From Prochlorococcus sp. AG-363-P08 (GTDB lineage Bacteria > Cyanobacteriota > Cyanobacteriia > PCC-6307 > Cyanobiaceae), in contig QCGE01000009.1 in assembly GCA_003278195.1 (NCBI GenBank), positions 1 through 64,000 of the forward strand: DNA of 64,000 nt, read 5' to 3'. Of this stretch, positions 1 through 64,000 are shown in pieces; position 1 is the stretch's first letter, and every line of letters starts with the position of its first letter. The notes under the pieces are model-generated. The model was not told the origin of the DNA. It worked only from the letters and a program-made list of their open reading frames with translations, and did not search any database. The position numbers and the translations under genes are program-made.

Positions 1-276
1 GAAGTCGAACAGCGATTAAAAGCTGAAGTCGAAAGACTTGAAGCCCAAGCCGAACTTAAAAAAATAGAGGCCGAATCTGAAGTAAACAATGAATACTTGC
101 AAAGAGCAGGTGAAAATGTAAAAAGCAAAAGCTATTCAAGACGAAACAACCCATGGCAAATTGCTGCTATAGGAGTGATAGCAATCGGCATTGCAACAAT
201 ATTCTTCTCTAAACAGACAGAAAATAAGCAATCAGACAACAAGGAAGAATTGTCTTATTTTGTTAATAATTCATAA
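1..276 (+). CDS. Hypothetical coiled-coil membrane protein, C-terminal part (cut by window edge)
   Basis: The reading frame is open from base 1 to a TAA at 274-276, so only the last 91 residues are present. The first 35 or so residues are rich in Glu, Lys, Ala and Leu with heptad-like spacing (coiled coil). A basic stretch (SRRNN) follows, then one hydrophobic helix (IAAIGVIAIGIATIFF) and a short polar tail. A coiled coil linked to a single membrane anchor is all that can be inferred; the family is not recognised. Confidence 0.7.
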   Translation, partial: EVEQRLKAEVERLEAQAELKKIEAESEVNNEYLQRAGENVKSKSYSRRNNPWQIAAIGVIAIGIATIFFSKQTENKQSDNKEELSYFVNNS

Positions 277-339
277 AAAATTATGCACTAAGCTTTCACA
301 ATGAAGTGATAGAATAAATGATCTCAAAAGACATTTAAA

Positions 340-732
340 CTAAACTTCTCTTCCTACATTGTAAATAAATTCCCTGAACTCTGGGTTCTTGAAATACAAC
401 ACAACTGCCAATAACAATAGAAGATTCAAGCCTAGGACTATGGATGCAACAATTATTCTTTGTCTTTTTCCAGGAATTCTATATTTAATACCTCCAAGTG
501 AATATTCATCTAGGTCCAATGGTTCGGTCTTTTCCTTCTTTTTAGCCTTCTGTTTTCGCCTGGCTTTCGACTTTGAAATTTTCACCCCCGAGACAGGCTT
601 CTCATCTAGTTCTTCACTTGTTAGATCCTTGGAATCACCTTGCGAGCTGTTCTCTAGGTCCATGTTGTCAGGTTGATCCCCTCCTCTCTCTGAGCGAAGA
701 TCATCACCCTCTTTCTGGCTGGATCCTGACAT
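340..732 (-). CDS. Hypothetical protein with C-terminal membrane anchor, 130 aa
   Basis: The first 50 residues are acidic, polar and probably disordered. A Lys/Arg-rich segment follows (about 51-69, KSKARRKQKAKKKEK), then a conserved-looking GIKYRIPGKRQR patch. One transmembrane helix (about 93-114) and a short tail complete the protein. The basic patch before the helix suggests the long N-terminus stays in the cytoplasm. The function is not recognised. It reads like a conserved picocyanobacterial protein because composition and order (disordered, basic, helix) are coherent. The ATG is preceded by an AT-rich spacer without a strong ribosome site. Confidence 0.6.
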   Translation of the reverse strand: MSGSSQKEGDDLRSERGGDQPDNMDLENSSQGDSKDLTSEELDEKPVSGVKISKSKARRKQKAKKKEKTEPLDLDEYSLGGIKYRIPGKRQRIIVASIVLGLNLLLLLAVVLYFKNPEFREFIYNVGREV

Positions 733-923
733 TGAATTGTTAAAAGCTGTTCCTTTTTCATAGCACTACTCAAGCTACAAAGCCTTGTTTTTCATACTTA
801 GGTAATCCATTAAAGAACTCAAAAGGACACTGAAAACAAAAAAAATACCTCCGTCTCACAGAAAGTGGCCTTCAAACCCAATAAAAATTGATTTTGTTTT
901 CTTGAGAACTCTAATTAAATCAA

Positions 924-1250
924 TCAATAGTTAAAGCAAAATTGATTTACTTTCTGCAGCATCTTTTCAGACTGAGTCCCACGGCTTTTCTTTATCTGGC
1001 TCATGATCAAATCAGACCCCAATCCTAGTGCCATTGTCTGACATGCAAAATCTCTATTCTCTTCTGCCTTATTTTGCAAAGCTTCAGTAAGTATTAATGC
1101 CCTTTGACAAGTTAGTCGCTGGCTAGTAAAGAAACAATTTCTTGCTAACAAATTCAGCTGTGATCGATTTGTAAATTGTGAAGCAAATGTCGAAGGAGAT
1201 ATTAAAACTAAAAGCATCAGGAATAAGCTCGGATAAGAACCCCTATTCAT
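924..1250 (-). CDS. Hypothetical secreted protein, 108 aa
   Basis: The N-terminus has a typical signal peptide: short basic start, hydrophobic core LFLMLLVLIS, and a possible cleavage after TFA-S near residue 24. The mature part is about 85 residues with four Cys (in NCFFTSQRLTC, FACQ and the C-terminal FCFNY), suggesting disulfides in the periplasm or thylakoid lumen. The family is not recognised. It stands alone between two intergenic regions and is transcribed in the same direction as the upstream small membrane protein gene at 340-732. Confidence 0.5.
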   Translation of the reverse strand: MNRGSYPSLFLMLLVLISPSTFASQFTNRSQLNLLARNCFFTSQRLTCQRALILTEALQNKAEENRDFACQTMALGLGSDLIMSQIKKSRGTQSEKMLQKVNQFCFNY

Positions 1251-1501
1251 AATTTCATCACTTGGTAACTTTTATGTAGAGATAAAATTTCATTATTTAA
1301 CAAGTACCAAGACATTTTTTAACTCGATAGGCCAATACCCAAAAAGATTCCTATTGAGCAAATGCTTACTGGCCATTGAGATCGTGCAACCAATGCTTTT
1401 GTGTCAATCACCTTAAGCAAGATCACGCAAATGGCTACCCAACCATCCGATCCATGGGTTTTGCTGGGATACTGTGTCAGACGAGAAAATTAACTTTCCG
1501 G

Positions 1502-1693
1502 ATGAATTTCGATTATCACGCCGTTGCTGCCCTATTGCACACCGCTATCCCTCTTGCAGCTGGTGCTGCAGGCGTTGGTTATTACGTGATGCGCCAGCGA
1601 GGCGTTGGGTTTACTGCAGCGCATCTGCTCGTAGGCATTCCCATGACAATTGTTGGAGGCGCAGCAGCTTTTCTGTTCTACGCCACCAAATAA
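1502..1693 (+). CDS. Small two-helix membrane protein, 63 aa
   Basis: Translation from the ATG at 1502 gives a 63-residue protein with two hydrophobic helices (about 8-30 and 40-60) joined by a short basic loop (MRQRGVG). The frame stays open upstream to 1376, but that part is polar and unlike the rest, so the inner ATG is preferred. The gene is visibly richer in G+C than its flanks, with many GCN, GGC and CGC codons, which supports real coding. No homolog is recognised; a role in the membrane is an inference from topology only. Confidence 0.6.
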   Translation: MNFDYHAVAALLHTAIPLAAGAAGVGYYVMRQRGVGFTAAHLLVGIPMTIVGGAAAFLFYATK

Positions 1694-1796
1694 AAAAAGG
1701 TCTTAGGGGAAGATGATTCTCATCTTGTGTTTAGCACCCAGATTTTTCAAAAAATCTTAGTTAAGGAAAAGGGGTTAGTCTTTTTCCGAAGCTATT

Positions 1797-2723
1797 TCAG
1801 GTATTGCTAAATAGACCATCAAGCTTTTCCTCCTTTCCCCTTAGATCACTTAATAGCTCTGAAGTAGTAATCTCGGCCCCCTTAGGGACGAGATTGATGC
1901 TCTCTGCAAGTAATCCTAATACCTTTGGAGCTTTGATCCCTTCTGAATAAAACCTCTTAAGGCCTGTTGAATTATCCCTTTTTGACAGCTTTAAACCATT
2001 TTCATCTGTCATCAAAGGTACATGCAAATATTTAGCGCATGCATGTTGTCCAATCGCATCAAATATGGCCAATTGTTCATGGATAACTGAAGCTAAATCG
2101 GCTCCTCTTACTACCTCATTAATACCAAGAGTTAACTCATCTAAAACTGTTGCGAGATGGTAGCTAATAAATCCATCAGCTCTTCTTAAAACCAAGTCTC
2201 CTGTTAAATGCGAGAAATTTTCATTTACATGTAAACGCCAACTAGGCAATTTCCCATCTTTAATACCCCAAAAAGCATGAAGGTTTTTACAAGTGCCTGG
2301 ATAAATAAACTTCCTTCCTCTTTCAACTGGATGCATTGATAAAAAACGTCTACTACAGCGACATGGATACAATTTCCCCTGTTTCCTTAATACTGCTAAT
2401 AAGGAGTGATACAAAGCCTTCCTCTTACTCTGCAAAACGACAGGGCCATCCCATGAAAGGCCCAACCAAAGAAGATCATTCTTAATAGATTCAATTGCAC
2501 CTGTCCGATTTCTATGGCTATCCAAATCATCCATCCTCAAAAGCCAAGCACCATTTGCTAAGCGAGCTTTCAACCATGAAACCAACGCAGTACGTAAATT
2601 ACCTAAATGAAGAACACCAGTTGGGGAAGGCGCAAATCTCCCCCTATAACCACACCTACGGAGGTGTGCACCCTCCTCTAAATGCTTAAAAAGGTTTTCA
2701 GGCAAAGAAAAGGAACTAGTCAT
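1797..2723 (-). CDS. gluQ: Glutamyl-Q tRNA(Asp) synthetase
   Basis: This is a shortened relative of glutamyl-tRNA synthetase that lacks the anticodon-binding domain. In this family the enzyme attaches glutamate to queuosine in tRNA-Asp. Visible signatures are the GRFAPSPTG start of the class I fold (28-36), the HIGH-like HLGN (39-42), the KLSKR loop (245-249) and a zinc site of CRC (121, 123), Tyr141 and Cys145 with the spacing of E. coli GluQRS. The length of 308 aa fits the family, with about 25 extra N-terminal residues; a later start is possible. It reads toward the left and shares no operon with HU, whose terminator lies just upstream. Confidence 0.92.
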   Translation of the reverse strand: MTSSFSLPENLFKHLEEGAHLRRCGYRGRFAPSPTGVLHLGNLRTALVSWLKARLANGAWLLRMDDLDSHRNRTGAIESIKNDLLWLGLSWDGPVVLQSKRKALYHSLLAVLRKQGKLYPCRCSRRFLSMHPVERGRKFIYPGTCKNLHAFWGIKDGKLPSWRLHVNENFSHLTGDLVLRRADGFISYHLATVLDELTLGINEVVRGADLASVIHEQLAIFDAIGQHACAKYLHVPLMTDENGLKLSKRDNSTGLKRFYSEGIKAPKVLGLLAESINLVPKGAEITTSELLSDLRGKEEKLDGLFSNT

Positions 2724-2746
2724 TCAATCAAATACATTTACGCGAC

Positions 2747-2775
2747 AAAAAAAAGCGGTCTATAAAGACCGCTTT
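2747..2775 (-). terminator. Rho-independent terminator of the HU gene
   Basis: The 9-bp perfect stem AAAGCGGTC / GACCGCTTT has a 6-base loop. Read on the minus strand it is followed by eight T residues. It sits about 30 bp after the HU stop codon and just before gluQ, so it ends the HU transcript. Confidence 0.88.
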
Positions 2776-2805
2776 AGCTCTATTAATTAAGGCAGCAATT
2801 AAAAA

Positions 2806-3081
2806 TCAGCCTTGAACGCGATCTTTGAACATTTTTCCTGCTGTAAAAGCGGGTACACGCTTTGCAGGAATCTTGATCTTCTCACCAGTCTTGGGATTTA
2901 AACCCTGTCTAGCAGAACGATCACGTGGTTCGAAAGAACCAAATCCAAGGATGGAGACTTTCTTGCCCTCCACCACAGAATCAATAATGGTGTCGATGGC
3001 AGCATCCACAACAAGAGAAACATCAGTTTTAGTGAGCTCTGTACGGGCTGCAACCAGGTTGACCAGATCAGCTTTGTTCAT
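2806..3081 (-). CDS. hup: DNA-binding protein HU
   Basis: This 91-residue histone-like protein bends and compacts DNA as a dimer. The start MNKADLVNLVAA, the hinge ILGFGSFEPRDR and the beta-arm RQGLNPKTGEKIKIPAKRVPAF are classic HU features, and length and end (KMFKDRVQG) match the family. The frame is open 43 codons further upstream, but that part has no HU similarity, so the ATG at 3081 is the start. The gene is monocistronic: its own terminator follows at 2747-2775, and the next minus-strand gene upstream ends 140 bp away. Confidence 0.96.
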   Translation of the reverse strand: MNKADLVNLVAARTELTKTDVSLVVDAAIDTIIDSVVEGKKVSILGFGSFEPRDRSARQGLNPKTGEKIKIPAKRVPAFTAGKMFKDRVQG

Positions 3082-3222
3082 TGGAAAGGAGAATGGGGCG
3101 GGGGGTTGAATTAGGGCGAAAACCAAAAGGTAATTGCCAAAAAAATCCCTAAGCGCACTAATGGTATGGAGCCAAGGGCTTGCCGGCAACCGAAAGACGC
3201 CGTGGCGCAATGCTTTATACGC

Positions 3223-3897
3223 TTAAAAGAACAATTCACCATCAGCCTGGAAGGGATCTGTCCATGCCTCCCATGCCATCACCCCCCTATCAGCAAGCCC
3301 CCCTAGAGGAGCACTAGAAGCCAGTAGTGGAGAGGAATCTCGAGGGATCCAATTACGTAATTTTTTCAAACTTTGCAGCTGACGAGGCCAATGAAAAGTC
3401 TTTCTTGTCCTCAAGCCAGCCAATCGACCAACCGCCACATGCACTAGCAACCGTCCGCAGAAGAGAACATTCCAAGGGGCAGGTACATAAGCTACACAAC
3501 TGCCAGGAGTAGGTCCTGGGGTCCATAACAATCGCACCCCTGCTCGGGTGACGTATTCCTCCTGAAAAGTTTTCAATCTTTCAATTCCAGGAAGCAGATA
3601 AGCCTCTTGCTCCTGAACTAAAACGGGCCAACCTAGTGAACGAACCAGTGCACCGACGCGTCCATGCCCTTCTCTGCTGGTTAAAAGAATGCTTGCAGGC
3701 TTGCCACTAGCATGGTCCTTTAAAAAACTAATATTCGCGTCATTCACTGCAGGACAATCAATCAATAAAGATTCGTCTCTACAACCTACCCACCAAGAAA
3801 TAGTACCTTTTGATTCTTCGTTTTCCGGGAAAGCCCAAATATCCCTAGCTACTAATAGAGGTTTATTTGATTCCCCACTCTTAGGGATAGAACTCAT
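3223..3897 (-). CDS. Metallo-beta-lactamase-fold protein with degenerate metal site
   Basis: The layout is that of an MBL-fold hydrolase: an N-terminal sheet (WWVGCRDESLLIDCP), a 'motif 2' loop after ILLTSREGHGRVGAL and a 'motif 3' loop TPGPTPGSCVAY. The metal ligands expected in THxHxDH and GHTPGS are mostly replaced (S, R, G and R in the first loop, P in the second). A single His at the end of the motif 2 region (GHG) and another in the LLVHVAVG segment remain. At 224 aa the length is normal. The protein is probably non-catalytic or binds something else. It diverges from glgX, 68 bp away. Confidence 0.6.
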   Translation of the reverse strand: MSSIPKSGESNKPLLVARDIWAFPENEESKGTISWWVGCRDESLLIDCPAVNDANISFLKDHASGKPASILLTSREGHGRVGALVRSLGWPVLVQEQEAYLLPGIERLKTFQEEYVTRAGVRLLWTPGPTPGSCVAYVPAPWNVLFCGRLLVHVAVGRLAGLRTRKTFHWPRQLQSLKKLRNWIPRDSSPLLASSAPLGGLADRGVMAWEAWTDPFQADGELFF

Positions 3898-3965
3898 AAG
3901 ATTGATAAACCTCCTAAAGCAATTAATTTGTCCCCAATGCTTCCTACTATTAGAGGATTGATCAA

Positions 3966-6047
3966 TTGAGAAAGACTAGAGTTGGGTCTCCCTGGCCTCT
4001 AGGAAGCACAATAACCAGAAGCGGAGTGAACTTCTCAGTTGCAGCTCCGAATGCCGAAAAACTGGAGTTGCTGATATTTGCAAACGGATTCGATGAAGCC
4101 CCAAAAGAGACCATTGAACTTACAAACTCCAACAAATCAGGTTTTTACTGGCATGTTGAAGTCGAAGGCCTAGGAGCTGGATGCTGTTACGGCTATAAAG
4201 TATATGGAAAAGAAAATCCTGAAAGCCAACTTCTTTCCACTGAAAAGGTATTAATAGATCCTTGCGCAAGGGCTATATCAGGATGGGATGTTTATCGAAG
4301 AGAGGGGGCAATTGGGAAGGCAGGAAATATTAACTGTTGCTTAAAAGGAGTTGTGTCTGAAAGAGACCAGTTTGACTTTCTCGCACACCCACGTCCAAGG
4401 CATATTTTAAGTCAAAGTATCATTTATGAGCTTCATGTTAGCTCTTTCACAGGCAGTAAATCTTCTAATGTTGACCCTGAAGAAAGAGGAACATTTCTTG
4501 GCCTTATAAAGAAAATTCCATATCTAAAAAAGCTTGGAATAACCACAATTGAGTTACTTCCAACTTTTATATATGATCCATCTGATGCCCCAAAAGGTAG
4601 AAATAACTTCTGGGGATATAGCCCAATCAACTGGTTCACTCCGCACCACAAATATGTAGTAGGAGAAGACCCATTACAAGCAAGACAACAATTCAGAAAA
4701 TTAGTTGCAGCCTGTCATGATGCAAACATTGAGGTCTTAGTTGATGTTGTTTACAATCACACAAGCGAAGGCAATAAGCATGGTCCAACCCTTAGCTGGA
4801 GAGGCTTTTCAGATGCTATTTATTATCACAAAAATAAGAATAATGATTACCTTGATGTTAGCGGGTGTGGCAATAGTATTGCAGCAAACCGTTCACTAGT
4901 TCAACAATTAATCATTGAATCAATGCGTTGCTGGGCATTAGAGCTTGGCGTGGATGGCTTTCGATTTGACTTAGGTATTGCACTGAGTCGTGGAGAAGGG
5001 CTCGCCCCCCTAGACAATCCGCCACTATTTGAGGCAATTGAAGCAGACCCAATCCTTAGTGACCTGAAAATAGTCAGTGAACCCTGGGACTGCGGAGGTT
5101 TATATCGGATAGGGGATTTCCCTGCAAAAAGAATTAGCAGTTGGAATGGTTGCTTCAGAGATGATCTTCGATCCTTCTGGAAAGGTGATAACAACACGGT
5201 TTGGAAATTAAAAGAAAGGTTAAATGGAAGCCTTGATCTATTTAGAAATAATGAAGCTCCTATCAATAGATCGATTAATTTCATTACCTCTCACGATGGA
5301 TTTACACTTCATGATTTAGTGAGTTTTAATCACAAACATAATCTTGCTAATGGAGAAAGTAATCGAGACGGAGAAAATCACAACATCAGCTGGAATCATG
5401 GAATAGAGGGCCCAACTTCAAATATTGCCGTGAAAAACCTAAGGGCCCGTCAAAAAAGAAACTTATTAGCAAGTCTTCTTCTATCCCCTGGCATCCCAAT
5501 GCTTTCAATGGGCGATGAAGTCGGACGCAGTCAAGGAGGGAACAACAACTCTTGGTGCCAAGATAACCTTATTGGTCAAATGATCTGGGATGAAAATCAC
5601 TGCGACATTCAGTTGCATGATTTCATAAGAAAATTATTAATTTTACGCAAACAACTTCCATCTATATTTAGCCCTGAAAGTCCCAGAGAAGAAAAAGGAA
5701 ACAGAAAAAAAAGTAATTCCGATTTATTTACAATTCAATGGCATGGAATAGAGCTAGAGAAGCCAGACTTAAGCAGTTGGTCACATAGCTTGAGCTTTAG
5801 CCTAAACAACTTTTCTGGAGAAGCAGTTATGTGGACTGGGTTAAATGCATGTCATAAAAGGCTCCTATTTAAGCTTCCAAAATCTTCCAAAGAATGGTAT
5901 CAAGTTGTAAACACAATGAACCGAAGTCCAAATGATATTCCAATTAAACCTAGGCCTTGGACTAAAGAAACAATAGAGTTAAGTGACAGGAGCATAGTTG
6001 TCTTTTTAGACAAAGAATTTGCAAAGAAAATTAGTTTTAACCTTTGA
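3966..6047 (+). CDS. glgX: Glycogen debranching enzyme (isoamylase type)
   Basis: The enzyme cleaves alpha-1,6 branches in glycogen. Residues about 10-110 form the CBM48-like N-terminal domain (PLGSTITRSGVNFSVAAPNA). The GH13 barrel follows with DVVYNH (260-265), GFRFDL with nucleophile Asp335, acid/base Glu372 in SEPWD, and SHDG (442-445). Length of 693 aa fits GlgX/TreX proteins. The start ATG at 3966 directly precedes RKTRVGSPWPLG, where family members begin. The gene is alone on the plus strand and faces the tRNA-Gly gene, with 6 bp between them. No frameshift or missing catalytic residue is seen. Confidence 0.95.
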   Translation: MRKTRVGSPWPLGSTITRSGVNFSVAAPNAEKLELLIFANGFDEAPKETIELTNSNKSGFYWHVEVEGLGAGCCYGYKVYGKENPESQLLSTEKVLIDPCARAISGWDVYRREGAIGKAGNINCCLKGVVSERDQFDFLAHPRPRHILSQSIIYELHVSSFTGSKSSNVDPEERGTFLGLIKKIPYLKKLGITTIELLPTFIYDPSDAPKGRNNFWGYSPINWFTPHHKYVVGEDPLQARQQFRKLVAACHDANIEVLVDVVYNHTSEGNKHGPTLSWRGFSDAIYYHKNKNNDYLDVSGCGNSIAANRSLVQQLIIESMRCWALELGVDGFRFDLGIALSRGEGLAPLDNPPLFEAIEADPILSDLKIVSEPWDCGGLYRIGDFPAKRISSWNGCFRDDLRSFWKGDNNTVWKLKERLNGSLDLFRNNEAPINRSINFITSHDGFTLHDLVSFNHKHNLANGESNRDGENHNISWNHGIEGPTSNIAVKNLRARQKRNLLASLLLSPGIPMLSMGDEVGRSQGGNNNSWCQDNLIGQMIWDENHCDIQLHDFIRKLLILRKQLPSIFSPESPREEKGNRKKSNSDLFTIQWHGIELEKPDLSSWSHSLSFSLNNFSGEAVMWTGLNACHKRLLFKLPKSSKEWYQVVNTMNRSPNDIPIKPRPWTKETIELSDRSIVVFLDKEFAKKISFNL

Positions 6048-6053
6048 ACCAAA

Positions 6054-6124
<71 letters not shown>

Positions 6125-6215
6125 GCACCGGTACATCGGCACCAATTACCAAAATAGCCGCTGATGAGACCAAGAGCTCTTTCATTATGACCGTGACGGT
6201 CCCATTCGCAGGAGA

Positions 6216-7619
6216 TTGACCAAGAAAATAGCCAACAATGAGAACGGGAAGCGTCGCCGACTCATGGTCTCCTATGGCCTAGGGGATGCCGGAACAGGCT
6301 TGGCAGCAACTCAGCTTGGGTTTTATCTTTTCCCATTTTTCACTGGAACTGCTGGGCTCCCTGCCTTTATTGCGGGTTCACTCTTGATGGTCATAAAGGT
6401 TTGGGATGCAATAAATGACCCCTTGATTGGATGGTTGAGTGATCACACCAAAACAAGATGGGGCCCAAGACTGCCCTGGATGCTCGGCGGTTCTATCCCT
6501 CTTGGCATAAGCCTTGGAGCTATGTGGTGGGTACCGCCAGGTGGGATTGGTCAAAAAACGGCTTATTACATAGTTATGGCAATACTTTTAATGACTGCCT
6601 ATACAAGCGTAAATCTTCCCTATGCAGCACTTTCAACAGAACTAACTGAAGACACCGCAATCAGGACAAGACTTAATGCTGCGAGATTTACTGGCTCAAT
6701 TTTGGCAGGTTTTAGTGGCCTAGTAGTGGCCGCTGGACTCCTTTCAAATGGCGATTCTGGCTTTATTGCAATGGGAAGAAGTACTGGATCAATAGCTGCG
6801 ATAGCTACTTTGTTCTCCTGCTGGGGCCTAGCTCCTTTTGCAAAAAAAGCCAGGCAACCGGTTCAAAAATCTGAACCATTGCCTTTACAAATCCAAAGAA
6901 TCCTAAGGAACCAAAGATTTTTACAGGTTATTGCTCTCTATCTTTTGCTCTGGTGTGCACTTCAACTAATGCAAACTGTCTCACTAATTTACTTAGAACA
7001 AGTTATGCATATACCAAAAAATTTATCTAAATGGATCGGACCAATACCCTTTCAAATAAGCGCTCTGATTGGTCTTCAGGTCTGGAGCATATCTTCTAAT
7101 CGATTTGGTAGAGTTAAAGTACTCTATTGGGGAGGAATGCTATGGATTGCCTCATGCCTATTTGCAATGGTCCTGCCACCTCTTTCATCAGAAATATTAA
7201 CAACAAGTTTTTTATCACTAAATAATGAAAGTCTAAAAATATTTTTACTAATAACAACTATCTTTATGGTTGGTTTTGGAGCCTCTACTGCCTATCTTAT
7301 TCCTTGGTCACTGCTTCCAGATGCAATAGATGCTGACCCTGACCATCCAGCGGGTATCTATACAGCATGGATGGTTTTAATCCAAAAAATAGGCATTGGT
7401 TTAAGCGTTCAACTTTTAGGGCTTTTACTTTCATTTTCGGGGTATCAATCACTTATCAATTGCTCAAATGCAAACATCTGCTTAAACCAACCAATAACTG
7501 CTCAGGTAACCATTCGTATTTGCATGGGATTTATCCCTGCAGTTCTAGTATGTTTAGGTCTCATACTAATGCGACGTTGGCCTGAGAAAGAGGCCCATCT
7601 AAAAGCGACCACTACATGA
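6216..7619 (+). CDS. MFS sugar:cation symporter, GPH/MelB type
   Basis: A 12-helix transporter of the glycoside-pentoside-hexuronide:cation symporter family. The diagnostic segment VIKVWDAINDPLIGWLSDHTKTRWGPRLPWML (about 59-90) matches the MelB D-x-x-x-D-P and R-W-G-(K/R)-(R/Y) signatures. The C-terminal half has WSLLPDAIDADPDHPAGIYTA, also typical. Substrate is unknown; a sugar or osmolyte is an inference. The first start in frame is TTG at 6216, with GGAG only one base away; the ATG at 6264 is an alternative. Its last 4 bases overlap the MlaE gene, so the two are probably co-translated. Confidence 0.82.
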   Translation: MTKKIANNENGKRRRLMVSYGLGDAGTGLAATQLGFYLFPFFTGTAGLPAFIAGSLLMVIKVWDAINDPLIGWLSDHTKTRWGPRLPWMLGGSIPLGISLGAMWWVPPGGIGQKTAYYIVMAILLMTAYTSVNLPYAALSTELTEDTAIRTRLNAARFTGSILAGFSGLVVAAGLLSNGDSGFIAMGRSTGSIAAIATLFSCWGLAPFAKKARQPVQKSEPLPLQIQRILRNQRFLQVIALYLLLWCALQLMQTVSLIYLEQVMHIPKNLSKWIGPIPFQISALIGLQVWSISSNRFGRVKVLYWGGMLWIASCLFAMVLPPLSSEILTTSFLSLNNESLKIFLLITTIFMVGFGASTAYLIPWSLLPDAIDADPDHPAGIYTAWMVLIQKIGIGLSVQLLGLLLSFSGYQSLINCSNANICLNQPITAQVTIRICMGFIPAVLVCLGLILMRRWPEKEAHLKATTT

Positions 7620-8362
7620 ACTCACCACGCTGGTTGAGGCGTTTAGGAAGCAGCCTCTTAATAGGTGGCCAGGCTATTACCGCCACAGCGAAAGGTCGTA
7701 TTAACTCAATTGATTTATCCGATCAACTTATGGAAGCTGGGCCAGGAAGCTTCCTAATAGTTTTAATTACTGGAATTGCAGCAGGCACAGTCTTCAATAT
7801 CCAAGTAGCGGCAGAACTTAGTAGGCAAGGAGCTGGTGCAACAGTTGGAGGAATACTCGCCATTGGAATGGCACGAGAAATCGCTCCATTACTTACTGCA
7901 ACGCTTCTCACAGGAAAAGTGGCTACCGCTTATGCCGCTCAATTAGGGACTATGAAGGTAACTGAACAAATTGATGCAATAACAATGCTCAGAACAGATC
8001 CTGTGGAATACCTAGTTGTCCCAAGAGTAATTGCCATGGTTGTCATGGCACCAGTTCAGTGCCTTTTATTCTTTAGCGTTGCTTTATGGAGTGGCCAAAT
8101 AAGCAGTACCCATCTCTATAAAATTCCCCCAGAAGTTTTTTGGAATTCCGTTAGAACCTGGCTCAGCCCTGATGATCTACCTTTCATGCTTGTAAAAGCA
8201 GTTGTATTTGGCTTGCAAATTGCAATCCTTGCCTGCGGGTGGGGGCTTACAACTCGTGGAGGACCAAAGGAAGTGGGCACTAGCACTACTGGAGCAGTGG
8301 TGATGACCCTAGTAACAGTGGCATTAATGGATGTATTACTTACTCAAATTCTTTTCGGTTAG
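7616..8362 (+). CDS. MlaE-family ABC transporter permease
   Basis: A 248-residue permease of the MlaE/YrbE (DUF140) family, which moves phospholipids or other lipids between membranes together with an MlaF ATPase and an MlaD substrate-binding protein. Typical family motifs are seen: AAGTVFNIQVAAELSRQGAG, AREIAPLLTATLLTGKVATAYAAQLGTMKVTEQIDAI and PRVIAMVVMAPV. The start overlaps the stop of the MFS gene (ATGA). Neither the ATPase nor the MCE-domain protein lies in this window, so the partners must be encoded elsewhere. In chloroplasts and cyanobacteria the homolog (TGD1-like) acts in the envelope. Confidence 0.92.
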   Translation: MNSPRWLRRLGSSLLIGGQAITATAKGRINSIDLSDQLMEAGPGSFLIVLITGIAAGTVFNIQVAAELSRQGAGATVGGILAIGMAREIAPLLTATLLTGKVATAYAAQLGTMKVTEQIDAITMLRTDPVEYLVVPRVIAMVVMAPVQCLLFFSVALWSGQISSTHLYKIPPEVFWNSVRTWLSPDDLPFMLVKAVVFGLQIAILACGWGLTTRGGPKEVGTSTTGAVVMTLVTVALMDVLLTQILFG

Positions 8363-8373
8363 AAACTAAACCC

Positions 8374-8793
8374 ATGAAAAATTCAGCTCAAAACACAAAT
8401 TCTGTGATTCTTTCACCAAACCCTCGTCTATCTATTTTTATTATTGCCATTGGAGTAATACTTATATTAATACCAATAAATTACTTATTTGGAGTAGTTA
8501 TTGGTTGTTTCGGACTATTCCTCCTAATCCAAACATTTACACTAAGACTAGAATTCGAACAAGAAGCAATGGTGGTTTTACAATTAAGCAGAGAAATACG
8601 TAGATTCCCTTATAAAAAGTGGCTCGCTTGGAGAATGCTTTTTCCCGCTTTACCAGGAATCTTATATTTCCGTGAAGAAGCAAGTCCACATTTATTACCA
8701 ATATTATTTGACAAGAACGAACTACAAAAACAATTACGCTTAAGAGTAGGAAATTTAGAAAAGCCCAAAAAGTCTCTTAACCCTACTTCTTAA
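8374..8793 (+). CDS. DUF3119 family protein
   Basis: A 139-residue cyanobacterial protein. Two adjacent hydrophobic helices (about 21-52) are followed by a soluble domain with SREIRRFPYKKWLAWRMLFPALPGILYFRE, the core of DUF3119. The function is not known. It starts 11 bp after the MlaE-type permease and ends 28 bp before the DUF3086 gene. All run in the same direction, so the group is probably one transcription unit, possibly linked to envelope lipid work (inference from context). Confidence 0.83.
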   Translation: MKNSAQNTNSVILSPNPRLSIFIIAIGVILILIPINYLFGVVIGCFGLFLLIQTFTLRLEFEQEAMVVLQLSREIRRFPYKKWLAWRMLFPALPGILYFREEASPHLLPILFDKNELQKQLRLRVGNLEKPKKSLNPTS

Positions 8794-8821
8794 AACTCAA
8801 AGCATTTTCTCAAATTAGCCA

Positions 8822-9817
8822 ATGTCTGAAGCTGAATCACAAATCCAAGAAGAAACTTCTAACGAGAAGTCTGCTGCTGATGCTTTTTCAGTTCCTGCTG
8901 AAGAAACTTCAACTAGCCAAGAAGAACCACCAAAAAAATCAGACATAGATATTTTTATAGAGAATGCATTATTTGAGCTCCAAGCCAAGAGAAAAGAACT
9001 AAAGCAAGAAATCAATGAATTATCAAACAAAAAGAGTCAACTAGAAGAAGAAATTAAAAGTACCTTCTCTGGGCAATCAGATGCAATTGCAAGACGAGTT
9101 AAAGGGTTTCAAGAATATTTAACAGGTGCACTCCAAAACTTATCTCAATCTGCTGAGCAACTAGAACTAGTTGCTCAGCCAGTCGTTGTCCAACCTTCAC
9201 CTCTTGACAAGAATAATACTGAAATTACGGAAGATTTTAATCAAGATTCATCTGCCACAAATGCAATTTCAGAAACTTTCAAACCAGATGAAGAGCTTAT
9301 TAGAGAATGTCTAGAACAATTTCTAGGTCAACCTGATTTCTACGCTTCTCCCTGGAAATTCAGGAGAAGCATAATAAGAAAAGATACTGAATTATTAGAA
9401 GATTGGTTCTTCAGTCAAGGAGGAAGAGGAGCACAGCCAAGCAGAGGCAACAGATCAAAAAATATCCTTATAAGTTCAGCAATAATCTCAATTCTTGGCG
9501 AACTATATGGTGATCGTTTTCAAACACTTGTACTGGCAGGCCAACCTGAGCGGCTTGGGGAATGGAGGAGAGGGCTCCAAGATGCATTAGGGCTAGACAG
9601 AGAAGATTTTGGTCCAAACAGTGGGATTGTACTTTTTGAGAGAGGGGATGCTTTGGTTGAACGTGCGGATCGACTCGAAGAGAGAGGAGAAGTACCTCTA
9701 ATAATTGTTGACGCTGCAGAACAAGTAATAGACATCGCAGTTTTACAATTTCCTATTTGGATAGCCTTTGCTGCTACTCCAGAAGAAATATACGAAGAAG
9801 AAGAACTACTCAGATGA
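8822..9817 (+). CDS. DUF3086 family protein
   Basis: A 331-residue protein restricted to cyanobacteria. The N-terminal 45 residues are acidic and low complexity. A coiled coil follows (about 55-110, IENALFELQAKRKELKQEI), then the conserved DUF3086 core from FLGQPDFYASPWKFRRSI to the end, with RGDALVERADRLEERGEVPL. No catalytic motif is recognised. The stop codon overlaps the start of plsY by 4 bp (ATGA), indicating translational coupling and one operon with the genes from 6216 to 10440. Confidence 0.87.
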   Translation: MSEAESQIQEETSNEKSAADAFSVPAEETSTSQEEPPKKSDIDIFIENALFELQAKRKELKQEINELSNKKSQLEEEIKSTFSGQSDAIARRVKGFQEYLTGALQNLSQSAEQLELVAQPVVVQPSPLDKNNTEITEDFNQDSSATNAISETFKPDEELIRECLEQFLGQPDFYASPWKFRRSIIRKDTELLEDWFFSQGGRGAQPSRGNRSKNILISSAIISILGELYGDRFQTLVLAGQPERLGEWRRGLQDALGLDREDFGPNSGIVLFERGDALVERADRLEERGEVPLIIVDAAEQVIDIAVLQFPIWIAFAATPEEIYEEEELLR

Positions 9818-10440
9818 CAATCAATTCCATTTTTTCTTATGCAGGAATCCTTTTTATAGGCTATCTACTTGGCTCATTTCCAAGTGGTTACTTGGCTGGA
9901 CGCTGGCTTTCAGGAATTGACATTCGTGAACTGGGTTCAGGGTCTACTGGAACCACAAATGTTCTTCGCTATGTAGGAAAAAAAGCTGCTATTGGAGTGT
10001 TCCTCTTAGATGTAATTAAAGGTATTGCTGCCATTCTTATTGCAAGAACTTTCTTAGCTGGAGACCAATGGCAAGTAGCAACAGGTCTTTCTGCATTAGT
10101 CGGTCACATTTGGCCTGTTTGGCTTCAATGGAAAGGAGGCAAGGCAGTTGCTACTGGTCTTGGAGTACTCATAGGGATTTCTTGGCCAGTTGGAGCCGCC
10201 TGCTTCGGAGTTTTCTTAACTGTTTTATCGATTACTAAAATAGTTTCTCTATCAAGCATTATTGCCTCATTATGCTTACCCATACTTATGGCAATCAGTT
10301 TTAAATTTAGTCAATTTAGTGGAGCATATATGTCTGTTTCGTTAATGGCAATGGCAATAGTATTGTGGCGACATCGAAGTAACTTCAAAAGGATTTTAAA
10401 AGGGATAGAGCCTCGTATTGGGAGCTCATCAAAAGGCTGA
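9814..10440 (+). CDS. plsY: Glycerol-3-phosphate acyltransferase PlsY
   Basis: An integral membrane acyltransferase that moves an acyl group from acyl-phosphate to glycerol-3-phosphate, the first step of phospholipid synthesis. The family motifs are [45 protein letters not shown], with five or so hydrophobic helices. The true start is the ATG at 9814 overlapping the previous stop; an open frame from 9757 only extends into the DUF3086 gene. Length 208 aa is normal. The 3' end overlaps the end of pyrF by 12 bp (convergent). Confidence 0.95.
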
Positions 10441-11187
10441 CTCAATTTCTCTACAGCAATTAATGAACATTTCAGATGGATCATTAGCTCGTGTAATTGG
10501 CCTGCCAATAACCAAACGTGTAGCTCCTGCTTTTAATGCTTCTGATGGACACGTCACTCTTGCTTGATCATCTAGCGGATCTTTATTAAGACGAATTCCT
10601 GGAGTAACAAGCTCAAAAGGAAGAGGGTGAAGAAGACGAAGACTTTTTGCCTCCAAAGGAGAACAAATGCAACCGTCAAGACCAGCTTTTGCTGCCAAAG
10701 AGGCCATTTGCTCAACCCTTGAGCGAATGGATTGATTGATCCCTAATTCCTCTACAAAGCTCTTATCATCCCAACTTGTCAAGACAGTCACAGCAAGGAT
10801 TTTTGGCATTGAATAGCCTGCATCTGCAGCACCTTCAGATGCAGCTTCTTTAGCTAAAGAAAGAGCTTTAAATCCCGCAGAAGAATGAACGGTTAATAGC
10901 TCCGCTCCTGTTGCGGCAGCTCTTCTACAAGCACCTTGCAAAGTTGCAGGGATATCGTGAAATTTTAGATCTAAAAAAATACTCAGGCCCTTCTCACGTA
11001 ATTCCTCAAGGACACTTGGACCTTCGGTTAGAAATAATTCCAGCCCAACCTTTACCCACCTCAAACCAGAAATCCTAGAGACAAATGAGATCGCCTCCTC
11101 TCCATCCATCCCATCAAGAGCAACTATTATTTTTTCGGCCGAATCCAATTTTAAGTTAGTCAAATCTTTTATCAGCCTAATGATCAA
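10429..11187 (-). CDS. pyrF: Orotidine 5'-phosphate decarboxylase
   Basis: This enzyme performs the last step of de novo UMP synthesis, decarboxylating OMP. Catalytic motifs IIVALDGMD (Asp), WVKVGLELF (Lys) and [12 protein letters not shown] (Asp-Lys-x-x-Asp type) are present, with [17 protein letters not shown] and [11 protein letters not shown] near the C-terminus. Length 252 aa fits. The start appears to be TTG at 11187, sharing 4 bases with the tyrS stop (TTGA), so it is translated downstream of tyrS. The 3' end overlaps plsY. Confidence 0.95.
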
Positions 11188-12431
11188 CTAGTCATGCGTC
11201 GAAAAGTCTTCTTACCTAATTGAAAAACTTTTCCAAGCAAAAGACTGCTTTCAGAAAATTCCATATTTGGGTCAGTTAGTTTTTGTCCATCTAATCGAAC
11301 TGCCCCACCTTTGATCTGCCTTCGAGCCTCACTTGAGCTTTGACATATACCAATCCGACTTAACAAATAAAATGCTTTAACTGGAAAATCAACTTCTGAA
11401 ATCGACACCTCAGGGACATCCGCATCATGGATTTTTGAGCCCCCAACTAAAGCTGCCGCATTCAACTGCGCAGCTTTAGCAGAGTCATGCCCATGACGAC
11501 TAGCTGTAACAGCAAGTGCCATAGCTTTCTGCCTATCACGAGGGTCATCAGAAAGTTCAGACTCATCAATATCTGTAAGCAAGGTCAGATAGCTTGTAAC
11601 CAGCTCGTCTGAGACCTTTTCTAGTTTTGAGTACATAGAAATTGGATCTTCATTAATTCCAACTGTGTTACCAAGGCTTTTGCTCATCTTTTGATTACCA
11701 TCCAGTCCAATCAATATCGGAAGCAATAAACCAAACTGGGGTCTTTGTTTGAAATAGCGCTGAAGATCCCTTCCCATTGCAATATTGAACTTCTGATCTG
11801 TCCCTCCAAGCTCAACATCTGCCCTTACCGCAACTGAGTCATACCCCTGAAGGAAGGGATAAAGAAACTCATGTAAAGAGATCGGAGTTCTTGCTTCATA
11901 TCTATTAGAGAAATCTTCCTTGGCCAACATTTGCCCAACCGTTGCATTAGCAAGCAAATCAATTAATTTCGCAAGATCAAGACCATTCAACCACTCACTA
12001 TTTTTACGGATTTCAAGTCGACCTGGTGTTGTGAAATCCAACAAAGCCCTATCTGGTGACTGACCGAGGCCAAGCTGAGAGAGGTATGTTTGAGAGTTAG
12101 CATCCACTTCCTCAGGGCTTAACTGGACCCTCGTTGTGCTTTTCCCTGTGGGATCGCCAATGCGCGCTGTAAAATCACCAATTATTAGAACTGCGGTATG
12201 CCCTGCATCCTGAAAAGCGCGTAACTTTCGAAAAAGGATGCTATGGCCTAAGTGTATTGAGCTAGAAGTTGGATCTATGCCTAACTTAATCCTTAGAGGA
12301 CAATTTTTATCTAAAGAATCATCTAAGCGAGCGGAAAGACTCTGATTCAAATCATGAGCATCTGCTGCTGGGAACAGGTCTACAGTGCCCCTCTCCAACC
12401 AGGAAGGGAGTGGTTTTAACTTATCGGACAT
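11184..12431 (-). CDS. tyrS: Tyrosyl-tRNA synthetase
   Basis: Class I synthetase charging tRNA-Tyr. Motifs seen: [23 protein letters not shown] (HIGH equivalent HLGH), [25 protein letters not shown] (KMSKS) and a C-terminal S4-type RNA-binding domain (about 345-412, [17 protein letters not shown]). The ATG at 12431 ([11 protein letters not shown]) is preferred over a TTG two codons upstream. It probably heads a transcript with pyrF; the DUF1825 gene lies 44 bp upstream in the same direction. Confidence 0.95.
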
Positions 12432-12475
12432 CTTCAAAAAAACCTCCTATAAGCCACTCGAAAAAAACTTTCCAT

Positions 12476-12802
12476 TCATCCTGACTCTGCTTCGAGTTGT
12501 TCCTTCATCCTTTCAAGAGTCTTGTTCATCTGTTCAAACATCTGCTCTGGTGTCACCCCAAACTGTCCAAGCTGAGTCCTAAGTTGCTCAACTGTCATCT
12601 TGGCCTGGAAATCTTCTGAAAGCTCAAATCGCTTCATGAAAACTCGATATCTCTCCATCAACCCTTCCATTGTTTCTATAAACATCTTTTTTCCTTCTCT
12701 ATCAAACTTTCCATAGTCAGATCCAAGTTGCATAAGCTCTTGGTAGTCCATAAAAAGCCTCTTGGCCTCCTCTTGCACAATTTCAGATTCAAAGAAGGCC
12801 AT
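12476..12802 (-). CDS. DUF1825 family protein
   Basis: A small, mainly helical cyanobacterial protein of about 108 aa with the family start MAFFESEIVQEEAKRLF and the acidic/basic helices DYGKFDREGKKMFIETMEGLMERYRVFMKRFELSEDF. Function unknown. The ATG at 12802 is chosen because family members begin with MAFF; another ATG lies four codons upstream. It lies upstream of tyrS-pyrF and may share the transcript. Confidence 0.88.
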   Translation of the reverse strand: MAFFESEIVQEEAKRLFMDYQELMQLGSDYGKFDREGKKMFIETMEGLMERYRVFMKRFELSEDFQAKMTVEQLRTQLGQFGVTPEQMFEQMNKTLERMKEQLEAESG

Positions 12803-13003
12803 TGATGCCAACATCACATTTAATGGGATTCTGCAAAATTCAGAGCGAATAAAACAGTGCGGATCAACGTAATAAAGCCTTCCAAAAGAAAAATCTTGCT
12901 GAATTGCAACATAGATGTCTCTTCTTACAGGGGTAGTACAAATAATGCGAAAGTTGAATTCTCAGTAAAACGAGCAAGGCCCCTAAAAAAGGATCGTATT
13001 TAA

Positions 13004-13612
13004 ATGTCAGGGACACGAGGGCAAGGCGAACTCTTTAGCAATTCTTCTGGGTTAGGCGGACAAGGACTAGAGGGAGGTCTCGAATTAACGGCAGACTGCC
13101 TAAAAATTTGGCAAAAACGACTCCAAAACCACCAAGCAATTCTGTTTAAAGAGAACTATCAAGAGGAAACTCAAACGTCTTTATTTTCTCCGGAATCAAA
13201 TAAACAAAACAAAAGCTTAGGCGAATCTTACCTGCAATTAGACCCTTTAAAATTAAATCCTTTACCAATTCACTTTTGGAAATGGCCAAAAAACTATCAT
13301 CATGGGCCCGCAATTTACCTAGTAATGGACTTGCCTGATGGTTTTGAAAAACCTATTTTACTTTATGTAGGGGAAACAATCGAAGCTAGTAAACGATGGA
13401 AAGGTGAGCATGATTGCAAAACGTACTTAGCTGCCTATTCAGAAGCACTTTCAAATGCAAAGATAACAATTAATCTCAGCATTCGTTTTTGGACTGATGT
13501 TCCCAGCTCTACAAAAGCACGTAGAAAACTTGAGCAAGAACTCATTCAAAGATGGCTTCCACCTTTCAACAAGGAAACTCGAGCCAGATGGGCTACCCCC
13601 TTCACTTCATAA
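13004..13612 (+). CDS. GIY-YIG nuclease-family protein
   Basis: The C-terminal half has the GIY-YIG fold in the order expected: AIYLVMDLPDG (strand with the GIY equivalent), LLYVGETIEASKRWKGEHDC (YVGET plus the Arg/Lys helix) and the late acidic position in KLEQELIQRWLPPFNKETR. The first 90 residues are a less conserved extension. The protein has no helicase or UvrC partner domain, so it is a stand-alone member. Catalysis (single-strand or branch cleavage) is inferred from the family only. It lies 46 bp upstream of pepA on the same strand. Confidence 0.75.
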   Translation: MSGTRGQGELFSNSSGLGGQGLEGGLELTADCLKIWQKRLQNHQAILFKENYQEETQTSLFSPESNKQNKSLGESYLQLDPLKLNPLPIHFWKWPKNYHHGPAIYLVMDLPDGFEKPILLYVGETIEASKRWKGEHDCKTYLAAYSEALSNAKITINLSIRFWTDVPSSTKARRKLEQELIQRWLPPFNKETRARWATPFTS

Positions 13613-13657
13613 AGTTGGCAAAGAACACAGCTAACATCAAAAAAACACTACCGGCAA

Positions 13658-15139
13658 ATGCAAGTTTCCATTAATCCTGGGACTTTGAACGAGTGGACTG
13701 GGAATCTTCTGCTTATTGGCATCCTAGAAAATGAGCTTCAAGAACATCTAAATCTTTTAGCTCACCGCTACGGGAAAGGAATAGACAAGAAAATCAAAGC
13801 AAATAAATTCAAAGGCAAATCGAATGATCTTTTATCTTTTGATTTATTAAATGAAGAAGAAGACAAAGTGATTCTTATAGGCCTAGGTAAATCAGAAAAC
13901 TTGAAAATAGAAACTTTAAGGAAAGCAATTGCAAAAGCTTCCCGTTTATTTATTGGCTCTAGCGGAAGACTTGGAATACATCTTCCATGGGAACTAGTAA
14001 ATCAAGGCAAGGCAGTGCAAGCAGTATCAGAAGCAACACGTCTTTGTTTTTTTAAGGATCAAAGGTTCATGAGTCAGCCTGAAGAACAAATCACACCTGA
14101 GCAGATAAATTTAATTGGGGTTAATGAGACATGGGAAGAAATTCTAGAAACTGTAAATCCAACTTGTGCTGGAGTAGAGCTAGCAAGAGAATTAGTTGGA
14201 GCTCCTCCAAATGAATTATCTCCTGAAGTTCTTGCGGAAACTGCGAAAAAGATTTCTGAAGAATTTGGCCTTAAACTAAAACTACTAGAAAGAGAAGAAT
14301 GTGAAAAGCTTGGGATGGGAGCCTATTTAGCCGTGGCTAAAGGTTCAGATTTGCCTCCTAAATTTATCCATCTAAAGTATCAGTCGAAAGGTGAAATCAA
14401 GAAAAAACTAGCCATTGTTGGGAAAGGTCTCACCTTCGACTCAGGCGGCTACAACTTAAAGGTTGGCGCCTCTCAAATTGAACTTATGAAATTTGACATG
14501 GGTGGAAGTGCCGCAGTTTTAGGAACAGCTAGAGCCATCTCAGAAATAAAGCCAGCAGGTATAGAGGTTGATTTTATTATTGCCGCTTGTGAAAACATGA
14601 TTAATGGTTCAGCTGTTCACCCAGGGGATATTGTCAAAGCCTCAAATGGAACAACTATTGAAATAAACAACACAGATGCGGAAGGTAGATTGACACTCGC
14701 AGACGCACTTGTATATGCATGCAATCAAAAACCAGATGCAATAGTAGATCTCGCTACTCTTACCGGAGCATGCGTAATCGCATTAGGCGATGAGATTGCT
14801 GGCTTATGGTCTAACAATGATTTGTTAGCTAAAGATCTTATTGCTTCAGCAAATACAACAGGCGAAGGTCTCTGGAGAATGCCTCTTCCTGCTTCATACA
14901 AAGAAGGGCTTAAGTCCCTTCTTGCAGATCTTAAAAACACTGGGCCAAGAGCAGGGGGATCAATTACTGCAGCACTTTTCCTAAAAGAATTTGTAGATGA
15001 AGATATCCCTTGGGCACATATAGATATTGCAGGAACTGTTTGGTCTGACAAAGGCAAAGGAGTAGATCCAGCAGGGGCGACAGGATACGGTGTTAGAACC
15101 TTAATTAATTGGATTTCAGCTCAACCATTAGTTAAGTAA
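13658..15139 (+). CDS. pepA: Leucyl aminopeptidase (cytosol aminopeptidase)
   Basis: M17 metallopeptidase that releases N-terminal residues from peptides. The C-terminal catalytic domain shows VGKGLTFDSGGYNLK, the signature NTDAEGRLTLADAL and WAHIDIAGT, covering the two-metal site and the catalytic Lys and Arg. Length 493 aa is normal. The N-terminal domain is less conserved, as usual. It stands after the GIY-YIG gene and may be co-transcribed with it. Confidence 0.95.
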   Translation: MQVSINPGTLNEWTGNLLLIGILENELQEHLNLLAHRYGKGIDKKIKANKFKGKSNDLLSFDLLNEEEDKVILIGLGKSENLKIETLRKAIAKASRLFIGSSGRLGIHLPWELVNQGKAVQAVSEATRLCFFKDQRFMSQPEEQITPEQINLIGVNETWEEILETVNPTCAGVELARELVGAPPNELSPEVLAETAKKISEEFGLKLKLLEREECEKLGMGAYLAVAKGSDLPPKFIHLKYQSKGEIKKKLAIVGKGLTFDSGGYNLKVGASQIELMKFDMGGSAAVLGTARAISEIKPAGIEVDFIIAACENMINGSAVHPGDIVKASNGTTIEINNTDAEGRLTLADALVYACNQKPDAIVDLATLTGACVIALGDEIAGLWSNNDLLAKDLIASANTTGEGLWRMPLPASYKEGLKSLLADLKNTGPRAGGSITAALFLKEFVDEDIPWAHIDIAGTVWSDKGKGVDPAGATGYGVRTLINWISAQPLVK

Positions 15140-15284
15140 AATAGAACTGAGAAAATTTACTAAATCAAAGCTACAATAAAAGTTTTGAAAATATATTTTT
15201 AAAACATACAATGAGAATCAAGTTTTTATCAAGATTTGCCTTTCATAGTATCCACTTAAAGAAGCAAAAAAATCTAAGCCAATT

Positions 15285-15497
15285 TCAAGAGACAGCAGCC
15301 TCTGAAGCAATGCCTCTACTCTTAATATGCTCTTCCAAAGAAATTGGAGCAGGAGACTCGAGAGCATGTATCTGCCAGCGCGCCCGATCCGAGCAAGCGG
15401 AAAGCACCCTTGCTAAGTCATCAGATGCCTCCTTTGGTGTTACATATGGGCCAATATGCCTAGTGACAAGACCATCTTTAATAGTCAGCAGATACAT
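15285..15497 (-). CDS. Conserved small protein, 70 aa
   Basis: A 70-residue soluble protein beginning MYLLTIKDGLVTRHIGPY. It contains PKEASDDLARVLSACSDRARWQIHALESP, a compact alpha/beta pattern that reads as genuine coding and is G+C-richer than its surroundings. The ATG at 15497 is preferred to an in-frame ATG seven codons upstream. Function and family name are not recognised. It is downstream of msrA on the same strand, but 134 bp separate them and AT-rich hairpin-like sequence lies between. Confidence 0.65.
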   Translation of the reverse strand: MYLLTIKDGLVTRHIGPYVTPKEASDDLARVLSACSDRARWQIHALESPAPISLEEHIKSRGIASEAAVS

Positions 15498-15631
15498 ACA
15501 TTCTCCTTCACATTTCACGTGCTAATGGTAAGGGATGCACCCGAAAAAAGGGATGGGTGAAAACCCGCATTTTTTTCAATGATTTATTGCTCATTTGATA
15601 CCATTTTTATATTTTTTTTATATTTGAGCAG

Positions 15632-16267
15632 TTAATCGGCCCAAGTTGCTGTCCTGCCTGCGTTGTCCCCCCATAGCTCATTTAGCCTTCGATCTCTTCC
15701 ACAATTAAATCTGTAAAATGAATATTTGAGTGAATTTAATTCTGCATAGTTTTGATGATAGTCTTCTGCAATCCAAAAAACCTTTGCAGGCTCAATATTT
15801 ACCTTTAACTGGTCTCGTGAAACTCCTAGTTCTGACGCTGCAGAATCAAGACTATTCTCAACTTCTTGTTCCTGATATTGATCTTTGGTGAAAATCACTG
15901 GCTTATAAGATTCCCCCCTGTCACAAAATTGACCGCCATTGTCTAAAGGGTCAATATTTCTCCAAAAACCTCTTAGAAGAGTTGGGTAGCTAATTTTCTG
16001 TGAGTCAAACTTTACTCTTACAGATTCCTGATGCCCAAAGTGATTTCGATAAGTGGGGCTAGAAGATGTACCACCTGAATAACCACTTTCAACAGAACTT
16101 ACGCCTGGCAATTCCTCTAAATCATGCTCAAGGCACCAAAAACAACCACCAGCAAAAATTGCTTCTTCATTTGCAGCCGTGACAACTAAAGGAGAACAGA
16201 GAAGAAGAGGAAAAATAAGACAAAAAGAGAATAAGAGTCTTATAGATGATTTATATAAAAGTCTCAT
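15632..16267 (-). CDS. msrA: Peptide methionine sulfoxide reductase MsrA, exported
   Basis: Reduces methionine-S-sulfoxide in damaged proteins. The catalytic motif GCFWC (Cys42) follows AIFAG, and the family segments [25 protein letters not shown] and [15 protein letters not shown] are present. Residues 1-32 form a signal peptide (hydrophobic [19 protein letters not shown], then TAA), so the enzyme probably acts in the periplasm or lumen. The start overlaps the lpxB stop by 4 bp (ATGA), which puts it at the end of the envelope operon. Confidence 0.94.
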
Positions 16268-17445
16268 ATCTTTTCTAAAGAGTCCAAGATTGCTTCAGCA
16301 GCTCTTTTAGTAACACCTGGACTACCTAACATCTCACGAAGTCGATCATAACCTGCCAACATATCAAAACGTGCTCCTGAATTTTCTAAGAGATTCAATG
16401 CATTCTCCACCAAGGCATTTGGAGTGAACTCCTCCTGAACCAACTCAGGAACTAATCGTTCCTTAAGTAAAAGATTTACTGGCGAAATATGATCTACACG
16501 AAACTGGAGTATCTTCTTGGCTACAAATGCAGTAATTCGACTAACTTTGTATCCCACTACTTGCGGAACCCGATTTAACGCTAACTCCATATTTACTGTT
16601 CCAGATTTTCCTAACGCGAGTTCGGCAGCAGCAAATAAAAATGGTTTCATTTGATTGGATTCCTTAGCAGATAAAACCCTGCCATTAACACCAAAATCAG
16701 CCAAAGATTTACGAAGTGGTTTTTCAAAAGCTTCCAAGCCAGCGGGTATGAAAAACTTCAAACGAGGATCTTTAGCCTGCAAAAGTGATGCTGCCTTAAT
16801 CAAAGATGGCATTAAATATCGCAGCTCCTGTCTACGTGAAGCAGGCAAAAGAAGCACTAGACGATCGGATGGTTCCAAGCCAAGTCTTTTGCGTGCAATA
16901 GAAGAATCAGGAGGAGAGATAGTTGTATCCAGCATTGGATGACCAACCCAAGTCACAGCACCTCCTCTTTTCTTATAGAAATCTGCTTCATCAGGAAAAA
17001 TCGCAAGAATTTTATCTGTGAAACCTATTAAATCGGTAGTACCACCATCCCCCATTCTCCAAGCCCATTCTTGGGGTGCAATGTAATAAGTAATAGGGAT
17101 ATTAGGTAGATCGTTTCTTAATTTATTTCCAAGGCGAATATTTGGTCCCATGTAATCAATCAAAACCGCCGCGTCTGGCGGTCTATGCATTAATAACTTC
17201 TTAACTCTTCGCTGAACTCTCAAAGTAGGCAAAACAAAGGGAATTGCCTCCCAAAGACCAATTGCGCCCATTGGAGATGTGTCTGCTATTAATTCAGCAC
17301 CTGCAGATCGCATTCGAGGACCACCAAGCGCAAAAACCTCAAGATTGATAGAGCGTCTCTTAGCCTCTTTGTGAAGAGCTTCAATAAGAAGACCACCCTG
17401 AAGATCACCAGAAACCTCTCCAGTACTAACTAACAACCGCACCAT
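16264..17445 (-). CDS. lpxB: Lipid-A-disaccharide synthase
   Basis: GT19 glycosyltransferase that joins UDP-2,3-diacylglucosamine and lipid X in lipid A synthesis. Typical features are [12 protein letters not shown] near the start, [28 protein letters not shown] and [13 protein letters not shown]. The ATG at 17445 overlaps the lpxA stop by one base (TGATG); a TTG one codon earlier is possible. The length of 393 aa fits. It belongs to the run Omp85-lpxC-fabZ-lpxA-lpxB-msrA. Confidence 0.95.
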
Positions 17446-18299
17446 CAACGACTGGGGGCTATTGAAGGCATAGGGCCACGACGACCTCTTTGCATTGAAG
17501 CCTCCATAAAATCACAAAGATGTGCAGAGGAAGGCATTAAATCCTTTGTTCTAGCAAGCTTGAGTCCTTCAGCCAAAACATGATCAGATCTGTAAAGCAA
17601 ATTCCATACATCCTGAAGTTGCTTTAACTCTCCACCTTCTTTAGTCGGTGTAAGGCCCCTTCTCCTTAATCCAACTTTATTTAGGCCTCTGACACGTCCA
17701 GGATGACCTTCAACAAGGCAATAAGGGGGCACATCCCTGTCCACTCGCGTCATACCACCAACCATTGCCAATCCACCTATATGGACAAATTGATGAATTC
17801 CTAAGCATCCACCAATCACTGCCCTATCTTCAATCACTACATGTCCAGCTACCTGGATGCTATTTGACATTACAATTCCATCTCCTAATTCACAGTTATG
17901 ACCAAGATGGCAATAAGCCATCAAAAGATTTCGATCTCCTATTGTCGTTTTTTCTCCTTCATTAGTTGCACGATTTATCGTCACGCATTCGCGAATAGTG
18001 TTGTCATCTCCAATAACAACTTCTGTAGTAGCTCCTCTGTATTTAAGATCCTGAGGTTCTAAACCTAAACATGCACCAGGAAAAATTCGATTACTAGAGC
18101 CAATAGTTAGCCGACCATCCAAAACAACGTGAGGGCCTACCCAAGTATTTGCTCCAATCCTTACATCAGGACCAACAATCGCCCCTGGGCCAATGATTAC
18201 TCCAGGCCCCAACTCTGCATTCGAATCAACTACAGCTGAAGAATGAATCTGAGCAGGCGTTTCACTACTGAAGGATGAAGGATTACGAAACTCGTGCAT
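17445..18299 (-). CDS. lpxA: Acyl-ACP:UDP-N-acetylglucosamine O-acyltransferase
   Basis: First enzyme of lipid A synthesis, adding a 3-hydroxyacyl chain to UDP-GlcNAc. The left-handed beta-helix hexapeptide repeats are obvious from residue 16 on ([20 protein letters not shown]). The catalytic His lies in [16 protein letters not shown], and [15 protein letters not shown] is the conserved turn to the C-terminal helices. The 284-residue length is slightly longer than E. coli LpxA. It lies 5 bp from fabZ and overlaps lpxB. Confidence 0.95.
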
Positions 18300-18304
18300 A
18301 ACCC

Positions 18305-18760
18305 TCAGTCAACTAGTGAAAACATCAAATTGCCAGAGCAAACAAGCTGGCCATCAACAGTTGCCTCTGATTGCACTTTCCCAAAGCGCTTTCTTTTAAG
18401 GCTAAGCAATTCACAACTAATGATTAACTGATCTCCTGGGACTACGGGCCGACGAAAACGAACACCATCAATACCAGCAAAAACAAAGAGCCCCTTAGGA
18501 AGGTCTGGCATTTGCGTAACAATCAACCCCCCAACCTGAGCCATTGCTTCCACTATCAACACTCCAGGCATCAATGGCCTTCCAGGGAAATGGCCCTGAA
18601 ACTGGGGCTCATTCAATGTCACATTTTTGATTGCAACGGCTCGCTTCCCTTGTTCGTGCTCAATAACACGGTCAACCAGCGCGAAAGGGTATCTATGGGG
18701 CAATAAACCCATGATCTGTTCGCTGGTCAAGACTTGAGAATCTGAAGAGGAATTAGTCAA
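18305..18760 (-). CDS. fabZ: 3-hydroxyacyl-ACP dehydratase FabZ
   Basis: Hot-dog fold dehydratase of fatty acid elongation. The catalytic pair is visible as [20 protein letters not shown] with His57 and Glu71, and [12 protein letters not shown] near the start is typical. Length 151 aa is normal. The start is a TTG at 18760, four bases from the lpxC stop. Being placed between lpxC and lpxA, it shares control with lipid A synthesis, which competes for the same hydroxyacyl-ACP. Confidence 0.95.
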
Positions 18761-18763
18761 AAT

Positions 18764-19612
18764 TTATTTAGTGCAAAGAGTGAGAAGAGAAGCCGCCAAG
18801 TCGGTATGCAGTTGATGAGACCCTCTATATACAACAACCTGAGCCTTGGGAAATCCAACAAGAGCCAGATCGCCAATGAGATCCAAAAGCTTATGCCTTA
18901 TAGGCTCATCAGAGAATCTCAATGGAGGATTTAACCATTCATCTCCATCGCAAACCAAAGCATTATCTAACGTGGCCCCCCTAATAAGTCCCGAATCACG
19001 AAGTTGTTCAACCTGATCCAAGAATCCAAATGTTCTTGCAGGTGCAATCTCCGTGACAAAATTTTCTGGGGTGAGCTCAATAGCCATCACCTGTCTACCT
19101 ATCGCTCCTTGGGGGAAATCAATTACTCCTACAAGACTAAATTTTTCTGAAGGTGTTGCGGTTATAACGCTTTTACCTCTATGGCATAACAGTGGTTCCT
19201 TCAAAACAATTCGACTGGGACGAGATGTGGGAGCTGCTGTTAAACCTACTTCGCTAATTGCTTCAACCCATTCAAGAGCTGAGCCATCTAATAGCGGCAC
19301 TTCCTCTCCGGAAACCTTTATCTCAACATGACTTAGACCGCATCCAGCTAATGCAGCGAGCAAATGTTCTACTGTCAACAAACGCTGGGAACCCAACTGA
19401 AGTGTTGTGCACAACAAACTCTCTCTAACTTGTGATGGTGAAAGCCTGATAGGCAAGGAATCTTTATCCATCCAAGACAAGTAATAGCCCGCTTTAGAGG
19501 AAGGCCCTAAATGCACCTCACACTCTTCACCCGTGTGCAATCCAACTCCCTTTCTAGAAACAACTCCAGCAAGAGTCCAAGCACTCAAATAGTCTGAAGG
19601 CCAAGTAATCAC
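18764..19612 (-). CDS. lpxC: UDP-3-O-acyl-N-acetylglucosamine deacetylase
   Basis: Zinc deacetylase committing UDP-acyl-GlcNAc to lipid A. Zinc and catalytic motifs are visible: TVEHLLAALAGCGLSHVEI (first His), LLDGSALEWVEAI and RHKLLDLIGDLALVG (second His and Asp). At 282 aa it has the usual cyanobacterial length. The GTG start at 19612 shares one base with the stop of the Omp85 gene. Confidence 0.95.
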   Translation of the reverse strand: MITWPSDYLSAWTLAGVVSRKGVGLHTGEECEVHLGPSSKAGYYLSWMDKDSLPIRLSPSQVRESLLCTTLQLGSQRLLTVEHLLAALAGCGLSHVEIKVSGEEVPLLDGSALEWVEAISEVGLTAAPTSRPSRIVLKEPLLCHRGKSVITATPSEKFSLVGVIDFPQGAIGRQVMAIELTPENFVTEIAPARTFGFLDQVEQLRDSGLIRGATLDNALVCDGDEWLNPPLRFSDEPIRHKLLDLIGDLALVGFPKAQVVVYRGSHQLHTDLAASLLTLCTK

Positions 19613-21891
19613 TAGAACTTCCAGCCGACTCCAAGATTAAAACGCCACTCTCCAGAGAGATCTTGACTAGCAGCCTCCAATCTAAGGGGGCCGACTGGGG
19701 TGGTAACAATTACACCCGTACCTAATGAAAATCCTGACCCTGGCTTATTAAGAAGACGACCTGGTTTTCCAGGAACATTTGCTTGTGAATCCAAATCAGT
19801 GCCTCCATCAATAAAAAGTTCTCCCGCAAGGATGCTCCAGATAGGAAAGCGATATTCAACTGAAGCTTCAGCAAAGCTTCTTCCTACTGCCAGGTCGCAA
19901 TTATGCCAACCCCGAACTGAATTACCTCCACCCATGCAGAAAGCTTCGTAAGGTGGCAACTCACCAATTATTGAACCACCTTTAATTTGGAAACCAAGGG
20001 TTTGCCTACAATCAGCCTGCTCTCCGGGGGTGTCACGACATCCCTTATGTATCTTTAACCAATTGACCGGGTAAAACTTTGTATAGCTAACTCTAGCCCG
20101 ATTAAAGGTTGGGGAACTTTCTCCTACTGAAACATATTGATGAGTAGCAACACTGAAAACATCTCCAGAAGTAGGGTTTGCATTATCATTAAGTGTGTTA
20201 TATGTTGCACCAGTTCTTACTCCTATTAGCTGGTTTTCTCGTGCACAATTAAACGAGATACAAATAACATCGCCGTTTGGAACCTTTCCATTTCTTCTAT
20301 CTCTAGTTCCAACGCCATAAGGGCGAGATTCTCCTGAAAAAGCAATTGGTTCTACAACCTGTGCATTAAAACCTGCAACAATTGTCCATGGAGCTCTCTT
20401 GTAAGGATTGCCACCGTTTAGTGGTCTAGAGAAAGCAATACTTGCACCTGTTCTTTGTAGCGCAACTGCATCACCATCATAATCAAACCAGCTTACATTT
20501 CCATCATTAGTTTTAGCCTCTGCTACTGAATCATATTTTGTCCTTCCATGTGTGGATGTACCTACTTCATACGCATAAGTAGACTGAGATCCTGCATCAT
20601 AATAGTCAGAAACTCCACGAATATTTCCATGTTTTTTACTTCTAAATGCCTGCGGAACATCTCTACTTAAAAACACAGACGTCCGAAATGCAGTCCTATA
20701 TATATCTCCCTTAATCCATGGGTCAGCAAAACTTAAATCAACTAAGCCTCCGTACTGGCCATAGGTAAAATTGGTTGATATGTTCCAGGACCTACCAAAG
20801 AGATTACTCTCCTGCAAACCAACAGTTCCAAAAACTCCTTGCGCCCCGCTATAGCCAAGTCCTCCAGAGAGAGAGCCTGTTGATTGCTCAATAACCCCTA
20901 AAAGAATTATCACATTTCCAGGCTCACCAGGGACTGGTTTCAATGTGACTTTTACATCACTAAAAAGTGAAGTCGAATAAAGTCTTTTAATATCTGACTC
21001 AAGTTGATTTCTATTAAATGTCTCACCTGACTTAATTGAAATCTCCCGCTTAATAACCCATTGCCTAGTCTTTCCCGTTATCTTATTACCATTCTCATCA
21101 AGTACATCTCCATCCTTATTTAGAAACTGAACTTGCACACCAGCCACAGCACCCTCAAGGACCTGGAGTCGAACTACACCCTTAGAAGTAACTCTACTTG
21201 GACCAGTAATTCTTGCCAAAGAATAACCTTCATTTACATACCATTTCTTTAACTCCTTCATTCTTTCTTGCAAGTCATTTAAATTCAGTGTGTTGTTATA
21301 AGCAGTAGTAAATATCTCATCAATAACTGATCTTGGGATCCTTGCATCTTTTATATCAAGCTCAACTTTTGTTAGCACAGGGTTAGGGTCCACTGTCACT
21401 ACAAGCTGAACTCCTAAAGGACCATTTACTGGTTCTATTCTTACCCCTGAAAACCAACCAGTTGCATAAATAGAATCCAAGTCAATTTGCAAATCATTTC
21501 TATTAACCGTGCCTCCTGGACGAACTGCCATTGAGTCATAGGCAGCAAGTTGCAAACTATCTCTATCTGGATGATCTCCTATCCCTTCAATAATCACCTC
21601 AGTGATCAAAACTCTAGGTTCATCCTTTTCATCATTAAGGTCATTGGACTTTTGACCTTGTATCTGGCCTTCAGCCGACTTTGATGGATCCCCTCTTTGG
21701 GCTTGAGCTAATTTGCGACCTTGGGCCAAGAGGCTCTTATCAGATCGAGGTTTCATCGCCCCTGATTTATTAGCCTGCTCAGCCGTTTTGGAATCCGCAG
21801 AAGGCGATAGAAGCAATGGGATGGTCATTGCCAATCCATAGAAGCCTTTTCTAAAAAAAGGCAAAAGGTCTCTTGAGGGGAAACTAGCCAT
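19612..21891 (-). CDS. bamA: Omp85/BamA-type outer-membrane assembly protein
   Basis: Outer-membrane beta-barrel insertase of the Omp85/Toc75 family. A signal peptide (about 1-33) is followed by a low-complexity linker and three POTRA repeats (about 92-170, ITEVIIEGIGDHPDRDSLQL; 171-250; 250-335, ISIKSGETFNRNQLESDI). The 16-strand barrel runs to the C-terminal WRFNLGVGWKF, ending in Phe as expected. The conserved GGGNSVRGWHNCDLAVGRSF loop (VRGY-type motif) is present. It heads the lipid A cluster, so barrel insertion and LPS synthesis are co-expressed. Symbol by homology; cyanobacterial names vary. Confidence 0.9.
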   Translation of the reverse strand: MASFPSRDLLPFFRKGFYGLAMTIPLLLSPSADSKTAEQANKSGAMKPRSDKSLLAQGRKLAQAQRGDPSKSAEGQIQGQKSNDLNDEKDEPRVLITEVIIEGIGDHPDRDSLQLAAYDSMAVRPGGTVNRNDLQIDLDSIYATGWFSGVRIEPVNGPLGVQLVVTVDPNPVLTKVELDIKDARIPRSVIDEIFTTAYNNTLNLNDLQERMKELKKWYVNEGYSLARITGPSRVTSKGVVRLQVLEGAVAGVQVQFLNKDGDVLDENGNKITGKTRQWVIKREISIKSGETFNRNQLESDIKRLYSTSLFSDVKVTLKPVPGEPGNVIILLGVIEQSTGSLSGGLGYSGAQGVFGTVGLQESNLFGRSWNISTNFTYGQYGGLVDLSFADPWIKGDIYRTAFRTSVFLSRDVPQAFRSKKHGNIRGVSDYYDAGSQSTYAYEVGTSTHGRTKYDSVAEAKTNDGNVSWFDYDGDAVALQRTGASIAFSRPLNGGNPYKRAPWTIVAGFNAQVVEPIAFSGESRPYGVGTRDRRNGKVPNGDVICISFNCARENQLIGVRTGATYNTLNDNANPTSGDVFSVATHQYVSVGESSPTFNRARVSYTKFYPVNWLKIHKGCRDTPGEQADCRQTLGFQIKGGSIIGELPPYEAFCMGGGNSVRGWHNCDLAVGRSFAEASVEYRFPIWSILAGELFIDGGTDLDSQANVPGKPGRLLNKPGSGFSLGTGVIVTTPVGPLRLEAASQDLSGEWRFNLGVGWKF

Positions 21892-21935
21892 TGAAATCAG
21901 CGATCCCGCTGCTTAGCAGTGAATGTGCGCTGACC

Positions 21936-22691
21936 TTACCGGTAGTTGCGAGGTTTGGCGCATGCCCCTTGGACCCGTTTGAGGACCTCACCGTATGCAT
22001 CAACCACAAAACCCAAGTCCTGACGGAAACGGTCCTTATCAAGAATGCGTTTTTTAGGGTCACTAGTCCTTTTGTCCCAAAGCCTGCATGTATCTGGACT
22101 GATCTCATCAGCAAGAATTATTTGGCCCTCATGATTGGTCCCAAATTCAAGCTTGAAATCCACAAGGGTGAGGTCAATCTCAACAAAAAATGCTGTCAAG
22201 AGTCTGTTTATGGTTCTTGCGAGATTTTCAATTTCATTCTTTTCCTGGTGATTTATCACTTCCAACCGTTCCAAACGTTCTTCTGTGAGGAGTGGGTCAC
22301 CCAAGCTGTCATCTTTGTAGTAAATATCTAATAATGCTGGTGACAAATTTGTCCCAGGCTTTATTGGGGTTTCTCTGCATAAAGATCCAGCTGCGACATT
22401 GCGAATAACTATCTCTAAAGGAATTACCTCTACCTTTTGAGCTCCCATCCAGGAATCTGACATCAACCCTAAGTAATGCGTTGGTATTCCCTCTTGCTCT
22501 AAAAGCTCAAAAAGATAAGCAGAAATTTGACAGTTCAGACGACCCTTATCTTCAAATTCAGCCTTTTTCAGAGCATTAAAGGCAGTAGCAGTGTTCTTAA
22601 ACTCAACAACCACCTCATCGTCGCTATCAATAGATTTAAATACTCGCTTTGCTTTTCCTTCATAAAGCAAAGGTCCAGGATTGGGAATCAT
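21936..22691 (-). CDS. purC: SAICAR synthetase
   Basis: Phosphoribosylaminoimidazole-succinocarboxamide synthase, step eight of purine synthesis, joining CAIR and aspartate with ATP. Signatures include [11 protein letters not shown] near the start, [23 protein letters not shown] and [15 protein letters not shown]. The 251-residue length is normal. It runs opposite to purD, with 320 bp between the two starts. Confidence 0.96.
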
Positions 22692-23011
22692 TTTAATTTC
22701 TTAATAACTAAAGCATTTAGGAGAGAAGTCCTGATTCATTAGGCTAGGGAACATGCTTATGAGCTCAGAGAATAAGCCTGATAAGGAAAGAAGCAATTAT
22801 ATCTTTAAATTTTCAGTAAATGCTTGGATGAACCGTTAACTCTTCCGAATAAACTGAATCACACATCAGTCCACTTAAACTTGCTTTCCCAAAAACTAAA
22901 AATAATTCCTTAGTCAATGAGATAGTTTCAAGAGCACAACCAATAGAGATCCAATGATCCCAACCCAAAAAATGCTCGCCCACTAATCAAATTTACCTTC
23001 CAAAATTTTCT
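22692..23011. other. Intergenic region between purC and purD
   Basis: This 320-bp stretch separates two divergent purine genes and should hold both promoters. One short open frame (22753-22839, plus, 28 codons, ending FSVNAWMNR) has no supporting ribosome site and is not called. No clear operator palindrome or riboswitch fold was seen. Confidence 0.5.
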
Positions 23012-24325
23012 ATGTATGCCTCTAGAACTCTCAATCAAGCCTTACCACCACTTAGGAAAATCCTGATTATCGGGAGTGGAGGCAGAGAGAATGCTCTTGC
23101 ATGGGCTTTCAGTCGTATTCCTGAAATTGAGGATGTTTGGGTGACTCCTGGCAATGGGGGGACATCGAAGCAATGCGGATGCACCCAACTGAATTGTGCT
23201 GAAAGCAATATCGAAGAGCTTATAAATATCTCTAATAAGCTCCAAATCGACCTTGTTGTAATTGGACCTGAAGCACCATTAGCCGCCGGATTAGCGGATC
23301 AACTAAGAACTGCTGGTATAGCTGTGTTTGGACCTTCTGCAAAAGGTGCTCTCCTTGAAGCCAGCAAAACCTGGGCTAAGGACCTTATGAACGAAGCAAA
23401 AATTCCAACTGCAACCCATTGGGCAGCAAACACAAAAGAAGAGGCTCTTGACATTCTCAATAGATTGAACAGGCCTGTGGTTGTGAAAGCTGATGGGCTA
23501 GCAAGCGGGAAAGGAGTTTTCGTACCTCATTCGATTGATGAAACTGCAAAAGCTATAAATGAGGCATTTTCAAAACGTTTTAGCAATGCTTCTGATCAGG
23601 TAATACTGGAAGAAAAACTAGAAGGACCAGAAGTTTCAATATTCGCTCTTTGCGATGGGAAACAAATGGTTGTTTTACCCCCTGCCCAAGACCACAAAAG
23701 ACTGAGCGAGGGAGATACGGGGCCTAATACTGGAGGGATGGGTGCTTATTCACCAGCACCTCTAGTTAATTCAAAAGACTTAGAGACAATTAAAAAAACA
23801 ATTCTTGAACCAACACTGATGGCACTAAAGAGTAGGGATATTGACTACAGAGGCGTTATTTATGCAGGGCTAATGCTTACTTCTAAAGGACCTCAGGTAA
23901 TTGAATTTAATTGCCGTTTTGGGGATCCTGAATGTCAAGCCCTAATGCCTCTTCTGGGATCCGAAATAGGGCAAATCATCCATGCATGTGCTCTGGGTTC
24001 TCTAGAATTAGCTCAAACACTGTCCATAAAAGAAGGCTGTAGTGCTTGCGTTGTAGCTGCAGCTGATGGCTACCCAAAATCTCCACGTTTAAATGATCCA
24101 ATAAAAATTGATGTGAAACCCAAAGACAATTTGCAAATTTTTCATTCCGGGACAAATTGCAAGCCAAATGGTGAACTTTTTACTTCAGGAGGGCGGGTCA
24201 TGTCTGTTGTTGCGCAAGGGAAGACATTCAATGAGGCCTTCAAAGTGGCCTACAAAGGTCTGGAACAAGTGCATTTTGATGGAATCACATATCGACGCGA
24301 CATTGGCCACCAAGTTAGAAGCTAA
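23012..24325 (+). CDS. purD: Phosphoribosylamine-glycine ligase
   Basis: GAR synthetase, step two of purine synthesis. The ATP-grasp fold is clear: ILIIGSGGRENALAWA, VVIGPEAPLAAGLAD, VVVKADGLASGKGVFV, PAQDHKRLSEGDTGPNTGGMGAYSPAP and VIEFNCRFGDPECQALMP. Length of 437 aa includes a short N-terminal extension (about 16 residues) before RKILIIGSGG; an internal start is possible. It is 27 bp upstream of nblS on the same strand. Confidence 0.95.
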   Translation: MYASRTLNQALPPLRKILIIGSGGRENALAWAFSRIPEIEDVWVTPGNGGTSKQCGCTQLNCAESNIEELINISNKLQIDLVVIGPEAPLAAGLADQLRTAGIAVFGPSAKGALLEASKTWAKDLMNEAKIPTATHWAANTKEEALDILNRLNRPVVVKADGLASGKGVFVPHSIDETAKAINEAFSKRFSNASDQVILEEKLEGPEVSIFALCDGKQMVVLPPAQDHKRLSEGDTGPNTGGMGAYSPAPLVNSKDLETIKKTILEPTLMALKSRDIDYRGVIYAGLMLTSKGPQVIEFNCRFGDPECQALMPLLGSEIGQIIHACALGSLELAQTLSIKEGCSACVVAAADGYPKSPRLNDPIKIDVKPKDNLQIFHSGTNCKPNGELFTSGGRVMSVVAQGKTFNEAFKVAYKGLEQVHFDGITYRRDIGHQVRS

Positions 24326-24352
24326 TAGATTCTTTGGATATAGAATCAACTA

Positions 24353-26410
24353 ATGGAAAGTAATAGTGGTCAGAGTGTAAGTGACTGGGGGAAAAATACC
24401 CTGCCCAATCCTGCATCTAAGCCCAAAGGTTTTTGGGAACGTATTGGACTTTGGTGGCAAGAATTCAGCTTACAAACAAAATTGTTGACCATAGCAACAC
24501 TTGTTGTAAGTCTAATGATGACTGGAATAACTTTCTTTGCATTAAATGGAATTCAAAGAGATGCTGGAATGAATGATACGCGTTATGCAAGAGACCTAGG
24601 CCTATTACTTTCTGGTAATGTCTCTGAATTAGTTGCCAAAAAAAAAGATAGAGAGCTCTCAAGTATTGCCGAAAAGTTTTGGAGATCAAGTAGAAGCCTT
24701 AGGTATATATTCTTTGCTGACAAAGAAGGATTGATTTATCTAGGGATACCGGTTAGCGGTATCCCTGCAAATGGATACAGCGAACTACAACTTAGTAGAC
24801 GACTTTCAATGCCTGACGACATGAGAAAACACCCTGAAAAGCCACTAGTCAGAAAACATTTAACTCCTCAAGGTCAAGTTACTGATGTATTTGTACCTCT
24901 TTCATGGGAAGGTAATTATTTAGGAACACTTGCAATAGGAGTTAATCCTAATGAAAATACCATCGCTAGTGCTGCCTTAACTAGGGAAGTAACAGTTGCA
25001 GTATTCATATCAATCTGGGTACTTGTAATCTTAGGTGCTGTGATTAATGCTCTGACAATCACAAGGCCTGTCAAAGAGCTTTTAAGAGGTGTCAGAGAAA
25101 TCGCTGCAGGGAAATTCAACTCAAGAATTTCGCTACCAATGAGCGGAGAACTTGGAGAGCTTTTAAGTGGCTTTAACGCAATGGCATTACAGTTAGAGGA
25201 ATATGATGCAGCAAATATAGAAGAATTAACTGCTGCACAGGTAAAACAAGAATCACTCATTGCAACGATGGCAGATGGAGCAATATTACTAGATGAGAAA
25301 GGTAAAATAGTGTTGGCAAATCCAACAGCAAAAAGGATTTTTAGATGGGAAGGAAGAAATTTAGAGGGACAAGAATTGATCGATGAATTACCTGAGATCC
25401 TTTCGAATGAACTTCATGATCCCCTAAAAGCATTGACCAACAAATCAATCGAAAGTGATGATATTCGTTGTAGTCTTGAAGAACCAAAAAGGACTCTAAG
25501 AATTGTACTTCAATCCGTAAGAGATCCAAGCAAAGAAAATCTAAAAGGTATTGCAATTACAATACAAGATCTAACAAGGGAAGTTGAACTAAATGCTGCA
25601 CAAACTCGCTTCATAAGCAATGTTTCTCATGAACTCAGGACACCACTATTCAACATCAAGAGCTATGTTGAAACATTGCATGACCTTGGCGACCAATTAA
25701 CAGAGGAAGAAAAAAAAGAGTTTCTTGAAGTTGCAAATAATGAGACAGATAGACTTACAAGGCTGGTTAATGACGTACTAGATTTATCTAGACTAGAAGA
25801 CGGTCGAACTGTAAATTTCGAGCCTATAGATGTCGTCCCTGCAATGGAGCAGACACTTAGAAACTATAAGCTAAATGCCGATGAAAAAGATGTCAAACTA
25901 TTACTTGAAGTAAACGAAGAGATGCCAAAAGTATTAGGAAATTGGGATCTTCTATTGCAGGTTTTAGACAATTTAGTAGGTAATGGCCTGAAATTCAGTT
26001 CCTTTGGAGGTGTTTTATCCCTAAAGGCATACACATGGCCAGATAGCTGCTTAGCTGAACCACCTAGAAAAAATATTTCAGCTCCTTATTGTGAACTAGT
26101 TTCACCACTCCCAAAGCTTCGTATAGAAGTTGCTGATACTGGTTGCGGAATAAGCAAAGAGGCTCAAGAAAAAATCTTTGACAGATTTTTTCGAGTTGAG
26201 AATTCTGTCCATACTGAAATAGGTACAGGGCTAGGGCTATCAATAGCAAGAGGAATAATCGAAAAACATGGTGGAAAAATAGGGATGGCAAGTGAACAGG
26301 GAATTGGTACAACTTTCTGGTTTGACCTCCCTCTAGAACATGCAGATGCTGACGAGGTTTTTATACAGTCTGAACGACAAAATCAAAAGCAATATATAGA
26401 AGAGTTCTAA
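24353..26410 (+). CDS. nblS: Sensor histidine kinase NblS (Hik33/DspA type)
   Basis: Membrane sensor kinase that in other cyanobacteria controls high-light, nutrient and redox responses through RpaB-type regulators. Domain order: helix 1 (about 42-66), periplasmic sensor loop, helix 2 (213-236), HAMP (about 233-285), PAS (about 300-410), HisKA with phospho-acceptor His426 in SNVSHELRTP, and HATPase with N, G1 (VADTGCGIS) and G2 (TGLGLSIARGI) boxes. The 685-residue length and domain order match NblS. It probably shares transcription with purD. The last 25 residues are polar and poorly conserved. Confidence 0.93.
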   Translation: MESNSGQSVSDWGKNTLPNPASKPKGFWERIGLWWQEFSLQTKLLTIATLVVSLMMTGITFFALNGIQRDAGMNDTRYARDLGLLLSGNVSELVAKKKDRELSSIAEKFWRSSRSLRYIFFADKEGLIYLGIPVSGIPANGYSELQLSRRLSMPDDMRKHPEKPLVRKHLTPQGQVTDVFVPLSWEGNYLGTLAIGVNPNENTIASAALTREVTVAVFISIWVLVILGAVINALTITRPVKELLRGVREIAAGKFNSRISLPMSGELGELLSGFNAMALQLEEYDAANIEELTAAQVKQESLIATMADGAILLDEKGKIVLANPTAKRIFRWEGRNLEGQELIDELPEILSNELHDPLKALTNKSIESDDIRCSLEEPKRTLRIVLQSVRDPSKENLKGIAITIQDLTREVELNAAQTRFISNVSHELRTPLFNIKSYVETLHDLGDQLTEEEKKEFLEVANNETDRLTRLVNDVLDLSRLEDGRTVNFEPIDVVPAMEQTLRNYKLNADEKDVKLLLEVNEEMPKVLGNWDLLLQVLDNLVGNGLKFSSFGGVLSLKAYTWPDSCLAEPPRKNISAPYCELVSPLPKLRIEVADTGCGISKEAQEKIFDRFFRVENSVHTEIGTGLGLSIARGIIEKHGGKIGMASEQGIGTTFWFDLPLEHADADEVFIQSERQNQKQYIEEF

Positions 26411-26483
26411 GAAGAAGCTAATCAGATTCAAATGCAATCATCTAATTACTTTTCCAGAGTAGGAGCCTGACTAAGGCCTATCA

Positions 26484-27968
26484 TCACTTAACACGATGGG
26501 GTACACCACTAAATATTTGCTCAAAATTGGTAAATGTATCCTTAATTTCAGGTCCATTTGCAGTAATCATAAATTCACGGATCCTCTTATCATGCCATGA
26601 ACCCCTCATCTTGAATACATTTACTGCTCTTGCCATCTCTCCTTTTATTTCCACATATTGAAGAAGAAGAATAGTATCAGTAATTGTAGAAATATGGGAG
26701 TCTGTTATCGAATGACTGCCCATAAACTCTTCGGCCGTATTTGTAAAGAATCCTGCTATCTCTTCTTGCTTAGCATAACCTGTAACGCCAATAACAAACT
26801 GTCTAAAAGCATTCAGACTTACACCTCTTGCAAGGGCGGAAAGCGAATCTATTGCCATTCTGGAAGGTTTGAATTGGGTAATTTCTGTTTTAATTATTTG
26901 AAGATGGTCCTCCAGTCCTGTTGATTCTGGGTAGGCACAAATTATCTTCAACAAACCGTCACTCTCCATCTTCTCAAAGTCGATTCCCCAACTAGTTGCG
27001 TTTCTAAGCAACTGAGCTCGAGACTCTTCATAAGCAAAAAGAATTGCTTTTTGATTGTTGTCATATGCATCCTCAATAAATTTCGAGACCAACATAGTCT
27101 TGCCAGTACCTGTTGCACCTGTAGCAAGAATGATTGAGTCCTGAAAAAATCCACCTCCACACATTTCATCTAGAGCTGGGACACCTGAACTAATACGTAC
27201 ATTCGAGGAACGCTGAGTAAGTCTCATTGCACCCAAGGGGAATACACTGATGCCATGAGTCCCCATAGTGAAAGGGAATTCTCCCTTCATATGAGTAGTG
27301 CCTCTCAACTTAAGGATTTCAACAGTGCGGCGTCTTTTTTCTGCCTCAAGAACATTTCTGAGAATCACAACATTATCTGAGACAAATTCCTCTACTCCAT
27401 AACGAGCAATAGGTCCATATTCATCTATACGTTCAGTCGTCATAACAGTCGTGACTCCTATTTCTTTCAACCGTGCAATTAAACGAAAGATTTCTCGGCG
27501 AACAACATATATAGCGTCATACTGCTGAAATACAGCAGTAATTGAGTCAATTGCCACCCTTTTCGCTTTGTACTTACGTATTGCATAACTAATCCTCTCT
27601 ATTAATCCAGACAGGTCAAAGCTTCCTGCTACATCTTGCCCATCAGGATCAGGGGATGCATCAAGAATAAATAATTTATCCTCATCTACCATCTTCTTGA
27701 GATTCCAACCAAAGCTTGCGGCATTTCTCAGAATGTCTTCTGGCGACTCTTCAAAAGTGACAAAAATCCCAGGCTCGTCAAATTGTGTGATCCCGTTATG
27801 CAAAAAATGCAAAGAAAAGACTGTTTTGCCTGTACCGGAAGTTCCGCTGATGAGAGTACTCCTCCCAGCAGGAATACCACCATGACAAACATCATCAAAC
27901 CCCTCTATCCCAGTAGGGAGCTTTTGGACTTGAATCTGAGTGGGACTAACTTCGCTGGAAGGATTCAT
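26484..27968 (-). CDS. kaiC: Circadian clock ATPase/kinase KaiC, C-terminally short
   Basis: Double-RecA clock protein. Both Walker A loops are intact (SGTSGTGKT, ATGATGTGKT), as are the R-x-EEYGP region and the autophosphorylation pair in TDSHISTITD (Ser427-Thr428, equal to S431/T432 of S. elongatus). The ATG at 27968 is chosen; a GTG two codons upstream is possible. The protein is 494 aa and stops right after SGVPHRVK. It therefore lacks about 21 residues that in S. elongatus form the C-terminal tail bound by KaiA. kaiB lies 66 bp upstream on the same strand. Confidence 0.97.
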   Translation of the reverse strand: MNPSSEVSPTQIQVQKLPTGIEGFDDVCHGGIPAGRSTLISGTSGTGKTVFSLHFLHNGITQFDEPGIFVTFEESPEDILRNAASFGWNLKKMVDEDKLFILDASPDPDGQDVAGSFDLSGLIERISYAIRKYKAKRVAIDSITAVFQQYDAIYVVRREIFRLIARLKEIGVTTVMTTERIDEYGPIARYGVEEFVSDNVVILRNVLEAEKRRRTVEILKLRGTTHMKGEFPFTMGTHGISVFPLGAMRLTQRSSNVRISSGVPALDEMCGGGFFQDSIILATGATGTGKTMLVSKFIEDAYDNNQKAILFAYEESRAQLLRNATSWGIDFEKMESDGLLKIICAYPESTGLEDHLQIIKTEITQFKPSRMAIDSLSALARGVSLNAFRQFVIGVTGYAKQEEIAGFFTNTAEEFMGSHSITDSHISTITDTILLLQYVEIKGEMARAVNVFKMRGSWHDKRIREFMITANGPEIKDTFTNFEQIFSGVPHRVK

Positions 27969-28034
27969 AAACACTTGGCTCTATAACAAAACCTAGAGGG
28001 AGGAAATAAAGATCTTCAAAGTCCTACGAGAGCC

Positions 28035-28385
28035 TTAAGAATCTGATGAAACTATGTTCTCATCTCCATACGAATCTCTCAAAAGCTCACTCTCAGCCAA
28101 TTCGTCATAAAGCAAATCAAGACCAATGAGAACTCTTTCACGATCTGACAAATCACCAATAATTCTCCGAACAGGAGGTGGCAGGATTTTTGCGAGAGTA
28201 GGGGTAGCCAAAATCTTGTCTTCCTCTGCAAGCTGAGGATTCTTAAGTACATCAATAACCTTTAAGGCATAGACACCTCTAAACTCTGTTTCAAGAATAT
28301 TTCTCAAAGTTTTCAAGGCCCTCATTGAATTAGGTGTATTCCCCGCCACATAGAGCTTGAGAATATAAGTCTTTCGAGCACTCAT
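28035..28385 (-). CDS. kaiB: Circadian clock protein KaiB
   Basis: Thioredoxin-like fold-switching clock protein that binds the KaiC CI ring. The sequence from [20 protein letters not shown] through [42 protein letters not shown] is nearly canonical. At 116 aa it is about 14 residues longer than S. elongatus KaiB, with an acidic tail ([18 protein letters not shown]). The start is the ATG at 28385. The open frame continues upstream without family similarity to KaiB, but that extension resembles the end of KaiA (see 28386-28505). kaiBC are presumably co-transcribed. Confidence 0.96.
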
Positions 28386-28505
28386 AAGAAAACACCAGCC
28401 CTTAAGACAACACTGATTAAGTCTAGAAGAAATAGCAAGATCTCCCCAAAGATGTGCAAACGTATTTGCTAAAGACAGCAGCAACAAATTTTTCTTATAT
28501 CTTGA
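28386..28505 (-). pseudogene. Possible remnant of the kaiA 3' end
   Basis: The frame immediately upstream of kaiB is open for 40 codons back to a TAG at 28506-28508, but it has no ATG. It encodes [19 protein letters not shown] followed by ISSRLNQ. This resembles the last helix of S. elongatus KaiA (recalled as LTLIDVIAHLCEMYRRSIP): the AHL core and hydrophobic spacing match, with a two-residue gap. The position, ending about 50 bp before kaiB, is where kaiA ends in other cyanobacteria. The match is short and could be chance. Confidence 0.35.
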
Positions 28506-28640
28506 CTAATAGGACCTCTAACCCTGAAGATATTGGTTTAAATGTCGATTGCGTCTTAGGCCCAATCGGTTAAAACACCTTTAACCAACATAAAGTAGGT
28601 CTAAAGTTTTTTTTACCGAGCCTGAGCGTGTCTTAAGCCA

Positions 28641-29201
28641 ATGGCCGAAAAATCCCCTGAAAAAGCTTCAGCTAGCAAAGCCAGTACTAAAGCCTCAGCT
28701 AGCAAAGCCAGTACTAAAGCCTCAACTAGCAAAGCCAGCACTAAAGCCTCAACTAGCAAAGCCAGCACTAAAGCCTCAAACAGCAAAGTCTCAGAAAAGG
28801 CTGCTGCTAACAAGAGAACAACTAAAGAAACAAAAAAATCGACTCAAACACTCACAGACGCCAAAGATTCTAAATACGCAATAGTCGAATCCTCAGGACA
28901 ACAATTCTGGGTTCAGCCCAATCGGTACTACGACTTGGATCGAATTCAAGCAAATGTTGACGACACGGTGACTCTTGAGAACGTTCTTCTGTTGAAAAAT
29001 GGCAAAGAAGCAACAATTGGCAAACCCTATGTAAAAGGAGCAACAGTTGAACTACAAGTTTTATCTCACAGGAGAGGCCCTAAAATACTTGTGTACAAAA
29101 TGCGCCCCAAGAAAAAAACTCGTCGAAAGAATGGTCACCGTCAAGAACTAACCCGCGTTATGGTTAAATCAATTTCCATTAGCGGTAAAGCTATCCAGTA
29201 A
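28641..29201 (+). CDS. rplU: Ribosomal protein L21 with repetitive N-terminal extension
   Basis: Large-subunit protein L21. The core starts near residue 74 (KYAIVESSGQQFWVQPNRYYDLDRI) and runs to the C-terminus with GPKILVYKMRPKKKTRRKNGHRQ, about 110 residues, the normal family length. The first 73 residues are extra: four exact or near-exact copies of ASKASTKAS-type nonapeptides, then a degenerate copy and a Lys/Thr-rich linker. The extension is very basic and Ala/Ser/Thr/Lys-rich. The ATG at 28641 is the only good start before the core in this frame. rpmA follows 21 bp later; kaiB diverges. Confidence 0.94.
   Translation: MAEKSPEKASASKASTKASASKASTKASTSKASTKASTSKASTKASNSKVSEKAAANKRTTKETKKSTQTLTDAKDSKYAIVESSGQQFWVQPNRYYDLDRIQANVDDTVTLENVLLLKNGKEATIGKPYVKGATVELQVLSHRRGPKILVYKMRPKKKTRRKNGHRQELTRVMVKSISISGKAIQ
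28671..28805 (+). repeat. 27-bp tandem repeat inside rplU
   Basis: Five head-to-tail units of 27 bp start at 28671, 28698, 28725, 28752 and 28779. Units 1 and 2 are identical, and units 3 and 4 are identical. The two pairs differ at only two bases (GCT/ACT in the first codon, AGT/AGC in the fifth). Unit 5 is degenerate. Each unit encodes (A/T)SKASTKAS. The near-identity at silent positions points to recent expansion. Confidence 0.95.
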
Positions 29202-29222
29202 ACCCAACACCTATTTTTCCCA

Positions 29223-29489
29223 ATGGCTCATAAAAAAGGCACAGGCTCAACCCGTAACGGAAGAGATTCCAATTCAAAAAGACTTGGAGTAAAGGCCTAT
29301 GGCGGAGAGTCCGTAACTGCTGGCTCAATTCTTATCCGTCAAAGAGGAACTTCTGTACTCCCTGGTGTAAATGTTGGGAAAGGGAAAGACGATACTTTGT
29401 TTGCCCTAACTGATGGAATCGTCAAGTTTGAAAGTATTCGCAGAGGACTTCGTAACCGTAAAAGAATTAATGTAGCTACAGCGAAATAA
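29223..29489 (+). CDS. rpmA: Ribosomal protein L27
   Basis: 88-residue ribosomal protein near the peptidyl-transferase centre. [20 protein letters not shown] and [23 protein letters not shown] are the standard L27 N-terminus. It lies 21 bp after rplU, the usual L21-L27 operon. Confidence 0.97.
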
Positions 29490-29550
29490 AAAAAGGAGCC
29501 GGATTTAATTGCAATAAGGTTAATTAATACATAATCTTTAAATTTTATAA

Positions 29551-30312
29551 TTACTCATTTTGCATAGGCCTATAAACTCTCGTGGTTATCAAAAGGGGGT
29601 GAAAAACTTCTAAGAAATTCTTCTGAAGAGTCAAAAAAAAGTTATCTATCATTAATGGGTCATCAAAATGAAAAGGGAATTCTTCGTTATAACCTTTAAA
29701 AAAGTACCAATTCATTAAAGCTCTTGAATCTGGTTTCATTACGTCAAGGAAACTCACTAATTGCTTAGAAGGATCGGCTAAATGCTCAAGTACATCTAAG
29801 CAAATAACCGAATCAAAAAGAACCTGACCTAAACTATTAATATCTCTATGAAAAGAGATCTTATCTTCTAAGCCAAGCATTTTAGATCTTAGTTCTACAA
29901 ATGATCGATTCTTTGGATTAAGGTCAACAAAAAAAACATGATCTACTTCTTCTAAAGAAGCTGCATATAAAGTATGCGTCCCTATGCCTCCACCAAAATC
30001 GAGTACATGCCCCTTAGTGAACATCTTTAAAAGGCGTAAGGTATCAGCAATATAATCTGCACTCCCCAGGTGCCAGGATGCTAAATCTAGTAAGTGGGCT
30101 GTCCCTACGTTTTCCTCATAAAAGCTTGTAGGATCTTCAAACTCATATGACTTAGGATGTAGTGATGCCAACTCTTCTGAACCTTTAGATAGGAGATTAG
30201 TGATGTCTTGCATGGGAATCTGGAGATAACTAGCCAAATGTGCTTTAAGAGCAAAGCCTGTATTTAAAAACTCAGGAAGATCTACCATCATCGATTCAGA
30301 AAACTTATTCAT
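29551..30312 (-). CDS. SAM-dependent class I methyltransferase, substrate unknown
   Basis: The Rossmann-type SAM site is clear: VLDFGGGIGTHTLYAA (motif I, about residue 104), HVFFVDLNPKN (motif II, acidic at the end of strand 2) and FDSVICLDVLEHLADPSKQL (motif IV and post-IV, DVLEH as in small-molecule methyltransferases). The N-terminal 90 residues are a helical cap (PTSFYEENVGTAHLLDLASWH). C-terminal residues FHPLLITTRVYRP complete the sheet. No close family is recognised. It sits alone between rpmA and truB and is AT-rich, so acquisition from outside is possible but not shown. Confidence 0.82.
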   Translation of the reverse strand: MNKFSESMMVDLPEFLNTGFALKAHLASYLQIPMQDITNLLSKGSEELASLHPKSYEFEDPTSFYEENVGTAHLLDLASWHLGSADYIADTLRLLKMFTKGHVLDFGGGIGTHTLYAASLEEVDHVFFVDLNPKNRSFVELRSKMLGLEDKISFHRDINSLGQVLFDSVICLDVLEHLADPSKQLVSFLDVMKPDSRALMNWYFFKGYNEEFPFHFDDPLMIDNFFLTLQKNFLEVFHPLLITTRVYRPMQNE

Positions 30313-30398
30313 AATTAATTACTCTGGATAAATCAATATAAGCAAAGACTTCTATAAAATCATCGTTGTTATAACAAGCATAGGTACAAAAGACAGTC

Positions 30399-31325
30399 TT
30401 GGAAGACCTAAGTGGATTTCTAGTAATTAACAAGCCAAGAGGGCTTACTTCACATGATTGCGTAAGTCGCGTCCGCAAGGCTTTAGGGATCAAACGGGTC
30501 GGACATGGAGGCACTCTTGATCCTGAGGTGACAGGGGTGCTCCCAATTGCAGTTGGGAAAGCAACTCGATTATTGCCATTTTTACCAACTGAAAAATCAT
30601 ACTTAGGAACAATTCAACTAGGTCTACAAACAACTACTGATGATCTTCAAGGAGAAGTTTTATTCCAAAAAGATTGGCCAAAAATAAGTACGGATGAAGT
30701 AGATGCCTATTTAGATACTTTTAGAGGCTCTATTCAACAAATACCACCACAGTTCTCGAGTGTTCATATAAATGGTAAGCGTGCTTATGAATTAGCTCGA
30801 TCAGGAAAAACCATAGAAATCAAACCCAGAATAATTACAGTTCATTCTCTTCAACTTATTGAATGGTTAAGCAAAGAAGGGAAGCTAAAAGTGAAAATTC
30901 ACTGTTCATCCGGTACATATATTCGAGCTCTTGCGCGTGATCTTGGGAAAAAAATTGGGTGTCATGGCTGTCTAGAAAAACTAAAGCGAACACAAGCATT
31001 GGGTTTCTATGAAAAACAATCAATTCCACTACCTAATGAAGTCTGCTTAGAAAAAGATTTCCGAAGTAATATAATTCCTCCAATAAACGCATTGAATCAT
31101 CTTTCAAGCCTTGTTCTCACTCAGGAAGAGAACAAAAAATGGCAAACTGGCTGCATCATTTACCCAAAAAAGGAAAAATTAGATAGCAGAATATATAGTG
31201 CTAGTGAATTAGAGACCTCGAGTGAATATATAGCTATAGTTGATAAAAGCAAACAAGTTGTGGGAATAGGACAAAAAACAGAAAACCTTGGCATAAAACC
31301 AAAAGTTGTTTTAAATGCCATATAA
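30399..31325 (+). CDS. truB: tRNA pseudouridine-55 synthase TruB
   Basis: Makes pseudouridine at position 55 in the T-loop of tRNAs. Seen motifs: GFLVINKPRGLTSHDCVSRVRK, GHGGTLDPEVTGVLPIAVGKATRL with the catalytic Asp, QIPPQFSSVHINGKRAYELARSG and CSSGTYIRALARDLG. The start is a TTG at 30399, since family similarity begins right there. Length 308 aa is normal. Confidence 0.95.
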   Translation: MEDLSGFLVINKPRGLTSHDCVSRVRKALGIKRVGHGGTLDPEVTGVLPIAVGKATRLLPFLPTEKSYLGTIQLGLQTTTDDLQGEVLFQKDWPKISTDEVDAYLDTFRGSIQQIPPQFSSVHINGKRAYELARSGKTIEIKPRIITVHSLQLIEWLSKEGKLKVKIHCSSGTYIRALARDLGKKIGCHGCLEKLKRTQALGFYEKQSIPLPNEVCLEKDFRSNIIPPINALNHLSSLVLTQEENKKWQTGCIIYPKKEKLDSRIYSASELETSSEYIAIVDKSKQVVGIGQKTENLGIKPKVVLNAI

Positions 31326-31343
31326 TAAAGTCAATTATTAGCG

Positions 31344-32120
31344 TCAGTATTTAATCTGATTATTAATTGCTTTTGTATCAGTCCAGACAAATAAATTCTT
31401 ATGGTTACGCAACCAACTAACTGGAAGATGCTTATTTGGTTGCGAATCAATAAAAGACTTCAGAACAGCAGACTTTTCCGAACCTGTTACAACTAAGTGT
31501 ATTTCCTCCGCATCAAGAATCTCACTAATGCCCAATGTTATTGCTTGAGAAGGAACATTCCTCAATCCACCTAAAAAACAACTGGCATTTTGTTCCCTAG
31601 TTGACTCCGTCAAAGAAACGACTCTGCAAGTAGCTCTCGATGTACAAGGAGGCTCATTAAAGCCAATATGGCCATTAACACCAACACCTAGAAGCTGTAT
31701 GCCCACTCCTCCTAACTTCTTTATATGTCTCGAATAACTCTTAGCCTCAAGACAAGGATCTTTTGCGTTACCATCAGGACCATACATTTTATCTCTATTT
31801 AGAGATAGAGGACCTCCCAAATAAGAATCAATGTAGTACTTAAAGCTATTCTTATCCCATGGGTCTAGCCCAACATACTCATCAAGATTAAAGCTGCACC
31901 AGCTTTTTCTTAACTTTTCTAAGTCTGACTTTTTCCAACATTTTATCCTTTCAACTAATTTTGCATAAACAGGAAGCATTGTCCTGCCTGTTGCCAACCC
32001 AATAGGCTTCATACCAGAGAAAGCTATTCCTTTCTTCAAAGAAATCTCCAATACATCAACTAAGGAATTAGCAAGAGAATTGACATCCTCCTGAACATTG
32101 AACCTCGACAAAGGGAGCAA
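31344..32120 (-). CDS. nagB: Glucosamine-6-phosphate deaminase
   Basis: Converts glucosamine-6-phosphate to fructose-6-phosphate and ammonia. Signature segments are IGLATGRTMLPVYAKL, WCSFNLDEYVGLDPWDKNSFKYYI (catalytic Asp), LLGVGVNGHIGFNEPP (catalytic His-Glu region) and LGISEILDAEEIHLVVTGSEKS. The length of 258 aa fits, although the start (TTG at 32120) is uncertain. No other amino-sugar catabolic gene is nearby. Confidence 0.92.
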   Translation of the reverse strand: MLPLSRFNVQEDVNSLANSLVDVLEISLKKGIAFSGMKPIGLATGRTMLPVYAKLVERIKCWKKSDLEKLRKSWCSFNLDEYVGLDPWDKNSFKYYIDSYLGGPLSLNRDKMYGPDGNAKDPCLEAKSYSRHIKKLGGVGIQLLGVGVNGHIGFNEPPCTSRATCRVVSLTESTREQNASCFLGGLRNVPSQAITLGISEILDAEEIHLVVTGSEKSAVLKSFIDSQPNKHLPVSWLRNHKNLFVWTDTKAINNQIKY

Positions 32121-32175
32121 AGAGTCTTTAATGAATCTTAAATTTGGATTCGCAGAATTATTCTAATTAAGAGCC

Positions 32176-33594
32176 TCAATATTTCTCGAGAACTCTACTA
32201 AAAGGAATTATATCTACATCTGTATAGTAATGATTAAGAATTTGTCGAAAATCAAATCCTTTTTTTGCTAATCCATATGCTCCCCATTGACTCATACCCA
32301 CACCATGACCAGCCCCCAATCCTCTTACATATAAGAAGGAGTTCTTATCATTAAGACTATTTTTTCTAAAAGAATTTAATGGCGGTGGCGGCGTTACAAG
32401 TTCTATGAAATCAGGAGGGACTGGATAGATTTCAGGCAATGGGGGGGGCAGAGGTAGATTTTGAGAGAGAGAATTTTTATCTAAATAATTTTTATCTGCT
32501 GTGGATTGCAAATAAAATTGATCAACTTGTGTCGAGACATTATTTATAGGGATATTGTTTACTTGTTTAGAATCTTTTTTGGTCAAATTAATACTTTTAG
32601 CAGTCTTTAAGTCAATCATTTCAAAACGAAATAAAGTACTTTTTAGACCTAAGCGTCTTCTTAACTCTTCTCCCGTAATAGAAATTGAGCCACGAGGACC
32701 AGATGCCTTGACAATTCTAACCCTGCCGGTTGGACTATGATTAATTAAATCAAGTCTGTCAAGTCCACCAACGTCTGAAAAAGCCTTCTTTAGTTGTTTT
32801 CTATCAAATAAAACCTCCCATTTCCTATTAGGACTATGTTGATCATAATCTTTTACACTAAGTAAATAAGGCAACTGGTTTTTCCAAACATATCCGCTTG
32901 GCTCAGTAGAGCCTCCTGAACTACTATGAAAAACTGCATTAATCAATTTTCCTTTATGAGCTAGCACCAAAGAATTTGTACTCTTTGCAGCATTCAATGT
33001 AGTTTTAGTTTCAGATTCAATCCCCAAATAAACCTGGCTTGATTGATTAGATTTAACATCAAAATTTCCGCGTTTTCCATACCTTTTCAAGGCATATGTC
33101 CTTGCCGCTACAGCCTGTGCTCGAAGCGCTGCAATTGGCCAAGTTTTAGGCATTTCTCCACCCACAACACTTGCTAAATAATTTTCAATTCCTACATGGT
33201 TGACAACTTGGAATAACTTCCCAATTAATCGAACTCTCAAGGCACCTCTATATCTACGGTTTTCAAGCCAAATACCTCTTGAGTCATTACTACTAATCCA
33301 TAAAACTGAATCTTTGTTTAAACGAATTACCTTTCTTTTATCTCCTCGGACCCTTACCTCGATATAACCTGAGCGCCTGCTAAGGCTAATTGAACTAAGT
33401 TTTTCGCCTTTACTAAAAACTCCTTTCACAAAAAGAGGGGTATCTCCATCAGATCTAAAGCGCAAATTGGTTGATTCCCTAACTAAAACCCTAATCAAAG
33501 GTTCTTGTCCAGCAATTGCCTCCTGCCCTACGAAAGTCGTCGAAAAAAGACCTCCCAGAGCAAAAAACAACAACAGCGGCAGTCGCCGATTCAC
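32176..33594 (-). CDS. SpoIID/LytB-domain cell-wall protein
   Basis: Exported relative of sporulation protein SpoIID, a lytic transglycosylase or amidase enhancer acting on peptidoglycan. A signal peptide (1-28) precedes the domain. The core carries GGEMPKTWPIAALRAQAVAARTYALKRYG with the catalytic-type Glu, and ends with AGHGVGMSQWGAYGLAKKGFDFRQILNHYY. Between them, about residues 330-400 form a variable insert with a Pro-rich patch (PLPPPLPEIYPVPPDF). Length 472 aa. It follows nagB-type wall sugar metabolism in position, but no operon is shown. Confidence 0.88.
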   Translation of the reverse strand: MNRRLPLLLFFALGGLFSTTFVGQEAIAGQEPLIRVLVRESTNLRFRSDGDTPLFVKGVFSKGEKLSSISLSRRSGYIEVRVRGDKRKVIRLNKDSVLWISSNDSRGIWLENRRYRGALRVRLIGKLFQVVNHVGIENYLASVVGGEMPKTWPIAALRAQAVAARTYALKRYGKRGNFDVKSNQSSQVYLGIESETKTTLNAAKSTNSLVLAHKGKLINAVFHSSSGGSTEPSGYVWKNQLPYLLSVKDYDQHSPNRKWEVLFDRKQLKKAFSDVGGLDRLDLINHSPTGRVRIVKASGPRGSISITGEELRRRLGLKSTLFRFEMIDLKTAKSINLTKKDSKQVNNIPINNVSTQVDQFYLQSTADKNYLDKNSLSQNLPLPPPLPEIYPVPPDFIELVTPPPPLNSFRKNSLNDKNSFLYVRGLGAGHGVGMSQWGAYGLAKKGFDFRQILNHYYTDVDIIPFSRVLEKY

Positions 33595-33693
33595 AAAATA
33601 ATTTTAAGAAGAATCCCAGTGTGCCCATACTTTGGCAACACAGCCACTGCTAAAGACCCTTAAATGTGAGCATGGTCATTATTTAAAAGGACC

Positions 33694-34650
33694 TTGCAGG
33701 TCACCTTCCTAGGAACAAGCTCCGGCGTCCCTACAAGAGCTAGAAACGTCTCATCAGTTGCACTGCGACTTCCGCAGCGCTCGGAGCTTTGGCTATTTGA
33801 TTGCGGAGAAGGCACGCAACATCAATTTCTTAAAAGCGATTTACGTCTTTCCCAGCTAAGGCGTTTATTTATTACCCATATGCATGGAGACCATATATTT
33901 GGGCTCCCTGGCCTATTAGCCAGCTTAGGTCTGGCGTGTACTAGCTCTGGAGTAGATCTCTACGGACCTGACCCACTAGAAAGTTACCTAGCAGGCGTTT
34001 TAGAAAACAGTTCTAGTCGCATCAGCTATCCACTCAAAACCCACAAAGTTCGAAAATCAGCTGAACAAAGAACCATTCTTTTCGAAGAAGAAGATATAGA
34101 GGTCACTTGTACCGAACTCAATCACCGTGTTCCTGCTTATGCCTATAGAGTCCAACAAAAAAGCAGGCCAGGTCGTTTCGACATAGAGAAAGCACGGGCA
34201 ATGTCTATTCCACCAGGTCCTGTTTATGCAGCCTTAAAAAAGGGGCAGGAGGTTGTGCTAGAGGATGGTCGAATTATTAATGGCCTTGAATTATGTGGAC
34301 CAATGCAACCTGGACTAAGCGTTGTTTACTGTACTGACACGGTTTTCTCGGAAAAAGCTGTTGAACTTGCACGTGGGGCTGACCTACTAATCCACGAAGC
34401 AACATACGCCCATTGTGACGCGAATTTGGCCTATCAAAGAAAGCATTCGACTAGCACTATGGCCGCCCAAACTGCTTCAGAAGCAGGAGTTAATCAACTA
34501 GCACTTACGCATTTGAGCCCGAGATATGCACCTGGGAACGATGTAACACCTAATGATTTACTAAAAGAAGCACAAGCAATTTTCCCAAATACCCTCTTGG
34601 CAAAAGACTTCCTTCAATTAGAGCTAAAACCTCGCTGCAACAGTTCGTGA
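33694..34650 (+). CDS. rnz: Ribonuclease Z
   Basis: tRNA 3'-end processing endonuclease of the MBL fold. The start [18 protein letters not shown], the metal site [17 protein letters not shown], the later YCTDTVF and [10 protein letters not shown], and [10 protein letters not shown] are typical of RNase Z. All zinc ligands are intact. Translation begins at TTG 33694, because no upstream codon fits the family start. Length 318 aa. Confidence 0.95.
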
Positions 34651-34684
34651 TTCCTAGCGGGAGGTCATCCCACGTCGTGAAAGA

Positions 34685-35278
34685 ATGTGTTTGGCGGTTT
34701 TCGGTCAATTCCTGGCGTCTTCAATGGCATCTCTAATTTCCTTCCTTCAGCAGTCCCTCTCAAAACTCCTCATACTGGTACCTGTTCTAGTTGGACTAAG
34801 CATCGGTCCGATGTCAGTTGGAGCTCTCTATCCAAGTGATCCATCATCAGTCGATGCGCTAGACACAAGTCTTCGCGGTCAGAACCTACAGAACACGGAG
34901 TATGTGAAATACGATCTCTCTGGCAGAGATTTGAGTGGGGCAGACCTTAGTGGATCATTCTTCAGCGTATCTAATCTGCAGAATTCCAATCTCAGTGGAG
35001 CCAATTTTCAAAACGTAATTGCTTATGCAACACGTTTTGATAATGCTGATCTTTCAGATGCCAACTTCCGTGGCGCTGATCTATTGAAAAGCTTTTTCAA
35101 TGGTGCTGTTATTGATGGCGCCGACTTCAGCGATGCGGTTCTTGACTTGGCTCAGCAAAAAAGTCTCTGCCAAAGGGCTAGCGGACAAACATTTGACAGC
35201 CTGCAATGCAGCGATGTTAATGAGAGCTATGTTCCTTCTTCTGAAGGCGAAAACAAGTTCAACCCAGGTGTTGGCTAA
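34685..35278 (+). CDS. Pentapeptide-repeat protein, exported
   Basis: After a hydrophobic leader (about 15-50, LLILVPVLVGLSIGPMSVGA) the mature part carries pentapeptide repeats of the A(D/N)LxX type, from NTEYVKYDLSGRDLSGADLS to DFSDAVLDLA, about 17 repeats forming a right-handed beta-helix. The C-terminus has two Cys (KSLCQR, SLQCSD) that could pair. A thylakoid-lumen location is likely, as for related cyanobacterial proteins. The start may be ATG 34685 or the inner ATG at 34724 (MASLISFL). Binding partner unknown. Confidence 0.88.
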   Translation: MCLAVFGQFLASSMASLISFLQQSLSKLLILVPVLVGLSIGPMSVGALYPSDPSSVDALDTSLRGQNLQNTEYVKYDLSGRDLSGADLSGSFFSVSNLQNSNLSGANFQNVIAYATRFDNADLSDANFRGADLLKSFFNGAVIDGADFSDAVLDLAQQKSLCQRASGQTFDSLQCSDVNESYVPSSEGENKFNPGVG

Positions 35279-35404
35279 CTAAAACAGATTCACATCTGAT
35301 CAAACCACGCATGGTGAGGGCCAAATCTCACCATGTACTTGGTTTTAATTATTTTTTAAGAGCTCTGAACTAGATCCTCAGGGTTTTATTCTGCTGTAAG
35401 CAAT

Positions 35405-35794
35405 TCACACTGCTAAAGGGGCACAATTAGATTCATCTTTAGAACGCGGTTGACGGCTATACCACCACTCCTGCATTGAGGGAGTCAATCTATTTGCAAA
35501 AAGGGTAAGAAGAGTAGAAGTTGGCTTTGATCCAGGTTGAAGAAGCTCAACGGAATAAGTAGGGCATCGTCTAGCTGCAATATCAGGAACAAAGCGACAT
35601 CCAATTCTTCTCCAACTAGGCTCTTTACTTTTCCATGCCAATCGAGAACAAGGCCAAGGGAGTTCCTCGCGATCAAACAAGCGACAGCATGGCCCGATCA
35701 CTCGAAAACTAAACTGACCTCCTGAACTTGTCTGAATAGACCCATGCTCTAGGAGAGAATCAGTGTCAGTAAGCAAATAGGAAACAGAACTCAC
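35405..35794 (-). CDS. Conserved hypothetical protein, 129 aa
   Basis: A soluble protein starting at GTG 35794. It has several Cys (CCRLFDREELPWPCSRLAW, IGCRF, RRCPTYS) and a Trp-rich end (QEWWYSRQPRSKDE). Codon use is richer in G+C than in the flanks, and the frame has no interruptions, so it is judged real. The family is not recognised. It lies downstream of petF on the same strand, separated by the petF terminator, so it is likely transcribed on its own. Confidence 0.55.
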   Translation of the reverse strand: MSSVSYLLTDTDSLLEHGSIQTSSGGQFSFRVIGPCCRLFDREELPWPCSRLAWKSKEPSWRRIGCRFVPDIAARRCPTYSVELLQPGSKPTSTLLTLFANRLTPSMQEWWYSRQPRSKDESNCAPLAV

Positions 35795-35827
35795 AGCTGC
35801 TATCGCAAATAATCAAAGCAATATGAC

Positions 35828-35854
35828 TAAAAAAGCCACCCATAGAGGGTGGCT
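35828..35854 (-). terminator. Rho-independent terminator of petF
   Basis: An 8-bp perfect G+C-rich stem AGCCACCC / GGGTGGCT with a 5-base loop. On the minus strand it is followed by a run of T residues. It lies about 55 bp after the ferredoxin stop. Confidence 0.85.
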
Positions 35855-35908
35855 GATCCAGAGACTCTTAGCAAGGCTAGGGCGTTACAAAACAAATTAA
35901 TAATCGTT

Positions 35909-36208
35909 TTAGTAAAGCTCTTCCTCTGCGTGAGTTGTAATAGTGCAATCAGAAGTTGGATATGCAACGCAGGTTAGAACAAACCCTGCTTCCAACTGAT
36001 CATCATCCAAGAAACTTTGATCGGACTGGTCCACAGTCCCTGCAGTGATTTTTCCTGCACAAGTAGAGCAAGCACCTGCTCTACAAGAATAAGGGAGGTC
36101 GATTCCCTGCTCCTCAGCAGCATCAAGGATGTACTGATCATCAGGGACCTCAATGGTCTTGTTCAAACCCTCACTCTGGTTTTGGAGGGTGACTTTATAA
36201 GAAGCCAT
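35909..36208 (-). CDS. petF: [2Fe-2S] ferredoxin, photosynthetic type
   Basis: Electron carrier from photosystem I to FNR and other reductases. The cluster ligands are seen in the plant-type pattern CRAGACSTC (CX4CX2C), followed by the fourth Cys in VLTCVAYP. The acidic C-terminus (HAEEELY) is standard. Length 99 aa is normal. The gene is monocistronic with a clear terminator at 35828-35854. A TATATAC stretch near 36300 could be part of its promoter. The flavodoxin at 62582-63103 can replace it when iron is short. Confidence 0.97.
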
Positions 36209-36374
36209 GGGATTAAGGAGGCGCGAATAGGAAACCAGAAGTAACAGAAATCACACCTGGATGGAACCTTTTTACATCGGGAACGGTCAATTAAAGGCGT
36301 ATATACCGTGCCTTACATTTAAGGCCAATCAAAAAAGGTTTTCATATAAGTTCTACTTATGGGCTCTTTGCCTG

Positions 36375-37292
36375 TTATGCCCGTTTAGAAACATGCAAAA
36401 GCGCCCATGAGCCTTGCTTTTTCACACATGAAGCACGCCAACCTAGTTCCTGAAGGACAGACTGCAACTCTGGCGCCTGTTCAACTAAAAGTCCGCTTAA
36501 AAAAGCTATCCCCTTTTCACTAAGTACTTCTTCAAATTTTGGAGCTAAAGACTTGATGACAGGTGCCAAAATATTGCAAAGCAGATAATCAACTCTTCTA
36601 CCATTAAGCATTTCCAAAAGAACTTCGATTGAACCAAGTTCAACTTTCATAAGATCTTGACAACCATTTATTTTTGAATTTTCCATAGTGGCTCTAACAG
36701 CCAAAGAGTCGATGTCAGTAGCGAAAACCTTCTTGGCTCCATAAATAACTGCTGCTAGACCAAGCACGCCACTTCCACATCCCAGATCTGCAATCACTTT
36801 CTCAGCCAAAGGCTCTTGCTCAAGAGCTTCCAAACAAAGCCTTGTAGTTGGATGACTGCCCGTCCCAAAAGCACTACCAGGATCCATTAGAAGAACTCTT
36901 CGATTGGAGTATCGAGAAGGGATTGAAAGCCAAGCAGGCAAAATCAACAATCGCTCTCCAACTGGATCAGGCTGCCAATGCCTTTTCCAACTTTCACTCC
37001 AGTCCTCTTCACCAAACTCAGCCCAATCAGAGTTTTCTAATTCAAGCGAGAATGGTTTACCTAATGCCTCTAAGGATTCAACAAAAATATTTCGCTCAGA
37101 TATAGACCACTCATGTTTAGGGAGCCAAACAAGAAGTTTTGGCTTAGAACCCTTAATCGTGGAATATTGAAAAGCAAAGCGCTTAAGACCAAGTTCATCA
37201 AATTTCCATATCAAGGACTCCTCTAACTCAGATGGATAATCAACAGAAAACTGTAACCAAATAAATTCTGAAGAAAAAGAAGTCATCTCCAT
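36375..37292 (-). CDS. prmA: Ribosomal protein L11 methyltransferase
   Basis: Methylates ribosomal protein L11. The N-terminal substrate domain (1-120) ends in W.S.KRHW.P.PVGERLLILP. The SAM domain has LLMDPGSAFGTGSHPTTRLCLEAL, VIADLGCGSGVLGLAAVIYGA, and DYLLCNILAPVIKSLAP (NILA type motif). Length 305 aa fits. It lies 9 bp after serA and is probably co-transcribed with it, an arrangement seen in other picocyanobacteria. Confidence 0.94.
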   Translation of the reverse strand: MEMTSFSSEFIWLQFSVDYPSELEESLIWKFDELGLKRFAFQYSTIKGSKPKLLVWLPKHEWSISERNIFVESLEALGKPFSLELENSDWAEFGEEDWSESWKRHWQPDPVGERLLILPAWLSIPSRYSNRRVLLMDPGSAFGTGSHPTTRLCLEALEQEPLAEKVIADLGCGSGVLGLAAVIYGAKKVFATDIDSLAVRATMENSKINGCQDLMKVELGSIEVLLEMLNGRRVDYLLCNILAPVIKSLAPKFEEVLSEKGIAFLSGLLVEQAPELQSVLQELGWRASCVKKQGSWALLHVSKRA

Positions 37293-37301
37293 TAGAAGAA
37301 G

Positions 37302-38888
37302 TCACAAAGTTACTGGGTAAGCCTCCTGAATACCATTAATGGAATGAATAGCATTTAACAAATCATTTGGGATGGGATCATCAATGCTCAAGACCATTAC
37401 TGCATCTCCTCTAACAATTCGACGTCCGACCTGCATTGAAGCAATATTTACATTGTGCTCACCCAATAACGATCCAAGTTGTCCGATTATTCCTGGCATG
37501 TCTCGGTGACGAGTAAAAAGCATATGCCTGCTAGGCATTACATTTACGGGAAACTCATCAATAGTGGTAATGCGCAAGTCACCATCAGCAAAGACTGCGC
37601 CAGTAACACTATGTCCACCTTGATCTCCCCTAGTGGTTAATTGCAGGGAACCTCCAGCGAAATCTCTACTTGCATCATCTTTAACTTCCAGTACATGGAT
37701 TCCTCGACCTTTAGCTTCTAAAGAAGCATTCACATAATTAATACGATCTCCTAATGCTGCTGTAAGCAAGCCCTTGAGGGTTGCAACTACCAATGGCTGA
37801 GAAGGATGTTTAGTAAATTCTCCTTGCAAACGAACTTCGAGTTCTTGCACTTGCCCTCCAGAAAGCTGGCTAACTAACAATCCAAGGGTCTCAGCTAACT
37901 GCAAGTGCGGTTTTAATCTCTCCATAATCTCAGCACTAAGTCCAGGGATGTTGACCGCACTTCTTGCTGGGAGCCCTAAAAGCACATCTCTGATTTGTTC
38001 TGCTACATCAATTGCAACGTTTACTTGAGCCTCCGCAGTCGAAGCTCCCAAATGAGGAGTCAAAATCAAACGGTCTTTTACAGATAAAAGCGGAGAATCC
38101 TTCGCTAAAGGTTCTGATGCATAAACATCCAAAGCTGCTCCAGCAATAACTTCTTGTTTTAAAGCATCTGCTAAAGCAATTTCATCAACAATTCCACCCC
38201 TTGCACAATTAACAATCCTTGCTGTCGGTTTCATTCTTTTTAGCAATTCATCATTCACAAGGTTTTCCGTATCTGGTGTACGAGGTAAATGGAGAGTGAT
38301 GTAATCAGCTTCTACAAAAAGTTCCTCTAGAGAAAGAAGTCTTACTTGCATTTGCTGAGCTCTTTCAGCAGAAATAAATGGGTCGTAAGCGGTTACATCC
38401 ATCCCCATTGCGTTTGCAACCCTTCCGACATGAGATCCGATTTTTCCAAGCCCAACAACACCAAGCGTTTTTTTATAAAGCTCATTACCAACATATTTTT
38501 TACGATCCCATCCACCAGCGATTGTGCTGGCATGCGCTTGAGGAACATGTCTCGACAAAGAAAGAAGCATTGCTAAGGCATGCTCAGCAGCAGCAATCGT
38601 GTTTCCTTCTGGGGAATTAACAACCAAAACACCACGCTGAGTAGCAGCAGGAACATCAACATTGTCAACACCAACACCCGCCCGCCCAATAATGCGAAGC
38701 CGCCCAGCGACCTCAATCACATCAGCCGTTACTTGCGTCCCTGATCGAATCATCAGAGCGTCATAGTCTCCTATTAATCCCTTTAACTCATCTGGACTGA
38801 GTCCTGTTCGCTGCTCTACCTGAGCTACTTTCTTTAAAATATCGATACCAGCAGTATCGATAGGGTCGGAAACCAAAACCTTAGCCAT
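37302..38888 (-). CDS. serA: D-3-phosphoglycerate dehydrogenase
   Basis: First enzyme of serine synthesis from 3-phosphoglycerate. Rossmann site GVVGLGKIGSHVG, catalytic residues in NCARGGIVDE (Arg), the Glu within DVYASEP and LTPHLGAST (His) are present. A middle regulatory domain and a C-terminal ACT domain (HRDMPGIIGQLGSLLGEHNVNI) follow. The ATG at 38888 (MAKVLVSDPID) is preferred over one four codons upstream, since family members begin MxKVLVSDP. 528 aa. Confidence 0.96.
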   Translation of the reverse strand: MAKVLVSDPIDTAGIDILKKVAQVEQRTGLSPDELKGLIGDYDALMIRSGTQVTADVIEVAGRLRIIGRAGVGVDNVDVPAATQRGVLVVNSPEGNTIAAAEHALAMLLSLSRHVPQAHASTIAGGWDRKKYVGNELYKKTLGVVGLGKIGSHVGRVANAMGMDVTAYDPFISAERAQQMQVRLLSLEELFVEADYITLHLPRTPDTENLVNDELLKRMKPTARIVNCARGGIVDEIALADALKQEVIAGAALDVYASEPLAKDSPLLSVKDRLILTPHLGASTAEAQVNVAIDVAEQIRDVLLGLPARSAVNIPGLSAEIMERLKPHLQLAETLGLLVSQLSGGQVQELEVRLQGEFTKHPSQPLVVATLKGLLTAALGDRINYVNASLEAKGRGIHVLEVKDDASRDFAGGSLQLTTRGDQGGHSVTGAVFADGDLRITTIDEFPVNVMPSRHMLFTRHRDMPGIIGQLGSLLGEHNVNIASMQVGRRIVRGDAVMVLSIDDPIPNDLLNAIHSINGIQEAYPVTL

Positions 38889-38974
38889 CAACAGATACAT
38901 ATATCCGCAAAGAACTGTAGAGAGGCGCAGGTTGTTTAACAGAGAAATCCCAAGAGGGTTCAGAATTCATTTAA

Positions 38975-39571
38975 TTGAGGAAACGATTCGTGCCTATCTG
39001 TGCAGTTGTTTTTAAAGAAAGAGGTCCTGCAGACATGCTGGATGAACAGCTAGTCCAAACCGCAACACCACTTAGGAGATGTGAATTAGTCCCACCCTCC
39101 AAAATTCCACCAGGCAGCTTTATTCCCTCAGCAGGGCCAGCAACAGACAACAAAAAGAGTCGTATTAAAACTCTTCAAATAGATAAAGTTCCTTTCCTGA
39201 ACCCAAAGCTGGCTCGCCAGCAACGTCAGAAAGCTATGTCTATATGGTTGATGCCCTTTGGATTTTTAGCTGGTCTTACTTTTACGCAGATGACTGGACT
39301 CAGTACATTTTCCAACTTGGGACTTGAAATACAGCCATGGGGAGAATCCCTTATAGGAAGTCTTTTAGGAATGTTTTCAGGATTGCTTGGAAGCTATGTA
39401 GCTACAGCTAGTGTCAACTCAGACAATGCTGATGACATAAACGTTCTTCGCAAGCGTAATGAAGAAGGATTGTGGTTATTACTTCTGGAAACCCCCATAG
39501 GGATTGAATTACCTTGGCAAATCCTAAAAAGTGCACAGCCAGAAGAAATCATGAGATTTAGCGATCCATGA
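38975..39571 (+). CDS. Conserved cyanobacterial two-helix membrane protein
   Basis: A basic N-terminal half precedes two helices in a hairpin (about 95-115 and 128-147, GSLLGMFSGLLGSYVATAS). The end has the strongly patterned RKRNEEGLWLLLLETPIGIELPWQIL. The TTG at 38975 is the longest start; the ATG at 39035 (MLDEQLVQ) may be the real one. The function is not known. The stop overlaps the next gene by 4 bp (ATGA), coupling it to the S4-domain protein. Confidence 0.78.
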   Translation: MRKRFVPICAVVFKERGPADMLDEQLVQTATPLRRCELVPPSKIPPGSFIPSAGPATDNKKSRIKTLQIDKVPFLNPKLARQQRQKAMSIWLMPFGFLAGLTFTQMTGLSTFSNLGLEIQPWGESLIGSLLGMFSGLLGSYVATASVNSDNADDINVLRKRNEEGLWLLLLETPIGIELPWQILKSAQPEEIMRFSDP

Positions 39572-40356
39572 AACTACCGAAAGAGGATCTTTTAAAAGGT
39601 TGCTTCGACAGAGTTGGGATGGAAGAGTTGATAGACCTAGCAGATGCAGTCCTAAGAACAAAACAACCAAGATGGTGTTCGTTTATTTCCGGCCGCCTTA
39701 AAGAAGAAGCTATGGAAAGGATGCAAGTCTTGACGAGTCTTCAAATACATAGTGATGGAGGATACCCAGGAGCAGAAAGGCAAATGCTTCTTTTTCAACA
39801 CAATGAGAATGAAGATGTTGAACTTCAAAAAACTTTGCCCATAAAAGGATTAAAGGTAGAGGGGAACTTTCTATTCGATCAACCAAGTGCAGAAGACATA
39901 AGGACGAGCTTATTGTCGATGGGAGTTGAATCAAATGGAATTGGAGATATCTGGATCAAAGGAGATAGAGGTGCAAATGTTTTATGTAAATCTGAATCAT
40001 CAAACGTGCTTAATGGCTTAAAGGGAAAACTGAGAGAAGTGGCTTTTCATTGTGAACAAGTCAACCTAGATGAATTACAACTACCACTCCAACGTAGGGT
40101 CAGAGATATCACAACTATAGAAGCTTCGTGCCGAATTGATGCAGTGGCCTCAGCAGGCTTTGGAGTGTCTAGAGCCAAAATTACGAAACAAATAAAAGGA
40201 GGCTTTTTGCGACTTAACTGGGAAACCATTTCACAGCCAAGCCGCATACTTGAACCAGGTGATCGCATTCACCTCAAGAACCGAGGGACAATCGAAATAA
40301 TTAGTACTGACCTGACAAAACGTAATCGCTGGAGAATTCAACTCATACGATGGTAA
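39568..40356 (+). CDS. PSII-associated S4-domain protein (YlmH-like)
   Basis: RNA-binding protein of 262 aa. The middle has the YlmH-like domain (LTSLQIHSDGGYPGAERQMLLF). The S4 domain occupies about 185-245 (IEASCRIDAVASAGFGVSRAKITKQIKGGFLRLNW), then PGDRIHLKNRGTIEI. Homologs are annotated as photosystem II S4-domain protein; YlmH relatives rescue stalled ribosomes. It overlaps the upstream membrane protein gene and is followed by a terminator at 40366-40399. Confidence 0.85.
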   Translation: MKLPKEDLLKGCFDRVGMEELIDLADAVLRTKQPRWCSFISGRLKEEAMERMQVLTSLQIHSDGGYPGAERQMLLFQHNENEDVELQKTLPIKGLKVEGNFLFDQPSAEDIRTSLLSMGVESNGIGDIWIKGDRGANVLCKSESSNVLNGLKGKLREVAFHCEQVNLDELQLPLQRRVRDITTIEASCRIDAVASAGFGVSRAKITKQIKGGFLRLNWETISQPSRILEPGDRIHLKNRGTIEIISTDLTKRNRWRIQLIRW

Positions 40357-40365
40357 ACAAGGTGG

Positions 40366-40399
40366 ACTAGCTGCTATTTTTACTAGTAGCTAGTTTTTA
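40366..40399 (+). terminator. Terminator after the S4-domain gene
   Basis: An 11-bp stem ACTAGCTGCTA / TAGTAGCTAGT (one G-T pair) with a T-rich loop is followed by TTTTT. It sits 10 bp after the stop and separates this unit from tRNA-Val. Confidence 0.75.
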
Positions 40400-40414
40400 A
40401 CTAGAAGACAAGAA

Positions 40415-40486
40415 GGGCGATTAGCTCAGAGGTAGAGCACTACCTTGACACGGTAGGAGTCACTGGTTCGATTCCAGTATCGCCCA
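40415..40486 (+). tRNA. tRNA-Val (anticodon GAC)
   Basis: Complete cloverleaf: acceptor GGGCGAT / ATCGCCC, D-arm GCTCAGAGGTAGAGC, anticodon stem-loop CTACCTTGACACGGTAG with anticodon GAC, T-arm ACTGGTTCGATTCCAGT and discriminator A. CCA is not encoded. A sugar-nucleotide and glycosyltransferase block follows on its 3' side. Confidence 0.97.
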
Positions 40487-40626
40487 TTATTTTTTTACTG
40501 CTTTTGAATGTTTACAATGCCAATAGAATAGGAAGCCTGAAGATATAGAAATATTCAGCTTGGCATCACTGAAATAAAAATATTCAATATAAAAGTATAA
40601 TAATACAATTCAGATTGGATTAGAAG

Positions 40627-41394
40627 ATGAAGGCTAAGGTCTGGCAAATATATCTTTCAAAAGAAGGGGCTAAATTACCAAAAAGGTTAGAGGAAGCCAG
40701 TAAAAGTGTAAAAACACAATTTCAAGATGATATATACAAGCTTCTTTGCGAAGAGGAATTACGAGAGTTCATACAAAGCAACTATCCCAAGGACGTTTTA
40801 TGGGCTTACGATCTATTAAATCCATATGCTTACAAATGTGATCTTGGTAGATACTGCCTTTTGTATAAATATGGAGGTTGGTACTTTGATATTTCTATTA
40901 TTTGCAAAAAGAAGATAGAGCCAGAAATCAACACTGACATGTTAGTTTTCAGGGATGAATTAAAGCATTCCAAGACATCCTGGGCAGTTTCCAATGGAAT
41001 AATATGGTCCAAACCAAGCAATAAAGTTCTTGAGACCTCAATTAATGAGATAGTAAGGAACTGCCTTGAGAAATGGTACGGGAAAAACCCTCTTTACCCA
41101 ACTGGCCCAGTACTATTTGGAGAATCAATAGCAAAAAGCAGCAGAAATCTAAATATTATATTTGGAGATTTAATCTGCCCTAAAATACCATTCACAAAGA
41201 AAGGCATTCCTTTTCTTAAGAGATTTATTAGAGGTAAATTTATACTCCCTGATGGAGAAGTGATCGGTCTGCTAAAGAGTAGTAAAGGTGGCGACCTATC
41301 AGGCCTTGGAGCTGAAGGAACAAATAATTACAACGAGTTGTGGATGAAAAAAAAGATATATAAAGATATTCCAATTTTACCCAAAAACAATTAA
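40627..41394 (+). CDS. GT32-type glycosyltransferase
   Basis: A 255-residue protein with the 'glycosyltransferase sugar-binding region containing DXD' pattern. PKDVLWAYDLLNPYAYKCDLGRYCLLYKYGGWYFDIS includes the ADxxRxxxLYxYGGxYxD-type core, here with C instead of the first A. Such enzymes transfer sugars to lipids or polysaccharides in the cytoplasm. The usual DXD acidic pair is reduced to a single clear Asp (YFDIS), so activity needs testing. It stands next to tRNA-Val and converges on the dideoxysugar genes, which suggests a role in LPS or capsule assembly (inference). Confidence 0.75.
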   Translation: MKAKVWQIYLSKEGAKLPKRLEEASKSVKTQFQDDIYKLLCEEELREFIQSNYPKDVLWAYDLLNPYAYKCDLGRYCLLYKYGGWYFDISIICKKKIEPEINTDMLVFRDELKHSKTSWAVSNGIIWSKPSNKVLETSINEIVRNCLEKWYGKNPLYPTGPVLFGESIAKSSRNLNIIFGDLICPKIPFTKKGIPFLKRFIRGKFILPDGEVIGLLKSSKGGDLSGLGAEGTNNYNELWMKKKIYKDIPILPKNN

Positions 41395-41401
41395 CTCTTT
41401 T

Positions 41402-42574
41402 TCAGAGCTGGGAAACAATTGAGCCGAGGCTGTCTATCGCTTCATCGAGGGGGTAATGATGATTACCAATGAATAACCCATTATTATCAACTTGACTTGC
41501 ATTAACTAAGCTTCCATGAATTGAATAGTCGAAATATTTGATAACTTCGCTTTTTGCAAAGTTTCCTGTAACTATAGGCCTAACCTCAAAGCCTTTATCT
41601 TGAAATAAGTTAATAATATCTGATCTGTTATACCTAGAAGTTTCTTTAAGAATTAGGCTAAATCCGAACCAACTACTAACCCCTGTTTCTTGCTGAATAA
41701 TGAAATGTTCATTACCCTGCATACGCTTAACAAATTTCTCAGCATTTCGACGTCTTTCTAGAATTATCTTCGGAAGTTTCTTGATCTGTTCTCTGCCAAT
41801 TGCTCCACTCATTTCTAATGGTCTTAAATTATATCCAGGCAGAACAAATCTATAAGCATCCATAAACTTGTCTTTTTCTTTTTCACTAGTGACTTTGTTT
41901 AAGCTGGGTAAATTACGCGTCCACCCGTGAGCCCTTAAAGAAAGTAATATATGAAATAGCTCCTCATCATCTGTAACTATCAACCCTCCCTCCATAGTGG
42001 ATATGTGATGACTAAAAAAGCAGCTAAAGGTACCAAGTAATCCAAATGTTCCTGCTTTTCTGTCGTCATATATTGCACCCATTGATTCACAGTTATCCTC
42101 TAAAATAATTATATTATTGCCAGAGATTAATTCGTTTAATCTTGAATAATTAATTGGATTACCCAAGAGATTAACAGCAAATATTGCTCGCGTTCTTGGC
42201 GTGATTGCAGAGGAAAGTTGATTAAGATCAAGATTAAGCGTTCTCAGATCAATATCAACAAATTTTAGTTTTAGTCCATACTGGTATAGAGGAAAGTATG
42301 TGGTGCTCCAAGAAACTGCTGGGACTATGATCTCATCACCTCTTTTTAGCTTATATTTAGGATTTTTTGTATAAAATAAAGATGCGACCGCCAAGAGGTT
42401 TGCTGACGAGCCAGAGTTAACCATTACGGAGAAGCGACTGCCAATGTATTCGGAGAATTCTTTTTCAAAACTTCTTACCTCATCACCCATTGTGAACTTA
42501 TTTGATCTGATAACACGTTGAATTGCTTCCAACTCTTTGTCATCCCAAGAAGATGTAGCTAGTGGATACTTCAT
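41402..42574 (-). CDS. ColD-like GDP-4-keto-6-deoxymannose 3-dehydratase
   Basis: A PLP enzyme of the DegT/DnrJ/EryC1/StrS superfamily, 390 aa. SGSSANLLAVAS (cofactor phosphate), ILEDNCESMGA (Asp to the pyridine N) and the active-site loop SCFFSHHISTMEGG are visible. Aminotransferases have Lys in that loop; here it is His189. The Lys-to-His change is known from ColD (C-3 deoxygenation of GDP-4-keto-6-deoxymannose) and the E1 dehydrase, which cannot form an internal aldimine. With gmd and an Fcl/ColC-like gene next to it, formation of a GDP-3,6-dideoxyhexose is predicted. It lies one base from the upstream gene. Confidence 0.82.
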   Translation of the reverse strand: MKYPLATSSWDDKELEAIQRVIRSNKFTMGDEVRSFEKEFSEYIGSRFSVMVNSGSSANLLAVASLFYTKNPKYKLKRGDEIIVPAVSWSTTYFPLYQYGLKLKFVDIDLRTLNLDLNQLSSAITPRTRAIFAVNLLGNPINYSRLNELISGNNIIILEDNCESMGAIYDDRKAGTFGLLGTFSCFFSHHISTMEGGLIVTDDEELFHILLSLRAHGWTRNLPSLNKVTSEKEKDKFMDAYRFVLPGYNLRPLEMSGAIGREQIKKLPKIILERRRNAEKFVKRMQGNEHFIIQQETGVSSWFGFSLILKETSRYNRSDIINLFQDKGFEVRPIVTGNFAKSEVIKYFDYSIHGSLVNASQVDNNGLFIGNHHYPLDEAIDSLGSIVSQL

Positions 42575-42575
42575 A

Positions 42576-43499
42576 TTATTTATGAATTGTTGAAAGGAAG
42601 TATTTGTAAGTGTTCAATATTCCTTCTCGAAGCTCGGTTTTTGAGTTCCATCCAAAACTTGAAAGCTTAGTTACATCTAATAGCTTACGCTTCATTCCTA
42701 CAGGCTTAGTTAAATCGAAATCAAATTCTCCATTAAATCCAAGTACATCTGCAGCCGTTTCATAAAACTCTCTAATTGAATAATCATAACCTAGGCCTAT
42801 ATTCAACAGTTCTGGCATTTCATCAAAGTTCCGGACACAATGAATCAAGGAATCTGATAAATCCCCAGCATACATAAATTCACGCCGCGAAGTTCCATCG
42901 CCCCAAATAGTCACAATAGATTGATTATCATTAATGGCTTTATTTATTTTATAAATAATAGCAGGTATTAAATGTGACTTAACTGGGTCAAATTTGTCAT
43001 ATTTGCCGTATAGGTTACATGGAATAACCGTTTTATATTTAAAACTTGAATCTTCATTATTTATATAACTGCAAAGCTTAGTGATGCTGATTTTAGCAAG
43101 AGCATATCCTTCATTGCTTGGCTCTAACAAACCTGTCAGAATATCTTCTTCCTTTAGCTTCGAAGGGTGATCTTTTGGGTACATGCATGAACTTGCTAAA
43201 TTCAAAAGCCTTTTTACTCCACATTCTCTTGCAACCAACAATAAATTCTGGCCTATATTTAGGTTTTGCAGGAAGAAAGAAATGGGCTCTCTGATATTTG
43301 CTTGAATACCTCCCACTTTCCCTGCTGAATGTATAACCATGTCTGGATTATTTAATTCAAAATAAGCCCGAACAGCATTGATATTTGTCAAATCAAGCTC
43401 TGACCTACTGGGAGCTAAAATTTCGAAGTTTCTTATTTGACTATGATCCAATAAATTTCTTCCCACCATACCTCTACCACCAGTCAAAAGAATCTTCAT
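42576..43499 (-). CDS. GDP-fucose synthase / ColC-like epimerase-reductase
   Basis: Short-chain dehydrogenase of the GDP-L-fucose synthase family (307 aa). The NADP site is GGRGMVGRNLL, with SSCMYPKD (Ser), EGYALAKISITKL (Tyr-x-x-x-Lys) and the family motifs HSAGKVGGIQANIREP and IPCNLYGKYDKFD. The enzyme epimerises and reduces GDP-4-keto-6-deoxymannose; the relative ColC does the same on the 3-deoxy product of ColD. Because the PLP enzyme next to it is ColD-like, a colitose-type product is likelier than fucose (inference). Confidence 0.85.
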   Translation of the reverse strand: MKILLTGGRGMVGRNLLDHSQIRNFEILAPSRSELDLTNINAVRAYFELNNPDMVIHSAGKVGGIQANIREPISFFLQNLNIGQNLLLVARECGVKRLLNLASSCMYPKDHPSKLKEEDILTGLLEPSNEGYALAKISITKLCSYINNEDSSFKYKTVIPCNLYGKYDKFDPVKSHLIPAIIYKINKAINDNQSIVTIWGDGTSRREFMYAGDLSDSLIHCVRNFDEMPELLNIGLGYDYSIREFYETAADVLGFNGEFDFDLTKPVGMKRKLLDVTKLSSFGWNSKTELREGILNTYKYFLSTIHK

Positions 43500-43613
43500 T
43501 CTTTATTTTCGATTTCTTGCTTAGTCTAACATGTACAGAATAAATACTTCCCCTAAACCATTAAATAGAAGGATTTTAATCTTTCAAATTGCATGCTAAA
43601 AGTAATGATCAAA

Positions 43614-44747
43614 TTAGCTTTTATTGTTAATTATATTTGCTTCCATCTCAGCTTGCTTTCGGTCAGCCTCAACCATCTCGGCAACAAGATCTTCCAAGCT
43701 TGTCTTAGGAGTCCAATCAAGAAGTTCCTTAGCTTTACTTGGGTCACCCAACAAACTTTCCACCTCTGATGGGCGAAAATAAGATGAGTCAACCTTAACT
43801 ACTAGTTCGCCCGTATCAGCACGATAGCCTTTCTCATTAATTCCAGTCCCTTCCCAAATAATTGAAGTAGAAGAATCATTTGACCAATTAAGTTCTTTTG
43901 CTGCTAGCTCAATAAATTTCCTGACAGTCACTTGTCGACCAGTTGCTATCACAAAATCGTCTGGCTTATTTTGCTGAAGGATTCGCCATTGTATCTCAAC
44001 ATAATCTCTTGCATGTCCCCAATCCCTTAAAGAATCAAGGTTTCCTATATAAAGACACTTATCCAAATTTGCATCTATTCTAGATAATCCACGGGTAATC
44101 TTTCGAGTGACGAAAGTTTCTCCCCTACGTGGACTTTCATGATTAAATAATATTCCATTACAAGCATAGAGTCCATATGACTCTCTATAATTTACCGTTA
44201 TCCAGTACGCGTATAACTTGGCAACACCATAAGGGCTTCGTGGATAAAAAGGAGTGGTTTCGCTCTGTGGTGTTTCTAAGACTTTGCCATACAACTCACT
44301 AGTACTTGCTTGATAAATTCGAGTCTTATTCTTTAAACCCAGTATGCGTATTGCCTCTAACAACCTGAGCGTACCTAAAGCATCACAATTTGCAGTATAT
44401 TCAGGGGCTTCAAAGCTTACAGCAACATGACTTTGAGCTCCTAGGTTATATATTTCATCTGGCTGAACCTGCTGAATAATCCTAATAAGATTAGTACTGT
44501 CAGTAAGATCGCCATAATGAAGGAAAAAGCTTTTATTCTCTTGGTGGGGATCTTGAAATAAGTGATCTATTCTTGAAGTATTAAAGGAAGATGACCTGCG
44601 CTTTATTCCATGTACTTCATAGTTCTTTTCTAGCAATAGTTCTGCTAAATAACTGCCATCTTGACCTGTTACCCCAGTAATTAAAGCTACTTTCCTAGAC
44701 CCATCAGAAGGCCTATTAAGTGATGACTGAAAATATTGTTCTTGCAT
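43614..44747 (-). CDS. gmd: GDP-mannose 4,6-dehydratase
   Basis: Makes GDP-4-keto-6-deoxy-D-mannose, the entry point to GDP-fucose, colitose, rhamnose and perosamine. The start region [37 protein letters not shown], the catalytic set in STSELYGK and [15 protein letters not shown], and the GDP-binding [18 protein letters not shown] are all present. Length 377 aa is normal. It is transcribed toward the ColC- and ColD-like genes with a 114-bp gap before the former. Confidence 0.95.
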
Positions 44748-45060
44748 AAGGGCTTTAAACTTGATTTGAATAATAAGTAAATCAGACTAAGGCGTAGAAA
44801 TAGAAAGGATTTAAATCCACCTTAGCATTAATATATAATAAATTCTAGATATATTTTAACTTTAGATTATTTTGCCTGTGTATTTCAAATCAAATGAGCA
44901 TGATGCCTTTTCTCTGTTGAGGTTTAAATACAGGATAGGTTGGTACCATGAAATCATTATTAAAAGTTACTTAGGAACTCTTTCTCCATGACTATCATTG
45001 ATGATTTAAAATCAAGCTCCACTCTATGAGCATTGAGTTCGCTCACAAAAATCTTTCTAA
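44748..45060. other. Divergent promoter region between gmd and murD
   Basis: 313 bp with no supported gene. The strand is strongly AT-rich in the middle (44820-44870). A 12-bp palindrome GGATTTAAATCC lies at 44801-44812, close to the gmd start, and could be an operator, but the evidence is only its symmetry. Confidence 0.4.
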
Positions 45061-46452
45061 ATGGCTATAACTTACGTAATTGGTCTAGGCAGATCAGGTT
45101 TAGGTGTATCACGATTACTACAAGAAAAAGGCAAAAAAGTAATTGTGATAGAAAGTAGAGTCAATGATGAACTGATTGCTTTAAGCAAAGGACTGATTGA
45201 AAATGGAATAGAAGTAAAGCTAGGAGTCCCTCTCTCAATAGACGCTTTTCCCTGTCAAAATAAAGACATTGAAGAAATAATTATTAGTCCAGGTATAGCA
45301 TGGGATGACAAAACATTAATAAAGTTAAGAGATAGAGGAGTAAAAGTAGTTTCTGAAATCTCTATAGCTTGGCAAAATCTTAATCACATACCTTGGATAG
45401 CTGTAACAGGCACAAATGGGAAGACAACTGTCAGCTATTTATTGCATCATATTCTTAAACAAAATGGAATCAGTTCATCAATGGGGGGCAATGTTGGCTT
45501 GGCAGCGAGTGAAGTCGCCAGACAAATAGCCTCTTCTCATGAAAAACCTCCCAAATGGTTGATAATGGAAATTAGCAGCTATCAAATAGAAGCAGGAGGG
45601 GATATCACGCCGAAAATAGGTATTTGGACAAATCTCACGCCTGATCACCTAGAGAGACATAAAAGCTTAGAGAACTATCGTAATATCAAAGGCTCACTTT
45701 TAAGGCGCTCAGAATTTCGGATCTTTAATTATGATGATCATGATTCAAAAGAAAACAAAGGTAAATGGGGCGAAGGTATTTGGGTAAGTATTAAAGAAAA
45801 TGTCTCCCAAAATCACATCAATGATTTATGGATAAATTCCCAAGGTATAGTCACCTCAGCAAATGGAGAGTTGTTTGAGGCATGTGTTCTAGATATGCCA
45901 GGAAATCATAATCTACAGAACCTTTTACTGGTAACTGCTGCTGCTCTTAAAGTTGGGATCAAAGCAAAAGATATTGAGGCAAGTCTTAAAACATTTAAAG
46001 GTGTTCCACATAGGCTTGAAAAGCTAGGGAGGATAGGAAGTATTGAAGTATTTAATGATAGCAAAGCCACTAACTATGATGCTTCAAGTATGGGACTAGA
46101 TGCTGTAGATGCGCCAATAATACTCATAGCAGGTGGTCAGCTCAAAAAAGGTTCTGTTAGCAAATGGCTGAAAACTATTGAGAAGAAAGTTTGCGGGATT
46201 ATCCTCTTTGGCGAAGGAGCAATCTACTTAAAAAAAATAATAGGAGAATCTAAATTTAAAGGGGAATTACTTTGCTGTGAGAACATGAAAAATGCTGTAG
46301 AGATAGCTATAGATTTAAAAGGAAAAATAAATGCACGCGCAATTGTTCTTTCACCTGCCTGCGCAAGCTTTGACCAGTACAAAGATTTCGAAGAAAGAGG
46401 AAATCATTTTCGACATCTAATAAATCCTTTTTTAAGTGAATCAGATAAATAG
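45061..46452 (+). CDS. murD: UDP-N-acetylmuramoyl-L-alanine:D-glutamate ligase
   Basis: Adds D-Glu to UDP-MurNAc-L-Ala in peptidoglycan synthesis. Mur ligase features: N-terminal Rossmann domain (VIGLGRSGLGVSRLL), ATP loop VTGTNGKTTVSYLLHH, LMEISSYQIE, TNLTPDHLERH and the C-terminal GVPHRLEKLGRIGSIEVFNDSKATN. Length 463 aa fits. It follows a 300-bp gap after gmd and shows normal composition, so it marks the end of the polysaccharide block. Confidence 0.96.
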   Translation: MAITYVIGLGRSGLGVSRLLQEKGKKVIVIESRVNDELIALSKGLIENGIEVKLGVPLSIDAFPCQNKDIEEIIISPGIAWDDKTLIKLRDRGVKVVSEISIAWQNLNHIPWIAVTGTNGKTTVSYLLHHILKQNGISSSMGGNVGLAASEVARQIASSHEKPPKWLIMEISSYQIEAGGDITPKIGIWTNLTPDHLERHKSLENYRNIKGSLLRRSEFRIFNYDDHDSKENKGKWGEGIWVSIKENVSQNHINDLWINSQGIVTSANGELFEACVLDMPGNHNLQNLLLVTAAALKVGIKAKDIEASLKTFKGVPHRLEKLGRIGSIEVFNDSKATNYDASSMGLDAVDAPIILIAGGQLKKGSVSKWLKTIEKKVCGIILFGEGAIYLKKIIGESKFKGELLCCENMKNAVEIAIDLKGKINARAIVLSPACASFDQYKDFEERGNHFRHLINPFLSESDK

Positions 46453-46571
46453 AGTATTTTGACTGACATCTAAACCAGAAAATCACCTTAACAAACCATT
46501 CCCAATAAGAATTAGCTACGTTATATTTGAATCAGATTTCAAATTTGCACAAAGTCGTCGTATTTCTAAGA

Positions 46572-46754
46572 ATGGAGCCTCAGGAATCACTAAGTTCAAC
46601 AAAAGACAAAATGATCTTATTTTTTTTCTTAATGGTCATGATCTTTTTTGATTCAGTTTTGATATTACTTTCCGGCCTTAGGAAAGGTATTATGAGAAAA
46701 GATTTTCTTGTTAAAAGAACAAACCTAGGCTTTGATATAGTTATACACGAATAA
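46572..46754 (+). CDS. Small membrane protein, 60 aa
   Basis: From the ATG at 46572 the frame gives a polar start (MEPQESLSSTKDK), one hydrophobic helix (ILFFFLMVMIFFDSVLILLSG) and a basic tail. A TTG at 46527 would add 15 residues. Single-helix proteins of this design are common in picocyanobacteria. The family is not recognised and no partner is apparent. Confidence 0.4.
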   Translation: MEPQESLSSTKDKMILFFFLMVMIFFDSVLILLSGLRKGIMRKDFLVKRTNLGFDIVIHE

Positions 46755-46892
46755 AATCTATTTTCAGCAAAATCAGACTTATATAACTACTTTTGAGCGC
46801 TAAAGGCACACAAAAAATAGGTGATAACACTTAGGACTCTTACCTAAATCAACTAAACTCTTTTCATATGAATTAATTCTTTCCTCGGAGGA

Positions 46893-47165
46893 TCTAAAAT
46901 TTTAACAGAACTAGTCTATATAATCAGAAGGTGGATATATAATTCTCTTTACGAAGATGATGATTTTTTATTTGTTTTCTATTCAGGCCAACTCTCCTTA
47001 TATTGCGATGATCTATTATCTGCATAAGCTCAACTCGAAAGGCTTGAAAAATCAAAGAATAGATCTAGAAGAATTAGTATTAATGCAATAAAAAAAGATT
47101 GTCAATCCCTAAAAGAGTTAGTTAAATCATCCACTTCACCCTATCTAGAAGAAGACCACTTTTAG
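46893..47165 (+). pseudogene. Candidate decayed gene interrupted by TAA
   Basis: One frame reads LVYIIRRWIYNSLYEDDD and FLFVFYSGQLSLYCDDLLSA, then a single TAA (47025-47027). It continues in the same frame with AQLERLEKSKNRSRRISI, NAIKKDCQSLKELVKSS to a TAG at 47163-47165. A GGAGG lies at 46887-46891, but no ATG, GTG or TTG follows at a sensible distance. The balanced amino-acid use on both sides of the stop suggests a gene killed by one nonsense change and loss of its start. A shorter overlapping frame (46957-47088) is the alternative. Confidence 0.33.
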
Positions 47166-47456
47166 GAATCAAATACTCCTTGACTTGCTCTGCTAGATGG
47201 CAGGAAAGGTATTGGCTGTCCTTATATCTATTCACTAATGTTTCCAAACCTATCGCCAACTCATGTCTCCATGAGCAGCCTGCTAACAAATCCTTGAGGG
47301 CTTTTTAGTGTCAGGCAAACTAAGTGGTTTTCCTCATAGACATCCTGCACTACCCCTCCTAAAAAGAAAGTAAGGGCAATACTTTATCCATGTCCTTGAC
47401 TCAGAAAAGTTAATAGCTTGCCTGAGAAAAGACCAAAACAGACAGGAGGAGAAGCT
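47166..47456. other. Intergenic region, nothing firm
   Basis: About 290 bp between the decayed frame and the next small gene. Several 13-20-codon open frames occur, none with both ribosome site and protein-like composition. A purine-rich ribosome site at 47444-47450 belongs to the following gene. Confidence 0.4.
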
Positions 47457-47600
47457 ATGACCAGTCATGAAGGCCTAACCATTATCGAATCATTGATGCC
47501 TGCAATCCTAGGAGGAACTCTTGTAATCCTTGCGCTAGTAGGCAGCAGAGAGCTTCTAAAGGAAGCATCAGTTGCCTTGAAAAAAAGAGCAAGTGCATAA
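47457..47600 (+). CDS. Single-helix mini membrane protein, 47 aa
   Basis: ATG at 47457 with the strong ribosome site AGGAGGA 7 bases upstream. This clear site decides the start over an in-frame codon at 47418. The protein begins MTSHEGLTIIESLMPAIL, has one helix (about 12-31) and ends in a Lys/Arg-rich tail (VALKKRASA). Function unknown. The next small gene follows after 47 bp with an equally strong site, so both may be one transcript. Confidence 0.6.
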   Translation: MTSHEGLTIIESLMPAILGGTLVILALVGSRELLKEASVALKKRASA

Positions 47601-47647
47601 ATCGCCTGAAATCATTTAGTGCTGACAACCAAAAGGAGGCCAAAGCA

Positions 47648-47803
47648 ATGATGCCTACTATCAGAGCGGAAAAAAAAGGATCAAGCAGCTGCAAGCTCCC
47701 TCGAAACAATCAGACTGTTCAGGCTTTGCTTGGTCTTGCATGGCGCAAGAAGAGAAAAGATAGGCCAGCTTGGTTGCTAAGAGAATTAAGTAATTATCGC
47801 TAA
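47648..47803 (+). CDS. Small basic protein, 51 aa
   Basis: ATG at 47648, with the near-perfect ribosome site AGGAGG at 47634-47639. The product starts MMPTIRAEKKGSSSCKL and ends LAWRKKRKDRPAWLLRELSN plus YR. It is strongly basic and has no membrane helix; nucleic-acid binding is conceivable but not shown. The preceding 47-aa gene is probably in the same transcript, and a hairpin at 47871-47905 may end it. Confidence 0.55.
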   Translation: MMPTIRAEKKGSSSCKLPRNNQTVQALLGLAWRKKRKDRPAWLLRELSNYR

Positions 47804-47870
47804 GCAAAATTCAATTTCAAAAGAATTTTATATAAATAATTGTCTTTCTTAGACAAATCAGAAATTAGTC

Positions 47871-47905
47871 AATAAATGACCTTTTACAGGTCATTTATTT
47901 ATATT
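47871..47905 (+). terminator. Hairpin between convergent small genes
   Basis: Perfect 12-bp inverted repeat AATAAATGACCT / AGGTCATTTATT with a 5-base loop, followed by TATATTT. It lies between the plus-strand small gene ending at 47803 and the minus-strand gene ending at 47927, so it may work in both directions. Confidence 0.55.
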
Positions 47906-47926
47906 TAGAGTATTTTCGAGGCCAAG

Positions 47927-48187
47927 CTAGGAGAGCTTTTCGCGTTCAATTTGAGCTGCATAATCAAGACAATCAATAGGTAGTCCTTGACTTATTCGAA
48001 AACAAACAGGGGCTAAGGATGCAATTGTAAGAACCAATCCCATCCCTCCAGAGGGATTAAAGCCGGCCAAAGTAGCTAGGCCATGCAATGTCGCAAAGTA
48101 ACCAACAACCAGAAGGGACTGACGTGGCTCATTAACCAACCACCTAAGGAATGTACCTATAAAAAAAAGGAAACCTTTCATCGCCAT
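47927..48187 (-). CDS. Small membrane protein, 86 aa
   Basis: From ATG 48187 the protein reads MAMKGFLFFIGTFLRWLVNEPRQ, then two helices (LLVVGYFATLHGLATLAG and GLVLTIASLAPVCF) and a soluble tail (DCLDYAAQIEREKLS). An ATG two codons later is equally good, and an open frame continues 17 codons upstream. The clear helix-turn-helix pattern supports coding. The family is not recognised. Confidence 0.55.
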   Translation of the reverse strand: MAMKGFLFFIGTFLRWLVNEPRQSLLVVGYFATLHGLATLAGFNPSGGMGLVLTIASLAPVCFRISQGLPIDCLDYAAQIEREKLS

Positions 48188-48384
48188 AACTTCAGTTGTG
48201 AAACATGCCAAAAAGAGAGCATAAGAATACTTCAGCAATCAGTCAACAAACAATCTGTAGTTAATTGAATGTCTAAGATTCAATTAGGCCGATGTTTTTT
48301 GAGCAATCAACCGATCTACAAAAAGGACTAATCAGAAAAATCTCTACCTAAAGAAAGGCTTGCTAATGGACCTTAAACAATTCA

Positions 48385-48609
48385 ATGAGCATTAGCAGCA
48401 CCAAGCAAAACCAAGCAACTCTTCCATGCAATACCTCTGCTCGACTTAACTTTGAGAAAGTCATAACTAATAACTCCCTAAGTAAGGAGCCAATCGCAGT
48501 AAAAATACTGTTTTGGCTTTTGTGGAGGCCGAATGATCCCCATCACCCAACCAAGCCGACATTAATGGCTGCTCCAACAAACGTCATGAGTACTAAGCAC
48601 TACTTATAG
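48385..48609 (+). CDS. Hypothetical protein, 74 aa
   Basis: The frame encodes a polar first half (SSTKQNQATLPCNTSARL), a short hydrophobic patch (VKILFWLLWRPNDP) and a His/Pro/Thr-rich end (HHPTKPTLMAAPTN). There is no strong ribosome site. It is kept because the surroundings are otherwise empty and the composition is not that of random AT-rich DNA, but it is a weak call. Confidence 0.33.
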   Translation: MSISSTKQNQATLPCNTSARLNFEKVITNNSLSKEPIAVKILFWLLWRPNDPHHPTKPTLMAAPTNVMSTKHYL

Positions 48610-48636
48610 CGTAGTTGCAGCTAAATGTACCCATTT

Positions 48637-48738
48637 ATGGTGGGTATGCGCCGGAGGATAAGAAAGGCGAAAGAACCAGAGCCAATAGATCTTGACATGT
48701 TCATGGATCAGCCAAGGAATGAACTAAATGAATCCTGA
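48637..48738 (+). CDS. Mini-protein of 33 aa, basic then acidic
   Basis: ATG at 48637 (or 48646) gives MRRRIRKAKEPEPIDLDMF and then MDQPRNELNES. A run of Arg/Lys followed by an acidic/polar end makes it look like a genuine small protein rather than noise. The A+T content of the flanks is higher. A strong terminator follows about 50 bp downstream. Family unknown. Confidence 0.38.
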   Translation: MVGMRRRIRKAKEPEPIDLDMFMDQPRNELNES

Positions 48739-48788
48739 ATCTCTTTGTTTAAAGATAAATTTTACTTAACGCCGGAGAATTCTATGCA

Positions 48789-48831
48789 GCAAAACCCCCT
48801 GTGAAAACTAAGTTCCTCAGGGGGTTTTTGC
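48789..48831. terminator. Strong hairpin terminator, probably bidirectional
   Basis: The arms GCAAAACCCCCTG and CAGGGGGTTTTTGC pair over 13 bp with a one-base bulge and a 16-base loop. The second arm contains T5 on the plus strand, and on the minus strand TTTTGC closes the hairpin. It lies between a plus-strand mini-gene and the 3' end of the minus-strand gene at 48873. Confidence 0.75.
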
Positions 48832-48872
48832 TCTAACCAAAAGAAATAATCAAAGCTTCTACTTCTATTTTT

Positions 48873-49193
48873 CTATCTAATTCCCAATGGGAAAAATATC
48901 TTCTCAGGCCCTGCAAGGAAAACAGACGCTCCTATGATGATTGCTAGGACTTGAACTCCAACGTACTGCTTCCAGCGATAAGAGAACAATGTGGACTCTG
49001 AATTAAGTCCCCATCCAGTTTTAGGCTCATTTTTTTCACGTGCAAACCAATGAAAATTGGATACCTGAAAAATGGCAATCAATCCAAAGATCGCAGGGAC
49101 AATGGCAAGTCCCCCTAAGGGTTTAACCAAGCCGATATCAGATGGATGTGGCAACTGAGCGGCGAAATCAAAGAGGTGGGTTAATTGAAGCAT
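48873..49193 (-). CDS. Two-helix membrane protein, 106 aa
   Basis: From ATG 49193 the protein begins MLQLTHLFDFAAQLPHPSD. A helix follows (GGLAIVPAIFGLIAIFQVS), then a cytoplasmic-looking loop (HWFAREKNEPKTGWGLNSE), a second helix (YVGVQVLAIIIGASVFLAG) and PEKIFFPLGIR. It reads as a real membrane protein. Function unknown. The hairpin at 48789-48831 can end its transcript. Confidence 0.62.
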   Translation of the reverse strand: MLQLTHLFDFAAQLPHPSDIGLVKPLGGLAIVPAIFGLIAIFQVSNFHWFAREKNEPKTGWGLNSESTLFSYRWKQYVGVQVLAIIIGASVFLAGPEKIFFPLGIR

Positions 49194-49620
49194 TATCAAA
49201 GTTAAAGCCTGATATTAATAGCCGAGTAATCAATGAGCTTAAGGGCTTGCTCCTAGATCGTTACAAACTTGATCAAGAAATACACCATTGATCTTGAGCA
49301 CATGTCATTCCAGAAGGGCGTTGAGCCCCTCTGAGCCATTAATGAAAGGTAAACAACGGAAATCGTGTTTTCACGAAGAGTCTCCTCTAAAAAAGCCTTA
49401 CTGGAGATATTTGATGGACATTTGTCCAAGCTTCCTATATCGCCAACTGCAAACTGAATCCGATATCATGAGGAGAAGAAGCTGAAGCTTGTAATTTCAA
49501 CTCCTAGGCTCTCTCTGCTCAGAAAAATAAAAAGCATTGATATGAGATCTCCTGCTTATTGCATTGCGAAAGGGAATAAGCTCTATAACTTCCAAAAGCT
49601 ACTAGACCTTAAGAATGTTC
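49194..49620. other. Gene-poor stretch
   Basis: About 430 bp. One weak plus-strand frame (49342-49485, 47 residues with RKSCFHEESPLKKPYWRYLM) and another (49542-49658, overlapping the next gene antisense) are open, but neither has a ribosome site. Nothing else is recognised. Confidence 0.4.
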
Positions 49621-49992
49621 TCAAACAGCCTTCTCCTCCGAAATTTCATCACAGGTAAAGTCAGTGATGTCACCTAAAGGATTGCGCCGTCTAAAGCGAG
49701 GAGGATTGGGGTCCTCATAACTCCACCACCACTTACCATCTGTAAAGCTTGTTTCACCTGAATTGAAAGTTCTTGGAAGCATGAGAACTATATCTTTCCA
49801 ATTCAATACAGCAAATGCTCCGGCATCAAGTTTCTCTAATGGCTCCAAAACTTTGAATGAGCCATCTTGATTGTTATAGATAGTAGCTTCTAGTTTATCT
49901 CCTTCACATATATAAGTTGAGTTACTTGGCCCAAATGCCTGTGGCGGGTAAACAGCCAGGAATAGGGCGATTATGCCTGTAAAAAAGAACAT
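49621..49992 (-). CDS. Hypothetical secreted protein, 123 aa
   Basis: A hydrophobic leader (FFFTGIIALFLAVYPPQAFG) is followed by a soluble beta-rich domain with STYICEGDKLEATIYNNQDG, WKDIVLMLPRTF, GKWWWSYEDPNPPRFRRR and a Cys near the end (DFTCDEI). The two Cys (TYIC, FTC) could form a disulfide. It probably works in the periplasm or lumen. The fold recalls small lysozyme-inhibitor-like or MliC-type domains (C...W...ED), but this is only a resemblance. Confidence 0.6.
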   Translation of the reverse strand: MFFFTGIIALFLAVYPPQAFGPSNSTYICEGDKLEATIYNNQDGSFKVLEPLEKLDAGAFAVLNWKDIVLMLPRTFNSGETSFTDGKWWWSYEDPNPPRFRRRNPLGDITDFTCDEISEEKAV

Positions 49993-50135
49993 TGAATCTA
50001 TACTCTATTTTGAGATATTTGGATCTTACTCAAACACTGCCTATACATGGAAAATCAACTGGAACTTTCGATAAAGCAAGCATATTAACCCTGAGGTCAA
50101 CGATTGATTTTATTATAAGAATAGAGTCTCTAAAA

Positions 50136-50456
50136 TTAAATTCCTTGATCCTGAAGCGATGCATTATGCGATTTCTGCATCTCAACCATTTCAGCACATG
50201 TAAGCGCTGGCCTGTATTGAAAATCACAACCAAAAGCTGATCTCCAGAACATAAAATGCTTAAAGAGAGCTTTTGCATCAACTGCTTTGCAAATAATACA
50301 AAGTTCCCCTGACTCAGGCATATGTAAACGAGCCACCAACTCAAAGCCTTCAAACTTATCAAGCTGTGCGCCTTCCTCCATATATTTTATGAAAGCAGTA
50401 TATCCATCGTCCTGGGTCTCGGCGGGGACCACGCAGGTGACAACATAAAACTGCAT
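50136..50456 (-). CDS. DUF3303-like protein, 106 aa
   Basis: A ferredoxin-like alpha/beta pattern: MQFYVVTCVVP strand, helix, LDKFEGFELVARLHMPESGELCIICKA, then DAKALFKHFMFWRSAFGCDF and YRPALTCAEM. The order 'strand, helix, xLxRxH..SGexxxixxaxDaxAL, W, PaLt..E' is like DUF3303 proteins. Function unknown. A perfect hairpin lies just upstream (50481-50508). Confidence 0.58.
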   Translation of the reverse strand: MQFYVVTCVVPAETQDDGYTAFIKYMEEGAQLDKFEGFELVARLHMPESGELCIICKAVDAKALFKHFMFWRSAFGCDFQYRPALTCAEMVEMQKSHNASLQDQGI

Positions 50457-50814
50457 AAGAACTCCAAAAGTAAATGTACTTATTTAGCAAGTATTTGCTT
50501 GCTAAATACATCATAAAGCTACTAGCAAACAATAATCCGAAAAAAAAGCAATCATGATCAAATCAACATGAAGATTTGTGCATATAGCTTTAGGGGAACT
50601 CGTTATATAAGCCATATGAGAATAAGAGCACTCAATTTGGCTTAAAAACATAAGAAGAGGTAATAAGCTTAGAATTGAGCCACGCTTTTTTCAGAATTGG
50701 ACAATCTTTTACACTGATAGGCTTTTCTTATAAAATATTTATGCATTTCCTACTTCTAACCAAATCATTGATTTATCTCAAAAAATAATCTAACAAAAGC
50801 ATTCTTTCCTGATT
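50457..50814. other. Intergenic region
   Basis: 358 bp of AT-rich DNA separating divergent genes. Apart from the inverted repeat at 50481-50508 I see no gene, RNA or terminator. Confidence 0.5.
50481..50508 (-). repeat. Perfect 11-bp inverted repeat upstream of the DUF3303-like gene
   Basis: TATTTAGCAAG / CTTGCTAAATA with a 6-base spacer, 25 bp before the start codon at 50456. Its position in the leader fits an operator or 5'-UTR hairpin. No T-run follows, so it is not an obvious terminator. Confidence 0.6.
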
Positions 50815-51162
50815 ATGATTAATTTTTTTTTATTCCTATTTCTTTCAATTTCACTGATACTCTTTCAAGTAGACAAAGTCTTTGCAGATTCGCAAAAGGA
50901 TTTCTCAGAACATATGCGGGATTGGCAAGAGAAGAAAGAGCTTGCTAGTTTTTACCTCATGGAAGCAGAAAAATCTTTCAAGTCTGGAGATGAGTTATCA
51001 GGTTGTGTGACTCAACAAAAAGCTGGAGAATACGGCATACAGGCAACTGAATCACTAATAAGTGCAATGAGACTAAACAACTCAACTGATGGTCTTGAAA
51101 ACTTAGAGTCTGGGCTAAACAAATGGAGAGAACTCAGAGATTTTTGCCAAATAAGTCAATAG
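50815..51162 (+). CDS. Hypothetical secreted helical protein, 115 aa
   Basis: Signal peptide 1-25 (LFLFLSISLILFQVDKVFA, cleavage after VFA-D). The mature part is helical and polar (HMRDWQEKKELASFYLMEAE, SGCVTQQKAGEYG, ESGLNKWRELRDFC) and has two Cys that could pair. A periplasmic or lumenal location is likely. Family unknown. Its stop is two bases before the next start, so the two are probably coupled. Confidence 0.58.
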   Translation: MINFFLFLFLSISLILFQVDKVFADSQKDFSEHMRDWQEKKELASFYLMEAEKSFKSGDELSGCVTQQKAGEYGIQATESLISAMRLNNSTDGLENLESGLNKWRELRDFCQISQ

Positions 51163-51164
51163 TC

Positions 51165-51419
51165 ATGAATAAACACTATTGCCCCTTTTGCTCACCAAAA
51201 CAGCAACTTATCCTTAGAGAAAATGATGGAGACTTTTATTGTGGACATTGTGGTGACAAGGCTATAAAAGTCCCCCTTATAAGAACATCTCAACTAGTTG
51301 CTCTTATAAGTGTAATAGCTTTTCTAACTCCATTATTCCTAATGGTCTTCTCATTAATCAAAGAAGAAAAGAAATTAGTTCCTCAAGAGGAGACAACATT
51401 TTTGATGAGCAAATATTAA
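51165..51419 (+). CDS. Zinc-ribbon membrane protein, 84 aa
   Basis: From ATG 51165 the product starts MNKHYCPFCSPKQ and continues GDFYCGHCGDKA. Two CxxC knuckles form a zinc ribbon (about 6-34). One helix follows (LVALISVIAFLTPLFLMVFS) and a polar tail. The cytoplasmic zinc ribbon with a membrane anchor is a common design in small bacterial proteins. The frame is open further upstream within the preceding gene, but the ATG two bases after that gene's stop is the natural start. Confidence 0.62.
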   Translation: MNKHYCPFCSPKQQLILRENDGDFYCGHCGDKAIKVPLIRTSQLVALISVIAFLTPLFLMVFSLIKEEKKLVPQEETTFLMSKY

Positions 51420-51473
51420 TATAAGGAAAATTTATCCCCCAAGAAGTGAGGTATTTATAGCCTGCTTAATGCA

Positions 51474-51791
51474 CTAATCCTCTGCAGATTCAAACTGTCT
51501 CAAAAGGCGAAAACCTTTACGTAAAACCAAGACAAATCCATATGCACCTAATGCTAAAGGTATAAAGATAAGAGGGTCAAGGCTCGTATCTGAAATAGTT
51601 TTAACTCCATTTGAATAGTCATAGCTACAAGGAGAAAGTAACATTAAGCTTCCAAAGACAAGTCCCCATCCAATCAATGAAAAAACTCCTTCTTTGGCCT
51701 TGCCATCATAAAAGCGATCTAAGCCAGCAGGCCATCCAACAGAAAGCAAAGCGATTCGAACTAGAGCTTTCTTCTCTTCCTTGCGCAACAT
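51474..51791 (-). CDS. TM2-domain membrane protein, 105 aa
   Basis: The signature WPAGLDRFYDGKAKEGVFSLIGWGLVFG is the TM2 motif (G-x-D-R-F-Y-x-G, then a helix). Two helices (about 33-52 and 72-90) bracket a loop with Cys55. The ends are basic. TM2 proteins are small membrane proteins of unknown function. The start MLRKEEKKALVRIALLS is natural. Confidence 0.7.
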   Translation of the reverse strand: MLRKEEKKALVRIALLSVGWPAGLDRFYDGKAKEGVFSLIGWGLVFGSLMLLSPCSYDYSNGVKTISDTSLDPLIFIPLALGAYGFVLVLRKGFRLLRQFESAED

Positions 51792-51909
51792 GTTCAGATT
51801 AGGAAACTATTATTTTGGTCACTAAGTATAGATATTTTATTTTGGATTTGCGCTTAAGCATGACGATTAGTTTTATGTCCTCCCGCTCTGAAATCACTAT
51901 CAATGCAAT

Positions 51910-52118
51910 ATGGGAATAAAAGAATGGCCAATATGGAATTATGAGAGGGGTATCTTCTCTCGTTCTTATGGTGACAAAAATACCTTCTTAGTTCATGTAA
52001 GGTCCTAAAGAATTAAACCTTATGCTCAAAAAGAAAGTTTCTAAAAGCTGGGGCTGGACATTTCCTTATTTCCCCTGCTGGATTGTCTGTCTTGCATGAG
52101 AAGTTTTCAGCGAGATAG
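51910..52118 (+). pseudogene. Broken cupin (Cupin_3-like) gene
   Basis: The first part (51910-52008) reads MGIKEWPIWNYERGIFSRSY and GDKNTFLVHVRS, then TAA. Its start follows the EutQ/DUF861-type cupin pattern (WPIW...x-F-x-W-x-Y...E-T-x-L-L-E). A second frame (to TAG at 52116-52118) reads KAGAGHFLISPAGLSVLHEK, like the second cupin box (GDLVxFPAGLSCxWxV). The two parts lie in different frames with stops between them. Key His and Glu of a metal site are gone. The 3' end overlaps the neighbouring minus-strand gene by 12 bp. Confidence 0.45.
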
Positions 52119-52391
52119 TGGGTCTCCAATACGACATCCAAGTTGAATCAAGCCTTGATCGATAAATCTCCCCAGCCTCAATGCTGTCGCCTCCTCAATC
52201 CTTGAGAAGTCACGCTGATGGAATGTCACCCAGTCCAACTCCTCTTTGGTGATAACACCAGTAGAAAGTGATTCTAGAAACAATAATCCGAGGTTCATAG
52301 CAAAAATGGATACAAGCAAGCTCCAAAGTTCTATTGAAAGATTGCTTTGAACTATGACCGACTGATCCCCATCACCCGGCCGGGAAAACAC
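52107..52391 (-). CDS. Conserved small protein, up to 94 aa
   Basis: The conserved-looking core is the C-terminal 63 residues, from MNLGLLFLESLSTGVITKEE through DFSRIEEATALRLGRFIDQG to CRIGDPLSR. It looks like a cytoplasmic helical domain. The N-terminal 31 residues (with SIELWSLLVSIF) may or may not be translated; the inner ATG at 52298 is a good alternative. Family name not recognised. It faces the pcb gene's 3' end. Confidence 0.58.
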   Translation of the reverse strand: MFSRPGDGDQSVIVQSNLSIELWSLLVSIFAMNLGLLFLESLSTGVITKEELDWVTFHQRDFSRIEEATALRLGRFIDQGLIQLGCRIGDPLSR

Positions 52392-52548
52392 TAATCCGCG
52401 TCCAGAGGTGAAGTGGTTTCCGTAACACTAGATATAGATTTGAATTTACCTTTCTTCACTCTTAGACCCTACAAGTGGGGGTAAATGCCTAAATAGACTC
52501 TTATCAATAAAAGGGGCGGCTTTAGAAAAATGCTTCTAAACCGTCGAT

Positions 52549-52585
52549 CAAAAAAGAAAGGCCTCGCAAAAGCGAGGCCTTTCTT
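52549..52585 (-). terminator. Terminator of the pcb gene
   Basis: Perfect 14-bp stem AAGAAAGGCCTCGC / GCGAGGCCTTTCTT with an AAAA loop. On the minus strand the stem is followed by a T-run. It is 64 bp downstream of the pcb stop. Confidence 0.9.
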
Positions 52586-52648
52586 AGCAACTCTACAAAG
52601 CACAAGAGTTAGTTCTTTCTCATACTTCTAATTAATCCAGTAGCAGGA

Positions 52649-53716
52649 TTAATCGACTACATTCCCTAGAGCATTTGCAATGCGTCTAAAGTCGAAGCCC
52701 ATAGCACGAAGAGCATGCCAGAGATGGCCTTGGATGCAGAAGAACCCAAAGTAATACTGAACATTCACTAGTGCAGCACGAGTTGTGTGCCCCAAGAAGT
52801 ATTGGCAATCAGAGACATCTCCGGTATCAACCCAATAAGGAGAAATTCCAAACTTGAGTTGCAATGGCTCGCCATACCAATCAATTGGGTAAACGGTGGT
52901 GTTTGTAGCTGCCCAGAATGCAGCAATTATTCCCATCCATCCAAGGCCAGCTAGTGACCAAGAAAGAACAGCTTCTGCAGAGAGGAGGCCAGCACCTTTG
53001 AATTTGTCGTATTCACCAAGACGCTTTTTCTCAAAAGGAGTGGCACCCGTTGCAATGTGGAAGGCTCCTCCTGTGATCTCCAAAAACGCTAGGAAAGCAT
53101 GGCCTTCCATGACATCCTCGAGACTGTCAATAGCAAGGAAATCAGTCTGGTGTCCCCATATTCGACCAAAATCTCCATAGCCTGGGAAGACTTCGCGAAC
53201 TGCTCCTAAAGCTGGGTCATATATGCCATGCCACCTGGCCCATTCAACAAACCAGATACAAGCAACACCTAAGAAAATCAAATGATGGCCAAGGATGAAC
53301 ACCTGGTTATCTGGGTTATCCCATTCCAACTTGAACCTATCTACACGGCCAATAGGGCCGCCTTGTAGATCTGGATCGAAAGCCAGAGAATGAAGCAATG
53401 CCGCCCCGCCGTAAACGGCAGAGAAGATCAGGTGAAAGAGCGCAATAGTCCCCACACCTACTCCTGTCCAGACTCCAGCTTCATCGAAGCCAATGCCTAG
53501 AGACGCCAAATGAGAGAGGTATATGGAACTCTGGTGTCCCATTGACACCGAGGAGTCATAACGTGCAAGCTCCCAAAGGCAACTTGCACCAGTGAAGAAG
53601 CAAATAATTCCTGTGTGCCCAACGTGCGAGCCAATAAACCGGCCTGCCCGGTTGGTAACCACAGAATTACCAACCCACCACCCATAGGTGGGGTTTGGAT
53701 TTCCATAGGTCTGCAT
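52649..53716 (-). CDS. pcb: Divinyl chlorophyll a/b-binding antenna protein Pcb
   Basis: A six-helix light-harvesting protein of the IsiA/CP43 superfamily, the major antenna of Prochlorococcus, which replaces phycobilisomes. The N-terminus MQTYGNPNPTYGWWVGNSVV, the His pairs in helices (FIGSHVGHTGIICFF, LFHLIFSAVYGGAALLH, FHIATG, GHLWHALRAMGFDFRR) and the CP43-like end match the family. At 355 aa there is no large CP43 lumenal loop, as expected. The specific paralog (A, B, C) cannot be set from here. A strong terminator follows. It sits apart from the second pcb at 63764. Confidence 0.96.
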   Translation of the reverse strand: MQTYGNPNPTYGWWVGNSVVTNRAGRFIGSHVGHTGIICFFTGASCLWELARYDSSVSMGHQSSIYLSHLASLGIGFDEAGVWTGVGVGTIALFHLIFSAVYGGAALLHSLAFDPDLQGGPIGRVDRFKLEWDNPDNQVFILGHHLIFLGVACIWFVEWARWHGIYDPALGAVREVFPGYGDFGRIWGHQTDFLAIDSLEDVMEGHAFLAFLEITGGAFHIATGATPFEKKRLGEYDKFKGAGLLSAEAVLSWSLAGLGWMGIIAAFWAATNTTVYPIDWYGEPLQLKFGISPYWVDTGDVSDCQYFLGHTTRAALVNVQYYFGFFCIQGHLWHALRAMGFDFRRIANALGNVVD

Positions 53717-54242
53717 AATTTAAGAGTGCAAGACAGCTAGACGTAAGGCACCATACACTCAAGTTGGACTAGATCGACATAGTGATTCAGTATCCGTAAA
53801 AGACTGCGGCATAAGGCTTTTTCTATTCGGTTAATTGAACTTTCAGCACTTAAACAAAGTCTTTAACTCTTTAAAGTCGTTGCAATCACTGCATCCTAAT
53901 CCTCTTTGAAATGTTTTAGGCTTAGTGGCAAATTTTCGAAGTTTTAGAGGAATTCATTGCCAAGTGAAATTTAGAAAGGTAAACAGAGAGAAATTTTTTG
54001 TCGTAAACCGTCGCTAAAAGCAGAGACATTTGATCTGTTCAACCAATTCTTTTGCTAAATCAGGGTTTCATGGATGGCAATCAACCACGTGGTCAAATGG
54101 GAAAAACAGAGGTCATAGGGGCGAATAAGCCATTTGAGAAGAGTAACTCCAGGGTGATTTCTCAACTAATTTCAATTTCAACTAAAAAATTTAGGGTTAT
54201 CCATTGAGACCAATGATCGCTTTCAACTAAGCCTTAGGCGGA
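53717..54242. other. Long upstream region of pcb
   Basis: 526 bp between pcb and the next gene. It probably holds the pcb promoter and a long leader. A plus-strand open frame at 54070-54207 (45 codons, MDGNQPRGQMGKTEVIGANK...) has no ribosome site and is left as doubtful. No other feature was recognised. Confidence 0.45.
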
Positions 54243-54404
54243 TTAACTCGCAAGATCTTTAAAAGCATTCCATTCTTCTTGGTCTATCAGAACCAAGTTC
54301 TTAAGAACTGAATCGAGCTCCTTGGGTTCATACATGCAGATTGAATCGTCCTCAAGGAAACACTCATCTACAAAGTCATCAAAAGCGACATTCTTATAAG
54401 ACAT
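54243..54404 (-). CDS. Small acidic protein, 53 aa
   Basis: From ATG 54404 the product reads MSYKNVAFDDFVDECFLEDD, SICMYEPKELDSVLKN, LVLIDQEEWNAFKDLAS. It is acidic with two Cys and no membrane segment, and the composition is coherent. An open frame continues nine codons upstream (MDVFIVVVT), which would add a hydrophobic start. Function unknown. Confidence 0.42.
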   Translation of the reverse strand: MSYKNVAFDDFVDECFLEDDSICMYEPKELDSVLKNLVLIDQEEWNAFKDLAS

Positions 54405-54581
54405 TGTAACTACAACAATGAACACATCCATCTCACCAGAAGCTCATGCCATGTCAAGGAAGTTAATAAAAAAAGGAGCAAAAGATATCTAAAAATACCT
54501 AGAGGCAGATAAGTAGACTTTTCGGGAAAAAGACTTTAAATGAGCAGCAAAGAGTATTTATCGCTTTGTACTTAGAAATTT

Positions 54582-55100
54582 TTAAATATCATTATCGCTC
54601 TCAGGGGGTTCTTCTATATCGAGATTTTCCTCTGAATCCAGATTTTCCTCTGAATCCAGATTTTCCTCTGAATTAAATAATGAAGACTCTAACGAGGAAA
54701 TATTACTAGGAATTAACTGCACATCTGGCTCAGATACAAAATCATCTTGCTTCTCAACTGTCTCTTGAGAAATATTCTCTTCGGCAAGCAAATCAGACTG
54801 GGCCAAGTCGTCGACCACCTGCTCATCTTCATTAAATTGAATTGTCAAAGGATTAGATTGAGTTTTCATCTTTTCATTATTTTGATTGGGAGTACTTGCA
54901 TCCTTTACTAAAAGAACAACAAGCTGGTTAATATTTCCAAACGCAGCCTTCTCACTTAAATAAAGGTTTCCAAGGACTACTCTTATTTCTTGATCAAAAG
55001 CCCCCTTCTTAAACAAGGCAATTCCTGTCCAGCCAACAAGAATTAACGATACTGCAAGGAAAGCTGCAATTAGTGCGTTAAACAATTTGATGGCTTTCAT
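54582..55100 (-). CDS. Acidic exported protein with SEENLD repeats, 172 aa
   Basis: A hydrophobic N-terminus (FNALIAAFLAVSLILVGWTGIALF) is a signal peptide or membrane anchor. A basic-to-neutral segment (FDQEIRVVLGNLYLSEKAAFGN) follows. From about residue 75 on, the protein is acidic and low in complexity, ending in three SEENLD hexapeptides and EEPPESDNDI. The tail is probably extended and lies in the periplasm or cytoplasm depending on orientation. Family unknown. The region of 18-bp repeats is given separately. Confidence 0.6.
   Translation of the reverse strand: MKAIKLFNALIAAFLAVSLILVGWTGIALFKKGAFDQEIRVVLGNLYLSEKAAFGNINQLVVLLVKDASTPNQNNEKMKTQSNPLTIQFNEDEQVVDDLAQSDLLAEENISQETVEKQDDFVSEPDVQLIPSNISSLESSLFNSEENLDSEENLDSEENLDIEEPPESDNDI
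54623..54676 (-). repeat. Three 18-bp direct repeats in the acidic protein gene
   Basis: Units begin at 54623, 54641 and 54659. The first two are identical and the third differs only at its end. Each adds six residues (SEENLD) to the acidic tail. Being a multiple of three, copy-number change would leave the frame intact. Confidence 0.9.
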
Positions 55101-55472
55101 TCAAAAAAGAATTTGTCCCGACCGCTCAATCTTATTATCACCAACAAGGCATGCAGTTTTTGCTTTCATTTTCTTATTAAGAAGATATGCTTACTTGAGG
55201 TAACAAGGCAAAACAGAGAAATTCTGCAAGAAGGGATGAAGATACGAAAATCTAATCTGAAATTCGTATTGGATAAAACCTATAAAGTAGTATGTAAATC
55301 TATACACATTATGGATAATCTGAAAAAACTCAAACTAATCAAAATCAATAATTACTAAAGAATCGTTAAAAATATCGAATAAGTTTTAAATAAATAAAAA
55401 CTATCATTAAGATCTTTGAGAAAGATAAACTAGTCTTCTGAAGGTATGAATTTTGCATAATCTAATAAAGGC
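55101..55472. other. Intergenic region
   Basis: 372 bp, very AT-rich toward 55400. A plus-strand frame at 55236-55358 (40 codons, basic, MKIRKSNLKFVLDKTYKVVC...) is open but lacks support and is not called. Confidence 0.4.
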
Positions 55473-56360
55473 ATGGCTTCATCAAAAACATCCTCGTCTC
55501 TCAATCTTGGGTTTATTGGGCTAGGTGCTATTGGCTTACCAATAGCCGCTAATCTAAATGCTGCAGGTTTCAATCTAAAAGTACATACCAAAAGCAGGAT
55601 TGCGGAAGAAAGTCTAAAACTAAAAGGAGTCAAAGCATGCGCTAGTCCTAGAGATACAGCAAAAGGGACAGATGTGCTTTTAATTTGTGTCAGTAATGAT
55701 GATGCAGTAGAGGCCGTTTTGTTTGGCGCAAGTGGTGCAGTTGAAACGCTAAAGGAGAATTCAACAATAATAGACCTAACCACAATTAGTCCAAACACTT
55801 CCAGGTCTATTGCTCATAAACTTGAAGCAAGAAAAATAACTTATATCGATGCTCCAGTAACAGGAGGTACCGAAGGCGCAGAAAGAGGCGCTCTAACTAT
55901 TTTTCTTGGAGCTAATGAATCTATTTGTATTAGACTATCTCCTATCTTAAATAAGATTGGTAACAGAATATATGCTTTTGGTAAAGTCGGAAAGGGGCAG
56001 GAAGTAAAAGCACTGAATCAAGTCTTAGTAGCAGGTACATATATGGCTTTAGCTGAGGCTATTGCCTTAGGACAAAGCTTAGATTTACCTATGGAAATGG
56101 TAATTGAAGCATTGCAAAAAGGGGCTGCTAATTCATGGGCCTTACAAAATAGGTCTAGCTCAATGCTTAACAATAAATACCCCTTGGGTTTCAAGTTATC
56201 GTTGCACCATAAAGACTTGTGTATTGCACTAGGGCTAGCAGAGAAACAAGGGCTGGATTTACCCGTAACCTCAAAAGTGAAGCAGATAGAAGAAAGACTT
56301 ATAGAACAAAAATACAGTGATGAGGATATTTCTGCTTTGCGAAGATATTTTGATCCTTAA
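55473..56360 (+). CDS. 3-hydroxyisobutyrate dehydrogenase-like enzyme
   Basis: NAD(P)-dependent beta-hydroxyacid dehydrogenase of 295 aa. The Rossmann site LGFIGLGAIGLPIAANLNAAG, the substrate motif YIDAPVTGGTEGAERGALTI (D-A-P-V-S/T-G-G), the catalytic Lys in GKGQEVKALNQVLVAGTYMA, and FKLSLHHKDLCIALGLAEK are characteristic. Substrates of this family include 3-hydroxyisobutyrate, tartronate semialdehyde and glyoxylate-type acids. In cyanobacteria a glyoxylate or succinic semialdehyde reductase role is possible but cannot be decided here. It stands alone on the plus strand. Confidence 0.88.
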   Translation: MASSKTSSSLNLGFIGLGAIGLPIAANLNAAGFNLKVHTKSRIAEESLKLKGVKACASPRDTAKGTDVLLICVSNDDAVEAVLFGASGAVETLKENSTIIDLTTISPNTSRSIAHKLEARKITYIDAPVTGGTEGAERGALTIFLGANESICIRLSPILNKIGNRIYAFGKVGKGQEVKALNQVLVAGTYMALAEAIALGQSLDLPMEMVIEALQKGAANSWALQNRSSSMLNNKYPLGFKLSLHHKDLCIALGLAEKQGLDLPVTSKVKQIEERLIEQKYSDEDISALRRYFDP

Positions 56361-56689
56361 AAAGATGAAAAGACAAATCTCTAAACATCTATGCAGTATC
56401 TTTACAGCTCATAAATAAATAATAATCATCTGTTCTCTATGTTGGGATCAAAGGAATACGCCAGAAGATAAATGGCGGTAAATTTTCTTTGGCTTATATA
56501 TCCCAAACAACATGTTGACTCTTTATACCCAAAGCAAATCGGTCTTTAATCTCAAAAAATGCTATTTAAAAGAAATTTATACCTAGGAGCTATTACTTAG
56601 GTACTTTATATGCAGTAATTAAAATCAGATCTGGCTGAAATTCAGTGCTAGATATATAGCCTGTTTTTATATGAAGGACGTTGGAGGGC
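56361..56689. other. Intergenic region
   Basis: 329 bp with no supported gene. The last 15 bases hold the ribosome site GGAGGG of the small Cys protein. Confidence 0.5.
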
Positions 56690-56839
56690 ATGTCAACTTC
56701 TCAAGAACACTTAAATTTCTCAGAAGAGCCAGATGCTATTGACTCATACTTTGAGTGCATAACTGCTTGCTCTCTCGAAGATGAAGGGGTGGAATGTGTA
56801 ACTCGCTGCGTTGAAGTACACCTAAAAACCGATGCATAA
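56690..56839 (+). CDS. Twin CX3C mini-protein, 49 aa
   Basis: ATG 56690 follows the ribosome site GGAGGG at close distance. The protein is acidic (MSTSQEHLNFSEEPDAIDSY) and then has FECITACSLEDEGVECVTRC, i.e. CX3C-X8-CX3C, ending VEVHLKTDA. The two CX3C motifs on helix-like segments resemble helical hairpins closed by two disulfides or a metal site. Family not recognised. It lies 80 bp upstream of pstS on the same strand. Confidence 0.62.
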   Translation: MSTSQEHLNFSEEPDAIDSYFECITACSLEDEGVECVTRCVEVHLKTDA

Positions 56840-56919
56840 GCTTGGGCCTAAAAAATTCTGACCTCTCAATTAGTTAAAAACTTTAGTACCTTAAACGAAG
56901 CGATTCACACCAAAGATTA

Positions 56920-57912
56920 ATGAGCTATTCAAAGAAGGCTCTGCTTTTCTCTTCTTTCCTCGCAATCCTTGGCACTGGTATCACTTCTTGTTCCTCAACT
57001 CCTAGCAGCTCAAGCTTGCGCTTAAGTGGAGCTGGCGCGACTTTCCCCGCAAAAATCTACACCCGGTGGTTCTCTGACCTTGCCAAAGCTGGCGGCCCGA
57101 AAGTCAACTACCAGGCCATAGGCTCAGGCTCTGGTCGCAAGGCCTTCATTGACCAGACAGTGGATTTCGGAGCATCCGATGATCCAATGAAATCCTCGGA
57201 TATTGAAAAAGTTACTCGTGGCTTGATTCAAGTTCCTATGGTTGGAGGAACAATTGCTTTTGGATATAACTACCCTTGCGATCTGAGACTGACTCAAAAA
57301 CAAGCCGTTAAAGTTGCAATAGGAAAAATTCAGAACTGGAGTGAACTTGGCTGCCCTGCAGGCAAACTGACCTGGACACATCGTTCAGATGGCTCTGGAA
57401 CCACCAAAGCATTCACGAACTCAATGCAAGCTTTCTCTAGTGAATGGACACTAGGGACTGGCAAATCCGTAAAGTGGCCTTTTGGCATAGGTGGGAAAGG
57501 AAACGCCGGAGTTGCTGGAGTCATCCGGAATACGCCTGGCGCAATCGGATATGTCAATCAGTCCTATATAAGGGGAGTCATCAAGGCAGCTGCCCTGGAA
57601 AATCTTTCAGGAGAATTTTTAAAGCCATCAGCTAAAACTGGCGCTGCTGCCCTAAACGGAATAGAGCTGGATAAAAACCTTGCTGGCAAGAATCCAAATC
57701 CAACTGCTAGAGGCGCATATCCAATTGCAACTCTCACATGGATCTTGGCCTACGAAACTGGCAACGGATCAAAAGCCCTTGCGATCAAAGAAGCCTTTAA
57801 AAGCCTCTTAAGCGACAATTTTCAAAACAAAGCTCCTGGACTCGGATTCGTACCTCTAACAGGCGAGATCCTTGAAAAATCACGAGCAGCAGTTAACCGA
57901 ATTGGGCAGTAA
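56920..57912 (+). CDS. pstS: Phosphate ABC transporter substrate-binding protein PstS
   Basis: Periplasmic phosphate-binding lipoprotein of the PstSCAB importer. A lipobox ITSC at Cys24 gives a lipid-anchored mature protein. The phosphate-binding regions are LSGAGATFPAKIYTRWF, YQAIGSGSGRKAFIDQTVDFGASD and HRSDGSGTTKAFTNSM. Length 330 aa is normal. pstC, pstA and pstB are not in this window. Two short direct repeats (CTTTAGTA at 56881 and CTTAAACG at 56890) upstream might be a Pho-box, but the match is poor. The gene is G+C-richer than its surroundings, fitting high expression. Confidence 0.95.
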   Translation: MSYSKKALLFSSFLAILGTGITSCSSTPSSSSLRLSGAGATFPAKIYTRWFSDLAKAGGPKVNYQAIGSGSGRKAFIDQTVDFGASDDPMKSSDIEKVTRGLIQVPMVGGTIAFGYNYPCDLRLTQKQAVKVAIGKIQNWSELGCPAGKLTWTHRSDGSGTTKAFTNSMQAFSSEWTLGTGKSVKWPFGIGGKGNAGVAGVIRNTPGAIGYVNQSYIRGVIKAAALENLSGEFLKPSAKTGAAALNGIELDKNLAGKNPNPTARGAYPIATLTWILAYETGNGSKALAIKEAFKSLLSDNFQNKAPGLGFVPLTGEILEKSRAAVNRIGQ

Positions 57913-58009
57913 TCTTGATATATCGACTTACGTTAATTAAGGAACTAATTAGTTCCCTCTAATCAGCTTTAGAAAACAAAAAAATTACTTTGCTTAGATC
58001 CTATTTTAA

Positions 58010-58147
58010 TTAGCTTGCTTTGATAGAAAGCTTTGCCTGGGCCTTATCGGATTTACGAATTAATACCTGCGCTTCTTTACGGCTAAGACAATTTTGAGCC
58101 TTAGTTTGAAGCTTGATAAGTTTTGAATACTGCTTAGTTGGATTCAT
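58010..58147 (-). CDS. Lys-rich mini-protein, copy 1, 45 aa
   Basis: MNPTKQYSKLIKLQTKAQNC and then LSRKEAQVLIRKSDKAQAK. It is almost all helix-forming and strongly basic with one Cys. A paralog lies at 59050-59178 (MNETKQHAKLLKLQAKAQKC), about two thirds identical. The start ATG shares its first base with the stop of the 36-aa gene at 58147-58257 (TAATG), so the pair is translationally coupled. Function unknown; RNA or ribosome binding is a guess from charge. Confidence 0.68.
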   Translation of the reverse strand: MNPTKQYSKLIKLQTKAQNCLSRKEAQVLIRKSDKAQAKLSIKAS

Positions 58148-58257
58148 TAATTAGACTTCTCTTTAAGCCTAGAAACTCCCCACAGTTGACCTTTCCTCGA
58201 GGCATGAAGAATTGCCTTGTAGATTTCGTCAGTCTTAATTGGCTGCTTTTTATTCAT
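58147..58257 (-). CDS. Basic mini-protein, 36 aa
   Basis: MNKKQPIKTDEIYKAILHAS, RKGQLWGVSRLKEKSN. It is basic with one Trp and no membrane helix. The stop overlaps the start of the Lys-rich protein by one base (TAATG). This tight coupling is itself evidence that both are real. No homolog is recognised. Confidence 0.55.
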   Translation of the reverse strand: MNKKQPIKTDEIYKAILHASRKGQLWGVSRLKEKSN

Positions 58258-58586
58258 AAGAGAAAGATATCTAACAACCAATCATTAATCAAGTGGCATA
58301 TTCAATCCTCATGTGGGGTATAGGTTGAACTTATGGTCCAAAGAATTTTTAGACCTAAAAAGCAACTCATTAAATCGATGATCTGATTCAGTAAAACGCA
58401 CTCCTGAAAAGCTTAGAGCCCATTCAACAACTGATTACAAATAAAATCACCTCACAATGGTTATGGAACACGCTTGACATAAAAGGCTTTTAAAGAGCAT
58501 TAACTTGATTCTTGTCAGGGCTCCCGAACAACTACTAGCAAAAGCCTCTATGAATTTGCTCCATTAGGAAGTCTCAAATTCATTAC
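58258..58586. other. Intergenic region
   Basis: 329 bp. Only very short open frames; no hairpin with T-run seen. Confidence 0.45.
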
Positions 58587-58670
58587 ATGAAAAAGACATC
58601 ATCGATTGGCTTAGCCATTGCTGCCAACATTTCCCTTTTCATCTGGGCCCTAATGAGCAGTCCGATGTAA
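58587..58670 (+). CDS. Single-helix micro-protein, 27 aa
   Basis: MKKTSSIGLAIAANISLFIW followed by ALMSSPM: a basic start and one membrane helix that fills the chain. This resembles the tiny subunits of photosynthetic complexes in design, but not PsbM, PetN or other sequences I can recall. It ends one base before the convergent gene at 58671. Call is tentative. Confidence 0.38.
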   Translation: MKKTSSIGLAIAANISLFIWALMSSPM

Positions 58671-58868
58671 TTAGGAATCTACGTGATCTTCTGGATATAG
58701 CCTAGAAATCTTTTTGGCTTGAGCTTCTGCCTTTCTAGTCTTATACCTCCTCTCTAAGAACCTTCGAAGCACTATCCCTGGAATAAACCAAATAGCTGTT
58801 ACTCCCACAAAAACAAAAATTGGATTGTATAGAGTCAGGTCGAAGAAAGAATGCAAAAGTGTATTCAT
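58671..58868 (-). CDS. Small membrane protein, 65 aa
   Basis: MNTLLHSFFDLTLYNPIFVF then one long helix (FVGVTAIWFIPGIVLRRFL) and a strongly basic tail (ERRYKTRKAEAQAKKISRLY). The positive-inside rule puts the tail in the cytoplasm. Family not recognised. Confidence 0.58.
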   Translation of the reverse strand: MNTLLHSFFDLTLYNPIFVFVGVTAIWFIPGIVLRRFLERRYKTRKAEAQAKKISRLYPEDHVDS

Positions 58869-58951
58869 GGTTTTTAAGACTAATCCTTTTTTCTGTTTAA
58901 ACAGAGGTTCCTAGACAGCTAAACCAAGGGGAGCATTTATTTATAATATTA

Positions 58952-58984
58952 ACTAACTAGTCAGTGTGAAACTGACTAGTTAGT
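58952..58984. repeat. Perfect 14-bp inverted repeat (hairpin 1)
   Basis: ACTAACTAGTCAGT / ACTGACTAGTTAGT with a GTGAA spacer. No T-run on either strand. It is the first of two perfect hairpins within 100 bp. Confidence 0.85.
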
Positions 58985-59010
58985 CATCCACTCTGGTACT
59001 GGAATTAACT

Positions 59011-59047
59011 TTATTCAGTAATCGAGAATTGCTCGATTACTGAATAA
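59011..59047. repeat. Perfect 16-bp inverted repeat (hairpin 2)
   Basis: TTATTCAGTAATCGAG / CTCGATTACTGAATAA with an AATTG spacer. It starts two bases after the stop codon of the Lys-rich mini-protein gene read on the minus strand, so it can act as its 3' hairpin. Confidence 0.85.
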
Positions 59048-59049
59048 CT

Positions 59050-59178
59050 CTAAGAGGAAAGTCTGGAATGTGCTTTATCGGACTTGCGGATTAAAGCCTG
59101 AGCTTCCTCTCTAGTCTCACACTTCTGTGCTTTTGCCTGGAGCTTTAATAGCTTTGCGTGCTGCTTAGTTTCATTCAT
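59050..59178 (-). CDS. Lys-rich mini-protein, copy 2, 42 aa
   Basis: MNETKQHAKLLKLQAKAQKC and then ETREEAQALIRKSDKAHSRL, SS. Aligned without gaps to copy 1 (58010-58147), about two thirds of the positions are identical, including MNxTKQ, KLQxKAQxC, EAQxLIRKSDKA. The two genes are on the same strand 0.9 kb apart. The coupled 36-aa partner of copy 1 is not present here. Two perfect hairpins follow. Confidence 0.68.
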   Translation of the reverse strand: MNETKQHAKLLKLQAKAQKCETREEAQALIRKSDKAHSRLSS

Positions 59179-59454
59179 TTAATAATTATACCAAGTGACC
59201 TTACATAGCCGCGCTATATGCCAAAAGTTTTAAGGGTTTTGCTAAGGAGAAATAGTCTTACTCCATCAAGGGCGCCCGATATATGCAGCTTGGGAGCAAA
59301 AAGATCAAAAATATGCTCCAAAAAATCACTGCTTCCTTTCTCTAAGCAGCTGATCATGGCAAAGAGGCAGATGGCAAGCAAAATCAGGAACCTTGCTCAC
59401 TAAGCCTCCTGAAGGCTCTCACAATATTCAACCTGGCGATACAAACAGCAATAG

Positions 59455-59610
59455 ATGAAAGGGCCTTTTGGCCATACCGATAAAAAGTGCTCTGGAGCAA
59501 TAAATGGTATTGAACTCAATTATGCTGGCTGCTCAGCTACTCATCAAGGCTTGCCCGGATTAGCAAAGATTGACATCGGTAGATTGATGATTTTAGGCCC
59601 GTTACTCTAA
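59455..59610 (+). CDS. Doubtful small ORF, 51 aa
   Basis: MKGPFGHTDKKCSGAINGIE, LNYAGCSATHQGLPGLAKID, then IGRLMILGPLL. It has two Cys and fairly balanced composition, but no ribosome site. It may be real or the relic of a longer gene. Low confidence. Confidence 0.28.
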   Translation: MKGPFGHTDKKCSGAINGIELNYAGCSATHQGLPGLAKIDIGRLMILGPLL

Positions 59611-59649
59611 AGCTTCTAAATAATTACTTTCCTATTTCAAGATTCAATC

Positions 59650-59760
59650 TCATATCATTAAAACTTTTGGATCTATCAGCCCTAAAGCAACTGCGATCAA
59701 AGAAGCAAAGACAGCTGCAACAATTAGTGCAACAGGCCATAAAAACTTGATTCTATCCAT
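59650..59760 (-). CDS. Single-helix micro-protein, 36 aa
   Basis: From ATG 59760: MDRIKFLWPVALIVAAVFAS followed by LIAVALGLIDPKVLMI. One membrane helix with short polar ends, the normal shape of picocyanobacterial mini membrane proteins. The upstream extension of the frame is not protein-like. Function unknown. Confidence 0.5.
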   Translation of the reverse strand: MDRIKFLWPVALIVAAVFASLIAVALGLIDPKVLMI

Positions 59761-60141
59761 GAATTTATGCGGATTCGAACTCAGAGAATAATGAGGCAGG
59801 AATGTATTGTTCAGAACCGTCACAAGATTTGTAACCCCTATCAATCCTCCCATTCCCTCTCTACCACTTTAACGCTATGAAGACAACTAGGTCTTGAAGC
59901 AACAGGAAATTGAATTTGAGTCATTTCAAATCTAGGTTTAATCTATTTAAACTGTAGATTTGACTAGTGCAATAAGTAGAAAACCTTTTTCGTTCTTGAA
60001 TCGAAAGTCTGAATGATGTTATATATTACAAGAAAAATGAGTTTTTCAAAAAATGGTTAGTTAACATTATTCTAGAGAATAACTTAATTCATTAAGCAGG
60101 AAAGTTAAAGACTTTTCCAAGCTAAATCTGGAGATCTTCTA

Positions 60142-60363
60142 ATGTCTAAAAGTCTATGGCCTAAAGGCTTGAAGCTTAATATCCATGCGCCTGGCACAGG
60201 GGCAGCATTAATGCTTTTGGCAATCACACAAATACCAGTTGCGATCAAGACATCTGCTGAAATTGCATGTATTGGACAAATATCAAATCAAGTCTGGAAA
60301 CAGACTAAATCTCATTCAACAGCTAATATTGTTGCTGTTCAAAGGTGTAATGGTAACAACTAG
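60142..60363 (+). CDS. Hypothetical exported protein, 73 aa
   Basis: MSKSLWPKGLKLNIHAPGTG then a hydrophobic stretch (AALMLLAITQIPVAI) and a polar end with two Cys (AEIACIGQISNQVWKQ, VAVQRCNGNN). The pattern fits a signal peptide followed by a 40-residue mature peptide with one possible disulfide. The ATG at 60142 is preceded by GGAGATC. Function unknown. Confidence 0.55.
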   Translation: MSKSLWPKGLKLNIHAPGTGAALMLLAITQIPVAIKTSAEIACIGQISNQVWKQTKSHSTANIVAVQRCNGNN

Positions 60364-60454
60364 AAAACATTTATTTAAAAGTTTAGAAAAAGTCAAAAAA
60401 GTTCTATCTAAATAAACTTTAAATCCAAAGGACTTTCCTAATATCTCAAGCCAT

Positions 60455-60601
60455 CTAATCATCCAAGTCCTTTTCTTTAGGGTCAGGTCGGACCCACTTT
60501 TTTTTACTTGGTAGCTTCTTAGACAATCTTCTGACACCAAGAGTTATTAGGACGCCGAAAACAACCGTCCAAAAGATTGGGATAAGAAGGTCAATGTCCA
60601 T
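60455..60601 (-). CDS. Small membrane protein, 48 aa
   Basis: MDIDLLIPIFWTVVFGVLIT, then a basic tail (LGVRRLSKKLPSKKKWVRPD, PKEKDLDD). Its ATG directly follows the stop of the gene upstream (60602-60841) with no base between (TAA-ATG), so the two are coupled. One N-terminal helix and a cytoplasmic basic tail. Family not recognised. Confidence 0.6.
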   Translation of the reverse strand: MDIDLLIPIFWTVVFGVLITLGVRRLSKKLPSKKKWVRPDPKEKDLDD

Positions 60602-60841
60602 TTAGGACGTCTTGATTGACTTGATAACCTTACGATCTTGCTCTTCCAGCTCTGCAGGAATCTCTAAACCAAAACCTTCTAACAATTCTTTGAGCAATGC
60701 TCTATCCGCTTCGACTTTTTTATTTGGATCCTTATCCTTAAAAAATTGCCTGCCAACCAATGCTGACAAAAGGGCGAGCCCAGCCAAAAGAGCTCCTACA
60801 AGTCCAAACAGCGGAAATTGATACAACAAACCTTCTTTCAA
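60602..60841 (-). CDS. Small membrane protein, 79 aa
   Basis: A helix near the N-terminus (LFGLVGALLAGLALLSALVG) is followed by a charged, helical cytoplasmic domain (KDPNKKVEADRALLKELLEG, FGLEIPAELEEQDRKVIKSI). The start is TTG at 60841. It is the first of a two-gene unit with 60455-60601. Function unknown. Confidence 0.6.
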   Translation of the reverse strand: MKEGLLYQFPLFGLVGALLAGLALLSALVGRQFFKDKDPNKKVEADRALLKELLEGFGLEIPAELEEQDRKVIKSIKTS

Positions 60842-60946
60842 TGATGGGCTAGGTGGTTTTCTGATACTGACAGGAAAATCTCAACAAAGCTATTAATGGT
60901 TAATAAAGGATTACTCAAGTAGGGAATCATCTGAGATACTTCTCGT

Positions 60947-61111
60947 ATGAAAAGACACCAATGCCCTGACTGCATCTATTCCTATGATCCAAAAGCAGGG
61001 GATCCATCTCAAGGGATACGTCCCGGCACAAAATTTGAAGACCTACCCAAAAGCTGGAGATGCCCTAGATGTGGGGCTGGGCAAAGAAGATTCAAATCCA
61101 TAGATTCATAA
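60947..61111 (+). CDS. Rubredoxin, 54 aa
   Basis: Small Fe(SCys)4 electron carrier. The first knuckle is CPDCIYSYDPKAGDP and the second is WRCPRCGAGQRRF. Between them, GIRPGTKFEDLPKSW is the standard rubredoxin core. All four Cys are present. In the usual family the first knuckle is CxxCGYxYDP; here Gly is replaced by Ile. Unlike the cyanobacterial PSI-assembly rubredoxin RubA, there is no C-terminal membrane helix. The gene is isolated on the plus strand between minus-strand genes. Confidence 0.88.
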   Translation: MKRHQCPDCIYSYDPKAGDPSQGIRPGTKFEDLPKSWRCPRCGAGQRRFKSIDS

Positions 61112-61278
61112 ATCTGACCTTATAAATAAATCCACAGATTGGTCGCAAGCGAGAAGCGCAAGCAGGCAAAGAAGCCAATATCTTTAAGGCTGGTCCATCT
61201 AAGATCAGAGAAAAGCCTTACTTCTTATATAAGAACTTATAAAAAATTGAATCATTTTAGATGATTTTTGCAACCTTA

Positions 61279-61521
61279 TTATTCATTTTTCTTAAGATCA
61301 ACATCCTCTAATCTAACAAAAAGAAGTTCATCTTCTATTTTGGTGCCTTGCATCTCCGGGTGCTGAGAAATCTTTCTTTTAAACTTCTCAGCAAAGACCT
61401 TTGACGGCCCTTTATATCCTGACTTTTCTAGAATAATAAAAAAGCTAACTCCTAACAATGAAAGGACCATACCAAAGAAAATATATAAAAGAACAGAAAT
61501 TGGGTCGCCTTGAAGTTGCAT
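61279..61521 (-). CDS. Small membrane protein, 80 aa
   Basis: MQLQGDPISVLLYIFFGMVL, then the rest of a helix (SLLGVSFFIIL) and a charged cytoplasmic tail with FAEKFKRKISQHPEMQGTKI and EDELLFVRLEDVDLKKNE. Same architecture as its neighbours: one N-terminal helix and a soluble tail. Function unknown. Confidence 0.58.
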   Translation of the reverse strand: MQLQGDPISVLLYIFFGMVLSLLGVSFFIILEKSGYKGPSKVFAEKFKRKISQHPEMQGTKIEDELLFVRLEDVDLKKNE

Positions 61522-61663
61522 ATGACTAAATCTAAGCGTAGCTATACATTATTTATAAACCTATTCTACTAAGGATGCATGCCCACTTACACACAAATAA
61601 AGGCCGAGCTCTCCCTAATAAGAGCAAAATGCAACTTCTAGCCTCCAACAATGATTAAATCAA

Positions 61664-61816
61664 CTAACGCCATCGAATCCTTTCCGGATTATCTTTTTCT
61701 ATTCGCTTAAGTAAAAGAACAACACCTGCGATACCTAATGGTCCCAAAACAGCCATTGAACCAATAAAAAGCTTTATAGAAGGGTCAAGAATAGAAAAGG
61801 GATTTAAAAAAGTCAT
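61664..61816 (-). CDS. Small membrane protein, 50 aa
   Basis: MTFLNPFSILDPSIKLFIGS with two helical segments (KLFIGSMAVLGPLGIAGVVLLL) and a basic end KRIEKDNPERIRWR. It is the last of a three-gene run (62152 to 61664), 4 bp from the preceding gene. Too short for most gene finders. Function unknown. Confidence 0.57.
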   Translation of the reverse strand: MTFLNPFSILDPSIKLFIGSMAVLGPLGIAGVVLLLKRIEKDNPERIRWR

Positions 61817-61820
61817 ATCA

Positions 61821-62012
61821 TCAATCACCTAGTAAGAACTTCCTCCGCTTGATGGCGGACTTCGCAGCCAAGGCCTCTTCAAGTTCAATATGGCGAAGTA
61901 GCAGTCGGGCTTCATTGCGTAAAAGTCTGCTCCCAAGCCATGTAACGCCCAAGCCTAAGAACAAAGGGACGCCTTGCAATACAAAACCACCTATGCTGGT
62001 TTGAGCTTTCAT
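61821..62012 (-). CDS. Small membrane protein, 63 aa
   Basis: MKAQTSIGGFVLQGVPLFLG, LGVTWLGSRLL, then an amphipathic basic tail (RHIELEEALAAKSAIKRRKF, LLGD). The start overlaps the stop of the gene upstream by 4 bp (ATGA). One helix and a cytoplasmic tail. Function unknown. Confidence 0.6.
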   Translation of the reverse strand: MKAQTSIGGFVLQGVPLFLGLGVTWLGSRLLRNEARLLLRHIELEEALAAKSAIKRRKFLLGD

Positions 62013-62152
62013 TGAAGAGAAAACAACTTCTGTACTATTAGAGTAATGACTATTCCTTTAAAGAAAACAAACCAAAGCAGACCGTAATCACTCAAGCCAA
62101 GTTTCTTTTGGTACCAATTGATAAAAGCCTTATGTCGATCAAAAATATTCAT
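62009..62152 (-). CDS. Small membrane protein, 47 aa
   Basis: From ATG 62152: MNIFDRHKAFINWYQKKLGL, then a helix (YGLLWFVFFKGIVITLIVQK) and LFSLQ. The open frame continues upstream but only hydrophobic, Cys-rich residues unlike the rest are found. First gene of the coupled trio. Function unknown. Confidence 0.57.
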   Translation of the reverse strand: MNIFDRHKAFINWYQKKLGLSDYGLLWFVFFKGIVITLIVQKLFSLQ

Positions 62153-62218
62153 TCGCTTTTGTTGCAAGAGGCTTATAGAAATAAAGTTTGTAGAGTGCAA
62201 ACATACGCAAAAATGCAT

Positions 62219-62581
62219 TTAAAAGCAATCAAAAGAAGTAATAGTTTGGAAGCTATCTACTGATGCATTTTCACCGTGACTTAGGGATGTCATGGGTGAA
62301 ATACCAACCAATCCAGGCTATAAGGTTGAGGCTAATTACAAAAATCCAAGCTTTCCAAGGCTAATCTTTGAAAGATGAAATAGTGTAGTTCTTTTCATAA
62401 AGCAGATTATCCCACTTTAATGAAAAATGATATGAGAGATAAAAAGTGCTTAAAGTAGTCTATTTAGTTCGTTTATTTAATTTTTCATAGGTAAGACAAA
62501 CGAGCATTTAAAATTAATGCAATTTATGCTCTGTAATTTTGTCTATATAAGAATTTATTCATAGAACTTTCTAGCGCAAAA
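62219..62581. other. Stretch without an intact gene
   Basis: 363 bp upstream of the mini-gene trio. The only content seen is a possible decayed membrane gene (62271-62459) on the minus strand. Confidence 0.4.
62271..62459 (-). pseudogene. Possible decayed small membrane gene
   Basis: On the minus strand a frame reads LKWDNLLYEKNYTISSFKD, a TAG (62361-62363), then PWKAWIFVISLNLIAWIGWY and FTHDIPKSR to a TGA at 62271. The second part is a convincing membrane helix with polar ends, but there is no start codon after the TAG. A start-less, stop-interrupted frame of this quality suggests a recently lost mini membrane protein, but chance is not excluded. Confidence 0.28.
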
Positions 62582-63103
62582 TTACAATCCAGATATTTCA
62601 CTCTTCAACTGATTAGCCCAAGCTTCTAATCGTTGATCAGTTAAATCTGATTCACTATCCTCGTCAAGTGGTAAACCACAAAATTTATCGCCTATGGCAC
62701 TCTTTGAATCATCAAATGTATATCCACTCTTACTCACATAGCCAACCATAGTCGCTCCTGCCTTGACAAAGTAAGAATGTAATTCTTCCATTGCATCGCA
62801 GAAATTTTCTGTATAGGTAGAAGAGTCACCTAAGCCAAAAATTGCAACTTTCTTACCTGTTAAGTTCAGATCTGAAATGTCATCAAGCATATTGTCCCAA
62901 GCAGTCCCTGAACGTTCAGTATCCGCTCCTGTATTCCAAGTAGGGATACCACAAATGATTCCATCCAATTGATTGAATTCACTAAGGTCAGATAAGTCTG
63001 CAAGATCCTTAGGGGGATTAGCAGAGCCTAATTGCTCATGCAGTCTTTCTGCAATATCCTCAGTCTTACCAGTGGTAGTTGCGAAATAAATTCCTATTGT
63101 CAT
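62582..63103 (-). CDS. isiB: Flavodoxin
   Basis: FMN electron carrier that replaces ferredoxin under iron limitation. The phosphate loop IYFATTTGKTEDIAE, the two isoalloxazine loops (IPTWNTGADTERSGTAW and FGLGDSSTYTENFCDAM) and the long-chain insertion give a standard 173-residue protein. The first loop has TTTGKT in place of SxTGxT, a usual variant. It diverges from the pcb gene at 63764, a pairing that suggests iron-stress control. Confidence 0.95.
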   Translation of the reverse strand: MTIGIYFATTTGKTEDIAERLHEQLGSANPPKDLADLSDLSEFNQLDGIICGIPTWNTGADTERSGTAWDNMLDDISDLNLTGKKVAIFGLGDSSTYTENFCDAMEELHSYFVKAGATMVGYVSKSGYTFDDSKSAIGDKFCGLPLDEDSESDLTDQRLEAWANQLKSEISGL

Positions 63104-63331
63104 TGGGATTAAGATAACTCATACTTCATAATTCATAATAGGTTTTTTTAGAAGTTCAGACTTTACTATTGATTGTTTTCTTTGATACGTGAATTAGGCT
63201 ACGAATTATCCTATTAGTGAATTCAGAAATAGTACACATAAAAGTTCCTGCTGCGAATAAATCCCCATGAAGGCTTTACTTGACAGAGAAAGCATTTAAT
63301 TTTCTTTGCTCAATTATAGTATTTTCTTTTC

Positions 63332-63475
63332 CTACCAGCTCTTAAGCCCTGCAGGAGGGGGCGCGATGCCCTTCTTTGCCATGCTTCTTGCACGCATAAT
63401 GCTTATTATTAGTGGTATTCCAATGATGAAATGAAAGAAAGTAATTAAATAAAGATCAACTTGGTATTGACTCAT
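63332..63475 (-). CDS. Small membrane protein, 47 aa
   Basis: MSQYQVDLYLITFFHFIIGI, PLIISIMRARSMAKKGIAPP, PAGLKSW. One helix, then a basic and Pro-rich tail. The frame is short but coherent, and the helix plus positive tail fits a real protein. It lies between isiB and pcb on the minus strand. A weaker overlapping frame on the plus strand (63366-63434) is its shadow. Confidence 0.55.
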   Translation of the reverse strand: MSQYQVDLYLITFFHFIIGIPLIISIMRARSMAKKGIAPPPAGLKSW

Positions 63476-63637
63476 TAGGAGAATAAAAAGGAATTTTCTC
63501 AAGCATCATCGTCCTTAATTGAGTGCTTTTAATAGGATCAATATGCAATGAAAAGCAAATGTTAAATTGATCACATAGAAATGACTCATTTTTCCAGATT
63601 TCTGTTTGAGGTATCTCTGAGATAAAAGAAATCACAC

Positions 63638-63656
63638 GATGATGTAATCAATGATT
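63638..63656. promoter_or_regulatory. Weak Fur-box-like palindrome upstream of pcb
   Basis: GATGATGTAATCAATGATT matches 11 of 19 positions of the consensus GATAATGATAATCATTATC by eye, about 110 bp before the pcb start. The position between isiB and an iron-stress-type pcb makes Fur control plausible, but AT-rich DNA yields such matches by chance. Confidence 0.2.
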
Positions 63657-63763
63657 GAAGAAGGATTCCCATAAAGAACATGCGCAATAAGCGATATGAA
63701 GCGAGTGGTAACTAGCGCTAATTCATCAATAGGTTCAACTAGTCCTATATATCTGTCTACCTC

Positions 63764-64000
63764 GTGCAGACCTACGGAAACCCCAACGTTACCTATGACT
63801 GGTACGCGGGAAATTCAGGGGTAACAAACCGCTCAGGCAAATTCATCGCGGCTCATGCAGCTCATGCAGGCTTGATGATGTTCTGGGCCGGTGCATTCAC
63901 CCTTTTTGAATTGGCTCGTTATGACTCCTCTTTGCCAATGGGGAATCAGGGATTGATTTGTCTACCTCATCTTGCAACTCTTGGAATTGGTGGAATAGAA
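63764..64000 (+). CDS. pcb: Second Pcb antenna gene, 5' part (cut by window edge)
   Basis: From a GTG at 63764, 79 codons to the window end read [60 protein letters not shown]. This is clearly the same family as 52649-53716 (QTYGNPN, NRxGxFI, LARYDSS), with differences through the first helix, so it is a distinct paralog. The start GTG is supported by the shared N-terminus. It follows isiB in divergent orientation; in several strains an iron-regulated pcb is found with isiB. Confidence 0.93.

Follow-up and report, generated by a model that had tools for sequence, protein, structure and literature searches.

The window analyzed here comprises 64,000 nucleotides of contig QCGE01000009.1 (positions 1 to 64,000, forward strand) from the draft genome of Prochlorococcus sp. 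AG-363-P08, which has a size of 1.58 Mb in 37 contigs and is 84% complete; among named organisms, those closest to it belong to Prochlorococcus and Synechococcus. The gene rplU is located on the forward strand at positions 28641–29201 and encodes ribosomal protein bL21 with an N-terminal tail, 186 amino acids in total. The product was matched by Pfam PF00829 at residues 79–178 (E = 4e-33, 113.9 bits, cut-off 27) and by NCBIfam TIGR00061 (113.6 bits, cut-off 43.7), and this was the only L21 match in the genome, hence rplU is a single-copy gene. The conserved core extends from 28875 to 29198 with Tyr79 (base 28875) as its first residue, and it is preceded by a tail of 78 residues encoded at 28641–28874. 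Downstream follows the operon partner rpmA (29223–29489, forward strand), encoding ribosomal protein bL27 (PF01016). Upstream, on the same strand, we found a probable sigma-70 promoter of rplU at 28502–28531 (TTGACT, 18 nt, GAAGAT) and a conserved leader RNA hairpin at 28547–28632; in relatives, a TTGAC motif is likewise conserved about 44 nt upstream of the hairpin.

Further upstream, kaiB and kaiC are encoded divergently on the opposite strand, and kaiA is absent from the region between them and rplU (28035–28640). The kaiB frame was listed from a TTG codon, its start is probably ATG 28385 instead. KaiA gave zero matches in all four genomes of the genus, in agreement with the published loss of kaiA in Prochlorococcus (PMC8113500). 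The idea that the bL21 tail is a remnant of the missing kaiA is unnecessary given that the tail occurs family-wide, the leader is conserved and the genus lacks a KaiA match.

Tandem repeats in the bL21 tail

Tandem Repeats Finder (TRF) detected an array at 28662–28788 with a period of 27 bp, 4.7 copies and 95% matches. Its score of 205 was the highest of any tandem array in the window, the runner-up reaching 105. Four near-identical 27-bp units encoding KAS[A/T]SKAST (28662–28769, forward strand; unit starts 28662, 28689, 28716 and 28743) are followed on the same strand by two degraded copies, KASNSKVSE and KAAANKRTT (28770–28823; starts 28770 and 28797). A sequence-only reading of this locus had described a basic tail of 73 residues built from a 27-bp unit repeated four times plus one degenerate copy; the repeat origin is borne out by TRF and the unit list, but the tail has 78 residues and the degraded copies number two.

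Units 3 and 4 are identical. A single silent base distinguishes unit 1 from unit 2, and unit 3 departs from unit 2 in a single silent base and an Ala/Thr exchange. Identity at a lag of 27 bases was 0.95, whereas 20,000 codon shuffles did not exceed 0.656. Furthermore, the same codon was used in 43 of the 50 codon pairs with identical amino acids; 20,000 random draws from the codon usage of the window averaged 21.5 such pairs and never exceeded 41. Both values lie beyond their null distributions; therefore, whole DNA units were copied, and the repeat does not result from convergent protein composition. The copying of whole 27-bp DNA units is recent, and the earlier proposal that near-identity at silent sites reflects recent in-frame expansion is thus supported. 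The unit does not occur elsewhere in the 1.58-Mb draft genome, which rules out a mobile or multicopy element. The window contains a second in-frame tandem repeat at 54618–54673 (18 bp, 3.1 copies) within a gene on the reverse strand (54582–55100); its product of 172 amino acids has a hydrophobic N-terminus and an acidic C-terminal tail with SEENLD repeated three times, similar repeat growth to that in bL21 with opposite charge.

The copy number could in principle be an artefact of assembly or amplification, as it stems from a single 37-contig genome with 84% completeness in which units 3 and 4 are identical. However, ordered point changes separate units 1, 2 and 3/4, the array spans merely 127 bp, and another genome of the same genus also carries a repeat tail. 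The number of identical units may be off by about one at most, and an artefact is considered very improbable.

Translation start

ATG 28641 is the sole start codon in the tail: between 28644 and 28874, no in-frame ATG, GTG, TTG, CTG, ATT, ATC or ATA was found. Upstream, an in-frame TGA is located at 28623–28625, five codons before ATG 28641, and none of these five is a start codon. The leader hairpin ends 8 nt before ATG 28641 and lies just 5' of the ATG in relatives as well; in an alignment of seven sequences, CGAGCCTG(A/G)NCGNGTC was found a few bases 5' of the aligned ATG in all relatives. With other starts excluded and the leader spacing conserved, translation starts at ATG 28641, an assignment that is secure as far as the sequence allows. 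A start downstream of the repeats, which would reduce the array to mere leader DNA, has a negligible probability, since the region 28644–28874 is devoid of start or near-start codons and the hairpin that directly precedes the ATG in relatives stops 8 nt 5' of 28641. No observation favoring such a start was found, and it would require a codon beyond the usual set of start codons. The start near 28800, which had been named as the finding that would speak against a tail, is rejected as no start codon is present there.

Occurrence of the tail in Cyanobiaceae

A disordered tail rich in S, A, T, P and K was found on L21 in all 176 distinct Cyanobiaceae genes compared, with 8–78 residues (median 17) as measured from the nearest ATG, a conservative start; hydrophobic residues account for 3.7% of these tails. 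Other cyanobacteria carry only 2–4 residues before the core tyrosine (56 compared, 16 + 40), and the low-complexity tail has no counterpart among them. The L21 tail is therefore a family-wide trait of Cyanobiaceae, and AG-363-P08 possesses its longest and most charged (+13) example among the 176 genes. The earlier notion that such a tail on a core ribosomal protein is unusual does not hold within this family, since every L21 compared carries one. No paper on the Cyanobiaceae L21 tail or the rplU leader was found in the open-access literature.

The four genomes of the genus have tails of 16, 16, 43 and 78 residues on cores that are 77–84% identical. The 43-residue tail (L003/L082, Prochlorococcus sp. 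AG-363-M17) is built from KTTS/KTTA repeat units with different codons; this different repeat-built tail reads MTTKTTSKTTSKTTAKTTSKTTAKTTAK. The tail of Synechococcus sp. RedBA-s (L009) contains a 30-bp unit in 2.5 copies with 97% match, and its ESPASESPAT repeats confer a negative charge, an instance of repeat growth without basic character. Tandem array scores in L21 tails were 141 for L009, 119 for L003, 66 for L017 and 58 for L008, and the score never exceeded 56 in L21 cores. The bL21 proteins of other Cyanobiaceae, among them those of AG-363-M17, Prochlorococcus sp. MIT 0701 and RedBA-s, share with that of AG-363-P08 the start position, a low-complexity tail and the leader hairpin, and the tails of AG-363-M17 and RedBA-s are likewise repeat-built. 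Other Cyanobiaceae tails differ in length (8–57 residues as compared to 78), in their units and in charge, which is often near-neutral or negative as compared to +13.

Charge and composition

Residues 1–78 contain 18 K, 18 S, 16 A and 12 T and carry a net charge of +13. In the other family genes the tail charge spans −5 to +7, decreasing with genome GC content (Spearman −0.57); tails of low-GC genomes are rich in K and N, those of high-GC genomes in A and P. Mutational bias on a disordered segment would be expected to give such a pattern, a conserved polycation would not. Because charge varies with genome GC, a conserved basic function of the histone H1 type is unlikely. The tail alone did not match any Pfam family up to an E-value of 10.

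H1-type and KAP-like tails are likewise Lys/Ala/Ser/Thr-rich, disordered and basic, and the sequence-only reading had likened the bL21 tail to them. This comparison was abandoned: the AG-363-P08 tail has no profile match and only one proline, and the charge is not conserved among orthologues, running from −5 to +13 across the family and tracking GC. The expanded tail might nonetheless have been selected as an H1/KAP-type polycation that binds rRNA, mRNA or DNA, with a stabilizing effect on the ribosome or a second role. A net charge of +13 in 78 residues is the family maximum, and tails in low-GC lineages are mildly positive (median +1). We nevertheless consider selection as a polycation unlikely, as charge is GC-linked and unconserved, a Pfam match is lacking, and relatives within the same genus cope with 16 residues and charges of 0 to +2.

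Structure prediction and ribosome context

The tail is predicted to lack ordered structure. In an AlphaFold model, residues 1–70 showed pLDDT values of about 38–45, residues 1–76 were free of secondary structure, and the L21 strands began at residue 79; confidence in this model is low for the core as well, with a mean pLDDT of 55 from an input of 7 sequences. Organellar targeting tails have a similar S/T/A/K-rich, weakly acidic make-up, and post-translational removal of the tail as a transit-peptide-like segment or pro-peptide would account for the tolerance of any tail sequence. However, the border of tail and core lacks a conserved site across the family, and we know of no route in cyanobacteria that requires removal of a tail; cleavage thus appears improbable.

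A long extension on bL21 is also found in spinach and other plastids. The extensions of spinach bL21c are the longest of the 50S subunit (97 residues), and chloroplast extensions are mostly solvent-side, largely extended and poorly resolved (PMC5071890). By analogy with the solved bL21c, the AG-363-P08 tail probably remains on the ribosome and extends freely from the solvent face of its 50S subunit. The two extensions need not be homologous; bL21c is encoded by a nuclear gene with a transit peptide, and other cyanobacteria have only 2–4 residues at this position. Many bacteria carry ribosomal proteins with terminal extensions beyond E. coli length, most of them predicted to be disordered; Mycoplasma pneumoniae has 11 disordered extensions, and disrupting such extensions affects its fitness (PMC9534751). 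The AG-363-P08 extension differs from these in being a visibly recent tandem DNA array.

The rplU leader RNA hairpin

The leader hairpin (28547–28632) is formed by the pairings GAU/GUC, GCG/CGU, UUAGGC/GCCUGA and UCG/CGA; it includes a bulge of 4 nt, and its apical part is variable. RNAalifold predicted it independently from 52 relatives, with compensatory changes in 9 of 13 pairs. In this structure 93% of the alignment cells pair, as compared to at most 43% when it is slid by 1–3 columns, and 98 cells are doubly changed as compared to a shuffled mean of 34. Other cyanobacteria possess the same architecture as GCUCGGAUCAGGU...ACCUGUACGGC, which ends about 10–22 nt before the ATG and shows 16 doubly changed cells as compared to a shuffled mean of 3.4.

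The covariance model match in the window spans 28539–28644 (50.7 bits). Covariance models gave at most one leader match per genome and detected the leader in 46 of the 61 family genomes; across the phylum, 33 of 88 genomes had a match, all belonging to the class Cyanobacteriia and none to the other classes sampled. For 53 matches the place of rplU is known, and each of these immediately precedes rplU in the same orientation. The sequences used to build the models match by construction, so that the informative part of this result is its specificity. Rfam 15 gave no match to the leader region at the gathering threshold and none that was credible at E-values up to 10, and no relevant match to ten related rplU loci; hence, an Rfam annotation was rejected for the leader. 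To look for mimicry of 23S rRNA by the leader, one rRNA locus was scanned with a degenerate pattern; this returned only scattered, chance-like matches and an ACCTGTA heptamer in 23S.

The leader is thus a candidate ribosomal-protein leader without an Rfam 15 match. Neither L21 nor cyanobacteria are mentioned in the text of a survey that describes 20 new ribosomal leaders (PMC7247131), and E. coli rplU-rpmA was reported not to be feedback-regulated by its products (PMC10931766). We tentatively suggest, with somewhat less than even confidence, that it represents an uncatalogued leader class conserved throughout Cyanobacteriia: bL21 or a partner ribosomal protein would repress its own operon via the hairpin, and the basic tail of Cyanobiaceae may modulate the contact with RNA. 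Behind this reading stand the hairpin and its conservation, and the hairpin is a more general result than the tail. If the leader binds a ribosomal protein, a regulated ribosomal protein operon would be added for a whole bacterial class.

Discussion

The most probable explanation, which we hold with good though not full confidence, is a family-specific flexible tail that was lengthened by in-frame slippage growth and is tolerated by the ribosome. The protein would be an ordinary bL21 with the N-terminal tail typical of Cyanobiaceae (Prochlorococcus, marine Synechococcus and Cyanobium). An ancestral tail of about 16–24 residues, whose remnants would be the initial MAEKSPEK and the terminal AKDSK, would have reached 78 residues through in-frame tandem duplication of the 27-bp unit. 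Replication slippage would be the simplest route of duplication; the DNA itself shows the copying, and we infer the mechanism. Selection for a basic function, cleavage and a misassembled copy number are conceivable, but all are less likely than slippage growth.

The presence of some tail appears to be constrained, since it was never lost in Cyanobiaceae, and its exact sequence, charge and length appear to be only loosely constrained. Hence, the expansion would most likely be tolerated or nearly neutral and would not provide a new function. Against this reading, the tail is exactly 17 residues long in 35 of 35 high-light-type and 12 of 12 genus-g56 genomes examined; length can hence be constrained, and the 78-residue tail could have been selected. 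The fitness effect of disrupting extensions in M. pneumoniae likewise speaks against it. The AG-363-P08 tail represents the extreme of a family trait and not a new device.

As a family-wide trait, the tail sets the ribosomes of Cyanobiaceae apart from those of other cyanobacteria. In these abundant ocean phototrophs, a core ribosomal protein has an evolutionarily loose N-terminus, a zone that has repeatedly grown by tandem duplication, and it provides a natural experiment on how much added disordered sequence a bacterial ribosome tolerates.
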